A DNA stretch of 64,000 bases, taken from contig NZ_ATYX01000010.1 in assembly GCF_000427905.1 (NCBI RefSeq), positions 1-64,000 on the forward strand. The letters run 5' to 3'. Positions within the stretch are counted from its first letter, which is position 1. Every line of letters starts with the position of its first letter. This DNA is from Thermocrispum agreste DSM 44070 (GTDB lineage: Bacteria > Actinomycetota > Actinomycetes > Mycobacteriales > Pseudonocardiaceae). Position numbers and translations under genes: made by a program. The notes beneath the pieces are model-generated. The model was not told the origin of the DNA. It saw only the letters and a program-made list of their open reading frames with translations, and did not search any database. Positions 1 through 64,000 of the stretch are shown one piece after another.

Positions 1-2625
1 ATCCCTGAAGTTCGTGTACTCGTCGGGGCCCAGCTCGATGGCCCGGTCATGATCGGCCAGCGCATCCTCGAACCGCCCCATGCATCGGTAGGTGATGGCA
101 CGCTGACCGATGGCGAAGCCGTCGGGGCCGAGCTCGATCGCCCGATCGTGATCGGCCAGCGCCTCGGCATAGCGCTCCATGTCCCGATACGTGACCGCGC
201 GCTGCGTGAAGACTTCGGCCTCGCCGGGCACCAGCTCGATCGCTCGGGCATGGTCGGCCAGCGCTTCGGTGAACCGTCCCATTTCCCGGTACATGACCGC
301 GCGAATGAAGAAGTTTTCGGCGTCCTCAGGGTCGAGCTCGATCGCTCGCTCCATGTCGGTCAGCGCCCGGTCGCCATCACCCGTGCCTCTCCACATCGCG
401 GAGCGCAGCAACAGGTATACGGGATCCTCGTCCAGCTCGATCGCCTTGGTCAGTTTTTCGACGGCTTGCGCACAATTGCCCATCTTCTCGTACGTCACCG
501 CCCACTGGGCATAGACCGTGCTGAGGCCGGGCTCGAGCTCGGCCGCTCTGGCGTGGTCCGCAAGCGCCTTGTCGTAGTCGCCCAGTGTTCGATACGCCAC
601 CGCACGCCGCGAGAAATACCATCCCTCGTTCGGATTGAGTTCGAGCGCGCGCGTGTAATCGTTCAGCGCGTCCGCCGCGCGCCCCATGTCCAGATAGACC
701 TCCGCGCGCTTGAAGAGGCAGCCGTCATTGTCCGGCCTACGGTCGAGCGCCCGGGTGTAATCGATCAGCGCATCGAGATGCCGTCCCATGTCGTGATGAA
801 TGCCCGCGCTCACCTCCAACGGCCAGTCTTCGCTCGGAAAACGTTCGGCCAGCCGGGCGGCATCAGCCAACGCTTCTCCGTACCGCCCCACTGCCCGCAA
901 CGCCACGGCCCGGCCGCCGAGTGCCCCGACCATGTCCTGATCCTCGTCCAACACCTGATCGAAGTCCTCGATCGCGTCCTCGAAGCGCGCGCTGCTCATG
1001 CGTTCGTAGCCGCGCTGGACGAGCGCATCAAGCCGAGCGTCTGAAGCGAGGTTCGGAAAGCCCAGCAAGATCGTCAGATACGCCTCGAGATCGTTTTTCC
1101 GGACGGCGTCATCCAATCGTCGGGTCCACCGGAGAAGCGTTTCGTCCCCACTGTCGGCGGCCGCCTCGTTCATCATGGAGACCCAGCGCCGCAGGACAGC
1201 ACGATCCGCTTCCGCGATCGCGACCGAATCTGCCATGGCGTCGGCCAGATTGGCCTGCGGCTCGGCACACAGCTGGTGGTAGCACTCTTCCAGACCGCAA
1301 TTCAGCCGGGTGGGGTCCTCCCACTCGTCGCCGTCCGGCTCGGGCACTGCTTCGCGTTCGGTGCGATAGTGGCCGGCCAGCCGCTGATGAAGGTCCCGCC
1401 ATCGTTGTGGCGAGCGCGCTTTCAGCAAGCGCAGCATCGCTGACCGCGCGACATCGTGGTACTTCCAGTTGTCCCGGGTCCTGGTGACGAAAGGAAGATT
1501 GCACACCCAGTCGAAGACGTCCGCTTCATCGGCGTCGTTGCTGATCACCGCGAGCACGTCGGCGTTGAAGTGCCGCGGTGTCGCTGCGGTGAGAGCCGCA
1601 TCGCGCAGCCGGGCATCCGGCTCCCATTTCAAAAAACGCTCCACGGCGCTGTTCGCAGGATCCTCGACCGAGTGCTCGTCTGCCGGTCCCCTGACCGCCA
1701 GGGCGTTCAGCCACACCGGGAGCCGCCCGGACAGCGACAGGATCGTCGCCACGGTGTGCGGGTCGTGGACGTTGTGCCTGGCGAGCAGTTCGCGCGCTTC
1801 GGCCTCGGTGAACGGCGCCAGCGGGACGTCCTCGACTATGCCCAGGTACGGCGCCCAGTCGTTGACATCGAGCTGACGCTGCCCGGCGATGGTCATCACC
1901 AGCTCGGCGGGCAGGGCGCCGTACTTGCCTTCCAGCAGGTCCAGGATCCACGGCTGGAGGAAGTGCGACGTCCGTTCGAAAGTGTCGAACACCAGCGACA
2001 CGGTCCTGCGCTTGGCCAGCCGGCTGAGATCGGCGACGAAGAGCTTGGTCAGCACCGCGACCGGCTCGAGCACCAGCCGGACATCCTCGGCATTGCGGAA
2101 CTTCCGGCTCACATAGGTCCGGAAACGGTCGAGGTGTTCGTCGGTGATCGCCGCGCTGGCGACGTCCGCCAGCACCCCGAGGCTCGGGTCGGCCTTGGCC
2201 GCGGCCATTCCTGCCCTGGTGAGCAGGGCACCCAGCGTGCCGAACTCGCGCGATTGCGGATCGGCCATCAGCTCGCGCTGGCGCTCGCGATAGGCCGACA
2301 GCCGCCACCGGAAATCCTTGAACTCGCTCCCCTCGCCCGCCAGAGCGGCCGAGAGCACATCCATCGTCTCGATGACGTCGTACGCGCTCTCGTCGGTGCT
2401 ACCGCACGCAGCCCCATGTTCGGCGGCTATGCGCTGAAACTGCTGCACCAAGTACGTCTTGCCGACGCCCGCGACACCGTGCACGGCGAAAACGAACGTG
2501 CGACGCTCGTCGTCCACCGGGAGAGCCAGGTTTTCGGTGAACCGCGCAAGCAGCTCCTGCCGCCCCACGAAGTCCGCGCGCTGTCGCCTCTTGATGATGC
2601 TCTGCAGGTCGGTCCGTTCGTTCAC
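1..2625 (-). CDS. TPR-repeat protein with N-terminal P-loop NTPase (C-terminus cut by window edge)
   Basis: The reading frame is open from about 2625 leftward past base 1, so at least 875 residues are present and the C-terminus is missing. Near residue 50 there is a Walker A (GVAGVGKT), and near residue 208 a Walker B-like LVFDTFE. These are typical of STAND/NB-ARC-like signalling ATPases. From about residue 515 to the edge there are at least ten tetratricopeptide repeats with the period-34 pattern (for example ALADHDRAIELGPD, ALADHARAIELVPG). Such proteins act as ATP-driven scaffolds that oligomerise on ligand binding; in bacteria they appear in regulation, metabolism or defence, and the ligand cannot be read here. 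The start GTG at 2625 is a guess: the frame stays open further upstream and no strong ribosome site decides it. The gene has no operon partner inside the window. Confidence 0.8.
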   Translation of the reverse strand, partial: MNERTDLQSIIKRRQRADFVGRQELLARFTENLALPVDDERRTFVFAVHGVAGVGKTYLVQQFQRIAAEHGAACGSTDESAYDVIETMDVLSAALAGEGSEFKDFRWRLSAYRERQRELMADPQSREFGTLGALLTRAGMAAAKADPSLGVLADVASAAITDEHLDRFRTYVSRKFRNAEDVRLVLEPVAVLTKLFVADLSRLAKRRTVSLVFDTFERTSHFLQPWILDLLEGKYGALPAELVMTIAGQRQLDVNDWAPYLGIVEDVPLAPFTEAEARELLARHNVHDPHTVATILSLSGRLPVWLNALAVRGPADEHSVEDPANSAVERFLKWEPDARLRDAALTAATPRHFNADVLAVISNDADEADVFDWVCNLPFVTRTRDNWKYHDVARSAMLRLLKARSPQRWRDLHQRLAGHYRTEREAVPEPDGDEWEDPTRLNCGLEECYHQLCAEPQANLADAMADSVAIAEADRAVLRRWVSMMNEAAADSGDETLLRWTRRLDDAVRKNDLEAYLTILLGFPNLASDARLDALVQRGYERMSSARFEDAIEDFDQVLDEDQDMVGALGGRAVALRAVGRYGEALADAARLAERFPSEDWPLEVSAGIHHDMGRHLDALIDYTRALDRRPDNDGCLFKRAEVYLDMGRAADALNDYTRALELNPNEGWYFSRRAVAYRTLGDYDKALADHARAAELEPGLSTVYAQWAVTYEKMGNCAQAVEKLTKAIELDEDPVYLLLRSAMWRGTGDGDRALTDMERAIELDPEDAENFFIRAVMYREMGRFTEALADHARAIELVPGEAEVFTQRAVTYRDMERYAEALADHDRAIELGPDGFAIGQRAITYRCMGRFEDALADHDRAIELGPDEYTNFRD

Positions 2626-2841
2626 GCTTCCCGGCAGCCTTTCGGACAGCTCCTCGTGGCGGAGCGAATCGCATCGGGGTGTCCCCTCAGTATCCGTGAC
2701 GTGACGGACCGTGTGACGCGATTCGATCAAACGCCCTCGTCACGAATGCGTTGCGCCGCCGGAATCGACCGACGTCCTCCTGTCAGGGACGATCCTGCCC
2801 GCGAGCCGCCAGCCCACCGGCCGAGCGCCGGGCAAGGTCTA

Positions 2842-3021
2842 TCACCAGACGGTTCGGTACCCTCCGCCACCGGCATCGAAGCCGCCACCACCGCCATCGA
2901 AACCGCCACCACCGGCATCGAAGCCGTCACCACCGCCCCAGTCGGACGGGTGGTGCGGGGTGTCCATGGCATAGGCAGCCGTCGAGCCGATCGGCACGCA
3001 GGCCGCCGCGATTCCGATCAC
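2842..3021 (-). CDS. Small glycine-rich exported protein (tentative)
   Basis: From the GTG at 3021 this would give 59 residues: a hydrophobic alanine-rich stretch ending in STAAYA, a plausible signal-peptidase site, then a tail made of three GGGFDAG-like repeats ending in YRTVW. An upstream in-frame TTG near 3080 would add a charged N-region. An ATG at about 3063 with a purine-rich leader lies in another frame and stops at the GTG. The repeats are encoded by a 21-bp tandem array. No family was recognised. Low-complexity secreted peptides of this kind occur in actinomycetes, but codon bias cannot be judged on so short a frame, so the call is weak. Confidence 0.35.
   Translation of the reverse strand: MIGIAAACVPIGSTAAYAMDTPHHPSDWGGGDGFDAGGGGFDGGGGGFDAGGGGYRTVW
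2872..2934. repeat. Three tandem 21-bp units
   Basis: Units run 2872-2892, 2893-2913 and 2914-2934 and differ by two or three bases each. On the minus strand they encode the FDAGGGG-type repeats of the small exported protein. Confidence 0.85.
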
Positions 3022-3065
3022 AGCGCGACCGGGTGAAGCCGCGCGACGAGCAACGCGTTCATGAC

Positions 3066-3157
3066 GTTCGCTCCCCGCACGCAAGCGGCCGACAGCCGGA
3101 ATGGCCGTGCACCTGAACGAGACCAGGCTCACTCCCCGCGCGCAGACGGCCGATAGC
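3066..3157. repeat. Imperfect direct repeat pair, 60 bp apart
   Basis: About 31 bp at 3066-3096 recurs at 3126-3157 with roughly five differences (core CTCCCCGC, then CGGCCGA). It lies in the non-coding gap between the small exported protein and the beta-propeller gene. Confidence 0.7.
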
Positions 3158-3253
3158 TGACGGATTACGCGCGGATATGCCCGCAAGGCAACCTCTGGGC
3201 GCGCACAAGCGTGAGTCGGACAGGCTCTTGAGCGCCTGAGGAGGGATATCCAC

Positions 3254-4563
3254 ATGAGAAGAACACATCTTCGCCGATGTGTCGTCGCAGCTGCGGTCGC
3301 GGCCATGCTTACCAGCATCGGCGCGGCGGCACAGGCGCAAGAGGGGGATGGGAGAAGACCCGGGTCAGCGGAAACGAAGCGATCGACGGATACGACGTGA
3401 CCGTCGACGCCAAAGGCACGACCAATGTCATTTGGGCAGGCGAAGGCGGCGACGGTCCGCGGCAAGCCGTCCGGGTCCGGACCAGAGCGGCCGACGGCTC
3501 GTGGTCGGAGCCCCAGGTCCTGGCGGAGAAGGCGTCGGGGTTCGACGACTTCCAGGAGCCGGTGATCGCCGCGACGGCCGCAGGAGGTGCGGCGGCCGCG
3601 TGGATCGACGCGTCGGGATCCACACCGCGGATCATGGCCAGGGTCAAACCCGCAGGTGGCTCCTGGGGTGCGGCGGAGCAGGTCGCCAACGCCAAGGGCA
3701 TCAGCCAGTTGCGGATCGCCGGGGCGGCGTCCGGGCACGTGATGCTGGTCTGGCGGCAGGACGACGGCATCCACGCCAGCCGGTACACGCCGGCCAACGG
3801 CTGGTCGGCCCCGAGGACCCTGTCGTCGTCGGGCGCCAATCCGGATGTCGCCATCAACGACACCGGCGTCGCCTACGCCGCGTGGAGCCAGAAGTCGAAC
3901 AGCTCGGCACCAGACCGGATCCGCGCCCGCTACAGCACGCCCGGCGGCGCGTGGTCGACGTTCGCGACGTTGTCGTCATCGGATCGCCGGGCGGACGAAC
4001 CGGCCGTGGCGGTCGACCAGAACGGCAGCGGAATGGTGGTCTGGAGCCAGCGCCGCGCCCCCACCGTGATCCAGGAAGCCCACCGTCCGGTTGGCAGCAC
4101 CTGGACCAAGACCGTCACCATCTCCAACACCAAACGGACATCGATCGAACCGGACGTCGTCCTGGACGCCCGGGGTTCCGCGGTCGCCGTCTGGCAAGTC
4201 CGGCTCGCCGGCGGAGACACCTGGAGCTACGAGGTGGACGCCAACAGCCGCCCGTCGGGCGGCAAGTGGGGCACCGCGCGCAGGCTCGACGTGGAGGCGA
4301 TGAACCCGATGGTCGGCATGGACGGCCAGGGCAACGCCACCGCGGTGTGGCACAAGGACGGCTACTACCCGTGCGGGCTGGTTGCGGCCGAGAAGCCTGC
4401 GGGCAAGTCCTGGGCGGTGCCGAAGCAAGTCGCCAATGGCATCGACACCTGGTCGAAGGAGTACGCCGTCGGCGCGGACGGCACGGCCGCCGCGGTGATC
4501 TACGACCACAACGGTCAGGACGGCGACTGGGATCACCCGATCTACGCGTTCGTGCGGCCCTGA
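3254..4563 (+). CDS. Exported beta-propeller-like repeat protein, frame broken after the signal peptide
   Basis: ATG 3254 has a good ribosome site (GAGGAGG, 3236-3242) and begins a classic signal peptide (MRRTHLRR, hydrophobic core, cleavage near AAAQAQ). That frame hits a stop soon after. The mature part continues in the next frame from about 3345 to 4563. The shift falls on a run of five G (3343-3347); one extra G would join the two parts into a protein of about 436 residues. The mature part has roughly seven repeats of the pattern A.AVW...., about 20 residues, then P.G.W..P..L, as in secreted beta-propellers whose blades bind sugars or protein partners. No catalytic motif is visible. The shift may be a sequencing error in the homopolymer, a real mutation, or slippage. 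A strong terminator follows. Confidence 0.7.
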
Positions 4564-4580
4564 CCGGTGACCGTCCCGGC

Positions 4581-4614
4581 AAGGCCGGGGGCCGGCGCCC
4601 GGTCCCCGGCCTTT
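4581..4614 (+). terminator. Intrinsic terminator after the beta-propeller gene
   Basis: A 10-bp perfect stem (AAGGCCGGGG / CCCCGGCCTT) starts 17 bp after the stop codon and ends in a short T run. Confidence 0.75.
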
Positions 4615-4715
4615 CGTCGTTTCGGGCGTCGCGGAATGAGCCTTCCAGTCCCCGGGCGATCGCGGCTAGCATCCTCAGCACGACGCTCGCGACATCCACC
4701 ACGGAGGGTCCCGCC

Positions 4716-6245
4716 ATGGCCATTCCCCTGTCCCGCATGGGTGATTTCCTCGCGCACTGGACCGCCCGCAAGCCGGACCAGCAGGCACTGGTTTTCCAGG
4801 ACCGCAGCTGGACCTGGGCGGAGCTGGACGACCGGGTGCGGCGTGCGGCGAGTGCCCTGCGTGCCGCGGGGCTGTCCGCGGGCGACCGGTTCGCGGTGCT
4901 GGACAAGAACCACCCGGCCTGCCTCGAGCTGACGCTGGCCGCGTCGATCATCGGTGCGGTCAACGTGGTGGTGAACTTCCGCCTGGCACCGGACGAGCTG
5001 GTCCACGTCCTCGACGACTCCACGGCGAAACTCGTCGTGGTCGGCGCGGAGTTCGCCGGAACGCTCGACGGCATTCGTGACCGCCTGCCGTCCGTCTGCC
5101 GGACCGTGGTGCTCGGCGGTGAAAAAGACGAGTACGAGCAGTGGCTGGCACAGGAGGAACCGCTGGCGGAGCTGCCCACCACGTCGGCCGACGACTGTTT
5201 CCTCCAGCTCTACACCTCGGGCACGACCGGCTGGCCGAAAGGCGCGATGCTCACCCAGCGCAGCATGACCGCGCACACCAACGCCGTCGCACCCGCATAC
5301 GCCATGGACGAGGACACCGTCAACATCGTGGCGATGCCGCTGTTCCACGTCGGCGGGACGAGCTGGGCCCTGGGCAGCATGGCGACGGGTGGGCGGACGG
5401 TCGTCGTGCGGGAAGTGACGGAGGTGCTGCAAGAAGTCGCCAAGCACCAGGCCACGCACGTCTTCCTGGTGCCCGCGGTGATCCAGGCCCTGATCCAGCA
5501 CCCGCAGACGCCGCAAGCGCTCGGCAGCGTCCGCGTCCTTGCCTACGGCGGCTCCCCCATGCCGCTGGACGTGATGAACCAGGTCCTGGAGAAGCTGTCC
5601 ACGCCGCTGTACTCGGTGTACGGGATGACCGAGATGTCGGGGGCGTTCTGCTGCTTGAAGCCGGAAGAGCACCGCGACGAGTCGCGCAGGCACTTGCTGG
5701 CGTCGGCCGGGCGCATCCTGCCGGAGACAGAACTCCGCGTGGTCGATCCGACGACCGGCCAGGACGTGCCGACCGGTCAGCTCGGCGAGTTCTGGGTGAA
5801 GTCGGAGCAGGTGATGGCCGGCTACTGGCGCAACCCGGAGGCCACGAAGGAAACCATCACCGAGGACGGCTGGCTGCGCACCGGGGACGCCGGCCGGGTG
5901 GACGAGGACGGCTACCTCTACATCGAGGACCGGGTCAAGGACATGATCATCACCGGTGGGGAGAACGTCTACCCGGCAGAGGTCGAGCGCGTGCTCGCGC
6001 AGCACCCGGACGTGGCGGAGGTCGCCGTCGTCGGGGTGCCGCACGAGAAGTGGGGCGAAACCCCCAAGGCGGTCGTGGTCCTCAAGGAAGGGGCCACCCT
6101 CGACGAGCAGGGTCTGATCGACTTCACCCGGGAGAAGCTGGCGCACTACAAGTGCCCGACGTCGGTCACCGCCGTGGCAGCGCTGCCGCGGAACCCGACC
6201 GGCAAGATCCTGCGCCGCGAGCTCCGCGCTCAATTCCAGTCATGA
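4716..6245 (+). CDS. Acyl-CoA synthetase (AMP-forming, FadD-like)
   Basis: This 509-residue enzyme belongs to the AMP-binding (ANL) superfamily. It activates a carboxylic acid, probably a medium or long fatty acid, with ATP to an acyl-adenylate and then an acyl-CoA. The P-loop-like signature LYTSGTTGWPKG lies near residue 164, the YGMTE motif near 305, the hinge aspartate region TGDAG near 390, and GENVYPAEVE near 415. The catalytic lysine is in PTGKILRRE near 494, so all core motifs are intact. The length fits FadD13-type single-domain ligases. ATG 4716 is preceded by GGAGGG at 4703-4708. The frame remains open far upstream, but that part overlaps the beta-propeller gene in another frame and is not coding. 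It stands alone between two unrelated loci, so its substrate is unknown. Confidence 0.92.
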   Translation: MAIPLSRMGDFLAHWTARKPDQQALVFQDRSWTWAELDDRVRRAASALRAAGLSAGDRFAVLDKNHPACLELTLAASIIGAVNVVVNFRLAPDELVHVLDDSTAKLVVVGAEFAGTLDGIRDRLPSVCRTVVLGGEKDEYEQWLAQEEPLAELPTTSADDCFLQLYTSGTTGWPKGAMLTQRSMTAHTNAVAPAYAMDEDTVNIVAMPLFHVGGTSWALGSMATGGRTVVVREVTEVLQEVAKHQATHVFLVPAVIQALIQHPQTPQALGSVRVLAYGGSPMPLDVMNQVLEKLSTPLYSVYGMTEMSGAFCCLKPEEHRDESRRHLLASAGRILPETELRVVDPTTGQDVPTGQLGEFWVKSEQVMAGYWRNPEATKETITEDGWLRTGDAGRVDEDGYLYIEDRVKDMIITGGENVYPAEVERVLAQHPDVAEVAVVGVPHEKWGETPKAVVVLKEGATLDEQGLIDFTREKLAHYKCPTSVTAVAALPRNPTGKILRRELRAQFQS

Positions 6246-6942
6246 CGCGGCACCGCCGGTGCGCCCGGTCGTGCGCGGAGCCGTGCGGCACGCACGATTC
6301 CCGTCCCCGGGACGGCAGGCTGGCGAGCCCCGTGCCGGTCCACTGGTGACCTCACTGCCTGCGGGACCGGTCGACACCGTCATGGTGGACCGGCGGCCGG
6401 TAGACGGCACTCGTCTCGGGTGCGGCCTGCGCCGGAAGGAATCCGGATTGCGCAGGCCAGGTGTCGCCGTCCTGTGCCGGAATGCGGGGTCGGAATGCGG
6501 GCCGTCGCCTGCTGGGCGGACACCGTGGCCGGTGCTGCTTACGGCAGGCTCGTCGCCTCCTGAGCCGACCGCGCCACCGTGAGCCGCCGCGCCAAGGCTC
6601 GGCACGTCGGCATGGCCGATCCCGAGCCCCGCTCGAGCCTGGCCGTTCAACATCGGCATGGCCGATCCCGAGTCCCGCTCGAGCCTGGCCGTTCAACATC
6701 GGCAAGGCCGATCCCGAGCCCCGCTCGAGCCTGGCCATTCAGTTGGCTTCGGGTGCGTTTGTGCGATCCGAAGCGAACGTCCGGCGCGGTGGCCGGTGCC
6801 GTCCGGGTGACGGTTCGTCAGACGGCCCCGAGCTGGTCCGGATTCCTCCGGTGCGTGGGCCCCGCCTTCGTCACCGCTTACTCCCGCGGTGAGCTGCCGA
6901 GGCTCTGCACCATCCGGCCCACTTTCCGGTCCCCGCGCCCGG
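6246..6942. other. Gene-free stretch
   Basis: No convincing reading frame was seen in these 700 bp between the acyl-CoA ligase stop and the convergent cyclase-like gene. The only clear structure is the 46-bp tandem array at 6611-6742. Confidence 0.6.
6611..6742. repeat. Tandem 46-bp repeat, nearly three copies
   Basis: Copies start at 6611, 6657 and 6703. The first two differ at a single base; the third is truncated at about 40 bp with a couple of changes. Each unit contains the palindrome GCTCGAGC. The array lies in non-coding DNA. Confidence 0.9.
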
Positions 6943-7692
6943 TCACCGTCGGGCGTAGGCCTTGTCCAGCACCGTCGAGGTCGTGGGCGTGGCACCGCGC
7001 CGCTCGTCCGGTGCCCTGGCGGGCGCCGAGCCTGCGGGCTCGGCCGCGACGAAACCCTTTGCCAGCAACTCACCGGACGGGGAAGGAACGCGCAGGAACG
7101 CGCGGCTCCGATACGACTTGGCTTCCACTTCCACCGGCACGTAGAGATCCGGGCGCTCGGCGGAGTACCCGGACGCCACGGCGTCGTGGTAGGCCCGCTC
7201 CGACACGATGGCGGCCAGGCAGGTCGTGTCGCCGGAGCGGGTCAGCAGGTTCCGCACCGGATCGGCGTCGACGAGCCGGTGCGTCTCGATCTGCGCATCG
7301 CCGCTGCGGTCGCCGGTCGGCCTCTTCGCGAACTCGGTCACCGGGCCGACGGTGATCGCGGCCCGCATCCGCAGCGGTTGCCCGTGGCCTGCGGCCAGTC
7401 CGCGCGCATTGCGGTGCAGCAGTTCGTCCTGCAGCGCGGACAGCAACGGGTTGAGCAGCAACGGAAGCATGGCCGAGTCGAACCCGGCGAAGTACCCGTC
7501 CCCGGTGTGCCGGTGGAACCGCTGCTGCTGCCATGCCTGCGCCAGGCCCGCTCGTTCGAAGGCGAGCCGGAGTATCTGCGGGATGTCCTTGGTCAGCTCG
7601 GCGTGCCTGCTGCCTTCCCGGCCGTTGAAGTCCTTCACGTCGACCACGAACAGCGACCGGTAGGGCGGCAGTACCTGCGGGTGTCGGTCCAT
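6943..7692 (-). CDS. Class III nucleotidyl cyclase-like protein
   Basis: The 249 residues resemble the cyclase homology domain. VVDVKDFNG carries the first metal-binding aspartate (D18) and HTGDGYFAGFD the second (D65). LRMRAAITVGPV matches the strand usually written RIGIHTGEV, and AAIVSERAYHDAV matches the late VSE strand. The helix normally holding the transition-state Asn and Arg reads QIETHRLVDA: the Arg seems kept, the Asn position is Ile. This resembles a family of single-domain proteins common in actinomycetes that are usually left as hypothetical. Enzymatic activity and nucleotide product are therefore uncertain. It lies 106 bp downstream of, and in the same direction as, a CRP-like regulator gene, with a CRP-type site between. 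ATG 7692 has GGAAGG ten bases upstream. There is no signal peptide or membrane segment. Confidence 0.7.
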   Translation of the reverse strand: MDRHPQVLPPYRSLFVVDVKDFNGREGSRHAELTKDIPQILRLAFERAGLAQAWQQQRFHRHTGDGYFAGFDSAMLPLLLNPLLSALQDELLHRNARGLAAGHGQPLRMRAAITVGPVTEFAKRPTGDRSGDAQIETHRLVDADPVRNLLTRSGDTTCLAAIVSERAYHDAVASGYSAERPDLYVPVEVEAKSYRSRAFLRVPSPSGELLAKGFVAAEPAGSAPARAPDERRGATPTTSTVLDKAYARR

Positions 7693-7787
7693 TCCAGATC
7701 AGCCTTCCCGATGGGACGACCTCGACGTTGCCAGGGAGGATCGCGCCGATACGCGGCCGGCGTTGTCCACCACCGGACAAATCGTAG

Positions 7788-7803
7788 TGTGGCTCACGTC
7801 ACA
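7788..7803. promoter_or_regulatory. Candidate CRP-type operator upstream of the cyclase-like gene
   Basis: On the minus strand the site reads TGTGACGTGAGCCACA, which is TGTGA-N6-TCACA with one mismatch. It covers the stop codon of the CRP-like gene and lies about 95 bp before the cyclase ATG. Matching to the classical CRP consensus is by eye. Confidence 0.45.
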
Positions 7804-8458
7804 ATCCCGCATGTCGGCGAAGCTTCCGCACGTCGGCCACCACGACGCGCCGCCCGGACGAGAGCGCGCCGGTACTGCGCAACAGGGCGATCTGCTCGGC
7901 GACGGTGCTGCGGGCCAGCCCGAGGGCACGCGCCAGCTCCCCCTGCGACAGCGGGATGAGGAAGCGATCGGGCTTGTCCGGCGGGGCCAGGGTGACCAGC
8001 TCGTGCAGCAGCCTGGCCACCCGCCGCTCGGCGGGGAAGCGCGCCAGCTGCATCTGGCTGGGGATGGTCTGCGACAGCTTGAGCACCAGATAGTCCGCGT
8101 ACCGCCCCACCGCACGGTTCTCTTCGAGGAAGCGGTGGAACCGATGGGTCTCGATCACCTTGGCGATGCACCGGTCGATCGCCATCACGCTGACCGTTCG
8201 CCGGGAGTGCTCGCCGGTGGCCATCTCGCCCACCACATCGCCTGCCGAGCGCAGGGAGACCAGCAGTTCGTCGCCGTCCGGTGTGTGGCCGAGGACCTTC
8301 ACCCGCCCGGACACCAGCGCCACCAGGTAGCCGCCTGGCTCGCCCTGTCGCATGAGGTACGTGCCCGAGGCGAACTCGCGGTGGGTGCCGAGCATCAGCA
8401 GGCGAGCCCACCCTTCGTCACCGAGCAATGCCCGAAAGCCAAGCGGCCGCTCAGCCAC
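7799..8458 (-). CDS. CRP/FNR-family cyclic-nucleotide-type transcription regulator
   Basis: The 219 residues hold an N-terminal cyclic-nucleotide-binding beta-roll. It includes GEM followed by SRRTVSV, where the Arg and Thr match the phosphate-binding Arg-Ser pair of CRP. A long dimer helix and a C-terminal winged helix (SQGELARALGLARSTVAEQIALL) follow. The recognition helix keeps the first Arg but has Ser in place of the usual Glu, so its DNA site may differ from that of E. coli CRP. GTG 8458 is chosen because AGGAGG lies five bases upstream; an ATG at 8503 and longer versions lack such a site. It is probably co-transcribed with the cyclase-like gene downstream, suggesting a self-contained signalling pair. 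Bound nucleotide is unknown. Confidence 0.9.
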   Translation of the reverse strand: MAERPLGFRALLGDEGWARLLMLGTHREFASGTYLMRQGEPGGYLVALVSGRVKVLGHTPDGDELLVSLRSAGDVVGEMATGEHSRRTVSVMAIDRCIAKVIETHRFHRFLEENRAVGRYADYLVLKLSQTIPSQMQLARFPAERRVARLLHELVTLAPPDKPDRFLIPLSQGELARALGLARSTVAEQIALLRSTGALSSGRRVVVADVRKLRRHAGL

Positions 8459-8832
8459 CTCGGCCTCCTGCCTACTGCTGCCACAACCCCGCACCACTGG
8501 CATGCCCTCGGATGTCACCGCTACTTTCGGTAGCGTGCCAACTACTGTCGGCACGCGCAACGGTGACCATCGCGAACGCTCGCCGATGCCGTCCGGCGGC
8601 CTTGCCGACCAGGGCAACCATACGGACCCGGCGCGCAGGAGAACACCCTTTCGCCGACCGGGACGACTCCGATCACGTGCTGCTTCGCCGAGCCCGTGCA
8701 GCCCACACCACCCGCCCATCCCGTCCAGCCCGCCGGAACGGGACCGGCCGCCGGTGGACCGCACGACGGAGCAGGTGCGGACGGCCGGACATCGATCGCC
8801 ACCGTCGGGCCGAGCCGCTACCGTGATCGGCC
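8459..8832. other. Divergent intergenic region with an inverted repeat
   Basis: This gap lies between the leftward CRP-like gene and the rightward VOC gene. A 7-bp perfect inverted repeat (GCGTGCC...GGCACGC, 8533-8556) is the only clear element and could be an operator. No gene seen. Confidence 0.5.
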
Positions 8833-9186
8833 ATGGCCGTCGAGTGGGAGCAAGTCATCGTGGACGCGGCCGACCCGATCGCGCTGGGACGCTGGTGGCA
8901 GCGGGCGCTGGGGTGGGTCGTCGTCGACCAGGACGACGAGATCATCGAGATCCGCCCGGCCCCGGACCGCAAACCGGGCCTGTTGTTCGTTCCGTCGAGC
9001 GAACCCAAGACCGGCAAGAACAGGTTGCACATCGACCTGCGCCCGGACGACCGCGACGCCGAGGTCGAGCGGTTCCTCTCCCTGGGCGCCCGGCGCGCCG
9101 ATGTCGGCCAGACCGGCGAGGAATCCTGGGTGGTGCTCGCCGACCCCGAGGGCAACGAGTTCTGCATCCTCGGATCCGCGCACTGA
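8833..9186 (+). CDS. VOC/glyoxalase-like domain protein
   Basis: A 117-residue single vicinal-oxygen-chelate domain. It begins [18 protein letters not shown], typical of actinobacterial glyoxalase-like proteins, has a central LHIDLRPDD strand, and ends with [11 protein letters not shown]. Possible metal ligands are the His in LHIDL and the Glu in GNEFC. Proteins of this fold catalyse isomerisation, epimerisation or dioxygenation, or bind antibiotics such as bleomycin; the substrate cannot be predicted. The start is ATG 8833, with no strong ribosome site close upstream. It is monocistronic in appearance. Confidence 0.85.
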
Positions 9187-9350
9187 CGACGGCCGCGGGG
9201 CGCACGCACTACGGCGTCCGGCGATCACCCGCGGGCGACAGCGGCGCACACGACCTGCCCGGAAGGACACGAAACCACCATCGTGGGGTTGCGGCACGCC
9301 CTCGGATCGGGCGGGGATCGTGACGACACCGAGAGGAGGGGGGCCGCGCC

Positions 9351-9834
9351 GTGTGCGCCTATGTCCTGGTCGCCGAGGACGACCCGAAGCAGGCGGAACT
9401 GGTGCGCCGCTATCTGTGCCGAGAGGATCACACGGTACGCGTCGTGTCCAACGGTCGCGACGCCATCGACGAGGTCCGCCGCCGGCCCCCCCCGACCTGC
9501 TGGTGCTCGACGTCATGATGCCGGGTGTCGACGGCCTCGACGTGTGCCGGGCGCTCCGCCGCGACTACGAGGTGCCGGTGCTGATCGTCACCGCACGCAA
9601 GAACGCGGAAGACAAGCTGCTCGGTTTCGACCTCGGCGCGGACGACTACGTCACCAAGCCCTACGACCCGCGCGAACTCATGGCCCGGGTGCGCGCCCTG
9701 CTGCGCCGGGCGGCACCACGGGCCGACCGCTCGCTCAGCGTGGGAGACCTCGTCCTCGACCCGGTGCGGCACACCGTGCGCCTCGGATCGCGCGGATCAA
9801 CTGCACCCCGGCCGAGTTCCCCATCCTGGCCCTC
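9351..9834 (+). pseudogene. OmpR-type response regulator, frameshifted and truncated
   Basis: GTG 9351 follows a strong ribosome site (GAGGAGGG). The receiver begins in one frame ([15 protein letters not shown]), continues in a second frame after a run of eight C (9486-9493) as [12 protein letters not shown] (phospho-acceptor Asp), [10 protein letters not shown] and [10 protein letters not shown], and reaches the start of the winged-helix domain. There a second shift near 9790 moves [14 protein letters not shown] into a third frame. Homology then stops, so most of the DNA-binding domain is missing, and the next recognisable sequence is the tail of an ABC ATPase. Two shifts plus the truncation make this a decayed gene, although either shift alone could be a sequencing error. 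The family normally pairs with a histidine kinase, which is absent. Confidence 0.85.
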
Positions 9835-9841
9835 CCCGGAT

Positions 9842-10123
9842 CGTCCGCACCAGCTGTCCGGCGGCGAGCGGCAACGCGTCGCCATCGCCCGGGCCCTGGT
9901 CAGCGAACCCGCGATCGTGCTCGCCGACGAACCGACCGGCGCGTTGGACACCGCCAACGGCCAAGCGGTGATGGCGCTGCTGCGCGAGCTCAACGCGGCG
10001 GGCACCACCATCGCGGTGATCACGCACGATCGGGAGATCGCGGCCGGGCTGCCCAGGCAGGTGGAGATCCGCGACGGCACGATCCGGCGGGACGTCCGGG
10101 CCGGCCAGGAGGTCGCGGCATGA
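9842..10123 (+). pseudogene. C-terminal fragment of an ABC transporter ATPase (MacB/LolD type)
   Basis: The fragment starts abruptly at [19 protein letters not shown], the ABC signature motif. It continues through Walker B ([12 protein letters not shown]), the H-loop (VITHD) and a normal C-terminus that overlaps the permease start by ATGA. The Walker A half, about 140 residues, is missing, so it cannot hydrolyse ATP. By chance it is in frame with the middle part of the upstream response regulator, producing an apparent fusion. The intact ancestor would have powered the permease encoded next. Confidence 0.9.
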
Positions 10124-11334
10124 GCGATCCACGCCCGCGCCGGCCCCGGCTGGACCCGCTCGACGTGCTCGCGCACGGCGTCGTCGGCCTGCGCTCCCGG
10201 CCCCTGCGTGCCGCGCTCTCCGCGCTCGGCATCGCCATCGGCATCGCGACCATGGTGGTCGTGGTCGGGATTCCGGCGTCCAGCCAGCAAGCGCTCGGCC
10301 GGGAACTGTCCGCACTCGGCACCAACTTGCTGCGCGCGCAGGCGACCATGGACGAGCGGACCAACGCGCTGCCGCCCGTTCCGGAGCAGGCCGACGCGAT
10401 GGTGGAGGGGATCGGACCCGTCACCCAGGCCAGCGCGGCCGCCACCACCCACGCCCAGATCCGCCGCACGGACAAGATCCCGCCGGAGCAGTCCTCCGGC
10501 CTGACCGTGCTGGCCGTACGGCCGGACTTGCTGCGGCTGCTGGACGCCGAGCTGGTCGCGGGCACGCCGATCACCCGCGAGAACGAGGGGCTTCCCGTGA
10601 CGGTGCTCGGCGCGACAGCCGCGAGCAGGCTCGGCATCACGTCCCTGCCGCCCGGTCAGCCCGCGCCCAAGGTGTGGATCAACAACCGGTGGTTCACCGT
10701 CGTCGGCATCCTGGCCGCCACGCCGTTGGACCCGGAGGTCGAACGCTCGGTGCTGGTCGGATGGGGGGCCGCGCGAACCTGGCTGGGCTTCGACGGCCAT
10801 CCCACGGTGATCTACGCCAGGGCGGTCGAGGAGCACCTGGAGTCCGTGCGCGACGTGCTGCCCGCCACGGTGTACCCGGAGAATCCGGCCCGCATCAAGG
10901 CCAGCAGGCCGTCGGACGCGCTGGCGGCCAAGCGCATCGCCGAGACCACGTTCTCCGGGCTGTTCCTCGGGCCGGCCGCGGTGGCGCTGCTGGTCGGCGG
11001 GGTCGGGGTGGCCAACACCATGGTGATCTCGGTGCTGGAGCGCAAGCGCGAGGTCGGCCTGCGCCGGGCACTCGGCGCGACGAAGGGCCAGATCCGCACC
11101 CAGTTCCTGACCGAATCCGTCGTGTTGTGCCTGTTCGGCGGGTTGACCGGGGTGCTGCTCGGCGTGTTGGGCACCGCCGTCTACTCCGCCATCAAGAGCT
11201 GGCCCGCCGTCGTACCGCTGGACGCGACGCTCGGCGGGCTGGGGTCGGCGATGGCGATCGGCGCGCTGGCCGGGCTGTATCCGGCCATCCGCGCCGCCCG
11301 CCTGACACCGACAGAAGCGCTCGCGGCACCGTGA
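10120..11334 (+). CDS. FtsX/MacB-type ABC permease
   Basis: The 404 residues have one N-terminal membrane segment (about 25-45, [18 protein letters not shown]), a large extracytoplasmic MacB-like domain, and three C-terminal membrane segments. The hallmark [27 protein letters not shown] lies between the second and third. This is the layout of type VII ABC permeases that move substrates or transmit mechanical force across the envelope rather than import. The start ATG overlaps the stop of the broken ATPase (ATGA), so translation was coupled to it. The reading frame itself is intact. With its ATPase truncated it is probably non-functional unless another ATPase serves it, and loss of the partner may be recent. 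Confidence 0.88.
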
Positions 11335-11372
11335 TCGCGGGCCTGCCTCCCTGCCGCCCTGCCCCGCGTCGG

Positions 11373-12407
11373 CTAGCGCCCGCCGGTGGCCGGCGCGGCG
11401 GTGGCCACGTTCGGCATGCCGCGCCGCCACACGGCACCGGCGCCCAGCATGATCAGCCCGGCCGCCGCCCACACCGCCAGCACCAGCCACTCGCCGCCGG
11501 TCGAGGCTCCGGGGAAGAAGCTGATCGAGCGCAGCAACTCCACCGCCGCGCCGTTCGGCAGGTAGGCGCCGACCGTGGCCATCGGTTCGGTGAGGAATTC
11601 GCGCGGCGCGAAGATCGCTCCCCACGGGTTGCCGACCAGCACCACCAGCAGGATCGCGACCAGGATCCCGGCTCGGCCGAGCAACGTGCCCAGGCCCGCG
11701 ACGAAGGCGCCGATGGCGAGCATGCCCATCGCCAGCGCCGCCGAGACGAGCCAGTAGTTGCCGGGCAGCACGTCGAACCAGGGCCCGAGTACGGCGCCAC
11801 CGACGAGCCCGCCCGCCGCCGCGGTCACCCCCAGGGTCGCGAAGCGGCGAATCGGGGTACGCACCAGCACCAGGGCGACGACCGCTCCGGCGATCCCGCC
11901 GATGAGCACGGGCAGGATCGCGATGTTCACCGCCTGACCGGCCCGCCCGACCGGCACCACGTCGGTGACCGTCACCGTGCCGGGCAGGCCCCCTGCGGCC
12001 AGTTGCGCATTCAGCGCGACACCCAGCTGGTTGAGCAGTTGCGTGATCTGCAGGCTGTCGGCGCTGGCGGTGAGGATCTCCGGTTGCTGCCCCAGCACGA
12101 TGGCACCACGCACGTCGCGGGCGTGGATCGCGGCCACCGCCGCCTGCCGGTCGGGCACCGTGGCAACCTCGAACAGCTCGGGGCTGCGCGCGGTGAGCTG
12201 CTGTTCGACCGCGGCGACCGCAGGCTGAGGCCCGGCGACGGCGAGCGGGATGTGCTGCGGGCTCGCCGTGGTGATCGGCCACAGGAAGGCCGCGACGAAC
12301 AGGCCGATGAACAACGCGACCGCGAGCCCGGCGCCGACGGCGACGCGCCACGACGTCGGCTGCGCAGCGATCTGCTGCTCCTGCTGGTCCGGGGTTGTAC
12401 TGGCCAT
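11373..12407 (-). CDS. ABC-2-type permease-like membrane protein
   Basis: The 344 residues have an N-terminal membrane helix (about 24-46), an extracytoplasmic domain of about 130 residues, and five or six C-terminal membrane helices. LPNGAAVELLRSISFFPG between the last two helices is typical of ABC-2/YhgE-like transporters. No ATP-binding domain is present. ATG 12407 has GGGAG seven bases upstream; an open extension upstream to 12554 lies over the furA promoter and is not used. It is divergent from furA and converges with the FtsX-type permease. The export substrate is unknown. Confidence 0.8.
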   Translation of the reverse strand: MASTTPDQQEQQIAAQPTSWRVAVGAGLAVALFIGLFVAAFLWPITTASPQHIPLAVAGPQPAVAAVEQQLTARSPELFEVATVPDRQAAVAAIHARDVRGAIVLGQQPEILTASADSLQITQLLNQLGVALNAQLAAGGLPGTVTVTDVVPVGRAGQAVNIAILPVLIGGIAGAVVALVLVRTPIRRFATLGVTAAAGGLVGGAVLGPWFDVLPGNYWLVSAALAMGMLAIGAFVAGLGTLLGRAGILVAILLVVLVGNPWGAIFAPREFLTEPMATVGAYLPNGAAVELLRSISFFPGASTGGEWLVLAVWAAAGLIMLGAGAVWRRGMPNVATAAPATGGR

Positions 12408-12544
12408 GACTGCTCCCAACGAGGTGGCGCGACCGGATCGGCCAGAGCGCCGTCGGTTTCCTGCAATTCGCCTGCCGACCCCGGATGGTTGCTGTGCAGA
12501 TCGCGCGACCGTTGTCACCCGAACGCGGCCAAGATCACCCCAAA

Positions 12545-12559
12545 CTTGAATCATTCAAG
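12545..12559. promoter_or_regulatory. Palindrome in the furA promoter, probable FurA operator
   Basis: CTTGAATCATTCAAG is a perfect 7-1-7 palindrome in an AT-rich patch 21 bp before the furA ATG. It overlaps a possible -35 (TTGAAT, 12546-12551), with a weak -10 (CAGACT) 17 bp further on. Mycobacterial furA genes have a comparable AT-rich autoregulatory site at this place. Confidence 0.65.
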
Positions 12560-12580
12560 AAAATTCGGCAGACTCCGGGC

Positions 12581-15273
<2,693 letters not shown>

Positions 15274-15298
15274 CCCGAGCTGATTGTCAGCTCCGCTG

Positions 15299-15338
15299 CC
15301 GCGCGGTGTCGTCCTGCCGGACGGCACCGCGCGGTTTT
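15299..15338 (+). terminator. Intrinsic terminator after katG
   Basis: A 10-bp stem (CCGCGCGGTG / CACCGCGCGG) with a 16-base loop is followed directly by TTTT, 26 bp after the katG stop. Confidence 0.9.
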
Positions 15339-15613
15339 CGTGTGCGGCTTCCGGCAGGTGACCGTCCGGTCGCCGGATCGGCTCGACGGCCCGGCGCCGG
15401 GCTGCAGGGCATGGCCGGCGGTGTCGGCGCACCCTTGGTTACGCGGTCGAGCCAGGCGCTGACGGGAACAGCGCCCAGGGCGGGCTCCTCCTGCAGCAAG
15501 GCGTGTCCAATCCCGCCGACGACAGCGAGACCGGCGTGCCGCCCAGCCAGCTCCGAAGGCAGCGCCAGGCGGCCGTCCCGGTTGCCCCAGGACGGCCGCG
15601 TGTGATCTCGGCG

Positions 15614-15703
15614 TACTCCGGCTACGCGTGCGCGGGCAGGGCCTTCCGGTGGACACGCCCGCTTGGCGGGCAACTTACTCCGGCTACGCGTGCGCGGGCA
15701 GGG
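15614..15703. repeat. 28-bp direct repeat duplicating the 3' end of the YhgE gene
   Basis: The 28 bp at 15676-15703 contain the last codons and stop of the leftward YhgE/Pip gene. They recur identically at 15614-15641, 62 bp further downstream of that gene. The rest of the gap 15339-15683 holds no gene. Confidence 0.9.
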
Positions 15704-17729
15704 CGGGCCGGCGGAGCCGCTTGCCCGACAGGTACCGGCGGCGGTCGGTGACCACGACGGCGGCCAGCGTGCCGACCAGCAGCCAGCCGACCAGTTCGGC
15801 GATGCCCCCGGCCAACCCGGGCCCGTCGGCCGCGATCGCCCGCAACGCTTGGATCGCTCCGTGGGTCGGCAGGTAGTCCGACACCGTGTACAGCGGCCCG
15901 GGCAGGGTCGACACCACACCGGTGGCGCCGGTCAGCACCAGCACCGCGAGCGATGCCAGCCTGCCCGGCCTGCCGAAGATCGCGGCCAGCGCCTGGTTCA
16001 ACGCGACGAACGCCGACGACGCCAGCAGCGCGACCGCCAGGAATCCGACCGACTCGCCGAAGCTCAGCTCCAGCACCGGCACGGCCACCGCGGTGATGGC
16101 GGCGGCCGCGAGCGCTGCCGCCGTCGCGCCGGGAACGGCGGAACGAACGATGATCTTCCAGGTCGGTTCGCGCGCGGTCAGCACCTCGTCCGGCACGGCC
16201 CGCGTGACGATGTAGGTGGCCAGCGCCAGCGACCACAGCGCCAGCGCGGCGAACAGGGTGATCGCCAGCGGTCCGATGGGGGTCCCCTGCATGCTGGTCA
16301 GCGTCGGGGTGGCCGCCACCGTCTTGAGGTGGTCGCGCTCGTCGGCACTGTAGGTGGGGATGTCGTCGCGCCCCTTCGCCAGGCCGTCGCTCAGCTTCTT
16401 GGCGCCCTCGTCGAGCTGCACTGTGCCGTCGCTGAGCTTGCGGGCGCCGCCGGCCAGTTCGCTGGCACCTCCGCCCAGCTCCTTCGCACCGGATGCCAGC
16501 TGCTTGGCACCCTCGTCCGTTTGCTGGATGCCACTGTCCAGCTTCCTGGCTCCGCTGGCCGCGTCGGCGATACCACGCACCAGCGTGCCCATGTTGTCGG
16601 CCAGCTGCTCGTTGCCCTGCGCGACCTTCCGTGCCCCCTTGGCCAGCGCCGACACCGCATCCCGGGTCTGCACCGCCGCGGAATGCACCGAGTTCTTGGC
16701 CGCGTCGATCTTCCCGGCCTCGGCGGCCAGCCGGTTCGCAGCGGCGCGCAGCTCGTCGCAGAACCCCGGCAGCTCTTCCGAGCTCGGGCACCGATCGACC
16801 AGCTCCTGCAGCTTCTTGGCCGCGTCCTCCGCCGACGGCAGCGCGTCGACCGCATTGATGATCCGGTTGGCCAGCGGCACCAGGTTGCCTGCCAGCTGCT
16901 CGTTGCCGTCCGCGACCTGCTTGGCCCCGTCGGCGAGCTGGCGGGTCAGCTTCGGCAGCTGCGCGGTGTCCTTCTCCGCCTTGGTCAGCCCGCCCGCCAG
17001 CTGCGACGAACCGTCGGCCAGCTTCCCGGTGCCGTCGGCCAGCTGCGCCGCACCGTCGGCCAGCTGGGCGATCGCATCGGCCAGCTGGCTGGACCCGTCG
17101 GCGAGCTTGCGCGAGCCGGGCACCAGTTCCCCGGTGCCGTCGGCCAGCTTGCTCGCGCCCTCCACGACCTTGCCCATCTCCTTGTGCATCGTGGAGAAGC
17201 CGACGTAGATGTTGTCCAGGTACGTCTCGACCACCTGGCGGTTGAGCGTCTGCTGCGTGGTCCGGGCGATCATCTGCGCCAAGCTGGGATCGACCACACC
17301 CGCGCTGGTCGACGTGCGCACCTGGACGACGGCGCGGCGCGCCTTGAGCGGATCCTTCTCCGCGGTGGACGTGGCGCGTTTGGAGAAGTTCTCCGGGATG
17401 GTCACCACCGCGGCGTATTTGCCGCTCTTCAGCCCTTCCTCGGCGTCCTCGTCGTCGGTGAGCACCCACCGGAAGGCGGAGTCCTCGTTGTGGGTCAGGC
17501 TGCCGGCCAGCTCCCTGCCCAGCGGCACCATCTGCCCGTTCACCTCGACCGGCTTGTCGTTGTTCACCACCGCGGCCGTCGCGGTGCCGTGGTCGCTGTC
17601 CGGAGCCCAGAACGCCCAGGTGAGCAGGCCCATGACCAGCACAGGGATGACGATCAGCCCGGTCCAGGTCTTCCACGTCAACGGGCCCGAGGACAACGCG
17701 CGGGCGGAGTTGGCGAACGGCTTGAACAT
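15684..17729 (-). CDS. YhgE/Pip-family membrane protein
   Basis: The 681 residues start with a membrane helix (about 20-44) and a Pip-type extracellular domain. Then comes a long stretch (about 190-470) of leucine/glycine heptads such as KLADGSSQLADGIAQLADGA, expected to form a rod. The protein ends with five or six membrane helices of ABC-2 type. Relatives include phage infection protein Pip, the EsaA-like secretion component and YhgE. They act in envelope export or as phage receptors. The ATG shares a base with the stop of the MMPL gene (TGATG), so the two are translationally coupled, and all three genes of the locus are presumably controlled by the adjacent TetR. The last codons are duplicated downstream. 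Confidence 0.93.
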   Translation of the reverse strand: MFKPFANSARALSSGPLTWKTWTGLIVIPVLVMGLLTWAFWAPDSDHGTATAAVVNNDKPVEVNGQMVPLGRELAGSLTHNEDSAFRWVLTDDEDAEEGLKSGKYAAVVTIPENFSKRATSTAEKDPLKARRAVVQVRTSTSAGVVDPSLAQMIARTTQQTLNRQVVETYLDNIYVGFSTMHKEMGKVVEGASKLADGTGELVPGSRKLADGSSQLADAIAQLADGAAQLADGTGKLADGSSQLAGGLTKAEKDTAQLPKLTRQLADGAKQVADGNEQLAGNLVPLANRIINAVDALPSAEDAAKKLQELVDRCPSSEELPGFCDELRAAANRLAAEAGKIDAAKNSVHSAAVQTRDAVSALAKGARKVAQGNEQLADNMGTLVRGIADAASGARKLDSGIQQTDEGAKQLASGAKELGGGASELAGGARKLSDGTVQLDEGAKKLSDGLAKGRDDIPTYSADERDHLKTVAATPTLTSMQGTPIGPLAITLFAALALWSLALATYIVTRAVPDEVLTAREPTWKIIVRSAVPGATAAALAAAAITAVAVPVLELSFGESVGFLAVALLASSAFVALNQALAAIFGRPGRLASLAVLVLTGATGVVSTLPGPLYTVSDYLPTHGAIQALRAIAADGPGLAGGIAELVGWLLVGTLAAVVVTDRRRYLSGKRLRRPALPAHA

Positions 17730-20428
17730 CAGCGGACCTCCACCAGCTGTGGCGTCAAAGCAAGGAAGTGGGTACGCGCCCCCGGCAGCAGGTCGAGCAG
17801 CCGCTGCGGGTCCTGGCAGCTGAGCACGAAAGTGGCCGGCCGCCCGGACCGGGTCCGCCCGAGCGCCAGCATCTCGCGCAGCTCGTCACGCGAATCGGTG
17901 CGCAGCACCAGGTCGGCGTCGTCGAGCAGCACCAGGCGCACGTCGTCGTGCAGCGCGGCGCGGACTTCCGCCACCGGATCCTCGGCGTCCCGGCACGGGA
18001 TCACCGCGACGTCGCGCCGCACCGCGTGCGTGTGCTGGGGCAGCACCCGGCCGAGCACCTTGAGGTCGCCGCGCACCCTGGTGACGCGTCCGGCCAGGGT
18101 GAACAGCAGCGCGGACTTCCCGACCTCGCCGGCCCCGTGCACCACGAGCACGTCGCCGTGCGGGAGACGGATGTCCACGTCGCGGTAGATCGGCTCGCCG
18201 CGGTGGTCGTCGAGGCTCACCGCGCGGGCGCTGACCGCCTCGTCCACGCCCGGCCACTCGCGCAGGTTCAGCTCGCGTACCAGGCCTTCGCCCTCCGCGT
18301 CGAACGCGGGCAACGCGCGATCCAGCTTCTTCGGCAACCACCACGCGGCACGACCGAGCAGCGCCATCACCGCGGGCACCAAGGTCATCCGCACGATGAA
18401 GGCGTCCACGAACACCCCCACCGCCAAGGCGAACGCGATGGGCTTGATCACCGGACTGCCCGCCGGCACGAACGCGGCGAACACCGCGAACATGATCACG
18501 GCCGCGGCCACCACCACCCGGGAGGCCGACACGAACCCGGTCTCGATGGCCCGGCGGGCGTCCCCGCCGTGCACGTAGTCCTCACGAATGCGGCTGACCA
18601 GGAACACCTCGTAGTCCATGGCCAGGCCGAACAGCACGCCCATGAGGATGATCGGCAAGAAGCTGATCACGCTGCCGACGTGCGTGACGTCGAGGACGTC
18701 GGCGAAGTTCCCGTGCTGGAAGACGAACGAGGTGGCACCGAACGCCGCGCCGACCGACAGCAGGTAGCCCACCGTGGCCTTGATCGGCACCCAGAGGGAG
18801 CGGAACACCATCGCCAGCAGGATCAGGGAGAGGCCGACGACCAGGATGCCGAACGGCAACAGCGCGTCGCCGAGCTGCTCGGACACGTCGATGCCGATCG
18901 CGGTCAGCCCGGTGACCGCGAGCTTGGTGTCGTACTTCTCCTCCAGCCGGGGCCGTTCCTCGCGCAGCGTCTGCACCAGCTGATCGGTTTCCGGCGAGTC
19001 CGGCGCCGTCTCGGGAATCACCTGGATGATGCCGGTGTCCACGGACGGATTGGGCGTGGCCATCGGCACGGATGCGACGCCGGGCAGCCGCCGGATCTCG
19101 TCGGCCAGGTCGTCCATCAGGCCGAGCGGATCGCGGCTGGTGATGATGTCCGCGGTGACGATCAGCGGACCGTTGTAGCCGGGGCCGAAGTGCTCGGAGA
19201 CCACGTCGTAGGTGTCCCGGGCCGGGTTGCCCTCGGCCTCGGTGCCGTTGTCCGGCAGGGCCAGGCGCAGATCCGCCGCGGGGATCGCCATCACGCCAAG
19301 GCCGCCGATCACCAGCACGACGGTGAGCACCGGCACCTTGGTGACGGCTCGCACCCAACCGCGGGCGAACCGGCGATTGCTCCGCTGCGCCCGGCGCCTG
19401 CGCCGCTTGGGACGCAGCCGCTCACCGGCGAAGGCCATGAACGCGGGCACCAGCGTCACGGCGACCGCGACGGCCAGCGCGACGGCGATGGCAGCGGCCA
19501 GGCCCATGATGCTCAAGAACGGGATGCCTGCGACGGACAGGCCCGCCACCGCGATGATCACGGTCAGGCCGGCGAAGATCACCGCGGAACCCGCCGTGGC
19601 GGTGGCGCGCGCGATGGACTCCTCGACCTCGAGCCCTTCGGCGAGCTGGTCCCGGTGCCGGGACAGCAGGAACAAGGCGTAGTCGATGCCGACCGCAAGG
19701 CCGAGCATGATCGCCAGCATCGGCGTGGTGGACGAGATCGTGGTGAACGCGGTGGCCAGATACACCAGCGCGACCGCGATGCCCACCCCGACGACGGCGG
19801 TGATCAGCGGCACCACCGCGGCGATCAGCGAGCGGAACAGCAGCAGCATGACCACCAGCGCGACGACCATGCCGAGGCCTTCGATCGCGCTGAGCTTGGG
19901 CACCTGGTCGGCGAACGCGTTGCCGCCGGTGTAGACCTCGGCGCCACCGCCCACCTCGTCCGCCAGGTCGGCGGCGATCTCGGTCAGGTCGGCGCGGGTC
20001 TGCGGGTCGACGTGGGTCTGGTCGACCTCCAGCGCGACGGTCAGCATCGCCGCGCGCTTGTCCTCGGCGATCGCCCCCTTGACGTTCTTGTCGAACGGGC
20101 TGATCGCGGCGGCTACCTGGTCGAGACGCTCGATGCGGTCGACGGCGCCTGCCATGGCCTGCTTGATCTGCGGGGTGTCCACCGACTCGCCGTCCGGCAC
20201 CAGCAGCACCAGCTGCGCCGAGGCACCGCTGACCTGCGGGAAGACCCGGCCGAGATGGTCGAGCGCCTGCTGCGACTCCGAGCCGGGGATGGTGAAGGTG
20301 TCGTCGGTGCCCTGTGCCGCCACGGCCGTCACGCCGCCGATCCCGGCCAGCGCTGCCACCCACAGGACGACGACGAGCACGCGAGCCCGAGCTGCCGCGC
20401 GCCCGAGACGGTAGAGCAACGACGACAC
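17729..20428 (-). CDS. MMPL/RND-type transporter fused to a C-terminal P-loop domain
   Basis: Of 899 residues, the first 730 or so form a two-fold MMPL permease. There is an N-terminal helix (about 14-36), an extracellular loop, the GIDYALFLLSRHRDQL motif, a second loop, and GLAMDYEVFLVSRIREDY in the second half. It probably exports a lipid or drug using the proton gradient. The unusual part is a C-terminal cytosolic domain of about 170 residues with a Walker A (VVHGAGEVGKSALL, near 761) and Walker B (VRLVLLDDADL, near 828). It resembles an ABC nucleotide-binding domain but no LSGGQ signature is visible. GTG 20428 has AGGAG seven bases upstream. It is coupled to the YhgE gene and divergent from the TetR gene. 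Confidence 0.9.
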   Translation of the reverse strand: MSSLLYRLGRAAARARVLVVVLWVAALAGIGGVTAVAAQGTDDTFTIPGSESQQALDHLGRVFPQVSGASAQLVLLVPDGESVDTPQIKQAMAGAVDRIERLDQVAAAISPFDKNVKGAIAEDKRAAMLTVALEVDQTHVDPQTRADLTEIAADLADEVGGGAEVYTGGNAFADQVPKLSAIEGLGMVVALVVMLLLFRSLIAAVVPLITAVVGVGIAVALVYLATAFTTISSTTPMLAIMLGLAVGIDYALFLLSRHRDQLAEGLEVEESIARATATAGSAVIFAGLTVIIAVAGLSVAGIPFLSIMGLAAAIAVALAVAVAVTLVPAFMAFAGERLRPKRRRRRAQRSNRRFARGWVRAVTKVPVLTVVLVIGGLGVMAIPAADLRLALPDNGTEAEGNPARDTYDVVSEHFGPGYNGPLIVTADIITSRDPLGLMDDLADEIRRLPGVASVPMATPNPSVDTGIIQVIPETAPDSPETDQLVQTLREERPRLEEKYDTKLAVTGLTAIGIDVSEQLGDALLPFGILVVGLSLILLAMVFRSLWVPIKATVGYLLSVGAAFGATSFVFQHGNFADVLDVTHVGSVISFLPIILMGVLFGLAMDYEVFLVSRIREDYVHGGDARRAIETGFVSASRVVVAAAVIMFAVFAAFVPAGSPVIKPIAFALAVGVFVDAFIVRMTLVPAVMALLGRAAWWLPKKLDRALPAFDAEGEGLVRELNLREWPGVDEAVSARAVSLDDHRGEPIYRDVDIRLPHGDVLVVHGAGEVGKSALLFTLAGRVTRVRGDLKVLGRVLPQHTHAVRRDVAVIPCRDAEDPVAEVRAALHDDVRLVLLDDADLVLRTDSRDELREMLALGRTRSGRPATFVLSCQDPQRLLDLLPGARTHFLALTPQLVEVR

Positions 20429-20450
20429 AATCAGCTCCTATCGGTATTTG

Positions 20451-20499
20451 GATACATTGTGTATCGTAGATGCAGAGTGTATCCGATGCACTGTGTATC
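20451..20499. promoter_or_regulatory. Three tandem 15-bp operator-like sites
   Basis: GATACATTGTGTATC (20451-20465, perfect 6-3-6 palindrome), GATGCAGAGTGTATC (20469-20483) and GATGCACTGTGTATC (20485-20499) lie between the divergent MMPL and TetR genes. An overlapping ATCCGAT...ATCGGAT dyad spans 20481-20503. They are the probable binding sites of the TetR regulator. Confidence 0.8.
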
Positions 20500-20559
20500 G
20501 GATCACCTGGCAAGATCTGCAGCACACCGGGCAGCCCCACCGACACCGAGGAGGACGCG

Positions 20560-21216
20560 ATGACGGCGAGCGCCAAGCCGGACGGACTGACTCGCCGTCG
20601 CGCGGAAACCCGGAAACGCCTGATCGACGCCGCCTACGAAGTCTTCGCCGAGTACGGGATCCGCGACGCCCCGGTCGAGGTCATCTGCGATCGCGCCGGG
20701 TACACCCGCGGCGCGTTCTACTCCAACTTCGAGAGCAAAGAGCAGCTGTATCTGGCGGTGTTCGAAGCGCAAGCGGAGGAGCGGATCCGCCGTCTGCGCG
20801 AAGCCGTCGACGCCGCGGTCGAGGCGGCCGACATGACCGGCCCGGACGCCATGCAGCGCGTGCTGCACGACACCACCGCGGTGTTCCTGCACAACCTGTC
20901 CGACGACGTCACCTGGTATCTGCTCAGCGCGGAGTTCCGCGCGCTGGCACTGCGCCAGCCCGAACTGCACGCCCCGACGGTGGAGGCGGAGAACCGGTTC
21001 TACGCCGAGCTGGCCGAGATCCTGACCGACGCATTGCGGCGGATCGGCATGCGCTTGACCGCCGACCCGCGCATGGTCGTCATCACCGTCACCGCGGTCT
21101 ACCAGGCGATGCTCGACGAAGCACTGCTGGGCGACCTACCACCCTCCGGGCCGAACCCGTACGTCGACGAGATGCTGCCGAGGCTGCTCGAGCTGCTGGT
21201 GGAGCCGGCCGACTGA
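20560..21216 (+). CDS. TetR/AcrR-family regulator
   Basis: The 218 residues have an N-terminal HTH (RKRLIDAAYEVFAEYGIRDAPVEVICDRAGYTRGAFYSNFESKEQLY; the core AGYTRGAFYSNF is diagnostic) and an all-helical ligand domain. ATG 20560 follows GAGGAGG. The gene is divergent from the MMPL-YhgE pair with three operator-like repeats between them, so it very likely represses both directions until an effector binds. The effector is probably a substrate of the transporter (inferred). Confidence 0.93.
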   Translation: MTASAKPDGLTRRRAETRKRLIDAAYEVFAEYGIRDAPVEVICDRAGYTRGAFYSNFESKEQLYLAVFEAQAEERIRRLREAVDAAVEAADMTGPDAMQRVLHDTTAVFLHNLSDDVTWYLLSAEFRALALRQPELHAPTVEAENRFYAELAEILTDALRRIGMRLTADPRMVVITVTAVYQAMLDEALLGDLPPSGPNPYVDEMLPRLLELLVEPAD

Positions 21217-21594
21217 GCCACCGCCCGGGCCGGAACGATCTTCGTCGCCGCCGCGGCGTGCGGCGGCTGGCCGCCCGGAGCCGTTCGGCGCCGCGGTCGC
21301 GCCCCGATCGCGTGCACGGCTCGCATGTTCGGTGCCCGCCCGACCTGGCAGCCCGCCCGCGGGGTGCAGCCGCGGCAACCATGCTTCGACGAGCGTTCAC
21401 CGGCGAGCGCATGGCACCGCCACCGGCCGTTCCTGACCGGGCCCGCCGGGCGTTCCACCGTCGGCTGATCACTCAGGCAGTCACGTCGCACCCGGCGGCA
21501 AACACCGCGGACGCCGATCCCCGTCCGACCCGACGACCGTGTGGCGCGCTCACCGCCTGTGCAGCACCACCCCTGGGTGCTGCCCGGCCGGTCG
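21217..21594. other. Convergent intergenic region with hairpin
   Basis: No gene is visible. A strong hairpin (GCAGCACC, 7-base loop, GGTGCTGC; 21561-21583) lies just beyond the patatin stop and could end transcription from both sides, though neither side has a T run. Confidence 0.55.
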
Positions 21595-22605
21595 TCACCC
21601 AGCAGCCAGTTTCGACTCCTGTCGCATTGCTTCCGCGACGCGCGCCGGACCGCTGCGCAGCGCTGCTTCGAACGTGGCGATCCGTTGCCGCCCGCTCAAC
21701 GGGTTGGTCCCCATTGCCGCCCGGTCGGCCAGGGTCGGCGTGAATACCCGCACCTGGTAGCCCGCGCGACGCAACGCCGACACCTCTGCTTCCAGCCGAC
21801 GCTGCATGAACCGGCGCAGCACCATGTCCACCGCTTCGCCTTTCGAGCGCGGACGCTGCCATCTGGTGGCCCCGGCCATCGGCGCGAGCACCACGATCTC
21901 GTCGACCGGAGCGCCCACCAGCAAATCAGCCGAGGTCGACGAGTACACCGCCCCATCGACATACCGCCGGCCGTCGATCGTCACCGGCGGGCTCACGCCA
22001 GGCACCGAGCAGGACGCGCGCACGGCTTGCTGTATGCCTGCTCGCCCGTCCGCACCGAACGCGACCCGTTCTCCGGAGTCGTAGTCGACCGCCACCACCC
22101 TGGTCGCCGGGTGACCGAGCCACTCGCCGGGCTCGGTCAGCGCCAGCAACGGCGCAAGGAAGTCGTCCAAGCTCATCGTGCCCGCCGGGAACAGCCCGGA
22201 CAGCGCCACGGACGGGCGCACACGATGCGGCTGGAGCACCCCACGCAGGGTCAGCTTCGGCGCTGCGGGCAACGGGCGCTTTCGCACCGGCGCCACCACC
22301 TGCCGGGCCGGAGGCTTGGCGCGCAGCGGGTGCCCGTCCGGCAGCTCCCTGCGATACCAGCGGCGCAGGTCGTCCACGTCGATCCCGCTTGCCAGCAGCG
22401 AGACCAACAGCGCGCCCTGTGACGTCCCGAGCAGGACACGCGCCTCGCTCGCCCGCCAGCCCGCGACCTCCTGCAGCGACACCAAAGTGGCCGCCGACCA
22501 GGCCAACCCCGTCACCCCGCCTGCCCCGATGACCAGCCCTTTACCGTGCCTTCGCGGCGGCTTTGGCGACCCGGACCACGTGTGCACAGAGTGTGCCGAC
22601 ACCAT
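21595..22605 (-). CDS. Patatin-like phospholipase
   Basis: This 336-residue patatin-fold serine hydrolase shows the oxyanion motif (VIGAGGVTGLAW, near residue 25), the nucleophile elbow GTSQGA (Ser near 62), and the dyad aspartate in YVDGAVYSSTSADLL (near 217). It is expected to hydrolyse acyl chains from membrane phospholipids. There is no signal peptide or membrane helix, so it is cytosolic. ATG 22605 is taken as start, but neither it nor the ATG at 22635 has a ribosome site; translation may be leaderless. It stands alone. Confidence 0.88.
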   Translation of the reverse strand: MVSAHSVHTWSGSPKPPRRHGKGLVIGAGGVTGLAWSAATLVSLQEVAGWRASEARVLLGTSQGALLVSLLASGIDVDDLRRWYRRELPDGHPLRAKPPARQVVAPVRKRPLPAAPKLTLRGVLQPHRVRPSVALSGLFPAGTMSLDDFLAPLLALTEPGEWLGHPATRVVAVDYDSGERVAFGADGRAGIQQAVRASCSVPGVSPPVTIDGRRYVDGAVYSSTSADLLVGAPVDEIVVLAPMAGATRWQRPRSKGEAVDMVLRRFMQRRLEAEVSALRRAGYQVRVFTPTLADRAAMGTNPLSGRQRIATFEAALRSGPARVAEAMRQESKLAAG

Positions 22606-22991
22606 GACAGGAACTGTAAACACCGCGCCCGGCAAAAGCCAGCAGATCGGACGACGACACCAAGATCGGTATTCGTCAAAACACTCTCTGTATCAAGGTA
22701 AACCAATCGTCAAACAGCGCGCCTGGGGTGACATACACCACCCATCTGGTGTGACTCGAAGCACCCGATCGGACCCTTCCACACGATCACGCACAGATCA
22801 CGACAACCCTGATTACCTGCGGTTTTTCTGCTGAATCACATAACACTTCGATAGTCAAGACCGGAAAGAAAATTCCGGTGAACCTTTTCCATACCGGGCC
22901 ACGTGTGCTTATCGTAGCCAGCGGCCGGATCGCCCGGCCGACGTCCGCGGGGAGACGTGTAATTCATTCCATACACATCTGGAGGACGAAC
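22606..22991 (+). promoter_or_regulatory. Long structured leader/promoter region of the NlpC gene
   Basis: The 386 bp are less GC-rich than the surroundings. A perfect dyad ACACCA-N6-TGGTGT lies at 22735-22752, and a 7-bp hairpin CGGCCGG-N5-CCGGCCG at 22922-22940, about 50 bp before the start. No gene was found. The length and structure suggest regulation; no known riboswitch core was matched. Confidence 0.4.
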
Positions 22992-23774
22992 GTGCCCACG
23001 TCATCGGTAAGCGGCTCCGGCCGCGGCCGACGAATTGGTGCCACCGCTCTCGTCGCGGCAACATCAGCCGCAGCTTTGCTGACTTTCGACTCGTCGGCCG
23101 TCGCCGAGGCGGCGTCGCCGGCGAAGACCAGGACAGGCTTCTACGAGGTGTCCGACTCGGTGAAGCAGGGCAGCCGGATCACGTTCCGGGGCAAGCTGAC
23201 CACCGCAGGCGGCTCGCCGCTGGGCGGCTACAAGGTCGACCTGATGCGGACCTACAACGGCAGCAAGTGGTTCCGGGTGGCCAGCCCGCGCACCTACAGC
23301 AACGGCAAGGTGTCGGTCACCAACGTCAAGATCAAGGCGACCGCGAAGTACCGCTGGGTCTTCCGCGGCACCTCCGGCCACGCCAAGTCGTGGTCCCGGA
23401 CCCAGAAGGTGGTCGCGAAGGTGCCGATCAACCTGCGGATCGTGCGGGCGGCCGCGGCCAAGAAGGGGTCCCCGTACCGCTACGGGGCGTCCGGGCCGAA
23501 CGCGTTCGACTGCTCCGGGCTGACCCAGTACGCGCACAAGCAGGTCGGCATCAAGCTGCCCCGCACGTCGCGGGACCAGTACAAGAAGGTGCGCAAGATC
23601 AGCAAGTCCTACCGCAAGCCCGGTGACCTGCTGTTCTTCCACCGCGGCGGCAACGTCTACCACGCGGCGATCTACGCCGGGAACAACACCATGTGGACGG
23701 CGCCGCAGTCCGGCGAGTCGGTGAAGAAGGCAAAGATCTACAGCAGCAGCTACTACGTCGGCCGCGCCTGGTAG
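22992..23774 (+). CDS. Secreted NlpC/P60 peptidoglycan endopeptidase
   Basis: The 260 residues begin with a signal peptide ([22 protein letters not shown], cleavage near residue 42). An immunoglobulin-like beta domain of about 95 residues follows, then a C-terminal NlpC/P60 domain. The catalytic Cys is in AFDCSGLTQYA (near 173) and the catalytic His in VYHAAIYAGN (near 223). It should cut the gamma-D-Glu-diaminopimelate bond in peptidoglycan stem peptides. GTG 22992 has GGAGG six bases upstream. The gene is single, with a long leader and a strong terminator, so it is its own transcription unit. Confidence 0.93.
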   Translation: MPTSSVSGSGRGRRIGATALVAATSAAALLTFDSSAVAEAASPAKTRTGFYEVSDSVKQGSRITFRGKLTTAGGSPLGGYKVDLMRTYNGSKWFRVASPRTYSNGKVSVTNVKIKATAKYRWVFRGTSGHAKSWSRTQKVVAKVPINLRIVRAAAAKKGSPYRYGASGPNAFDCSGLTQYAHKQVGIKLPRTSRDQYKKVRKISKSYRKPGDLLFFHRGGNVYHAAIYAGNNTMWTAPQSGESVKKAKIYSSSYYVGRAW

Positions 23775-23832
23775 GCGTTCGAACAACGGCCACCTGCTGA
23801 TCGATCGCGCTTGACGAGGCGCATTGGCACCC

Positions 23833-23883
23833 GGCGGCTACCCGCGCCGAGCCCGTGAGGGCGGGGCGGGTAGCCGCCCTTTT
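23833..23883 (+). terminator. Intrinsic terminator after the NlpC gene
   Basis: A perfect 13-bp stem (GGCGGCTACCCGC / GCGGGTAGCCGCC) is followed by CTTTT. A shorter inner alternative stem (GGGCGG / CCGCCC) uses the same T run. Confidence 0.92.
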
Positions 23884-24020
23884 GCCATGGGGGCCGCGCA
23901 CGTAGCCGCACCCCTGCCATGGGGGCCGTGTAGGTCCCCCATGGGGCCATGCAGGTAGCCGCACCCTTGCCGTGAGGGCGGTGCGGACAGCAATCCTCTT
24001 GCCGTGAGGGCGGGCAGGCC
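23884..24020. repeat. Cluster of degenerate short repeats
   Basis: About five irregular copies of a motif like GTAGCCGCACCCTTGCC followed by ATGGGGGCC or GTGAGGGCGG run from the NlpC terminator toward the DUF2277 gene. They resemble decayed copies of the terminator right arm. No gene seen. Confidence 0.6.
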
Positions 24021-24128
24021 GGCCCTGTGCCCGCCCAGGGCAGACGATCCGGCGACCACCTGGTTCCCGCAGGTGCGGCGAGCGTTCGGCCTGGCCAGGT
24101 GTCGGCCCGGTTTGTCATGCTTGCCCGC

Positions 24129-24407
24129 ATGTGTCGAAACATCCGCGTGCTGCACAACTTCGACCCGCCCGCGACGGACGAAGAAGTGCACGCCTCAGCT
24201 CTGCAGTACGTCCGCAAGATCAGCGGCACCACCAAGCCGTCGGCCGCCAATGCGGAGGCGTTCGAGCGTGCCGTAGGCGAAGTGGCCGCCGCCACCCGGA
24301 AGCTGCTGGACAGCCTGGTGACGTCCGCGCCGCCGAAGAACCGGGAGGTCGAAGCGGCGAAGGCCAGAGCGAAGGCGGCCAAGAGATACGGAACCCTGGC
24401 CGGCTGA
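24129..24407 (+). CDS. DUF2277-family small protein
   Basis: The 92 residues begin MCRNIRVLHNFDPPATDEEV, the hallmark of the DUF2277 family of small actinobacterial proteins. The central ALQYVRKISG is conserved and the end is Lys/Ala-rich. The function is unknown. ATG 24129 fits the family start exactly; longer in-frame starts (24027) fall in the repeat cluster. No ribosome site is clear. It is a single gene. Confidence 0.88.
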   Translation: MCRNIRVLHNFDPPATDEEVHASALQYVRKISGTTKPSAANAEAFERAVGEVAAATRKLLDSLVTSAPPKNREVEAAKARAKAAKRYGTLAG

Positions 24408-25021
24408 GCGCGGCCGTCGGCCGCGCCGAGTCGAAGGAAGATCCGAGTGCCGCTCCGACGAACGGCGCTGGTGACGCGACCCGGACGGTGGCGCACCGCC
24501 GGCCTGGCCTACGCGTGGACCTGACCGCCAGGGCCGTCGATGCCGCGCGCCCAGGCGCGCCGCGCCCCAGCGGCTCCAGCACAGGCCACACCGCACCCGC
24601 TCACGCCACGCCCCAACGGCTCCAGCCCAGACTGCACCTCACCGACTCACACCACACCCAACAGCTCCACCCAGGCCACAATCCACGACCATCACCACCG
24701 GCACCGCGCTCGAGCTCGGCCACCCCAACGCAACGGGTCAGCTGCCCACCCCATCGACCGCCCGGCAGCCCCACGATCTTCGTCTCATCCGCAGCCGGCC
24801 GACGCTCCGGCAGGCCACTGCAGTGGCTCGGACTCGCCGACGGCACCCGACTCACCAGCCAGGGCAGCAACCCAGCCGGCACCCACCCCCGAGACACAGG
24901 CCAGGCCCCCTCCCCGGCCACGCCAGCCCACCCACCAGGACGGCGACCCAGCAGCCACCGCCTCGCCGGTCCGAGCACAGACTCAGGCCGAGCGCCGCCA
25001 GCGGACGCCGCCTACCCCGGC
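24408..25021. other. C/A-rich, gene-free stretch
   Basis: These 600 bp between DUF2277 and thymidine kinase show strong strand asymmetry. The plus strand is mostly C and A from about 24560 to 25010, with very few T. Open frames cross it on both strands but none shows a recognisable protein or normal third-position bias. Confidence 0.5.
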
Positions 25022-25642
25022 TCACTCGCCCAGGCCGCGGATCTCCGGCCCGAGCACCTTCCGGCCCTGCGTGATCTCCTTGAACTCCGCCCTGCTCACC
25101 GACACGTACCGGTCGTTGCCGCCGATCTCCACCTGCGGTCCCTCGGTGACCGCCCGGCCCTGCTCGTCCACCCGGACCACCATCGTGGCCTTCTTGCCGG
25201 TGTGGCAGATCGTCTTGATCTCCGTCAGGGTGTCCGCCCACGCCAACAAGTACTTGCTGCCCTCGAACAGCTCTCCCCGGAAGTCCGTGCGCAGGCCGTA
25301 GGCCAGCACCGGGATGTTCAACCGGTCCACGATCTCGGTGAGCTGCCATACCTGGACCTTGGTCAAGAACTGCGCCTCGTCCACCAGGACGCAGTGCAGC
25401 CTGCCGTTCGCCTCGACGTCCGCCTTGGTCAGCTCGAGCAAGTCCTCGTCGGCGGTGAATGCGCGCCCGTCGGCCTTCAGGCCGATGCGCGACGCGATCA
25501 CACCCGTGCCGTACCGGCCGTCGACGCGGGGCGTGAACAGCAACGTCCGCATGCCCCGCTCGTGATAGTTGTGCGCGCTCTGCAACAGCGTCGTGGTTTT
25601 CCCCGCGTTCATCGCCGAGTAGTAGAAGTACAGCTTGCTCAA
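25022..25642 (-). CDS. tdk: Thymidine kinase (type II)
   Basis: The 206 residues carry the type II (E. coli-like) thymidine kinase fold. The P-loop is SAMNAGKTT, the Walker B/lid motif is VLVDEAQFL, and the thymidine lasso region reads [14 protein letters not shown]. The enzyme phosphorylates thymidine to dTMP for salvage. The usual structural zinc cysteines are depleted: relatives read ICHCGRKA and YVSVC, whereas this one has ICHTGKKA and YVSVS, so the zinc knuckle is probably absent. The start is TTG 25642 with GAGGAG eight bases upstream. An ATG between them starts a two-codon frame (ATG GAT TGA) that overlaps the TTG. No partner gene adjoins it. Confidence 0.95.
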
Positions 25643-26143
25643 TCCATGAACTCCTCGCCGTCGGACAGCAGGTCGAGCTGACGCAGTATCTCGCGGCTCT
25701 ACGACACCCGGACACCCCTGGCCCCTGCCAGCCCTGCGGTGCCGAGTCCACCCGGTACGGCTGTGACCCGACGCCCGAAAGTGCTTCCACGCGGATCGCC
25801 TGGGTCGACGGCGGCGTGATCGGCGCGCTCGGCCCGACCGTCCTCCTCTTGTTGATCACGCTGACAACTGATCGCGGCGGCGTCAGCGATCAAGAACCGA
25901 GGCGGGCAAGCAGCTGGCCAGGTTGAGGCGAGGATTCGGGCGCCTGCAACCTCGCGCCTTGAGCCAAACGAGAACGGTGCGGCGACCGGACCGCGAATCA
26001 TCCGGCGGAACAGGATGCCCGGAAGAGGCACGGGATGTCGAGCTGCACCGGGTGTCCGTACGCAGAAGGCCGGGGCCGCTCACCGCGACCCCGGCCTTCT
26101 CACCATTCGAGTACGAAGGTCGTCCCCCGAGGTGGACCCTGCT
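25643..26143. other. Gene-free stretch upstream of tdk
   Basis: It holds the tdk leader on the right of tdk and the terminator of the VC0807-like gene (26064-26100). No further gene or repeat was recognised. Confidence 0.5.
26064..26100 (-). terminator. Hairpin terminator of the hydrolase/VC0807-like operon
   Basis: A perfect 12-bp stem (AGAAGGCCGGGG / CCCCGGCCTTCT) lies 44 bp after the leftward stop codon. It lacks a clear T run. Confidence 0.6.
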
Positions 26144-26785
26144 TCAGCCCGCCGCCTGGGCCGCGCCGACCTCGTAGCGCGCCTGCACCCGCGAGGAGTA
26201 CCACACGGTCCACACCGACAGCAGCGCCACTACTCCGAGCAACATCACCAGGCTCAGCGCGACCATCACGTCGGCGGGCACCAGGTAAACCAGCAGCACC
26301 CGCAGCGCCGCCTCCACCAGCAACGCGACCCCCCACACGGCGGTCATCAGCACGAAGGCGCGGCGGAATTGCGGGATGGACGCACACAACCGGTCGATCT
26401 CCGCACGGTGCGCCTGCGACGAGCCGGCCCGGGCCACGACCAGCACGAGCGGCTTGCTGGTGAAGCAGCTGACCAGCAGGATCACCGCCGCCGCTGCGAC
26501 GCTGAACGACTCCTTCACCAGGAGGAACTTCTCGTCGCCCGAGATGAACGTGAGCAGCAGGCCGACCCCGAGTACCGCGGCCAGCAACGCGGCGAATCCG
26601 TCGAACGAACGCTTCAGCACGGCGACGAAGGCCAGCCGGGCTGCCGCACAGATGGCACCGGTCAGCAACGCGAGACGCTCGTCAGCACCGGCCAGGCGCA
26701 TGCCGTAGTACACCGCCAGTGGGAAGCCGGCGTCCCACACCAGCAGGGTCAGCAGCGGCTTGGCGTCGGAGTTCGCGCCGCTCAT
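26144..26785 (-). CDS. VC0807-like integral membrane protein
   Basis: The 213 residues carry about six membrane helices and conserved stretches WDAGFPLAVYYGMRLAGA, LRRSFDGFAA-type and GDEKFLLVKES. These match the VC0807 family, related to septation protein A-like membrane proteins of unknown function. The ATG overlaps the stop of the alpha/beta hydrolase gene by ATGA, so it is the second gene of a two-gene operon. A hairpin terminator follows. The pairing with a hydrolase is recorded only as context. Confidence 0.75.
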   Translation of the reverse strand: MSGANSDAKPLLTLLVWDAGFPLAVYYGMRLAGADERLALLTGAICAAARLAFVAVLKRSFDGFAALLAAVLGVGLLLTFISGDEKFLLVKESFSVAAAAVILLVSCFTSKPLVLVVARAGSSQAHRAEIDRLCASIPQFRRAFVLMTAVWGVALLVEAALRVLLVYLVPADVMVALSLVMLLGVVALLSVWTVWYSSRVQARYEVGAAQAAG

Positions 26786-27675
26786 TGCTGCACCCGCTGC
26801 TCGACCGACGAGACGAACTCGAGCACGCGCTCGTTCACCTCGGTCGCGGACTCCCCGGCAATGGCGTGCGTGGCCGAGGGCCACAACTCGCACTGCGCGT
26901 CCGGGAGCAGCCGACGGGCACGCTCGAACGACTTCCGCGCGTCGTGCATGACGCTCCGGCCGCCCACCAGGACGAGCGTGGGCACACGGATGGACCGCAG
27001 CTGCTCGTCGCGGAACACGCGAGGCGTCGGCAACCCGATCCGGAACGTCCGCATCCCTTCTTCGATGACGGACGCGACCGGATCGTCGGCATCGACCTCC
27101 GCGCCGTCGGAGATCCACTCGATGAACGAGGGCCTCCCCCAGCGCCGGACCACGGGGAGCGCCGCCAAGGCGCTGCGCGTGACGAGGCCGACGGTGAACG
27201 GCGCGAAGGTCTGCACCGGCTCGATCAGGGTGAGCGAGGCGAGCCGGGACTGCTCGTGGACGGCGAAGTTCGCGGCCAGCCAGCCACCGAACGAGTAACC
27301 GACCAGGTGCGCACCCGACAGCTCCAGCTCCTCGAGCACCGTGGACAGCCACGCAGCCTGATCACGCGCGTTGCGGATGGGCGCGGTCTGCACACTGCGA
27401 CCGGCTTCCCCGATGATGTCGATCGAGTAGACCGGGCCACCACGCTCGGCGAATGCCGCGAGGTTGGGTTCCCACATCACGGTGGCACCGGCCCGCCCGT
27501 GCAGCAGCACCATCGGCGACGGCCCGGGCTCGCCGAACCGGTAGACCCGAGCCGTCCCGAACGCCGTCTCGACATCGAAGTGCGCGGCGGCACGGGGCAA
27601 GGCGGCGAAGGCGCGTTCGTACACCGCGAAGTACTCCTCGCGCGCCTGGCTTGAGACGAATCCACTGAGCCCCAT
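26782..27675 (-). CDS. Alpha/beta-hydrolase
   Basis: The 297 residues show the oxyanion motif LLHGRAG, the nucleophile elbow GYSFGG (Ser), an acidic residue in GGRSVMHD and the catalytic His in SATHAIAGE, a complete triad. There is no signal peptide. Relatives hydrolyse esters or act as haloperoxidase-like enzymes; the substrate is unknown. It is the first gene of an operon with a membrane protein. It faces a TetR gene across an 89-bp region with a large inverted repeat, so it is probably repressed by that TetR protein. Confidence 0.9.
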   Translation of the reverse strand: MGLSGFVSSQAREEYFAVYERAFAALPRAAAHFDVETAFGTARVYRFGEPGPSPMVLLHGRAGATVMWEPNLAAFAERGGPVYSIDIIGEAGRSVQTAPIRNARDQAAWLSTVLEELELSGAHLVGYSFGGWLAANFAVHEQSRLASLTLIEPVQTFAPFTVGLVTRSALAALPVVRRWGRPSFIEWISDGAEVDADDPVASVIEEGMRTFRIGLPTPRVFRDEQLRSIRVPTLVLVGGRSVMHDARKSFERARRLLPDAQCELWPSATHAIAGESATEVNERVLEFVSSVEQRVQQ

Positions 27676-27690
27676 GCGTCCTCCCCATGT

Positions 27691-27754
27691 TTTTGCAATA
27701 CGATCGGATTATAAAATGCCCTGCAGGTTTTTGCAAGCCGGTCGTATTGCGAAA
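27691..27754. promoter_or_regulatory. 17-bp inverted repeat, probable TetR operator
   Basis: TTTTGCAATACGATCGG (27691-27707) is matched by the reverse complement of CCGGTCGTATTGCGAAA (27738-27754) with two differences. It spans almost the whole divergent promoter region. A third partial copy (TTTTTGCAAGCCGG) lies inside. Confidence 0.8.
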
Positions 27755-27764
27755 GGGGTGGCGG

Positions 27765-28346
27765 ATGCCCAAGCGCGTCGATCACGAGGAGCGCCGACAG
27801 CTCATCGCGGCGGCGGTGCGACGGATCGCGGCCGATCGCGGGCTGGAGGGGGTGAGCCTCGGCGAAGTCGCCACCGAGGCGGGTATCTCCAAGGGGTTGG
27901 TGCAGCACTACTTCGCTTCCAAGGACGAGATGCTGCGCTATGCCACCGGCACGTTGCGCGAACAGGTGGATCGCCGCGTCGGTACCGACCTGCCGGAAGG
28001 GCTCGCCGGCCTCCGAATGATTCTGCTCGCGCTGCTCCCCCGTGACGCGGCGAGCAGAACGGATGCGCTCGTGGCCAATGCCTTCTTCGTGCGGGCGCTC
28101 AAGGATCCGATCATCGCCGAGCGCTTCCGCACCGGGCACGAACAGCTTCGCCACGGCGTCGCCGCGATGATCTCCACCGCACAGCAGGCGGGTGAGCTGA
28201 ACGCGGACTGCGATCCGGTCACCGAAGCCGACCTGCTCATCGCGGTGGTGACCGGATTGATCGATGCGATCCTGCTCGGCCATCGGACGATCGAGGAAGC
28301 CGAACGCCTGATCGATCATCAGCTTGCCCGCCTCGCCGCGCAGTGA
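27765..28346 (+). CDS. TetR-family regulator
   Basis: The 193 residues have an N-terminal HTH (core AGISKGLVQHYFASKDEML) and a helical effector domain. ATG 27765 follows AAAGGGG. The right arm of the inverted repeat ends 11 bp before its start, so autoregulation is likely, together with control of the divergent hydrolase operon. The effector is unknown. Confidence 0.93.
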   Translation: MPKRVDHEERRQLIAAAVRRIAADRGLEGVSLGEVATEAGISKGLVQHYFASKDEMLRYATGTLREQVDRRVGTDLPEGLAGLRMILLALLPRDAASRTDALVANAFFVRALKDPIIAERFRTGHEQLRHGVAAMISTAQQAGELNADCDPVTEADLLIAVVTGLIDAILLGHRTIEEAERLIDHQLARLAAQ

Positions 28347-29069
28347 CACCGCGAGCACCCGCCTCACCTTCTCGGGAACCGCCGTGGACGCGGCAGCGAC
28401 ACAGCGAAACCCCGCCAGCACTCACCCTCACGACAGCGAATCCCGGGTCCGGCGGCGAACACCCGGCGGCCGGAGGAGACGACCTGCCCCGGCCCATCCG
28501 GCCCGCTGTGCTCGGTCTCCGAGCTGGCGAGATGCCCGGACGGCCGGCAGCACAGGCAGCGGTGGCGAGATACCTGGACAGCAGCAGGCTGCGCCACAAC
28601 GGTGGCGAGACACCTGGACAGCCCGGCAGCGCAGGAAGAGCTGCGACGGAGTGACACCACTTCGCGCAGATCAAGCCACGGCCGCGGGTGCAGTAGCCGC
28701 GGCGCAGCGGCCGATGCCGCAGAAGAGCAAGTACTGCCACAGCCACGGACGCAGGAGCCACGGCCCTCGGACGGCCGTGGCCATGGTAGTCGTGCGCCAC
28801 AGTTGCGGACACAGGGGCCGCGGAAGCCCATCTCGACCTGGAAATCCACGACAGCGGGCGCACGGACGCGCGCGCAAGGGCGGCCCCGATCATGGTTGCC
28901 TCAAGGCCGGAGGCCCTGAACGGACGACCTCGCCGCTGCCGAACGGTCCGTTCGCGCGGCCGCGCAAGCCGTACGTCGTACCGACCGTCACACCGTCTGG
29001 TCTCGCCAGCGGAGAGTCACCATAATCGATGCTTGCTGCCCGATCGGGCGACAACTGGGGTACCGTTCA
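28347..29069. other. Gene-free stretch with short direct repeats
   Basis: No gene was found in about 720 bp. Three imperfect copies of GGTGGCGAGATACCTGGACA-like sequence start near 28524, 28561 and 28601. A hairpin CCACGGCC-N7-GGCCGTGG lies at 28758-28780. Confidence 0.55.
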
Positions 29070-29160
29070 GACAACGTTGTCATAGCCGCCCCGGGGTGTG
29101 ACGAAAGACCCCTTGTCGTCCTCGTCCGATGCGCTACCGTTCGTCCGATGACAACGTTGC
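29070..29160. promoter_or_regulatory. Two LacI-type operators
   Basis: GACAACGTTGTC (29070-29081) is a perfect palindrome. Its near copy TGACAACGTTGC (29149-29160) overlaps the leader just before the LacI ribosome site. The 12-bp palindromes with central CG are typical of LacI-family sites and suggest autoregulation and control of the sugar transporter. Confidence 0.8.
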
Positions 29161-29182
29161 CGTCGAAAGAGGTCTTGCGCCG

Positions 29183-30205
29183 ATGATGTCCGCCCGCCCG
29201 ACGATGAAAGACGTCGCGGCACTGGCCGGTGTCGGCTTGAAGACCGTTTCGCGCGTGGTCAACAACGAAGGGTCGGTCAGCCCGGACACCGCGGAGCGAG
29301 TCCATGCGGCCATCGCCAAGCTGGGCTTTCGACGCAACGAAGGCGCGCGCCTGCTGCGCCAGGGCCGCACCGCGTCCATCGGACTGGTGCTGGAGGACGT
29401 CGCCGACCCGTTCTCCTCCATCCTGACCAGGGCCGTGGAAGAGGTCGCCCGCCGGCACGACTCGCTGGTGTTCGCCGGTTCCTCCGACGAGGACCCGGTG
29501 CGCGAGCGCGAGCTGACCCTGGCGTTCTGCGCCCGCCGGGTGGACGGGCTGATCATCGTACCCGCGGGCGACACCCACCGCTACCTGGTGCCGGAGATCA
29601 TGGCGGGCACGCCCGCGGTGTTCGTCGACCGTCCCCCGCAGGACATCAACGCGGACACGGTGCTGGTGGACAACGAAGGTGGCGCCCAGACGGCGGTCGA
29701 GCACCTGATCGCCCACGGCCACCGGCGCATCGCCTTCCTCGGCGACGCCCCGTCGATCTTCACCGCGACGGCACGGCTGGCCGGCTACCGGGCCGCGCTG
29801 GAAGCCGCCGGCCTGCCCTACGACGAGTCGCTGACCCATCTCGCGCCGCCGACGGCCGAGGCGATCCGTCACGCCTTGGCGCGCGTGCTGGCCGGGCAGG
29901 ACCCGGCCACCGCGTTGTTCTGCGGCAACAACCGCGTGACGGTCCAGGTTCTTCGCGAACTTGCCAAGCGCCCCGAACGGCCCGCCCTGGTGGGCTTCGA
30001 CGACTTCGAGCTCGCCGACGTGCTGCAGCCGCCGATCACGGTTGTGGCACAGGATCCTGCCGAATTGGGGCGCACCGCCGCCGAGCTGTTGTTCGAGCGG
30101 CTGGGCGGAGACCGGCAAGGACGTGCGAAAACGGTTCGGTTGCCCACGCGGTTGATCCCGCGCGGGTCCGGTGAGTTGCCGATTGCACGCGGCAACGGGA
30201 CGTGA
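29183..30205 (+). CDS. LacI-family regulator of the sugar importer
   Basis: The 340 residues have the LacI headpiece (TMKDVAALAGVGLKTVSRVVNN), hinge helix, and a periplasmic-binding-protein-like sugar domain (IGLVLEDVADPF, GFDDFELADVLQPPITVV). ATG 29183 follows GAAAGAGG. The gene directly precedes, in the same direction, a sugar ABC transporter operon 44 bp away, and two operator palindromes lie before it. It probably represses itself and the transporter until the sugar or its phosphate binds. Confidence 0.94.
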   Translation: MMSARPTMKDVAALAGVGLKTVSRVVNNEGSVSPDTAERVHAAIAKLGFRRNEGARLLRQGRTASIGLVLEDVADPFSSILTRAVEEVARRHDSLVFAGSSDEDPVRERELTLAFCARRVDGLIIVPAGDTHRYLVPEIMAGTPAVFVDRPPQDINADTVLVDNEGGAQTAVEHLIAHGHRRIAFLGDAPSIFTATARLAGYRAALEAAGLPYDESLTHLAPPTAEAIRHALARVLAGQDPATALFCGNNRVTVQVLRELAKRPERPALVGFDDFELADVLQPPITVVAQDPAELGRTAAELLFERLGGDRQGRAKTVRLPTRLIPRGSGELPIARGNGT

Positions 30206-30249
30206 CTACCGTCCACATCCAATGTGAAGGGAAGCGAGGAGGCTTCACC

Positions 30250-31515
30250 ATGAAGCTCAGAGCGTTGATCGCGGGATTGTCCGCAGTCGCGCTGGCGTTC
30301 ACCGCGGGCTGCGGCGGTGACGACGGCGACGACACCAAGGACGTCGAGGTGTTCACCTGGTGGGCAGACGGCAGTGAGAAAGCCGGCCTGGACGCCCTGG
30401 TCGCGGAGTTCAACAAGCAGCACCCCGATCTGAACTTCGTCAACGGTGCCGTTGCCGGCGGCGCGGGCAGCAACGCGAAGAACGTGCTGGCCTCCCGCCT
30501 GCAGCAGCAGGACCCGCCGAGCACCTTCCAGGCGCACGCGGGCGCCGAGCTGCTCGACTACATCGAGGCGAACCAGATCCAGGACATCTCGGCGCTGTAC
30601 GAGGAGTACGGCTGGAACGACGTCTTCCCGAAGGACCTGATCGAGCTGCTCACCGTGGACGGCAAGATCTACTCGGTCCCGTCCAACGTGCACCGAGCCA
30701 ACGTGGTGTGGGCCAACCCCGAGGTGCTGAAGAAGGCGAACATCGGTGAGGAGCCTGCCAAGGACCTCGACGAGTTCATCGACCAGCTGGAGAAGCTGAA
30801 GAAGGCCGGCGTGGACACGCCGCTGTCCATCGCCACCGACTGGACTCAGGTGCACCTGCTGGAGACGGTGCTGATCGCCGACCTGGGGCCGGAGAAGTAC
30901 ATCGGCCTGTGGGACGGCTCGACCAAGTGGGACGGGCCGGAGGTGCGCAAGGCGATCGACCACTACGCCACGCTGCTGTCCTACACCAACACCGACCGGC
31001 AGAACCTGGATTGGCCGGACGCGACCAAGATGGTGATCGACGGCAAGGCCGCGTTCAACATCATGGGTGACTGGGCAGAGGCGGCCTTCCAGGAAGCCGA
31101 CAAGGAATGGGGCAAGGACTACATCACCTACCCCGTGCCCGGCACCGACGGCGTGTTCGACTTCCTCGCCGACTCGTTCACCCTGCCGGTGGGCGCGAAG
31201 AACGAGGAAGGCACCAAGGCGTGGCTGCAGACCGTGGGCAGCGCCGAGGGTCAGAAGGCGTTCAACATCAAGAAGGGTTCGATTCCGGCCCGCACCGACG
31301 CCAACCCGGACGACTACGGCGAGTACCAGAAGACCGCCATCGAGTCCTACAAGAACGACACCATCGTGCCGTCGCTGGCGCACGGTGCCGCGGCGTCGGT
31401 GAAGTGGTCGACCGCCATCACCGAGGCGGTCAGCAGCTTCTCCGCCAACAAGGACAAGGCGAAGCTGATCGACGCCTTGGTGAAGGCAGCGGAAGACAAC
31501 CAGAAGAAGCAGTAA
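30250..31515 (+). CDS. Sugar-binding lipoprotein of an ABC importer (glucose/galactose-type)
   Basis: The 421 residues have a lipoprotein signal (MKLRALIAG, lipobox FTAGC). The mature part belongs to solute-binding family 1. It closely resembles the Thermus glucose/galactose-binding protein in EVFTWWADGSE, AVAGGAGSNAKNVL, DPPSTFQAHAG (whose Gln and His contact the sugar in that protein), KIYSVPSNVHRANV and AAFNIMGDWAE. The match is remembered, not searched. Glucose is therefore the best substrate guess. ATG 30250 follows GAGGAGG. Two permease genes follow, but no ATPase gene, so a shared MsiK-like ATPase encoded elsewhere probably energises it. Confidence 0.92.
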   Translation: MKLRALIAGLSAVALAFTAGCGGDDGDDTKDVEVFTWWADGSEKAGLDALVAEFNKQHPDLNFVNGAVAGGAGSNAKNVLASRLQQQDPPSTFQAHAGAELLDYIEANQIQDISALYEEYGWNDVFPKDLIELLTVDGKIYSVPSNVHRANVVWANPEVLKKANIGEEPAKDLDEFIDQLEKLKKAGVDTPLSIATDWTQVHLLETVLIADLGPEKYIGLWDGSTKWDGPEVRKAIDHYATLLSYTNTDRQNLDWPDATKMVIDGKAAFNIMGDWAEAAFQEADKEWGKDYITYPVPGTDGVFDFLADSFTLPVGAKNEEGTKAWLQTVGSAEGQKAFNIKKGSIPARTDANPDDYGEYQKTAIESYKNDTIVPSLAHGAAASVKWSTAITEAVSSFSANKDKAKLIDALVKAAEDNQKKQ

Positions 31516-31525
31516 GGGACGCTGA

Positions 31526-32413
31526 GTGTTCACCAGGATCAGGAGCTGGGGTCCCCCCGTCCTGCTGATCGCCCCGACCTTGATCCTGCTCGGCATCTTC
31601 GTCTACGGGCTGATCGGTGCCGGGGTCTGGACCTCGCTGACGGACAACGTCCGAGGCCAGACCACCGGCACCGTCGGCCTGGAGAACTACGAGAACCTGT
31701 TCAACGACGACACGTTCGTCTACTCGCTGCGCAACGTGGCGATGTACACGGGCGCGTTCGTCGCAGGCACGCTGTTCTTCGGGTTCCTCTGGGCGTGGTT
31801 GCTGGAGCGGGGCGCGCGCGGCGAGGGCATCTTCCGCGCGGTGTACCTGTTTCCGATGGCCGTTTCGTTCGTGGCCTCCGGTGTGGTCTGGCGGTGGTTG
31901 CTCAACAGCAACACCGGGGAGCAGGCCAGCGGGTTGAACCGGCTGTTGGACATGGTCGGGCTCGGCTTCCTGCAGGGCCAGTGGTGGACCCACGAAGGGT
32001 GGGGCATCTTGGCCATCGCGATGCCTGCCATCTGGCAGCTGTCCGGCTACGTGATGGCGCTGTTCCTCGCCGGCTTCCGGGGCATCCCGGAGGAGTTGCG
32101 TGAGGCTGCCCGGGTCGACGGGGCCACCGAGTGGCAGCTGTACCGGCACGTGCTGTTCCCGCAGCTGTCGCCGGTCGCGCTGTCCGCGGTGATCATCATC
32201 GGCCACATGTCGCTGAAGGTGTTCGACCTGATCATGGCGGTGGCCGGACAGACCAACTACACCACGCAGGTGCCCGGTACCCAGATGTGGCTGAAGTACA
32301 CCAGCGGCGAATGGGCCGAGGCCGCGGCGATCGGCACCGTGCTGCTGCTGGTGGTGGCCGTGCTGATCGTGCCGTACTTGATCAGCACCTACCGTGCGGA
32401 GCGTCGCCGATGA
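31526..32413 (+). CDS. Sugar ABC transporter permease (MalF-like)
   Basis: The 295 residues form six membrane helices with the cytoplasmic EAA loop (EELREAARVDGATEWQLY) that docks the ATPase. It starts at GTG 31526, 10 bp after the binding-protein stop. It forms the translocation pore with the next permease, whose start overlaps its stop by ATGA. Confidence 0.93.
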   Translation: MFTRIRSWGPPVLLIAPTLILLGIFVYGLIGAGVWTSLTDNVRGQTTGTVGLENYENLFNDDTFVYSLRNVAMYTGAFVAGTLFFGFLWAWLLERGARGEGIFRAVYLFPMAVSFVASGVVWRWLLNSNTGEQASGLNRLLDMVGLGFLQGQWWTHEGWGILAIAMPAIWQLSGYVMALFLAGFRGIPEELREAARVDGATEWQLYRHVLFPQLSPVALSAVIIIGHMSLKVFDLIMAVAGQTNYTTQVPGTQMWLKYTSGEWAEAAAIGTVLLLVVAVLIVPYLISTYRAERRR

Positions 32414-33324
32414 CCACCACCGTGCTCGAAGACATCAAGCCGAGGGTCGACGGGAAGGCAAAGAAGCCGAAGACCAAGCCGGTGCGGCCGCCGGGCAGCA
32501 AGGGGCCGCGGGCGGCGGCGGTGCGCACGATCCGGTACGCGCTGCTGCTGTTCTTCACGGTCGTCGTGCTGATCCCGGCCTACGTGCTGCTGGTCACCAG
32601 CTTCAAAAGCGGTGCCGAGGTGTCGCCGGACACCGCGTGGGCACTGCCGGAGAACTGGGACACCTCCGGCTGGGAACGCGCCTGGGAACGGCTCAGCGAC
32701 TCGCTCGGACGGACGTTCCTGCTGGTCGTCCCGGCGGCGCTGCTGTCGTCGGTGCTCGGCTCGATGAACGGGTTCGTGTTGTCCAAGTGGCGTTTCCGCG
32801 GCGCCGACCTGGTCTTCACGCTGATCCTGTTCGGCATGTTCATCCCGTACCAGGCGGTGATGATCCCGCTGGTCGAGGTGATCGACACGATGGGATTCGA
32901 GCGGGGGATCCCGTCGCTGATCTTCATTCACGTCGTCTACGGGTTGCCGATCTGCACCCTGATCTTCCGCAACTACTACGCATCCATCCCGACGGAAGTC
33001 ATCGAGTCGGCCAAGGTGGACGGCGCGGGCATGCTGCGCACGTACTTCTCGATCGTGCTCCCGGTGTCCATCCCCGGCTTCGTGGTGACGATCATCTGGC
33101 AGTTCACCTCGGTGTGGAACGACTACCTGTTCGCGATGTTCTTCTCCAGCGCGCAGAACGGGCCGGTCACCATCGGGCTGAACTTCCTCGCCGCCGGGCA
33201 GCTGCAGGACTATGCGGCGTCCATGGCGGGTGCGCTGATCGCCTCCGCGCCGACGCTGCTGGTCTACATCATCCTCGGCCGGTGGTTCGTGGGTGGCCTG
33301 ATGGCCGGCTCGGTCAAGGGCTGA
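32410..33324 (+). CDS. Sugar ABC transporter permease (MalG-like)
   Basis: The 304 residues begin with a Lys/Pro-rich cytoplasmic segment of about 40 residues. Six membrane helices follow, with the EAA-type loop VIESAKVDGAGMLRTYFSIVLP. It is the last gene of the importer; its ATG overlaps the previous stop, and a very strong terminator follows at 33356. There is no ATP-binding gene nearby. Confidence 0.93.
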   Translation: MTTTVLEDIKPRVDGKAKKPKTKPVRPPGSKGPRAAAVRTIRYALLLFFTVVVLIPAYVLLVTSFKSGAEVSPDTAWALPENWDTSGWERAWERLSDSLGRTFLLVVPAALLSSVLGSMNGFVLSKWRFRGADLVFTLILFGMFIPYQAVMIPLVEVIDTMGFERGIPSLIFIHVVYGLPICTLIFRNYYASIPTEVIESAKVDGAGMLRTYFSIVLPVSIPGFVVTIIWQFTSVWNDYLFAMFFSSAQNGPVTIGLNFLAAGQLQDYAASMAGALIASAPTLLVYIILGRWFVGGLMAGSVKG

Positions 33325-33355
33325 CCCTCCGCGATCACCCGGCGACATGACGACC

Positions 33356-33394
33356 GGCCCTGGCGGGAGTTCCCGCCAGGGCCGGAGTCTTTTC
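33356..33394 (+). terminator. Intrinsic terminator of the sugar transporter operon
   Basis: A perfect 12-bp stem (GGCCCTGGCGGG, loop AGTT, CCCGCCAGGGCC) is followed by GGAGTCTTTT. Confidence 0.93.
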
Positions 33395-33631
33395 GGGGAC
33401 GGGCACCGGTGGACGCGGCGCATATGGGATCGGCCCCACGCCAGTGCTCACACGTGAGAGCGGCTTCGACGATCCATGGCGGACCCCGGTCCGGCACATG
33501 CCTGCCATGGCGGCCGGTGCCGGATTGCGCCCGGCCGCGGCACGGTCTTTCGGATCCGCACGACCGGGGACCCGCTGCCGCCGCCACAAACCAGACCCGA
33601 CGGTGGCGCACGACACCGGCCAGGCGGAGCC

Positions 33632-33775
33632 GGCCGACGCCATCCACGCGGGGCGTGCGGTACTGGAGTACGCGGGCACCGTCCGGAGATCGACGGCAAC
33701 CCGAGCCTGGTCGGGGTGCGGTACTGGAGTACGCGGGCACCGTGCTGCCCATGGGCCGACGCCATCCACGCGGGG
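33632..33775. repeat. Nested direct repeats in an A-B-B-A order
   Basis: A 22-bp element A lies at 33632-33653 and 33754-33775. A 28-bp element B lies at 33655-33682 and 33716-33743. Copies are identical or nearly so and all in the same orientation. The surrounding gap (33395-33917) has no recognised gene. Confidence 0.85.
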
Positions 33776-33917
33776 GGCCGCCCGCCGGATGAGCGACATC
33801 GAGACCGCCACGCGGTTGTCGACCGGTCCCGCACGACGCACTCCGGCGCTGTGCCGATCTACCCGACCAAACGGGTTGGGGCCGTGCGGCACGACCCCAG
33901 CCCGCCGCGGGCTCAGC

Positions 33918-34118
33918 TCAACAGCACCGTGCGCCGGGCTGCGCCAGCCGCTCGTGGCGGATGCGCTCGTACTCCCGCCTGCTCGGCACCGGTTCGTCCG
34001 GGTGCAGCCGCTTCCGATGCTCCACGAAGCGGTCGTACTCGGTCTCCCCGGTGAGCTCGGCCAGGTACCAGCGCACGCCGCGCAGTGTCCGGCGTAAACG
34101 CCGCCAGGCCGCCGTCAT
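33918..34118 (-). CDS. YbdD/YjiX-family small protein, CstA partner
   Basis: The 66 residues match the YbdD/YjiX family (WYLAELTGETEYDRFVEHRKRLHPDEPVPSRREYE; core GETEYDRFVEHRK). Members are encoded directly after cstA and are needed for pyruvate uptake by CstA-type carriers in E. coli. The ATG overlaps the cstA stop by ATGA, which confirms the start and the coupling. Confidence 0.93.
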   Translation of the reverse strand: MTAAWRRLRRTLRGVRWYLAELTGETEYDRFVEHRKRLHPDEPVPSRREYERIRHERLAQPGARCC

Positions 34119-36304
34119 GACGAGTCACCGTCCTTGCCTGCCGAACCGCCGGAGCCGTCGTCCGTACGCACCCCGGACCCGTTGGGCGGGGCGCCGATCG
34201 CGGCCAGCTGCTTCTTCTCCTCCGCCGTCGCGAACAGACCGGACGGAGCGACGATCTTCGACTCCTGCCACGGCTCCTCGGTCGTGGGCAACGGCTCCGG
34301 CGAGCGCACCGCACGCCAGCACACCACCAGCGCGTTGCCGATCACCACCACGACCAGCAGGGCGAACAGCGCGGCCAGGACACCGTCGACCGTGGAGTTG
34401 GTGACGATCGTGGACATGTCGTCCAGGTCCTTTGCCGGGGCCAGCACCTCGCCGCGCTCGAGCGCCGCCGCGTACTGGTCACGCTGGGCGAAGAACCCGA
34501 TCTTCGGGTCGTCGGAGAACACCTTCTGCCAGCTCGCCGTCAGCGTGACCGCGGCGTCCCACGCCAGCGGCACCGCCGTCACCCAGGCCCACTTGAGCTT
34601 GCCGCTCTTGACCAGGATCACCGTCGCCACGGTCAGCGCGATCGCGGCGAGCAGCTGGTTGGCGATACCGAACAGCGGGAACAACTGGTTGATGCCGCCG
34701 AGCGGGTCGGTGACACCGGCCCACAGGAAGTAGCCCCAGGCGGCCACCACCACGGCGCTGGTGAACCACAGGCCCGGCTTCCAGGACACCCGGCCGAGCG
34801 GCTTGTAGATGTTGCCCAGGGTGTCCTGCAGCATGAACCGGCCGACCCGGGTGCCCGCGTCGACGGTGGTCAGGATGAACAGCGCCTCGAACATGATCGC
34901 GAAGTGGTACCAGAACGCCCGCATCCCTTCGCCGCCGAAGACCTGGGCGAAGATGTCGGACATGCCGACGGCCAGGGTCGGTGCGCCACCGGTGCGGGAC
35001 ACCAGTGACTCCTCCTCCACCGCCGCGGCCGCGGCGTCGAGCTCCGCCGGGGTGATCACGAACCCGAGGCTGTTGACGAACTCGGACGCCGATTGCACCG
35101 CTCCGCCGGTGACGCCCGCCGGTGAATTCATGGCGAAGTACAGGCCCGGGTCGAGGATGCACGCGGCGATGATCGCGGCCACCGCCACGAACGACTCCAT
35201 CAGCATTCCGCCGTAGCCGATGAGCCGGACCTGGGACTCCTTCTCGATCATCTTCGGCGTGGTGCCGGACGACACCAGCGCGTGGAACCCGGACAGCGCG
35301 CCACACGCGATCGTGATGAACACGAACGGGAACAAGTCGCCGGAGAAGACCGGCCCGATCTCGTCGAACGCGAACTTGGACACCGCGTCCGCCTGCAGCA
35401 CCGGTGCGGCGATCACCACGCCGATGGCCAGCAGCACGATCGTGCCGATCTTCATGAACGTCGACAGGTAGTCACGGGGCGCGAGCAGCATCCACACCGG
35501 CAACACCGACGCCGCAAAGCCGTAGACGACCAGGAACAGCGTCAGCGTCTCCGGGTCGAACGTGAACGCGCTCGCCCACGACGACTGGGCCACCCAGCCA
35601 CCGGCGATGATCGCCAGGATCAGCAGCGCGACGCCGATCACCGACGTCTCGATCACCTTGCCCGGCCGGACCACGCGCAGGTAGAAGCCCATGAACAGGG
35701 CGATCGGGATGGTCATCGCGATGGAGAAGGTGCCCCACGGCGACTGCGCCAGCGCGTTGACCACGACCAGCGCCAGCACCGCGAGCAGAATGATCATGAT
35801 GACGAAGACGCCGAGCAGCGCGGCGACCCCGCCGACCACACCGATTTCCTCCCTGGCCATCTGGCCGAGCGACTTGCCGTTGCGGCGCATGGAGAAGAAC
35901 AGGATCACCATGTCCTGCACCGCACCGGCGAAGATCACGCCGACGATGATCCAGATCGTCCCCGGCAGGTAGCCCATCTGCGCCGCCAGCACCGGGCCGA
36001 CCAGCGGGCCGGCCCCCGCGATGGCCGCGAAGTGGTGCCCGAGCAGCACCCGACGGTCGGTCGGGTGGTAGTCGACGCCGTTGTTCAACCGCTCAGCGGG
36101 CGTCGCTCTGGTGTCGTCCACCTGAAGCACCCGCTTGCAGATGAACCGGGCGTAGAAACGGTACGCGATGGCGTACGAGCCGAGTGCCGCGCCGAGCAGC
36201 CAGATCGCGGAGATCGACTCACCGCGCGCCAGCGCGAGCACGCCCCAGCAGACGGCGCCCACGATGGCGACGGCCGTCCACGTGACTACCGACTTGAGTT
36301 TCAT
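34115..36304 (-). CDS. cstA: CstA-family carbon-starvation/pyruvate transporter
   Basis: The 729 residues form many membrane helices. Diagnostic motifs are LLGHHFAAIAGAGPLVGP near residue 90, GAVQDMVILFFSMRRNGKSLG, and TTVDAGTRVGRFMLQD in the C-terminal half. CstA proteins take up pyruvate, and peptides have been proposed, mainly under carbon limitation. ATG 36304 (MKLKS) is preferred: it starts just before the first membrane helix. The frame extends upstream to 36367 but no ribosome site supports that. It is coupled to the YbdD gene. Confidence 0.95.
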   Translation of the reverse strand: MKLKSVVTWTAVAIVGAVCWGVLALARGESISAIWLLGAALGSYAIAYRFYARFICKRVLQVDDTRATPAERLNNGVDYHPTDRRVLLGHHFAAIAGAGPLVGPVLAAQMGYLPGTIWIIVGVIFAGAVQDMVILFFSMRRNGKSLGQMAREEIGVVGGVAALLGVFVIMIILLAVLALVVVNALAQSPWGTFSIAMTIPIALFMGFYLRVVRPGKVIETSVIGVALLILAIIAGGWVAQSSWASAFTFDPETLTLFLVVYGFAASVLPVWMLLAPRDYLSTFMKIGTIVLLAIGVVIAAPVLQADAVSKFAFDEIGPVFSGDLFPFVFITIACGALSGFHALVSSGTTPKMIEKESQVRLIGYGGMLMESFVAVAAIIAACILDPGLYFAMNSPAGVTGGAVQSASEFVNSLGFVITPAELDAAAAAVEEESLVSRTGGAPTLAVGMSDIFAQVFGGEGMRAFWYHFAIMFEALFILTTVDAGTRVGRFMLQDTLGNIYKPLGRVSWKPGLWFTSAVVVAAWGYFLWAGVTDPLGGINQLFPLFGIANQLLAAIALTVATVILVKSGKLKWAWVTAVPLAWDAAVTLTASWQKVFSDDPKIGFFAQRDQYAAALERGEVLAPAKDLDDMSTIVTNSTVDGVLAALFALLVVVVIGNALVVCWRAVRSPEPLPTTEEPWQESKIVAPSGLFATAEEKKQLAAIGAPPNGSGVRTDDGSGGSAGKDGDSS

Positions 36305-36435
36305 GGCGTGAGTCCTACTCCAGATCGGGCGTGCTGTTAAGAGCTGGGAACGAAAATTTTTCCCCAACCGATGAGTTCGCCGGGCTCGCCCGGTCTTCCT
36401 CGGTGAACCCGTTCCAGCCGACCGAGGAGGAAGCG

Positions 36436-36816
36436 ATGAGTGCCGTGTTGGGTTCCATGCTGCTGTCCAGCGACGACCCGCAGCGCCTGTGCGCGTTCTA
36501 CGCCGATGCCCTCGGCCTGGAGTCCGGCCGGTCGCCCGACGGGCAGTACAGCTTTCTGAACGTCGGCGGGTTCTTCGTGATGTTCGATCACCGCGACGAC
36601 GTCTCCGGCCGCACCAAGGAGCCGGGCCGGGCGATCTTCAACATTCACGTCGACGACGTGCCCGAGGCGGCCGCCCGGTTCGAGAAGGCGGGCGCGACGT
36701 GGCTGGCGCCGCCGGAGGACCGCGACGGTTCGTGGTTCGCCACCGCGATCGACCCGGACGGCAACTACGTCCAGCTGATGCACGTCTCCGAGGAAGAGCG
36801 AGCGCGGATGGGCTGA
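36436..36816 (+). CDS. VOC/glyoxalase-family protein
   Basis: The 126 residues form one or two beta-alpha-beta-beta-beta units of the vicinal oxygen chelate fold (MLLSSDDPQRLCAFYADALGL, FNIHVDDVPEAAARF, DPDGNYVQLMH). ATG 36436 has GAGGAGG six bases before it. Its stop lies 45 bp before the sigma factor gene in the same direction. Similar DNA-binding-independent VOC proteins occur beside SigG-like sigma factors, but the role is unknown. Confidence 0.88.
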   Translation: MSAVLGSMLLSSDDPQRLCAFYADALGLESGRSPDGQYSFLNVGGFFVMFDHRDDVSGRTKEPGRAIFNIHVDDVPEAAARFEKAGATWLAPPEDRDGSWFATAIDPDGNYVQLMHVSEEERARMG

Positions 36817-36861
36817 CTCATGACGGCGGTTTTGTCGCCGGATCGGGGTACTGTGTCCGGC

Positions 36862-37869
36862 ATGTCCGCTCCCAGCATCGACGACGATTTCGTCCGGCTC
36901 GCCGACCCGTTCCGGCGCGAGCTGCTCGCGCACTGCTACCGCATGCTCGGCTCGGTGCACGATGCGGAAGATCTGGTCCAGGAGACGTACCTGCGGGCGT
37001 GGCGGGCTTACGACAAGTTCGAAGGCCGCTCGTCGCTGCGCACCTGGCTGTACTCCATCGCCACGCGCACCTGCTTGAGCGCGCTGGAACACAAGAGCCG
37101 CCGGGAACTTCCCACCGACGTGGCCGATCCGGAAACCAGCAGCAGCGCGGAGAAGCTGCAGCGCGGCGAGGTGCCGTGGCTGGAGCCCATCCCGGACGCG
37201 ATGATCACCACCGACGAGACCGGTGACCCCGCGGCGGTGGTGGCCACCCGCGAGTACACCCGCCTGGCTCTGCTCGCCGCGTTGCAGCATCTCCCGCCGC
37301 GGCAGCGGGCGGTGCTCATCCTGCGCGACGTGCTGCGTTGGTCGGCGGCCGAGGTCGCGGAGGTGCTGGACATCAGCGTGGCGGCGGTGAACAGCCTGCT
37401 GCAACGCGCGCATGCGCAACTGGAACGCACGGCCCCGTCACCGGACGAGCTCGACGAGCCGGACGAGGCCGGACAGCGCGAGCTGCTGCAGCGATACGCC
37501 AAGGCGTTCGAGACCTACGACGTCGACGAGATCGTGCGGCTGTTCACCGACGAAGCGGTGTGGGAGATGCCGCCGTTCCTGAACTGGGTGCAGGGCGCGA
37601 AGCGGATCGGGGAGCTGATCCGTACCTACTGCCCGGCGAAGCGCCCTGGCGACATGCGCATGGTGCCGACCAGGGCGAACGGTCAACCGGCGTTCGCGCT
37701 GTACATGCGGGACCAGGAGGACGGCACGTTCAAGGCGTTCCAGCTGCAGGTGCTGGATCTCGGCACGGACGGCGTCCGGCACGCGTACGTGTTCTTCGAC
37801 GTGTCGTTGTTCGAGCTGGGCGGCCTGCCCGCGGTGCTTGACTCGGTCGAGCAGGACGCCGGCCGCTGA
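36862..37869 (+). CDS. SigG-like ECF sigma factor with C-terminal SnoaL-type domain
   Basis: The 335 residues contain sigma region 2 (LLAHCYRMLGSVHDAEDLVQETYLRAW; core DAEDLVQETYLRAW), region 4 (LPPRQRAVLILRDVLRW, SVAAVNSLLQRAHAQL) and a C-terminal SnoaL-like domain (about 215-325, ELLQRYAKAFETYDVDEIV). This layout matches the SigG/TIGR02960 group, in which the extra domain replaces an anti-sigma partner. ATG 36862 is chosen because TACTGT lies at the distance expected for a leaderless start; ATG 36820 is the alternative. The next gene overlaps its stop (TGATG). Confidence 0.9.
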   Translation: MSAPSIDDDFVRLADPFRRELLAHCYRMLGSVHDAEDLVQETYLRAWRAYDKFEGRSSLRTWLYSIATRTCLSALEHKSRRELPTDVADPETSSSAEKLQRGEVPWLEPIPDAMITTDETGDPAAVVATREYTRLALLAALQHLPPRQRAVLILRDVLRWSAAEVAEVLDISVAAVNSLLQRAHAQLERTAPSPDELDEPDEAGQRELLQRYAKAFETYDVDEIVRLFTDEAVWEMPPFLNWVQGAKRIGELIRTYCPAKRPGDMRMVPTRANGQPAFALYMRDQEDGTFKAFQLQVLDLGTDGVRHAYVFFDVSLFELGGLPAVLDSVEQDAGR

Positions 37870-38447
37870 TGGCGGGCGCCCCTGGAGTTCAGTCGCTGTC
37901 CGGCGGCATGGAGCTGCTCGAACGCGCGATCAGCTACACCGTGGGCACGTTCGGCGCCGTCACGCCGGATGTGCTCACGGCGGCCACCCCGTGCCGGGAG
38001 TGGTCCGTGCAAGACCTGCTGGATCACCTCAACGACGGGATGAGCGCCCTCGGCGAGGCGTTCGACGACGGGTGGGTGCACGTCGATGCGGACCTGCAGG
38101 ACCGATGTCCGCTCGACGTGCTCAGGGAGTCGGCGCGGGCCTTGCTCGCCATCATCGCCGAGCGGCGCGCGGGGGTGCCGACGGTGGACATCGACGGACG
38201 GGAGATCGCCGGGGCGGTGGTGGCTGTCACCGGGGCGCTGGAGCTTGCCGTGCACGGCTGGGATCTCGCGCAAGGTTGCGGAGCACCCAGGCCGCTGCCG
38301 GACGGGCTGGCCGCCGATCTGCTACGGCTGGCTCCGCTGCTGGTCACCGACGAGGACCGGCCAGGCCGGTTCGCCGACCCCGTGCCGGTGCCCGCGGCCA
38401 GCTCGTCTTCGGACCGGCTGCTCGCCTGGCTGGGGCGCGAACCCTGA
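37869..38447 (+). CDS. TIGR03086-type DinB/mycothiol maleylpyruvate isomerase-like protein
   Basis: The 192 residues form a four-helix DinB-like bundle. The likely metal ligands are His in LLDHLNDG, a central acidic residue, and His in LAVHGWDLAQG. These are characteristic of the TIGR03086 metal-binding family, related to mycothiol-dependent isomerases. The start overlaps the sigma factor stop, so it is co-expressed with it. It may use mycothiol in a stress or detoxification reaction (inferred). Confidence 0.85.
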   Translation: MAGAPGVQSLSGGMELLERAISYTVGTFGAVTPDVLTAATPCREWSVQDLLDHLNDGMSALGEAFDDGWVHVDADLQDRCPLDVLRESARALLAIIAERRAGVPTVDIDGREIAGAVVAVTGALELAVHGWDLAQGCGAPRPLPDGLAADLLRLAPLLVTDEDRPGRFADPVPVPAASSSSDRLLAWLGREP

Positions 38448-38483
38448 ACCGCACCCGGACGTGGCGTCAGGAGGCGTCCGTCC

Positions 38484-39440
38484 TCACGCCCCGGCGTGCG
38501 CGAACGTCCGGCGATACGCCTTCGGGGAGACCCCGACGATGCGCTGGAAGTGGTGCCGCAGCAACGCCGCACTGCCGAAACCGACGGCCGCAGCGACCTC
38601 CTCCACCGGCAGGTCCGACTCCTCCAGCAGCCGCCGCGCGTGGACGACCCGCTGCACGGTGAGCCACTTGTTCGGCGTCGTGCCGGTCTCGGCCACGAAG
38701 CGGCGCGCGAACGTCCGCTCCGACATTTGTGCGCGCTTGGCCAGGCTGCTCACCGTGTGCGGCTCGGCGAGGTTGTCCAGCACCCAGTCCAGGATCGGCT
38801 GCAAGCTGTCGCATTCCGCGGGCGGCACCGGCTGCTCGATGAACTGCCGCTGACCGCCGTCCCGGTGCGGGGGCACCACCATGCGCCTGGCCACCGCCAC
38901 CGCCGCGGCCGAGCCGATCTCACGGCGGATCAGGTGCAGGCAGGCGTCGATGCCTGCGGCCGTCCCGGCGCTGGTCACCAAATCCCCGTCGTCGACGTAC
39001 AGCACGTTCGGGTCGACGTCGGCTTCCGGGAAGCGCGCCATGAACTCGGCCACATACCGCCAGTGGGTGGTGCACTTGCGGCCGTCCAGCAGGCCCGCCG
39101 CGCCGAGGATGAACGCCCCGCTGCACACCGACATCAACGTCGCTCCCCGCGCGTGTGCGGCCCGCAGGGCCTCCAGGACGGCAGGCGGGTACTCGTCGCG
39201 GACGGTCGCAGCCGGTACGACCACCAGATCGGCGTCGACCAGCTCGTCCAGCCCGCACTCCGGAATCAGCCGCATCGGCATGCTGGTCGGCACCGGCTCA
39301 CCGGGGCGCTCGGCACAGATGCGGAAGTCGAACAGGGGCACGCCTTCTTCCCGCCGGTCGATCCCGAACACCTCGCACACCACACCGAGTTCGAACGGGG
39401 CGACGTGGTCGATGACCACCGCGGCAACGCTGTCGAGCAT
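38484..39440 (-). CDS. GlxA-type AraC-family regulator with DJ-1/PfpI domain
   Basis: The 318 residues combine an N-terminal DJ-1/PfpI-like domain (nucleophile-elbow-like MSVCSGAFILGAAGLL with Cys) with two C-terminal AraC HTH motifs (VSSLAKRAQMSERTFARRF, EEVAAAVGFGSAALLRHHF). Members sense small molecules and activate neighbouring genes. ATG 39440 starts the first beta strand of the fold; the frame is open to 39491 without a better signal. It is divergent from a small membrane-protein gene across a region with two inverted repeats. Confidence 0.9.
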   Translation of the reverse strand: MLDSVAAVVIDHVAPFELGVVCEVFGIDRREEGVPLFDFRICAERPGEPVPTSMPMRLIPECGLDELVDADLVVVPAATVRDEYPPAVLEALRAAHARGATLMSVCSGAFILGAAGLLDGRKCTTHWRYVAEFMARFPEADVDPNVLYVDDGDLVTSAGTAAGIDACLHLIRREIGSAAAVAVARRMVVPPHRDGGQRQFIEQPVPPAECDSLQPILDWVLDNLAEPHTVSSLAKRAQMSERTFARRFVAETGTTPNKWLTVQRVVHARRLLEESDLPVEEVAAAVGFGSAALLRHHFQRIVGVSPKAYRRTFAHAGA

Positions 39441-39462
39441 GGCCGCCAGGGTATGTGGCAGA

Positions 39463-39521
39463 AAGTTTGCGCACAAGGTCAGTCCTGCCACTGGTGGCAG
39501 TATTTTTCTGGTCGCAAACTT
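39463..39521. promoter_or_regulatory. Divergent promoter region with two dyads
   Basis: CTGCCACTGGTGGCAG (39485-39500) is a perfect 16-bp palindrome. It sits inside a wider dyad AAGTTTGCG (39463-39471) / CGCAAACTT (39513-39521). It is a probable binding site for the GlxA-type regulator. Confidence 0.7.
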
Positions 39522-39527
39522 AATGCC

Positions 39528-39683
39528 ATGGAACTCGTGATCGCATTGCTCGTGGTACTGGCACCGTTGATCTACCTGGCATGGCGCAGCCCGCGGTCGT
39601 CCGAGCCGGGGCCGCGACTGTTCGGCAGCGTGGCATTCGAAGACCGGGACATCGAGCGGGTGAGGCAGGAACTCGTCCGTTGA
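39528..39683 (+). CDS. Small single-pass membrane protein
   Basis: The 51 residues begin with one hydrophobic helix (MELVIALLVVLAPLIYLAW), and a charged cytoplasmic tail ends in DRDIERVRQELVR. The start lies seven bases after a strong dyad that may be a promoter operator; no ribosome site is visible, so it may be leaderless. No family was recognised. Size, charge distribution and divergent position support a real gene. Confidence 0.55.
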   Translation: MELVIALLVVLAPLIYLAWRSPRSSEPGPRLFGSVAFEDRDIERVRQELVR

Positions 39684-39734
39684 GCGCCCGATGGAGGCAG
39701 CGCAGCCGGCCCGCCAGCCACGACTCGTCCGCCG

Positions 39735-42272
39735 TCAGAGCTCACCCACGTCGACGACCCGGACGACCGCACACCCGGCCTCGTCGGACGCCGCCAGATC
39801 GACCTCGGCGGTGATCGCCCAGTCGTGATTGCCGTCGGGGTCGTCCAGTGTTTGCCGCACCGTCCAGCTGTCCGACCCCTTCTCGATCGAAAACAGCGCG
39901 GGCCCGCGCGCGTCCGGGCCGGTACCGATCGAGTCGTACTCGGCGAAGTAGTCCGCCAACGCCTCCTCCCATGCGTCGGCGTCCCAGCCGCTGTCCGAGT
40001 CCAGCGCGCCCAGCGCCTCGTAGTCCTCCCGCGCCGCCAGCTCGACCCGGCGGAACATCTCGTTGCGCACCAGCACCCGGAAGGCCCGCTCGTTGCCGGT
40101 GACCGGGCGCGGCGCGCTCGGCTCCGGCCGCTTCGCCTCGCCCTCCTCCAGCGGATGGCGCAGCGCCTCCCACTCGTCCAGCAGGCTCGAGTCGACCTGC
40201 CGCACCAGCTCGCCGAGCCATTCGATGAGATCCAGCAACGGCTCGGTCTTGTCGTCGTCCGGCACGGTGTGCCGCAGCGAGTCGTAGACGTCCGACAGGT
40301 ACCGCAGTACCAGGCCTTCCGAGCGGGCCAGCTGGTAGAAGCTGATGTACTCGGTGAAGGTCATCGCCCGCTCGTACATGTCCCGCACCACGGACTTCGG
40401 CGACGGCTGGGTGTCGGCCACCCACGGGTGCCCGCGCCGGTAAGTCTCGTAGGCGGCCATGATCAGTTCTTCCAGCGGCTTGGGATAGCTGACGTCCTCC
40501 AGCAGCGCCATGCGCTCCTCGTAGTCGATCCCCTCCGCCTTCATCTCGGCCACCGCCTCGCCGCGCGCCTTGTACTCCTGCTGCACCAGCACCGGGCGTG
40601 GGTCCTCGACGGTCGACTCGATGATCGACACCACGTCCAGCGCGTACGTCGGCGACTCCGGATCCAGCAGCTCGATGGCGGCCAGCGCGAACGGCGACAG
40701 CGGCTGGTTGAGCGCGAAGTCGAACTGCAGGTCGACGGTCAGCCGCACCCGGCGGCCTTCCTCGTCCGGCTCGTCCAGCTGCTCGACCACGCCTGCGGTG
40801 CGCAGTGCCCGGTAGATCGCGATGGCCCGCAGAATGTGCTTCAGCTGACGGTTCCGCGGCTCGTGGTTGTCCTCCAGCAGCTTGCGCATCGCGGCGAACG
40901 CATCACCCGGCCGCGCGATGACGTTGAGCAGCATCGCGTGCGTGACGGTGAAGCTGGAGGTCAGCGGCTCCGGCTCGGACTGGATCAGCCGCTGGAAGGT
41001 CGACTCGGTCCAGTTGACGAACCCCTCCGGCGCCTTCTTCCGGACGATCTTGCGCTTCTTCTTCGGGTCGTCCCCCGCCTTGGCCAGCGCCTTGGCGTTC
41101 TCCACCACGTGGTCCGGCGCCTGCACCACGACGTAGCCGTCGGTGTCGTATCCGGCGCGACCGGCCCGCCCGGCGATCTGGTGGAACTCCCTGGCCTTCA
41201 GGTGCCGCATGCGCTCGCCGTCGAACTTGGTCAGCGCGGTGAACACCACCGTGCGGATCGGCACGTTGATGCCCACCCCGAGGGTGTCGGTGCCGCAGAT
41301 GACCTTCAGCAGCCCCTCCTGGGCGAGCTGTTCGACCAGGCGCCGGTACTTGGGGAGCATGCCCGCGTGGTGCACCCCGATGCCGTGCCGCACCAGCCGG
41401 GACAGGGTCTTGCCGAACCCGGAGGCGAACCGGAAGTCCCCGATGGCCTCCGCGATGGCCGCCTTCTCCGCCTTGCTGCACACGTTGACGCTCATCAACG
41501 CCTGGGCCCGCTCCACCGCCGCCGCCTGGGCGAAATGCACCACGTAGATCGGCGCCTGACCGCCGTGCAGCAGCTCGTCGATCGTCTCGTGCAGCGGGGT
41601 CATGGCGTACCGGAAGGTCAGCGGCACCGGCCGCTCGGTCGACGTGACCACCGCGGTCTGGCGGCCGGTCCGGCGGGTCAGGTCCTTCTGGAAGAAGGAC
41701 ACGTCGCCGAGCGTGGCGGACATCAGCAGGAACTGCGCGTGCGGCAGCTCCAGCAGCGGCACCTGCCACGCCCAGCCGCGATCCGGGTCGGAGTAGAAGT
41801 GGAACTCGTCCATCACCACCTGGCCGACGTCGGCGTCCGGCCCGGACCGCAGCGCCATGTTGGCCAGGATCTCCGCGGTGCAGCAGACGATCGGCGCGTT
41901 CGGGTTCACCGCCGAGTCGCCGGTCATCATGCCGACGTTGTCCGCGCCGAACACCTCGACCAGGTCGAAGAACTTCTCCGACACCAGCGCCTTGATCGGC
42001 GCGGTGTAGAACGCGCGCCGGCCTTCCATCAGGTTGGCCAGCAGGAAGAAGTGCGCGCCCATCGCCACCAGGCTCTTGCCCGACCCGGTCGGCGTGGACA
42101 GGATGACGTTCGAGCCGGAGACCAGCTCGATGAGTGCTTCCTCCTGATGCGGGTACAGCGTCAGGCCACGGCCCGCCGCCCAGTCGACGAAAGCCTGGTA
42201 GAGCTCGTCGGGGTCGGCGGATCCGTCGAAACAGGGCAGGGCACGAAACAGAGTGGCGCGGGTAGCGGTCAT
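39735..42272 (-). CDS. Ski2/Mtr4-like DEAD/DEAH-box RNA helicase with DUF3516-type C-terminus
   Basis: This 845-residue superfamily 2 helicase shows motif I TPTGSGKS (near 58), motif II as DEFH (VVMDEFHFY, near 155), motif III MSATLG, and motif VI QIAGRAGRAGY (near 367). A long helical C-terminus follows, as in actinobacterial DUF3516 helicases. It is expected to unwind structured RNA with ATP, in RNA decay or ribosome maturation. The helicase core is complete. It is divergent from the acidic protein gene and has no operon partner. Confidence 0.92.
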   Translation of the reverse strand: MTATRATLFRALPCFDGSADPDELYQAFVDWAAGRGLTLYPHQEEALIELVSGSNVILSTPTGSGKSLVAMGAHFFLLANLMEGRRAFYTAPIKALVSEKFFDLVEVFGADNVGMMTGDSAVNPNAPIVCCTAEILANMALRSGPDADVGQVVMDEFHFYSDPDRGWAWQVPLLELPHAQFLLMSATLGDVSFFQKDLTRRTGRQTAVVTSTERPVPLTFRYAMTPLHETIDELLHGGQAPIYVVHFAQAAAVERAQALMSVNVCSKAEKAAIAEAIGDFRFASGFGKTLSRLVRHGIGVHHAGMLPKYRRLVEQLAQEGLLKVICGTDTLGVGINVPIRTVVFTALTKFDGERMRHLKAREFHQIAGRAGRAGYDTDGYVVVQAPDHVVENAKALAKAGDDPKKKRKIVRKKAPEGFVNWTESTFQRLIQSEPEPLTSSFTVTHAMLLNVIARPGDAFAAMRKLLEDNHEPRNRQLKHILRAIAIYRALRTAGVVEQLDEPDEEGRRVRLTVDLQFDFALNQPLSPFALAAIELLDPESPTYALDVVSIIESTVEDPRPVLVQQEYKARGEAVAEMKAEGIDYEERMALLEDVSYPKPLEELIMAAYETYRRGHPWVADTQPSPKSVVRDMYERAMTFTEYISFYQLARSEGLVLRYLSDVYDSLRHTVPDDDKTEPLLDLIEWLGELVRQVDSSLLDEWEALRHPLEEGEAKRPEPSAPRPVTGNERAFRVLVRNEMFRRVELAAREDYEALGALDSDSGWDADAWEEALADYFAEYDSIGTGPDARGPALFSIEKGSDSWTVRQTLDDPDGNHDWAITAEVDLAASDEAGCAVVRVVDVGEL

Positions 42273-42424
42273 CGTGTCTACACTGTGCCATCCAGGGGAA
42301 TCAGGCCGACGAGGAGTTCATCCCGACGCGCAGCAAGCCCCGGCAGGCGACGATCGTCACCGAACCCGTAGGCTCACTCTCGCACATTCGCGCGCACCCG
42401 CGTTTGGAGCACCCGGAGGACGCA

Positions 42425-43693
42425 GTGGCAAGCGACATCATCCCGATCGAGCTCGGGCTGCCGCAAGGCGACCTGGTCACCCTCTGGGCGCCGCGCTGGC
42501 GAGAGGACGGCGAGGAGTGGGAGGCCTTCCTCGGCGACGACGAGGACCTCTACGCGTTCCCGGACGCCGCCCACCTGGCCGCGTTCGTCCGCACCGCCGA
42601 GCAGCACGACCTCATCGACCACCCGTCGTGGCACATCGTGCCCGCGCTCAACGTGCCCGAGCTGATCCCGGACGACGACCACTCCTACGACCTGGTCGGC
42701 GTGCCGGAACTGGTCGCCGAGGAGCCGGACTCGTGGACCATCGGCGAGCTGGCCGAGATCGTCAACATCGTCCGGTCGCTGGCCGACGTGTGCGGGCTCG
42801 ACGAGGTCCACGAGGTGCTCGACGCGCACGAGGGCTTCTCGCTGCTGCCCCAGGGCAAGCTGCCGTTCACCGGCCGGGAAGGCGCCAAGCTGTGGGACGA
42901 CCTGGCCACCGCGGTCGCCGAGAAGTGGGACATCGTGCTCGACGCGATCGACGAGCTGGTGGTCGTCCCGGAGATCGACGAGGCGGCGCTGGAGGAGACC
43001 GCCGAGGAGCTGGCGGCCTTCCACGAGGAGTCGGCCGAGTCGGAAGCCGGCGTGGACGACGAGGTGCTCACCGCAGGCAGCGACGACATCGACACCGTCG
43101 ACTCCGACGACGAGGACACCGACGACGAGCCGGTCGGCTTCTGGGGCGAGGTCGGCATCGACCCGATCAAGATCGTCACCCGCAACAACACCGAGTACTA
43201 CACGCTGCGCTGCTACCTCGACGACGAGCCGGTGTTCCTGGGCAAGGACGGCAAGATCGACGTCTTCCCCTCCGCCCGCGCGCTGGCCCGCCAGCTGGCC
43301 GAGCCGAAGGAACTCGGCGACAACGACATGGCCGAGATGCCGACGTGGGACGACATCGTCGCCAAGGCCACCAGCGGCGAGCTGGAGGTCGACGTCACCG
43401 AGGACAACACCTACGTGCTGGCCGGGCTGGAGGACGACATCGCGGAAGGCCCCAGCGCGATCGACCCGAACCAGCTGGACCTGGCGGTCGAGCTGATCCT
43501 GGACGCGGCCGACTGGGCGGGCGACGACGCCCCTGCCGAGGCGCTGGCCGAATCGGAGAGCCTGGGCTGGCTGGTGTCGTTCGTGCTCCGGCCGAACGTG
43601 AACCGGCTCGAGCCGTCGCCGCCGTTCGACGACGAGGTGGCCGCCTGGGTCAAGCTGGTCAACGCGCTGGAGGACCGCTTCCAGGTGCACTGA
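42425..43693 (+). CDS. Conserved acidic actinobacterial protein of unknown function
   Basis: The 422 residues are strongly acidic, with an Asp/Glu-only type linker (about 180-240) between two similar halves. Each half seems to hold a copy of a fold that includes a predicted strand pair ending in LYAFPDAAHLAAFV or IDVFPSARALARQL. The two halves therefore look like a duplication. Some databases label relatives as primosomal protein, but no motif here supports a replication role. GTG 42425 has GGAGG five bases upstream; a TTG at 42404 is less likely. It is transcribed away from the helicase. Confidence 0.8.
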   Translation: MASDIIPIELGLPQGDLVTLWAPRWREDGEEWEAFLGDDEDLYAFPDAAHLAAFVRTAEQHDLIDHPSWHIVPALNVPELIPDDDHSYDLVGVPELVAEEPDSWTIGELAEIVNIVRSLADVCGLDEVHEVLDAHEGFSLLPQGKLPFTGREGAKLWDDLATAVAEKWDIVLDAIDELVVVPEIDEAALEETAEELAAFHEESAESEAGVDDEVLTAGSDDIDTVDSDDEDTDDEPVGFWGEVGIDPIKIVTRNNTEYYTLRCYLDDEPVFLGKDGKIDVFPSARALARQLAEPKELGDNDMAEMPTWDDIVAKATSGELEVDVTEDNTYVLAGLEDDIAEGPSAIDPNQLDLAVELILDAADWAGDDAPAEALAESESLGWLVSFVLRPNVNRLEPSPPFDDEVAAWVKLVNALEDRFQVH

Positions 43694-44319
43694 CCGGGCG
43701 CCGGGAGCAAGATTCGGCAACAGATCGGCAACAGATTCAGGCCGGCGTACTGCGCCGCCGTCGCGCGCGCATCCGGCCCTTCCCTTTCGGGGCGCCGACG
43801 CGCACGAGTGCGCAGTGTCCGCGCAAAATGGCTCGAGCAGTTGATCTTGCGGCCGGGCCCGGTTGCGTTCGGTGACCACATCCGCTTCGCGGCGCGCGGA
43901 CCCGGTGCTCCCCACCCGCCGCGCGCCGCCGCGTCGCCAGGTCGAACGAGACCACCGAATGATCGTCACCGGCCGCTTCCCGTGCAGGTCACGGCGCATG
44001 TCCGGCCGTGGCGGCGGATCGCCCCGGGTGGGGCGAAGGGGACACGATCGGGTGTGTCACCATCGGCGTGTCGGCCCCAGGCAGCACCGCGCGAGCTGCC
44101 AAGATCAACACGTGCGGTGGCCGCCGCAACGGCCCACCGCCGACCACATCGGACCAGACGTGTCTCACCTTCGGCCGAAGGGTCACGACGGGCCGGTCGC
44201 AACGTCGCGGTGATCGGCTGACCTGCGCTGGTCCGATCTTGCCTGGGGGCGTGATCGGCAGCACGCGCGGTGTAGGTAATCTCTCAGCACCCCCTATCGC
44301 GCCGACGAAGGTCAACGCC
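43694..44319. other. Gene-free stretch
   Basis: No convincing gene was seen in these 626 bp. An 11-base direct repeat (CGGCAACAGAT) occurs twice near 43715-43737. The right end must carry the promoter of the coiled-coil gene. Confidence 0.45.
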
Positions 44320-45381
44320 GTGAACGAGAACTCGATTGCCCCGTCCTTCGACAAGATGCGCAACATGCTGGTGCGCGCTGCCGAAGTGCGGGAGAGCGAA
44401 CAGCAGCAGATCTTTGACGCACTGGACGACATCTACGCCCGGCTGGCTCCGGTCGAGTCGCTGGGTGCGGTCCGCAAGCGCCTGTCCGAGCTGCCCGACC
44501 GCACCGAGGTCGGGGTGCTCGCCGAGCGCCTGGACGAGGCGATGTCGCGCCTGGAGGCGCAGGACAACGCCATTGCCGCGGTGACGCGAGCGATCGAGAA
44601 CGTGGTGGACCGGCTCGCCAAGCCGTTCGCGCAGCTGGACGGCAGGCTGGACGGTGTGGCCGGCCGCTTCGAGGGCGTCCAGGGCAAGATGGAGGGCCTC
44701 GAGGACAAGCTGCAGAACATCCACCGCAGGCTGGACGAGCTGGACGGGCACCTGGACAAGCAGGACTCCCGGCTGGAGAACCTGCCCAGCACGGTGTACG
44801 GGATGGTGCGCGAGCGGATCGAGCTGGCCGAGAACACGCTCCGCGAGCGGCTCGACGCGGTCGACAACGAGGCCAAGGCGCGCACCGAGGCGTTGGAGGC
44901 CGAGCTCAAGGAGCAGCTGGCCGCATCGACCGAGACGCTGCGCAAGAGCGTCGACGACGCCGCCCAGGCGATCGACCCGACCGAGCGGCTGGACGCCATC
45001 ACCGCGAAGCTGGACGCGCTCGCCACCGCCGTCGAGCAGCTGGGCAAGCGGCTCGACGCGGTCGAGGAGAACGTCACGACCCGGTTCGGCGACCTGGACG
45101 GCATCGTCAAGGCCAAGTTCGCCAGCGTGGAGAACGCGGTGAAGGAGCGGCCGGACACCGAGTCGCTGGACGACCTGGTGCGCAGGCGCAACGAGGAGTC
45201 CGAGCGGCACATCGGTGCGCAGCTGGACGAGGCGATGGCCACGTTCGCCGAGCTGATGCTGGGCGGCCCGCCGCAGACCTCGATGATGCAGGCACCGCCG
45301 CCCCGCCAGCCGCGCCGCACCCGTCAGGCCAACGCGCGGCGCAACGGCGCGAAGAAGGAGGCCGAAGCCACCGCGGAGTGA
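44320..45381 (+). CDS. Long coiled-coil protein of unknown function
   Basis: The 353 residues are almost entirely alpha-helical heptads (RLDELDGHLDKQDSRLENL, ERLDAITAKLDALATAVEQL), with no signal or membrane segment. A Pro/Arg/Lys-rich tail (RQPRRTRQANARRNGAKK) could bind nucleic acid or acidic surfaces. It resembles phasin- or apolipoprotein-like rods only in composition. GTG 44320 follows GAAGG. A terminator follows. A scaffold or nucleoid role is possible, not shown. Confidence 0.8.
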   Translation: MNENSIAPSFDKMRNMLVRAAEVRESEQQQIFDALDDIYARLAPVESLGAVRKRLSELPDRTEVGVLAERLDEAMSRLEAQDNAIAAVTRAIENVVDRLAKPFAQLDGRLDGVAGRFEGVQGKMEGLEDKLQNIHRRLDELDGHLDKQDSRLENLPSTVYGMVRERIELAENTLRERLDAVDNEAKARTEALEAELKEQLAASTETLRKSVDDAAQAIDPTERLDAITAKLDALATAVEQLGKRLDAVEENVTTRFGDLDGIVKAKFASVENAVKERPDTESLDDLVRRRNEESERHIGAQLDEAMATFAELMLGGPPQTSMMQAPPPRQPRRTRQANARRNGAKKEAEATAE

Positions 45382-45470
45382 CCATGCGGGCGACGGCCAC
45401 GTCGCCGAGCCCGGTCACCGAGACCACGACGACACCTCAGCCGTGGGAGCATCCCGCGGACGCCTCACCC

Positions 45471-45503
45471 AAGGCCCGCGCAGCCGTCAGCTGGCGGGCC
45501 TTT
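45471..45503 (+). terminator. Intrinsic terminator after the coiled-coil gene
   Basis: A 9-bp stem (AAGGCCCGC / GCGGGCCTT) ends in TTT, 90 bp after the stop. The rest of the gap 45382-45723 holds no recognised gene. Confidence 0.75.
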
Positions 45504-45723
45504 CGGCTGTCTGGGGCCGCGGCCACGGAGGCCGATCGCGCGCCCAGCACGAAGTGTGGCGCGGCACTGCAGGCTCAGTTCCTGACGGCTGTTTCGCCAA
45601 CGACGTCAGCCACGACCACGCTCAGGCCGCTGGCGAGCTCCACGACAGATCCAGCGCGGCCGCTCACGGCGAACCGAGCGACGGTGTAGGCCGGAGCCCA
45701 CGGGGGTCAATGACCGGCTGAGC

Positions 45724-47001
45724 TCAGCGCAGGACGTCCAACACCAACGGCGGCCGCTCCACGTCCGCCTCCGCAGCAATGCGTATCCCGTCGAGAAACG
45801 CCTCTCGCGCGGCCGGAACGAGCTCTGGGGTGTCCGTGTGCAGCTCGGCAATGGGTTGCCCGGCGGAGACCGTTTCCCCGCGCACGGCAAGCAGCTTGAC
45901 CCCGGCCGCGGACTGCACCGCATCACCCGGAGCCGCCCGCCCGGCGCCCAGTCGCCACGCCGCCACACCGACGGCCAGCGCGTCCACCTCGGCCAGCACA
46001 CCGTCCGCCTCGGCGGTGACCACCTCGACGTGCTTCGGCCGCGGCAACGGCGCCTCTGGATCGCCGCCCTGCGCCCGGATCATCCGCGCCCACACCTCGT
46101 AGGCCTGCCCTGACGCCAGCACGGCCGCCGGGTCCACGTCGTCCAACCCGGCAAGGCGCAGCATCTCGCGCGCCAGCACCAGGGTCAGCTCGACGACGTC
46201 CTGCGGGCCGCCGCCCTGCAGCACCTCCACCGCTTCGGCCACCTCGACCGCGTTCCCGGCCGTCCGGCCGAGCGGGGTCGACATGTCGGTCAGCACGGCG
46301 GTGGTGGCCACCCCGTGCGCCTGCCCGATGGCCAGCATGGTGCGGGCCAGCTCTCTGGCCTGCTCCGTGGTCTTCATGAACGCGCCGGACCCGACCTTGA
46401 CGTCCAGCACCAGCGACTCCGGCCCGGACGCGATCTTCTTCGACATGATCGAGCTGGCGATCAGCGGGATGGACTCCACGGTCGCCGTGACGTCCCGCAG
46501 CGCGTACAGCTTGCGGTCCGCCGGGGCCAGCCGGTCGGACGCCGCGGCGACCACCGCGCCGACCTCGCGCAGCTGAGCCGCCAGGTCGGGCACGTCCCCG
46601 CTCCAGCCCGGGATGGCCTCCAGCTTGTCCAGCGTGCCGCCGGTGTGCCCGAGGCCGCGCCCGGACAACTGCGGCACGGCCGCGCCGCACGCCGCCACCA
46701 GCGGCGCCAGGATCAGCGTGATCTTGTCGCCGACGCCGCCGGTGGAGTGCTTGTCCACCGTGGGACGGTCCACGTCCAGGGTCAGCTTCTCCCCGGAGGC
46801 GATCATCGCGGCCGTCCACCGGGAGATCTCCCCGGCGTCCATGCCACGCAGGAAGATCGCCATGGCCAGCGCCGACATCTGCTCCGGCGCGACCTCCCCG
46901 CGGGTGTAGGCGTCGATCACCCAGTCGATCTGGTCGTCGGACAGCCGCCCGCCGTCCCGTTTGGTGCGGATGATGTCGACAGCGCTGTGGAATCGGCTCA
47001 T
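45724..47001 (-). CDS. deoA: Thymidine/pyrimidine-nucleoside phosphorylase
   Basis: The 425 residues include the family signature SGRGLGHTGGTLDKLEAIPG, the phosphate-binding KHSTGGVGDK, and LVLDVKVGSGAFMK. The enzyme splits thymidine or deoxyuridine with phosphate into base and deoxyribose-1-phosphate. ATG 47001 overlaps the cytidine deaminase stop (ATGA). It is the last gene of the nucleoside operon, so imported pyrimidine nucleosides are deaminated and then phosphorolysed. Confidence 0.96.
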   Translation of the reverse strand: MSRFHSAVDIIRTKRDGGRLSDDQIDWVIDAYTRGEVAPEQMSALAMAIFLRGMDAGEISRWTAAMIASGEKLTLDVDRPTVDKHSTGGVGDKITLILAPLVAACGAAVPQLSGRGLGHTGGTLDKLEAIPGWSGDVPDLAAQLREVGAVVAAASDRLAPADRKLYALRDVTATVESIPLIASSIMSKKIASGPESLVLDVKVGSGAFMKTTEQARELARTMLAIGQAHGVATTAVLTDMSTPLGRTAGNAVEVAEAVEVLQGGGPQDVVELTLVLAREMLRLAGLDDVDPAAVLASGQAYEVWARMIRAQGGDPEAPLPRPKHVEVVTAEADGVLAEVDALAVGVAAWRLGAGRAAPGDAVQSAAGVKLLAVRGETVSAGQPIAELHTDTPELVPAAREAFLDGIRIAAEADVERPPLVLDVLR

Positions 47002-47390
47002 GGCAGATCCTGAGGTCCGAACGCGTCCGGCAGTACCTCCGACATGGGCAGCACGCCGCGCGGGGTGTCCAGCAGGCACTCCGGGCCACCCAGCTCGTAG
47101 ATGATCTGCCTGCACCGGCCGCACGGCATGAGCAGCTCGGCGTCGCCGCTGCGGCACGCCACGGCCACCAGCCGCCCGCCGCCGGTCAGCCGCAGCTGCC
47201 CGGCCATCGTGCACTCGGCGCACAGGCCGACCCCGTAGGAGGCGTTCTCCACGTTGCAGCCGATCACCACCCGGCCGTCGTCGACCAGCGCGGCGACGCC
47301 GACCTTCAGCCTCGAGTACGGGCTGTACGCGTATTCGGCGGCCTCGACCGCCGCGGCCCGCAGATCGGGCCAGTTCACCTGCACAGTCAT
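46998..47390 (-). CDS. cdd: Cytidine deaminase
   Basis: The 130-residue tetrameric-type enzyme shows the zinc motif CAE (VGLCAECTMAG) and PCGRC (LMPCGRCRQ). It deaminates cytidine and deoxycytidine to uridine forms. Its start overlaps the permease stop and its stop overlaps the deoA start, both by ATGA, so the protein is translated in step with transporter and phosphorylase. Confidence 0.97.
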   Translation of the reverse strand: MTVQVNWPDLRAAAVEAAEYAYSPYSRLKVGVAALVDDGRVVIGCNVENASYGVGLCAECTMAGQLRLTGGGRLVAVACRSGDAELLMPCGRCRQIIYELGGPECLLDTPRGVLPMSEVLPDAFGPQDLP

Positions 47391-48681
47391 GACTTGATGT
47401 AAGGAACGCCGTTGGCCGCCGGTGGCCGGATCCTCCCGACCAGCCCGGCCACCGCGAGGATGGTCAGCAAGTACGGGGTCATCGCCATCAGCTCGCTGGG
47501 GATCGGGAACCCGATGATGCCCAGCACGCTCTGCAGGTTGTCGGCGAACCCGATGAGCAGCGCGGCGAACACCGCCCCGATCGGGGTCCACCGGCCCATG
47601 ATCATCGCGGCCAGCGCGATGAACCCGGCACCCGCGGTCATCTCCTTGCTGAAGATGCCCTGCTGGGCGAGCGTGAAGAACGCCCCGCCGAAGCCGGCGA
47701 TGGCCCCGCCGATCAGCACGTTGCGGAAGCGGACCGAGTTGACGTCGATGCCCGCGGTGTCCGCGGCCTCCGGGTGCTCGCCGACCGCGCGCACCCGCAG
47801 TCCCCATCGGGTGTGGAACAGCGCCACGTGCACCACCGCCACCACCACGTACATGACGTAGACGATGATCGTCTGGTTGAACAGCACCGGGCCGATCACC
47901 GGGATGTCGGACAGCAGCGGGATCTCCAGCTTGCCGAACTTGCCCGGCGAGTTCCACGTCTCCTGCTCCGGCCCGAGCAGCGAGCCGTAGAGGAAGTTGG
48001 TCACCCCGTACACCAGCACGTTCAGCACGACGCCGACGATGATCTGGTTGACGAAGTACTTGATGGTGAAGATCGCCAGCAGCCAGGCGACCATCACGCC
48101 TGCGATGGGCGCGGCGATCAGCCCGACCCACAGGTTGCCCGACAGCGAGGCGACCACACCGGACAGGAACGCACCGAACAACAGCTGGCCGTCGATGGCG
48201 ATGTTGATGACGCCGGAGCGTTCGCCGACCATGCCGCACAGCGCGCCGAAGATGAACGGCACCGCCAGGGCGAGCGCGCCCTGCAGCAGGCCGGTCAGGG
48301 AAATCGCCGCCCCGCCGACCGCCCAGGACAGAAACGACAGCACGAACAGGATGCCGAACACGATCGGCAGCCACAGCGGCGTCCGCCTGCCCTTGCTGGT
48401 CAGCCAGAACGCGTAGGCGGTGGCCAGCAGGCAGCCGACGGCCAACACGATCGACGTCGGCTTGGCGGGCACGGCGAGCGGATCCAGCTGGATCGCGTCG
48501 GTGCGGGTGGACAGCCCGAACGTGGCGGTCTTGCCGCCCTCGGCGAAGATCCCGAACACCAGCAGCGCCAGCAGGCCGAGCACCAGGTAGGCGATCGGCG
48601 GGCCCCAGTTGCGCCGCAGCGCCAGCACGGTCTCGCTGTCCGGCTCCACCCGCTCCGGCTCGGTACGTGTCGCGGTCTCGG

Positions 48682-48685
<4 letters not shown>
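47387..48685 (-). CDS. Nucleoside ABC transporter permease (second)
   Basis: The 432 residues belong to the BPD_transp_2 family. An N-terminal extension carries extra membrane helices (about 30-130). The core has GERSGVINIAIDGQLLFGAF and the cytoplasmic RWGLRVRAVGEHPEAADTAGI loop that meets the ATPase. It pairs with the preceding permease. ATG 48685 overlaps that gene's stop by ATGA. Confidence 0.94.
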
Positions 48686-49970
<1,285 letters not shown>

Positions 49971-49974
<4 letters not shown>

Positions 49975-51557
49975 TTCTCGTCCTCGTCCTGCTTGGTCAG
50001 CAGTTCGTCCGCGTGCTCGATCAGCGTCGGGTGCTCCTCCGCCTGCTTGTCCGCCTCCTGCGGGGGCACCCCGGCCATCATCAGGCCGAGCACGTCACGG
50101 TCGGTGTCGCCGGGCACGATGCCGACGACCTTGCCCCGGTACATCACCAGCACCCGGTCGGCCAGCGCGCTGACCTCGTCCAGCTCGGTGGACACGATCA
50201 GCACCGCGGTGCCCTTGTCCCGTTCGGCGATGATCCGCTTGTGCACGAACTCGATCGAGCCCACGTCGAGCCCGCGGGTCGGCTGGGCGGCGATCAGCAG
50301 GCGCAGCGGACGGGACAGCTCGCGCGCGATGACCACCTTCTGCTGGTTTCCGCCGGACAGCGTCTTGGCCAGGGTGGCCGCGCTGCCGGTGCGGATGTCG
50401 AACTCGGCGATCCGCTCGGCGGCGTTGGCCTGCACCGCGGACGGCTTGAACAGCGGGCCGGCGGCGAACGGCGGCTGGTCGTGCAGGTCCAGCACCAGGT
50501 TGTCGGCCACCGAGAAGTCGCCGACCAGGCCGTCCACCTTGCGGTCCTCGGGCACGAAACCCACCCCGGCGCGCAGCACCTGCCGCACCGAACGGCCGAG
50601 CAGCTCCTTGCCGTCCAGCTTCACCGAACCGGTGGCCTTCGGCAGCAGCCCCAGGATCGCCTCGGTCACCTCGGTCTGCCCGTTGCCCTGCACACCGGCG
50701 ATGGCCAGCACCTCACCCGCGCGGACGTCGAACGAGACGTCGTCGACGACCACGTAGTCCCGGTCGTCGACCACGGTCAGCCCGTCGACGTCCAGCACCA
50801 CGTCACCGACGTTGGGCGGCTGCTTGTCGACCGCGAGCGTCACCGCACGCCCGACCATCAGTGACGCCAGCTCGGCCTCCTCGGCGGACGGGTCGGCCTC
50901 GCCGACCACCTTGCCGTGCCGCAGCACGGTGATCCGGTCCGCCACCGCGCGCACCTCGCGCAGCTTGTGCGTGATGAACACGATCGACGTGCCGTTGGCC
51001 TTGAGCTGCCGCATGATCTCGATCAGCTCGTCGGTCTCCTGCGGCGTGAGCACCGCGGTCGGCTCGTCCAGGATGAGCACGCGCGCGTCCCGCACCAGCG
51101 CCTTGATGATCTCCACGCGCTGCTGCACGCCGACTGGCAGATCCTCCACCACGGCGTCCGGGTCGACGTCGAAGCCGAACTTCTCGGAGATCTCGCGCAC
51201 CCGCCTGCGCGCGGTCTCCAGGTCGAGCAGGCCGCCGGTGCGCACCGGCTCGGCGCCCAACATGACGTTCTCCGCCACGGTGAACACCGGCACCAGCATG
51301 AAGTGCTGGTGCACCATGCCGATCCCGGCCGCCATCGCCTCGCTCGGGCTGTTGCAGCTCAGCGGCTTGCCGTCGACCAGCACTTCGCCTTCGTCCGGCT
51401 GCAGCAGGCCGTAGATGACGTTCATCAACGTCGACTTGCCCGCACCGTTCTCGCCGAGCAAGCAGTGGATCTCCCCCGGCTCGACGACCAGATCGATGTG
51501 GTCGTTGGCCACCAGGGACCCGAACCGCTTGGTGATGCCGCGCAGTTCGAGTTTCAC
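49971..51557 (-). CDS. Nucleoside ABC transporter ATPase (two fused ABC domains)
   Basis: The 528 residues contain two ATP-binding domains, as in YufO/NupO and sugar importers of the same class. The first has Walker A GENGAGKST and Walker B LILDEPTAVL. The second has a degenerate P-loop GVQGNGQTE, signature LSGGNQQKV and AAQPTRGLD. Such proteins have one active and one degenerate site. GTG 51557 starts the first beta strand (VKLELRGITKRFG); upstream extension to 51626 is possible but looks like leader. It energises uptake by the two permeases. Confidence 0.94.
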
Positions 51558-51653
51558 CGTGCCCTGCCCCGCTCCGCAGTGATCATGGTTCTCCTTCCGT
51601 GCACGTGCTTGCGGCGGGGGCGCCATGGCCCCCGCCGCAGCGTGCGCCGACTG

Positions 51654-52751
51654 CTAGAAGGCAGCGTCGGACTCCACCTTCAGCTCGCCCGAGATGATCT
51701 GCTCGCGCAGCTGGTCGATCTCCTGCTTGGTCTCGTCGGAGATCTCGTCCTCGAAATCGTGGTACGGAGCGATCGAGACGCCCTCGTTCTCCAGCGTGCC
51801 GATGAACGGCTCGTTGGAGAAGTTGCCCTCGGCCGCCTCGGCCGCCGCGTCCTTCACCGCGACGTCCATCCCCTTGACCACACTGGTCAGGATGATGTCC
51901 TTGTACTTGGACAGCGACTCGTAGCCGTCGGTGTCCACCCAGATGATCAGCGCGTCGCCCTGCTCCTTGGCGGCCACCGCGGCGGACTCACCGATCGGGC
52001 CCGCCACCGGCATGATGATGTCCGCGCCGTCGTTGAGCAGGTTCTCCGAGATCTGCTTGGCCTTGTTGGCGTTGGAGAAGTCGCCGACGAACTGGCCGTC
52101 CTGCGTCTTCTTGTTCCAGCCAAGCACCTGGACGTTCTTGTTCTTTTCCTTGTTGTAGTGCTGGACGCCGTCGTAGAAGCCGTCCATGAAGATGGTCACG
52201 GTGGGGATCTTCGCCCCGCCCCAGGTGGCCACCTTGCCGGTCTTCGACTGCGCGGCGGCCAGATAGCCGGCCAGGAACGCCGCCTCGTGGGTGTTGAACA
52301 CCAGCGGCTTGACGTTGTCGATCGGGGTCGGCTTGCCGGACTTGTCGGTGTAGAGGAAGTCGACGATGGCGAACTTCTCCTCCGGGTTGGCCTCCGCGGC
52401 CTGCTTGGTGGCGTCCGCCAGCAGGAAGCCGACGGTGACGATCAGGCCGCAGTCGGCCTTGACCATCTGGTCGACGTTCGGCTCGTAGTCACTGGCCGCG
52501 TTGGACTCGGCCAACCGCGGTTTGGCGGTGATGCCCTCCTCGGCGGCGTCCAGCAGACCCTTGTACGAGGTCTGGTTGAACGACTTGTCGTCCGGGCCGC
52601 CTTCGTCGGTGACCATGCAGGGGACGAAGTCCGATTCGCCGTTGGCCTGCCCGCCGCCGCCACCTTCACCCGGCGGCTCACCGCAAGCCGCGGTCGCCAA
52701 ACCGACTGCCGCCACCGCGGCGACCAAACGCATTGTGTGTGTACGACGCAC
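51654..52751 (-). CDS. BMP/Med-family nucleoside-binding lipoprotein
   Basis: The 365 residues carry a lipoprotein signal (RRTHTMRLVAAVAAVGLA, lipobox TAAC), a Gly-rich linker and a BMP-type binding domain (VTDEGGPDDKSFNQTSYKG, GFLLADATKQAAEANP, MPVAGPIGESAAVAAK). Proteins of this kind bind purine or pyrimidine nucleosides outside the cell. GTG 52751 is preferred over ATG 52733 because it adds the positive N-region and has purine-rich GGAGGGAGAAGG just before it. It heads the six-gene nucleoside operon; a hairpin lies in its leader. Confidence 0.93.
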   Translation of the reverse strand: MRRTHTMRLVAAVAAVGLATAACGEPPGEGGGGGQANGESDFVPCMVTDEGGPDDKSFNQTSYKGLLDAAEEGITAKPRLAESNAASDYEPNVDQMVKADCGLIVTVGFLLADATKQAAEANPEEKFAIVDFLYTDKSGKPTPIDNVKPLVFNTHEAAFLAGYLAAAQSKTGKVATWGGAKIPTVTIFMDGFYDGVQHYNKEKNKNVQVLGWNKKTQDGQFVGDFSNANKAKQISENLLNDGADIIMPVAGPIGESAAVAAKEQGDALIIWVDTDGYESLSKYKDIILTSVVKGMDVAVKDAAAEAAEGNFSNEPFIGTLENEGVSIAPYHDFEDEISDETKQEIDQLREQIISGELKVESDAAF

Positions 52752-53164
52752 CGCGCCTTCTCCCTCCCCGCTCGGTTTGCGAGCGGTCCAGTTCTCAAGT
52801 GCCAAGCACAAGCCTGGAACGACCGGGAAGGCTACCTGCCCGATCGAACGATCTGGGAACGGACGACCCTGCGTAATCGAATCGTTGAGCCAAAGCGTCC
52901 TCGCGGAGTACAACAGACGACGCTCAGTAATGAGTTGGTGGCCGTTGCGTCATCATCGGCCCGCCGCAGAGCACCCGCTCGATTGTTCTTCGCCCGTCGC
53001 CGCCCATCGGTTTCCCGCCCGGGCGGCGCGCTCACCTGGGTGTCTGTTCGGTCACACCGATCAACCCACCACAAGGCCGAAAGCCCGATGCGGGTCTAGC
53101 ATCCGGGCATCACAGTTCCGTTCGACTCTCGTTCGTCCAACGAAGGGCTGGAGGCGGTTCCCGA
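52752..53164. promoter_or_regulatory. Divergent promoter region between the nucleoside operon and sdhCDAB
   Basis: A perfect hairpin CCGCTCG-GTTTG-CGAGCGG (52768-52786) lies in the nucleoside operon leader, 17 bp before its start. A dyad GATCG-AA-CGATC occurs at 52842-52853. No gene was found in these 413 bp. Confidence 0.5.
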
Positions 53165-53593
53165 ATGACCACCACGGCTAGTCCGCCCACGGGGGCCGGA
53201 AACGCCCGCCGCGGCAGCGGCACCCTTTACCTCGGCGACCCAGGCATGTGGTCGTGGGTGCTGCACCGCATCACCGGCGTTCTGACTTTCTTCTTCCTGT
53301 TCGTGCACGTGTTGGACACCGCGCTGGTGCGCGTTTCCCCCAGCACGTACGACGAGGTCATCTCCTCCTACAAGACACCGCTGGTGAACCTGCTCGAGGT
53401 GGGGCTGGTCGGTGCCGTGCTGTTCCACGCGCTCAACGGCCTGCGTGTCATGCTGGTCGACTTCTGGTCCAAGGGACCGCGCTACCAGCGGCAGATGCTG
53501 TGGGGCATCGTCGTGGTGTGGCTGCTGGTGATGATCCCCGGCACCTACTTCATGCTCGAGCGCACCATCTCCGAACTGTTCGGGGGTGCCTGA
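53165..53593 (+). CDS. sdhC: Succinate dehydrogenase cytochrome b subunit
   Basis: The 142 residues contain three membrane helices, HRITGVLTFFFLFVHVLDTA and the haem-ligand region LFHALNGLRVMLVDF. It anchors the complex and binds haem b and quinone together with SdhD. Its stop overlaps the sdhD start (TGATG). Confidence 0.96.
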   Translation: MTTTASPPTGAGNARRGSGTLYLGDPGMWSWVLHRITGVLTFFFLFVHVLDTALVRVSPSTYDEVISSYKTPLVNLLEVGLVGAVLFHALNGLRVMLVDFWSKGPRYQRQMLWGIVVVWLLVMIPGTYFMLERTISELFGGA

Positions 53594-54000
53594 TGGCTGA
53601 CACGATCGCTCTGGACCGTCCCCGCTCCCGCAGGCGGCCTGCCGCCCGCCGCAGCAACTTCGAGCTGTACAGCTGGCTGTTCATGCGGATCTCCGGCCTG
53701 CTGCTGGTGGTCCTGGTGCTCGGCCACCTGTTCATCATGAACATCCTCGACGGCGGCGTGCACCGGATCAACTTCGCGTTCGTGGCCGGCCGCTGGTCCT
53801 CGCCGTTCTGGCAGTTCTGGGACCTGCTGATGCTGTGGCTGGCGCAGCTGCACGGCGGCAACGGGCTGCGCACCATCATCGACGACTACGCGCGCAAGGA
53901 CAGCACGCGATTCTGGCTGAAGATGCTGCTGTACGTCTCGATGGTGGTCATCCTCGTGCTCGGCACGCTGGTGATCTTCACCTTCGACCCGAACATCTGA
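53593..54000 (+). CDS. sdhD: Succinate dehydrogenase membrane anchor subunit
   Basis: The 135 residues start with an Arg-rich cytoplasmic segment. Three membrane helices follow, with SGLLLVVLVLGHLFIMN and LHGGNGLRTIIDDY near the quinone site. It is translationally coupled to sdhC; sdhA starts 28 bp later. Confidence 0.95.
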   Translation: MADTIALDRPRSRRRPAARRSNFELYSWLFMRISGLLLVVLVLGHLFIMNILDGGVHRINFAFVAGRWSSPFWQFWDLLMLWLAQLHGGNGLRTIIDDYARKDSTRFWLKMLLYVSMVVILVLGTLVIFTFDPNI

Positions 54001-54028
54001 CACCCACCACCACGGAAGCGAGAAGACC

Positions 54029-55815
<1,787 letters not shown>

Positions 55816-55816
<1 letters not shown>

Positions 55817-56595
55817 TGGCTGCACCCGCTACTGCCGAATCCACCACGCATCCCTCCGGCATCCCCGCTCCCGAGGGCTCCGTCGAAGTGACGGTGAAGA
55901 TCCACCGGTTCAACCCGGAGCAGGACGAGGCGCCGCACTGGGAGTCCTACGACGTCCCGGCGCTGCCCACCGACCGGGTGCTGAACCTGCTGATCAACAT
56001 CAAGTCCTACATCGACGGCTCGCTGGCCTTCCGCCGCTCGTGCGCGCACGGGATCTGCGGCTCGGACGCCATGCAGATCAACGGCATCAACCGGCTGGCG
56101 TGCAAGGTGCTGGTGAAGGACCTACTGGCGAAGAAGGGCAAGACCACCATCACGGTGGCGCCGCTGAAGGGCCTGCCGCTGCTGAAGGACCTCTATGTGG
56201 ACATGGAGCCGTTCTTCGAGGCGTACCGGTCCATCAAGCCGTACCTGATCACCTACGGCAACGAGCCGACCAGGGAGCGCATCCAGTCGCCCGCCGAACG
56301 GGCGCAGTTCGACGACACCACCAAGTGCATCCTGTGCGCGGCGTGCACCACGTCGTGCCCGGTGTACTGGGCGGACGGCAGCTACTTCGGCCCGGCCGCG
56401 ATCGTCAACGCGCACCGGTTCATCTTCGACTCGCGGGACGAGGGCGCCGAGGAGCGGCTGGACATCCTCAACGACGCCGAGGGTGTGTGGCGCTGCCGCA
56501 CCACGTTCAACTGCACCGACGCGTGCCCGCGCGGCATCGAGGTCACCAAGGCCATTCAGGAGGTCAAACGGGCGCTGCTGTTCCGGCGGACCTGA
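55816..56595 (+). CDS. sdhB: Succinate dehydrogenase iron-sulfur subunit
   Basis: The 259 residues carry all three clusters: [2Fe-2S] in RRSCAHGICGSDAMQING with the fourth Cys in RLAC, [4Fe-4S] in CILCAACTTSCP, and [3Fe-4S] in NCTDACPRGIEV plus the preceding Cys. It moves electrons from FAD to quinone. It is the last gene of the operon, followed by a long hairpin. Confidence 0.98.
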
Positions 56596-56626
56596 TCTGC
56601 CGGGCGCACCACCAGCGCATACCGAG

Positions 56627-56670
56627 AAGGCGGAGCGTCACCTCGAGCGAATCGAGGGACGCTCCGCCTT
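56627..56670 (+). terminator. Hairpin terminator after sdhB
   Basis: A 13-bp perfect stem (AAGGCGGAGCGTC / GACGCTCCGCCTT) is extended by an inner CCTCGA / TCGAGG stem. There is no T run beyond the closing TT. Confidence 0.8.
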
Positions 56671-56748
56671 GTCGTGTGTCCGGAATCCGGGTGTCCGGAT
56701 GCCGATCCGCCGAGTCGGGTCAGCGGATCGCGCCCGTGACGGTTCCGC

Positions 56749-57759
56749 TCAGTGGTGGCCCTTCCCGCCGAACTTGCCCTTCCCCGAGGGAAGCGTGGAC
56801 ACCTGCACGTAGTCGACGACCATCGGGTGCCCTGGCTGGGTCTCCGGCACCGGGGTCGGATGGCCGGCGACGCCGTTTGGGAAGCCGCCACCCATCGCGA
56901 GGTTGAGCAGGATGAAGTAGCCCTCGTGGCCGGTGATCTCGGTCCAGGCCTGATCGCCGATCTGGCCCCTCGTCACCGTGTGGTAGTGCACGCCGTCGAC
57001 GTACCAGCGCAGTTCGTCGCGCGCGTCGTCCCACTCGAACCGGTAAGTGTGGAAGTTGCCCGTGCACGCCGTGCTGAGGCAAGGGCTGGTGGCGCCGATG
57101 CCGTTGGTCTCGTCGCACGGGCCGCCTTGCTGGATGCCGCAGTGCAGCACGCCCCACACCTGGTTGAGCCCGTTGACGTTCTCCATGATGTCGAACTCGC
57201 CGATCCGCGGCCAGTTCCAGTAGTCCCCCCGGTACGGGGCGCCGAGCGCCCAGAAGGCCGCCCAGTACCCCAGCGCTTGCGTGCCGGTCACGGTGGGAAG
57301 CTGAATCCTTGCCTCGATCGCCAGCACACCGTTCTTCGGCGGTCTGAAGTTCTTCCGCTTGGTCTCGATGCGAGCCGACGTCCAGTGGCCGGAGTCGTCA
57401 CGGCGCGGCGTGATCCTCAGGTAGCCCGCCCCGTCCAGCGCCACGTTCTCCGGGTTCGCCGTGTACTCCTGGATCTCCCCGGTGCCCCAGTTGTTCGGGC
57501 CACCCGGGTAGCTGTGCCCGGTGTCGATGATCCACTTCGCCGGCGACGGCGGCGCGCCTGCCGGGCCGTTGAAGTGGTCCTCCCACACCACGCGCCAGAA
57601 TTCGTGCGGTGGGCCTGCCGGTTTGCCGTGCGGCGCTCCGGCCTCGGCCGCCGGGGTGGCGAACACCAACGCCGCGGCTGCAACCGCCGGAATCGCCAGG
57701 ATCTTGCGGGATCGGGATCGGGATCTTCTGGTGATTCGAGGCAAGACGGACACTGACAT
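56749..57759 (-). CDS. Secreted GH16 glycoside hydrolase (beta-1,3-glucanase-like)
   Basis: The 336 residues have an Arg/Ser-rich N-region and signal peptide (cleavage near ATPAAEA), then a GH16 jelly-roll. The catalytic ExDxxE motif is GEFDIMENVN (near 187-192), with WEDHFNG at the start and FHTYRFEWDD in the middle. It cleaves beta-1,3- or mixed-linkage glucans by a retaining mechanism. ATG 57759 follows AGGAGG. It converges with sdhB. It probably helps degrade fungal or plant glucans. Confidence 0.93.
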   Translation of the reverse strand: MSVSVLPRITRRSRSRSRKILAIPAVAAAALVFATPAAEAGAPHGKPAGPPHEFWRVVWEDHFNGPAGAPPSPAKWIIDTGHSYPGGPNNWGTGEIQEYTANPENVALDGAGYLRITPRRDDSGHWTSARIETKRKNFRPPKNGVLAIEARIQLPTVTGTQALGYWAAFWALGAPYRGDYWNWPRIGEFDIMENVNGLNQVWGVLHCGIQQGGPCDETNGIGATSPCLSTACTGNFHTYRFEWDDARDELRWYVDGVHYHTVTRGQIGDQAWTEITGHEGYFILLNLAMGGGFPNGVAGHPTPVPETQPGHPMVVDYVQVSTLPSGKGKFGGKGHH

Positions 57760-57968
57760 CGACCTCCTGGCCACGATCGTGACACGCCCATTAACACGAT
57801 CGAATGAACGTTGTCCGTGTATACCGCCCAGTAGGTTCACATGGGCAACGTTGGCCTTCTCGGCCAGGAGAATCGCCCGAATTGCCAGGCTTGCGCGCCA
57901 GGTCCGCCCGCCCCCCGGGGGGGGGCGCCCGCGCGATTCGGTGCCGCGGGCGTGTGCCCGGTTCCCGG

Positions 57969-58319
57969 TCAGCTCCAGAACACGGCCAGGCCGACGTTGA
58001 CCACGACCAGCGCGCCGAGCGTCGGGTTCAGCCAGCGCGGCGCGGCGGGCTTGCGCAGGAAGGCGATGGCCAGCGCACCGATCACGACGAGCACCAGCAG
58101 CTTGATCCCGATCTTGATCGGGTTGTACGAGACCTCGTCGTTGAGCGGGTCCAGGCCCATCAGGATCAGACCGGTGAGCAGCTGCAACCCGGTGCCGTGC
58201 AGCCAGCCCTTGTTCACCGGGGCCTGCGGGCCCGCCTTGGCTTGCAGCATGAACGTGCCGATCAGCAGCGCCATGCCGAGCAGATGCAGGAACACCAGCA
58301 GCAGCCGCAGGAACTCCAT
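57969..58319 (-). CDS. Four-helix integral membrane protein of unknown function
   Basis: The 116 residues form four hydrophobic segments (about 5-27, 45-58, 68-88 and 95-115) joined by short loops, with WLHGTGLQLLTGLILMGLD in the middle. ATG 58319 starts MEFLRLLLVFLHLLG. The frame extends upstream to 58409, but that overlaps the divergent carboxypeptidase start region. Related unnamed proteins are common in actinomycetes. The function is unknown. Confidence 0.8.
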   Translation of the reverse strand: MEFLRLLLVFLHLLGMALLIGTFMLQAKAGPQAPVNKGWLHGTGLQLLTGLILMGLDPLNDEVSYNPIKIGIKLLVLVVIGALAIAFLRKPAAPRWLNPTLGALVVVNVGLAVFWS

Positions 58320-58402
58320 GGTGGGACCTCGCTTGTCGTTGTCGGGGTTGCCGCGATAGTAGCCCCGCCGATCATCGCCGGCCTGAACGCTAGTCTTCGG
58401 AC

Positions 58403-59647
58403 GTGTCACGCCTTACAGGCCGCGTCCTGAGCGTCATCTTGTGCTGCCTGCTGGTGGCCGGGGCCTTCCCGCCCGCGCACGCCGCACACGTGACGACGGC
58501 CGCCAATGTGTGCCCGGGTCAGGCCTTGCCACCGCCGCCGGTCGACACGTCGGAGGTCCCGCCACCGGGACAGCCGACACCGAAGCCGCTGCCGGTGCCG
58601 GACAAGCCGGTCGGCGGGCCGCGCATGGGCGGCTGCCTGACGATCCTGCCCGATCGGTCGTTGCGCCCGCCGCGGCAGATCAGCGCGGCTTCGTGGATCA
58701 TCGCCGACCTGGACACCGGGGACGTGCTCGCGGCGAAGGCCCCGCACGCCCGGCACCGGCCGGCGTCGCTGATCAAGATGCTGCTGGCGCTGGTGGTGCT
58801 CCAGGAGCTGCCGCCGGACAAGATCGTGCAAGCCAGGCTGGAGGACGCCCGCCAGGAGTGCACCTGCATCGGCATCAGGGCGTGGCAGCGGTATCCGGTG
58901 CACAAGCTGTTCACCGGGCTGCTGATCAGCTCGGGCAACGACGCCGCGCACACGCTGGCCACCGCCATGGGCGGCACCGACGTGGCGCTGCGCAAGATGA
59001 ACGACCTGGCGCGCAAGCTGGGCGCCCTGGACACCCGCGCCGCGACCGTCTCCGGGTTGGACGGCCCGGGGATGATGAGCTCGGCCTACGACCTGGCGTT
59101 GATCTACCGCGAGGCGATGAAGCATCCGCGGTTCGTCAAGGCGGTGCAGACGACGTCGATGCGGTTCCGCTGGCACCGCCGCAAGCATCCGATCACGCTC
59201 TACAACGACAACCGTCTGCTGCACGGACCGGAGGCGTATCCGGGCTTCCTGGGCGGGAAGACCGGGTTCACCGACGACGCCCGGCACACCTACGTCGGCG
59301 GCGCGGAGCGCAACGGCCGACGGTTGTTCGTCGTGCTCATGCGGGCCGAGGTCAAGCCGCTGCGGACGTACCAGCAGGCCCGGCGGCTGCTCGACTACGG
59401 CTTCAAGCTGGCCGCCGCGGGCACCGAGCCGGTGGGGAAGCTGGTCGAGCCGCAGTCCGCCGAGCCGGGTGAGGCCGACGGCGGGCAAGCGGCCGCCGAT
59501 GCAGCCCAAGACCGGCGGACGGAGCCGCATTCGGCCACGGCTGGGGCGCAGTCGAACAACACGGTGTGGCTCGTCGGGTTGGCGATCATCGTCGCGGCGC
59601 TGGTGGGCGGGATCTTGCTCCGCCGACGGCCTTCTCGGTCACGGTAG
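58403..59647 (+). CDS. D-alanyl-D-alanine carboxypeptidase (PBP5-like)
   Basis: The 414 residues carry a signal peptide, a Pro-rich linker (about 40-75), and a penicillin-binding transpeptidase-like domain. Its three motifs are SLIK (Ser near 122), SGN (near 176) and KTG (near 285). A C-terminal membrane helix (about 385-405) and an Arg-rich tail anchor it. It removes the terminal D-Ala of peptidoglycan pentapeptides outside the cell. It starts at GTG 58403. Its last codons and stop form part of a 39-bp direct repeat. Confidence 0.94.
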   Translation: MSRLTGRVLSVILCCLLVAGAFPPAHAAHVTTAANVCPGQALPPPPVDTSEVPPPGQPTPKPLPVPDKPVGGPRMGGCLTILPDRSLRPPRQISAASWIIADLDTGDVLAAKAPHARHRPASLIKMLLALVVLQELPPDKIVQARLEDARQECTCIGIRAWQRYPVHKLFTGLLISSGNDAAHTLATAMGGTDVALRKMNDLARKLGALDTRAATVSGLDGPGMMSSAYDLALIYREAMKHPRFVKAVQTTSMRFRWHRRKHPITLYNDNRLLHGPEAYPGFLGGKTGFTDDARHTYVGGAERNGRRLFVVLMRAEVKPLRTYQQARRLLDYGFKLAAAGTEPVGKLVEPQSAEPGEADGGQAAADAAQDRRTEPHSATAGAQSNNTVWLVGLAIIVAALVGGILLRRRPSRSR

Positions 59648-59757
59648 AGCAGCGACCGCACCACGACCGAGCAATCCACGACGCCAGCGAGACCCCGCTC
59701 CACCGACATCCGCCTCGATCACGGTAGATCAGCAACCGCACCACGACCGAGCGATCC
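59639..59757. repeat. 39-bp direct repeat duplicating the end of the carboxypeptidase gene
   Basis: Copies lie at 59639-59677 (containing the gene's last codons and stop) and 59719-59757, 80 bp apart, with three mismatches. The remaining gap to 59918 holds the lipase promoter and ribosome site. Confidence 0.9.
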
Positions 59758-59918
59758 GCGGCGCTGTGGTCACGGCGGCCGATCGGTCGGCGCGATCCAC
59801 GGTCTACGGACCGTAGGTGACAAATGTTCGGTATTCCCCGGTCGATGGATTGTGCCGACCGGGGTGCCTGGCCATGATCGTGAACACTCACGGACCCTTC
59901 CTGCGCAAGGGAGCGCTC

Positions 59919-60851
59919 ATGGCCCGTCAACGTGTGCGTGGTTGGTGCATTGCCGTCATCACCGCCGTCACGGTCGCCTTGTTCGGTGCGGCGCCCGCCC
60001 AGGCCAAGCAGATCCCGGAAGGTGATCTGCCGCAAGCGTTGATCAACTACGTGCTCTCGCCGAACGCCGTGGCGGGTGCCAACGACTGGTCGTGCAAACC
60101 GTCGAAGGACAAGCCGTATCCGGTGATCCTGCTTCCCGGCACGTTCTTCAACATCGGCGTGAACTTCGTCAAGATCGCGCCGCGGCTGAAGAACGCGGGC
60201 TATTGCGTCTTCGCCACCAACTACGGCATGACGGCGCTCTCGGCAGGACGTGTCGGCGGCCTGAAACACATCCCCGAGTCGGCGCGAGAGCTGGACGCCT
60301 TCGTGAACAAGGTGCTGGCTGCCACCGGGGCGAAGAAGGTCGACATCGTCGGCCACTCGCAAGGCGGCAACGTGCCGATGTGGTGGATGAAGAAGATGGG
60401 CAACGCGCACAAGGTGGCGCACTACGTGGGCTGGGCGCCCAGCTCGCACGGCACGTCGGTGAACGGCATCGTCACGCTGGCGCACGAGCTCAGGCTGCTC
60501 GGCTTGGCCATGCCGCTGACCGACGTGGCGCAGATCCGTGGTGTGGCGGACCAGTTCTACACCAGCGACTACATCAAGGAGCTGTGGTCCGACGGCCCGG
60601 AGGTGCCGCCCGGCCCGAAGTACACGGTGATCATCACCAAGTACGACTGGGTGGTGACGCCCTACTACACCCAGCGGCTGGAGGGCCGGGACGTCAACAA
60701 CATCCTGCTGCAGGACCGCTGCCCACACGACCACGCGAGCCACATCGGATTGTTCAACGACGACCCCACCATGCAGCTGACGATGAATGCGCTGGCCGAC
60801 GGTCCGAAGGACTTCCAGCCGGTCTGCCGCGGGTACGGTCTTCCGGCTTAG
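59919..60851 (+). CDS. Secreted lipase/esterase (class 2 lipase-like)
   Basis: The 310 residues have a signal peptide (GWCIAVITAVTVALFGAAPAQA) and an alpha/beta-hydrolase fold. The nucleophile elbow is GHSQGG (Ser near 145); a likely acid lies in TKYDWVVTPY and a His in DHASHIGLF. It resembles actinomycete extracellular triacylglycerol lipases. ATG 59919 follows AAGGGAG; an in-frame start at 59874 is longer but spoils the signal peptide. A large hairpin follows. Confidence 0.92.
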   Translation: MARQRVRGWCIAVITAVTVALFGAAPAQAKQIPEGDLPQALINYVLSPNAVAGANDWSCKPSKDKPYPVILLPGTFFNIGVNFVKIAPRLKNAGYCVFATNYGMTALSAGRVGGLKHIPESARELDAFVNKVLAATGAKKVDIVGHSQGGNVPMWWMKKMGNAHKVAHYVGWAPSSHGTSVNGIVTLAHELRLLGLAMPLTDVAQIRGVADQFYTSDYIKELWSDGPEVPPGPKYTVIITKYDWVVTPYYTQRLEGRDVNNILLQDRCPHDHASHIGLFNDDPTMQLTMNALADGPKDFQPVCRGYGLPA

Positions 60852-60887
60852 GGAACACGGCGCATCCGACAGCGGCTGTCGGCGACG

Positions 60888-60926
60888 GCCGACGTCGTTC
60901 ACCGGCTGACGTGAACGACGGCCGAC
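60888..60926 (+). terminator. Hairpin terminator after the lipase gene
   Basis: A 9-bp stem (GTCGTTCAC-N8-GTGAACGAC) is flanked by further GGCC pairing. A smaller hairpin CCGACAG-N3-CTGTCGG precedes it at 60866-60882. No T run follows. Confidence 0.6.
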
Positions 60927-60987
60927 CCGCACACCGTGTCACGCCTGACCGGCTCCGACTGGAGACCGGTGTGGACAGGGAGCAGGG

Positions 60988-61551
60988 TTGGCACTGGACG
61001 GCGCGCTGGTCGAGAAGTATTCGTGGGTCGACGAGATCGATGCCTGGATCTTGGCTGTGATACGCGGCCGCCCGGTGCAGGAAATCGTCGAGATCTACGG
61101 AGGCGATCCGCGGGCCCCGGTCGGCGACTACGCCTTCAATCGGCTGCACGAGGTGCGCCTGAACCCGTTCGCAGGCTCCTTCGTCCAGGTATTCCGCGTC
61201 GGTGAGTACGCGGTGGCACTCGAGGAGAACGACTACAACGGCAGCGAGCCGGACGTCGCTCGCCGTTGCTCGGCCGATGGTGGCCACTTCTTCAGCGTGT
61301 TCTGGAACGTCAATGCTGACGAATACGTCATCGAAGCCGTCGACGGGAAGATCATTGCCAGCTTCAACCCACTGGACTCGCCATCGCCGGACGACGAGTT
61401 GCGACCCGGCTGGGCCATCTTCGACGAGCCAGAGTCCACCGGGGCAGCATGCGTGGCCCTGCTGGAACAGCGAACCGGCGTGCAAATCGACCCGGCATGG
61501 CTCGACGCGCCACTGCCCACCTTCCGCATCCCGAGTCCCCTGGAGAGGTAG
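60988..61551 (+). CDS. DUF6461-type protein
   Basis: The 187 residues contain EKYSWVDEIDAWILAVIRGR, HFFSVFWNVNADEYVIEAVDG and LRPGWAIFDEPESTG. They match the DUF6461 family of actinobacterial proteins of unknown function, often found in variable, multi-copy arrangements. There is no signal or membrane segment. The start is TTG 60988 with a purine-rich AGGGAGCAGGG just upstream. A broken tandem copy follows 95 bp after the stop. Confidence 0.8.
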   Translation: MALDGALVEKYSWVDEIDAWILAVIRGRPVQEIVEIYGGDPRAPVGDYAFNRLHEVRLNPFAGSFVQVFRVGEYAVALEENDYNGSEPDVARRCSADGGHFFSVFWNVNADEYVIEAVDGKIIASFNPLDSPSPDDELRPGWAIFDEPESTGAACVALLEQRTGVQIDPAWLDAPLPTFRIPSPLER

Positions 61552-61645
61552 CGGGAGGACGGCGGGCAATTCGTGGTGGTGATCGTCCATCCGGAATCGA
61601 TCGCTGCCGAGCCGTGCACGGCGGGGACGCCACCAAGGAGCCGGG

Positions 61646-61816
61646 TTGGTGCTGGAGCAAGCGCTGACCGAGAAGTATTCGTGGATCAACGAGATCGAAG
61701 CGTGGACCGTGGCCGTGATACGGGGCCGATCGGTGCCTGAGGTCGTCGAGACCTACGAAGGAGACCCCGTGCCTCCGTCGGTGACTACACAGTCGGTCAG
61801 ATGTTCCAGCGGATGA
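61646..61816 (+). pseudogene. Truncated tandem copy of the DUF6461 gene
   Basis: From TTG 61646 the first 45 or so codons mirror the upstream gene (LTEKYSWINEIEAWTVAVIRGR). Near 61775 a one-base shift moves the continuation VGDYTVGQMFQRM into another frame. Similarity ends near 61815, where the sequence runs into an unrelated fragment. Confidence 0.85.
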
Positions 61817-61831
61817 TCGTCGTCATTCAAC

Positions 61832-62011
61832 CGCTGCGCCCGCATGGTCGCCAAGTGGGAGTCCGCAGGCAGCGCCGTCCACCCGCGTCCCGTCGACCAG
61901 GCCGCGCTCGACACCTCGCTACGCCTGGCACATCCCAGCCAGATCGAGCTGTTCGAGGCGATCCGCCGAGCCTCCGGTTCGAAAATCGACCGGGAGCACG
62001 TCACCATGTCC
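61832..62011 (+). pseudogene. C-terminal remnant of a helix-turn-helix DNA-binding protein
   Basis: The frame reads RMVAKWESAGSAVHPRPVDQ, then AALDTSLRLA and an acidic helix. It resembles the C-terminus of XRE-type proteins (usual form SKWEAGG..PRPVNQAALDTSL). No HTH core precedes it, so it is a fragment joined to the broken DUF6461 copy. Its frame runs on into the methyltransferase gene, but that continuation is not thought to be translated from here. Confidence 0.5.
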
Positions 62012-62062
62012 ATGCCGACACCACGAGTCATCCCGCCACGAGTAGCGTCGCCGAGCTGGACC

Positions 62063-63265
62063 ATGACCAACAGCAGCAGCAGCAAGCCTGAAGACCTGCG
62101 CGATCGGATGGTCGACCGCATCCGCCGCGCCGGCTTCATGCCCTCCGAGCGCGTCGAACAGGCGATGCGCACCGTGCCGCGGCACCTGTTCGTCCCCGCG
62201 GTGAGCGCCGCCGACGCCTACGCCGACCGGCCCGTCATCGTGAAATCCGGGCCGACGCACCCGCTCAGCTCGGTGTCGATGCCCACCGTGGTGGCGATCA
62301 TGCTCGGCCAGCTCGATCCCCAGCCGGGCGACAACGTCCTGGAGATCGGCGCCGGCGCCGGCTACAACGCCGCGCTGCTGGCCGAACTGGTCGGCCCCAC
62401 TGGGGCCGTGACCACCGTCGACATCGACCCGGACGTGACCGCCCATGCCCGTTCCGCGCTCGCGGCCACCGGGTACGACCACGTACGGGTGATCACCGCC
62501 GACGGGGCGCTCGGCGCGCCGGAGCACGCTCCGTTCGACAAGATCATCGTCACCGTCGGACCGTGGGACCTCCCGCCGGCATGGTTCGACCAGCTCGCGG
62601 TCGGCGGGCGGCTCGTCGTGCCGCTGCAGTGGCGCGGTCAGACCCGCAGCATCGCCTTCACCCGGCACGCCGACCACCTCCGCGCGGCCGATAGCCAACC
62701 GTGCGCGTTCATCCCCATGATCGGCCTCGTGCCCAACGGCGAACGCAGCGCGGACATCGCAGACGGCGTCACGGTGTTCTGGGACGACGACCAGCAGATC
62801 GACCCCGGCGCGCTACGGCCCGCGGCGACGTCACCGGGCACCACGCTGTGGTCCGGCGTCGCGGTCACCTCGTACCAGACCGTGGACGGCATCTGGCTCT
62901 GGCTCACCGTGACCGAGCCGAACACCTGCCGCCTCGCCGCCACCGACGAAGCCATCGCCCGCGGCCCGATCGACCCGATCTTTCCCGCGGTCACCCCGGC
63001 GATCGCCGACGGCGACTCGTTCGGCTATCTCACCAAGACCCGGCGGCCATCGCACAACGGGCAGCGCCGCTACGAGCTGGGCGCCACCGGCCACGGCCCG
63101 CGCGGTCCTCAGCTCGCTGAGCGCCTGGTCACCGTGATCCGCCGCTGGAACCTCGACCGCGCCGCACAGCCGGTCGTCACTGCCTGGCCGGCCGGGACAC
63201 GACCGAGTGCGACCGGCCGGGTCATCCCCAAACGCCACACCACGCTGGTCCTCGAAGGCGGCTGA
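62063..63265 (+). CDS. PCMT-like methyltransferase, FxLD-system type
   Basis: The 400 residues comprise a protein-isoaspartate methyltransferase-like SAM domain and a C-terminal domain of about 180 residues. SAM-domain motifs are VPRHLFVPAV, VLEIGAGAGYNAALLAEL for motif I, VTTVDIDPDV, and FDKIIVTVGPWDLPPAWFDQL. This layout is like the methyltransferases of FxLD lanthipeptide systems. In those systems the enzyme modifies an Asp of the precursor. No precursor or lanthionine synthetase is visible here, so its target is unknown. ATG 62063 is the first plausible start; there is no good ribosome site. It converges with lysS. Confidence 0.85.
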   Translation: MTNSSSSKPEDLRDRMVDRIRRAGFMPSERVEQAMRTVPRHLFVPAVSAADAYADRPVIVKSGPTHPLSSVSMPTVVAIMLGQLDPQPGDNVLEIGAGAGYNAALLAELVGPTGAVTTVDIDPDVTAHARSALAATGYDHVRVITADGALGAPEHAPFDKIIVTVGPWDLPPAWFDQLAVGGRLVVPLQWRGQTRSIAFTRHADHLRAADSQPCAFIPMIGLVPNGERSADIADGVTVFWDDDQQIDPGALRPAATSPGTTLWSGVAVTSYQTVDGIWLWLTVTEPNTCRLAATDEAIARGPIDPIFPAVTPAIADGDSFGYLTKTRRPSHNGQRRYELGATGHGPRGPQLAERLVTVIRRWNLDRAAQPVVTAWPAGTRPSATGRVIPKRHTTLVLEGG

Positions 63266-63298
63266 GCCATCGCACGCTCACGGCACGGCCGGAGCCGG

Positions 63299-64000
63299 TC
63301 ACTGCGCAGCGTCGCCGACCAGCAGCTTGTGTGCCCGTTCCGGTCCGATGGACAGGAACAAGGTGGGCAGCCGCGGCCCGGTGTCCGACGAGCACAGCAA
63401 CTGGTAGAGCGCCTTGAAGAAGGCCCGCTGCACCTTCTTCAGCTCCGGGGTGGGCGGGGCGTCCTCGGGCAGGCCGTTGAGGATCTTCGGCACGCCGTAG
63501 ACCAGTCTGGTCAGGCCGTCCAGGGTCCAGTCCTCGGTCAGCCGCTCGGCGAGGATCTGCACGCCCTTCTGGGTCTGGTCGTCCAGCTGGTTCCACGCCT
63601 CGGTGTTGAACTCCGTGCGCAGGATCGTCCGCTCCTCCGGCGGCACCAACCGGGTCGCGTAGTTGATCGCGCACGTCACCCGCGGCTCGAGTTCGGCGAA
63701 CAGCGTCTCCGTGTCGGCCGGGGCGTCGTCCGAGATGTGCTGCCGGACCAGCCGAGCCATCTGCTCGGTGTTGGCCTGCGTGATGTCCGCCGCCGAGGAC
63801 AGCAGCCGGAACGACACCGGTCGCTTCGAGTACTCCACCGGGCCCGCCGACGTCGCCAAGCACATGCCGTGCAGGTGCTTCTCGATCGGCGAGGCGTCCG
63901 CCGACCTGGCCTGATCGGTGAAGCGGTCCCACTCGTCGTAGAGCCTCTGCACCGCGCGCGGCGACAGGTCGATGGTGAACTTCTGCGACGGCAGCCGCCG
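63299..64000 (-). CDS. lysS: Class I lysyl-tRNA synthetase, C-terminal part (gene continues past the window)
   Basis: The last 230 or so residues are present and the frame is open through base 64000. The sequence (LYDEWDRFTDQARSADA, RPVSFRLLSSAADITQANTE, GLTRLVYGVPKILNGLP, FFKALYQLLCSSDTGPRLP) is the anticodon-binding helical region of archaeal-type class I LysRS. That enzyme replaces the usual class II enzyme in several actinomycetes. It charges tRNA-Lys. The catalytic HIGH and KMSKS motifs lie outside the window. It converges with the methyltransferase gene, 33 bp apart. Confidence 0.95.
   Translation of the reverse strand, partial: RRLPSQKFTIDLSPRAVQRLYDEWDRFTDQARSADASPIEKHLHGMCLATSAGPVEYSKRPVSFRLLSSAADITQANTEQMARLVRQHISDDAPADTETLFAELEPRVTCAINYATRLVPPEERTILRTEFNTEAWNQLDDQTQKGVQILAERLTEDWTLDGLTRLVYGVPKILNGLPEDAPPTPELKKVQRAFFKALYQLLCSSDTGPRLPTLFLSIGPERAHKLLVGDAAQ

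Follow-up and report, generated by a model that had tools for sequence, protein, structure and literature searches.

A CRP-type regulator and a class III-fold cyclase in Thermocrispum agreste: a predicted positive-feedback cassette with an NTPase partner in relatives

A gene for a transcription factor with a cyclic-nucleotide pocket, set directly upstream of a gene for a cyclase-like protein, raises the question of whether the two form a closed signalling unit, and if so, which DNA site closes it. Such a pair lies in the 64,000-nucleotide stretch of Thermocrispum agreste DSM 44070 DNA analysed here (the window; contig NZ_ATYX01000010.1, positions 1 to 64,000). An earlier note, made from the letters alone, had read it as a two-gene module combining sensor, synthase and a TGTGA-type feedback operator.

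The two genes and their products

6943..7692, minus strand: class III-fold nucleotidyl cyclase, 249 aa (predicted fold and invariant residues)
7799..8503, minus strand: CRP-family regulator with a cNMP-binding domain and a Crp-type HTH (Pfam and alignment to E. coli CRP)

The regulator gene may begin with GTG at 8458, giving 219 aa, or with ATG at 8503, where the frame is also open, giving 234 aa. Its product matches PF00027 (E 1.6e-17) and HTH_Crp_2 (E 6.6e-12), both above cut-off, and aligns to E. coli CRP with Gly71, Glu72 and Arg82 present and Thr at 83; the CRP-family assignment of the earlier note, and the phosphate-binding Arg-Thr pair that it had pointed out, are borne out by these matches. 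The ribose-phosphate pocket is kept across 74 aligned regulators (G71 in 73/74, E72 in 72/74, R82 in 73/74). Among PADLOC models, the cNMP domain of the window regulator matches PycTIR (5.3e-9) and one PycC model (4.6e-6).

For the cyclase, Pfam, PADLOC and NCBIfam return no match at E<=1, hence none to a PycC or DUF2652 profile, and PDB sequences return none at E<=10. An AlphaFold model made with 19 relatives in the input (pLDDT 80.6, pTM 0.77) has its best Foldseek match in 4yus (E 5e-8), with the Anabaena uridylate cyclase 8jsz at 2.7e-6; VIA gives Ma1120 as best (Z 16.1 over 155 residues, rmsd 2.3). D18, D65, R139 and K192 are invariant in a 20-row alignment; we take D18 and D65 to be the two metal-binding aspartates, R139 the catalytic arginine and K192 the phosphate lysine, going by motif and general knowledge of the class rather than by superposition, and Ile135 presumably occupies the usual catalytic asparagine position of class III cyclases. 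Gene order, modelled fold and the invariance of both aspartates agree with the class III cyclase-like neighbour that had been claimed. The identity of the regulator and the fold of the cyclase can be regarded as nearly certain; that the enzyme is active in the window species is fairly probable.

Conservation of the pair

The earlier note had suggested looking for the pair in related genomes, and it is there, by co-occurrence and by co-divergence. A cyclase match at E<=1e-3 is found in 113/200 genomes of the same family (the window's own among them) and a match in 47/296 of the same class; a separate search of genome contigs for related loci returned no relative. The regulator lies directly upstream of the cyclase in 30/30 best loci (29 relatives and the window). 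The strong family set comprises 60 of the 81 strong rows, window excluded (loci L051-L110): a same-strand regulator stands within 400 bp upstream in 52, a P-loop NTPase gene directly downstream in 47, and both in 46. Of 20 loci from other families (L141-L160), 18 have the regulator, 19 the NTPase and 17 both; the regulator and both-partner counts are biased upwards because these loci were hand-picked, largely from the best matches and largely from those whose regulator was already known. Across a wider 28 other-family loci, the 1.5-kb flanks contain a regulator match in 20 (one a weak fragment, and at least two about 0.9 kb off). Weak homologues keep other company: the set numbers 20 (L031-L050), and of the 18 that passed the cut, one has a tandem regulator and two a divergent one; in L045 and L049 the CRP and cyclase genes are head to head.

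In 65 loci the distances among cyclases, regulators and NTPases are correlated, with r 0.77 to 0.81 (999 permutations, each <=0.29), and common descent accounts for part of this. A variant arrangement, cyclase-CRP-cyclase-NTPase, is seen in L076 (6907-7464) and L078 (5966-6562), where a second, nearly tail-less cyclase lies directly upstream of the regulator; the L078 copy has a stop within the match.

The junction between the genes

7788..7803, minus strand: site 1, TGTGACGTGAGCCACA (TGTGA-N6-CCACA), overlapping the regulator stop codon; possible site of the genome's other CRP
7764..7779, minus strand: site 2, TGTCCGGTGGTGGACA (TGTCC-N6-GGACA), candidate operator for the regulator of this pair, from junction conservation
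7737..7742, minus strand: -10-like hexamer GATCCT, from its fixed spacing to site 2 in relatives

Site 1 is the one reported in the earlier note, and it is real, 95 bp ahead of the cyclase start; what had been overlooked is site 2, a second and more widely shared palindrome. Taken alone, site 1 is within chance (at <=1 mismatch, one occurrence of its pattern in the whole window, against 3.25 expected); its significance comes from its location in the junction, not from sequence alone. Among 69 junctions (68 relatives and the window), 21 have a site within one mismatch of TGTGAN6TCACA, where shuffles expect 0.05. TGTCC-N6-GGACA occurs in 33/69 (shuffles 0) and GTCC-N6-GGAC in 45/69 (shuffles 0.2); the background is one of letter (mononucleotide) shuffles, and the palindrome pattern was composed after inspecting the same sequences. 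By the pattern used, site 2 is absent from 20/69 junctions, 12 of these among the 18 other-family regulator loci.

The spacing to the -10 was not so composed. When 49 junctions are aligned on the palindrome or its near variants, 46 have both A at +38 and T at +42, and in the remaining three the pair is shifted one base later; none of the other offsets from +18 to +79 reaches 10. The pair is, by its letters, a -10-like xAnnnT. This fixed spacing puts the predicted start at +49 (about 7730 in the window) and the centre of site 2 at -41.5, the position of a class II activator; no -35 element is conserved in the aligned junctions. A GTGA-N6-TCAC element (>=7/8 letters) begins at -22 or -23 in 30 of the 49, and its counterpart in the window is site 1.

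Searched across the 200 genomes of the family, palindrome plus -10 gives 60 rows in 57 genomes (reversed control, three rows), 43 of them within 260 bp of a strong cyclase and 17 not; in the window's genome the pattern occurs once, at the regulator-cyclase junction. Further targets of the regulator are possible, since the palindrome without the -10 is found there, at <=1 mismatch, in 49 places against 16 for the reversed pattern. A regulon through the one further exact TGTCCR-N4-YGGACA of the genome (contig 3, 30505) was set aside; that copy lies inside an open frame and is without the -10 letters. In the 330 bp upstream of the regulator, conserved inverted repeats are found in at most 4/69 loci, the same as in shuffles, and the 400 bp upstream of 11 cyclases chosen as lacking a tandem regulator or belonging to the weak group hold no operator-like palindrome (one of the 11, L044, does have a tandem regulator). 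A dedicated cyclase promoter with a local operator is, on this conservation, highly probable.

Which regulator reads which site

In E. coli CRP, R180, E181 and R185 read TGTGA, and S128 contacts the adenine. The window regulator keeps Arg180 and has Ser181, Glu185 and Ile128, a set of residues other than that of E. coli-type TGTGA specificity; among the aligned regulators, 52 have V, D or A at position 128 and six have Ser. The R180-S181 helix accompanies 44/46 TGTCC-type loci against 3/23 others (Fisher p 3e-12, relatedness ignored; the value is inflated, as are those for co-divergence, because the pairs are related by descent, and the 46 loci were defined by a slightly different pattern from the 49 aligned junctions). 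The three TGTTC-type loci have Arg-Thr at the recognition positions. With E. coli CRP as query, just one further homologue turned up in the genome, and its helix is the canonical Arg-Glu-Thr-Val.

Site 2 is the more probable cognate operator because the regulator is without Glu181 and Arg185 and because residue 181 tracks site 2; most likely, then, the local regulator would read TGTCC-N6-GGACA, and site 1 may be read by the genome's other CRP. An operator of the TGTGA type only was set aside on the recognition helix and the junction statistics. The idea of a closed unit is upheld as to the regulator, the cyclase fold and a conserved operator, and changed as to which of the two palindromes is the operator.

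The NTPase partner in relatives

In relatives, the next gene downstream of the cyclase codes for a P-loop protein about 640-960 aa long, its start being uncertain. When four of these were run against Pfam, L155 passed with nSTAND3 (1.9e-7), L054 matched it weakly (0.018) and the other two did not match it; they are called STAND-like here because of the nSTAND3 matches of L155 and L054 and the similarity of the NTPases to one another.

The cyclases of the relatives end in a C-terminal tail with glycine-rich motifs. A strict RHIM-like pattern, also composed after inspection of these sequences, is found in 22/62 (letter-shuffled mean 0.34, max 4); BASS3/RHIM-like motifs reportedly belong to the bacterial amyloid signalling motifs (Dyrka, 2020). 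The adjacent NTPase carries at its N-terminus a locus-specific motif that matches the tail of its own cyclase. In local alignments of tail with N-terminus, the 66 true pairs score 73.4 and permuted pairs 33.7 (sd 1.3, max 39.2, 2000 permutations); the own partner ranks first in 35/66 and in the top three in 48/66; and 50/66 pairings exceed the 99% shuffled-tail level, the other 16/66 do not. A motif HMM trained on 24 cyclase tails, for which only non-cyclase matches count because of that training, matches four cyclase-adjacent NTPases (L119, L121, L124 and L125, E 0.002 to 0.035) and, in L088, where the cyclase has no regulator beside it, the N-terminal end of a nearby NB-ARC/TPR protein (E 8.8e-5); reversed frames give no match at E<0.5. 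From these pairings, coupling of NTPase and cyclase through the motif seems somewhat more probable than its absence in relatives; that the coupling proceeds by amyloid-type templating is a tentative reading, short of an even chance.

Several neighbouring arrangements were noticed. The most RHIM-like tails (IQVG core) are those of the cyclases of L088, L090-L092, L095, L096 and L100, which are without an adjacent regulator or NTPase; in L088 a single gene separates the cyclase from the NB-ARC/TPR gene upstream, whose product has the motif at its N-terminus. In weak homologues the cyclase domain is fused to NB-ARC-TPR (L040) or to NACHT (L043); to a solute-binding-protein-like domain in L036 (4229-6214; SBP_bac_11 7.2e-7) and, judged by eye, in L033-L035, L041 and L047; and in L136, L138 and L140 a seemingly TIR-like domain, judged by eye, follows the weak cyclase homologue in the same frame. 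PycTM genes (PF18967), spotted by eye and confirmed with Pfam, lie beyond the NTPase in at least L152, L153 and L159. Many loci have a fourth gene after the NTPase, about 250-430 aa and often with an N-terminal hydrophobic stretch (for example L053 10807-11973, L142 3873-4676 and L157 6691-7809); the three scanned gave no Pfam match above cut-off.

The copy in the window

6241..8818, 2578 bp: interval in whose place G036, a genome of the same genus, has 36 bp (flanks 82-87% identical)

The window cyclase ends 36 residues past the last invariant glycine, Gly213, without the long tail of its relatives, and no tail motif was seen by eye in the three frames downstream. The NTPase is absent from the window and from the rest of the genome, which is 99% complete; the same query found it in 6/6 genomes known to have it (E<=2e-93). 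Nor does the query match in G036, the one same-genus genome searched. A search for NTPase remnants near the pair gave weak matches only (best E 0.041), and no PycTM was found in the window's genome. The interval missing from G036 would be either a gain in the window genome or a loss in G036. Inside it, between the cyclase and an acyl-CoA synthetase-like gene, are three tandem 46-bp repeats (6604-6741; 93-96% identical to the first). Elsewhere in the window, a large TPR protein with an AAA_16-like P-loop (1-2625, minus strand; 3.4e-7, just under cut-off) runs off the start of window and contig; about 4.3 kb, including a gene for an AMP-binding enzyme, separate it from the cyclase.

The two-gene module of the earlier note is thus a real pair, but one that looks like a reduced accessory form of the regulator-cyclase-NTPase unit of its relatives, and still looks intact.

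The proposed circuit and its alternatives

The reading favoured here, with moderate confidence, is an accessory cassette that links a class III-fold cyclase in positive feedback with a CRP-type activator dedicated to it. The cyclase would make a cyclic nucleotide; the activator would bind it through the conserved ribose-phosphate pocket; the ligand-bound activator would occupy TGTCC-N6-GGACA at -41.5 of an internal promoter, with a -10 and no conserved -35, and so raise production of cyclase. Further input, from the genome's other CRP, may arrive through the TGTGA-type site, which lies upstream of site 2 by about 23 bp. Most relatives have this promoter region ahead of both the cyclase and the STAND-like NTPase, which probably controls the cyclase through the short motif shared by the cyclase's C-terminus and the NTPase's N-terminus, a mode of control already proposed for NLR/effector pairs of bacterial amyloid signalling; in the window, motif and NTPase would have gone together and the loop of enzyme and activator been retained.

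The sign of the feedback is predicted from geometry: a palindrome at -41.5 predicts activation, which can be held with some assurance over repression, and with activation positive feedback of the regulator on the cyclase becomes likely. Repression, common among autoregulators, can likewise act through a palindrome close before a -10; negative feedback, with the regulator blocking RNA polymerase and holding the cyclase at a set level, is nonetheless unlikely, as the fixed -41.5 spacing and the lack of a conserved -35 fit a promoter that depends on an activator. A quite different objection to the DNA reading is that the palindrome works in the transcript, as an intergenic hairpin for attenuation or processing; in many relatives 5-7 base pairs closing a short loop can be drawn by eye, but the half-sites are sequence-specific, they keep a fixed distance from the -10 and they are tracked by a DNA-reading residue, which leaves the hairpin scarcely credible.

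It may also be asked whether the local regulator matters at all. If only the other CRP acted, binding the TGTGA site on cAMP while the local regulator worked elsewhere or was not under ligand control, the conserved TGTGA-type sites (21/69 junctions), the canonical Arg-Glu-Thr-Val helix of that homologue and the 49 near-matches to site 2 elsewhere in the genome would find their place; site 2 is, however, the more widely shared, and its half-site varies with the local regulator's residue 181, which makes this account highly improbable. Finally, the pair might be a remnant, drifting without present role after loss of NTPase and tail: NTPase and PycTM are missing from the genome, the cyclase tail is short and the congener G036 lacks the interval. 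Set against this, neither frame is broken, the cNMP pocket and the cyclase's invariant residues are preserved, and every part of the promoter layout is in place; the remnant is distinctly unlikely, and because frames, invariant residues and promoter are intact, a working reduced unit is favoured over decay, if not strongly.

Relation to known systems

At class II promoters of E. coli CRP the palindrome sits at -41.5, the -35 is dispensable and the protein has a cNMP pocket. The activator-cyclase cassette proposed here resembles these in the place of site 2, the lack of a conserved -35 and the pocket; it differs in having TGTCC for TGTGA, with Ser181 and Glu185 as recognition residues, and in that one local target was found here as against a global regulon.

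Pycsar consists of a pyrimidine cyclase and a cNMP-receptor effector (PMC11224242). The likeness is that a class III-fold cyclase adjoins a protein with a CRP-like cNMP-binding domain, and that PycTM genes lie near the NTPase in L152, L153 and L159. The receptor here would instead be a transcription factor at the cyclase's own promoter; moreover, the window cyclase has no PycC profile match, no PycTM is found in its genome, and the relatives add an NTPase.

Amyloid-type (BASS) signalling offers a second comparison: in the available text of PMC7889193 and PMC8086366, an effector's C-terminal motif is matched by the N-terminal motif of the adjacent NTPase, as in the relatives, and some of their cyclase tails have a RHIM-like core, judging by sequence pattern and gene order. 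The effectors named there are BELL, CHAT and TIR, and the word 'cyclase' is absent from the text of PMC7889193; in the relatives the effector would be a cyclase, with a CRP regulator and an operator besides. The window copy differs from BASS and NLR systems in being without tail motif and NTPase.

NTP-dependent conflict systems, as far as the available part of PMC7159879 describes them, include actinobacterial NTPase-centred systems with cyclase domains as signal makers, and a CRP-like factor linked to some of their peptide-processing systems. The cyclase as signal maker beside an NTPase, in actinobacteria, is common to both; that part describes no operon of regulator, cyclase and NTPase in which an operator is shared or tails are paired. 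DUF2652, in the available text of PMC4886424, comprises stand-alone class III-like proteins of about 250 aa with Ile for Asn and the Arg kept, whose gene neighbours include cNMP-binding proteins. The window cyclase is like them in size, in Ile for Asn and in its cNMP-binding neighbour, and unlike them in matching no Pfam family at E<=1; that account, in the same portion, lists neighbours, with no operator or NTPase. Among the matches listed in a search of titles and abstract openings of the open-access literature, no description of this operon was found.

Implications

What is new here is the combination of cyclase and regulator with a STAND-like NTPase whose motif tends to match its own cyclase's tail. 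It gives a set of actinomycete cyclases without a Pfam name a concrete, testable wiring, from NTPase through motif, cyclase and cNMP to CRP and operator, with predictions as to operator, promoter and direction of control. The relatives may, with rather less than even confidence, represent an undescribed NLR-like system of actinomycetes, in which the NTPase would switch on the cyclase by heterotypic templating between amyloid-like motifs particular to each locus and the cNMP fire the CRP, amplifying the operon from its -41.5 operator, an innate-immune switch with transcriptional positive feedback of which the window copy would be a stripped form; analogy suggests the immune role. Two bacterial themes that are usually separate, amyloid-type NLR signalling and cyclic mononucleotide messengers, would then be joined, and the window copy would be a natural experiment, an enzyme and its regulator without the likely sensor.
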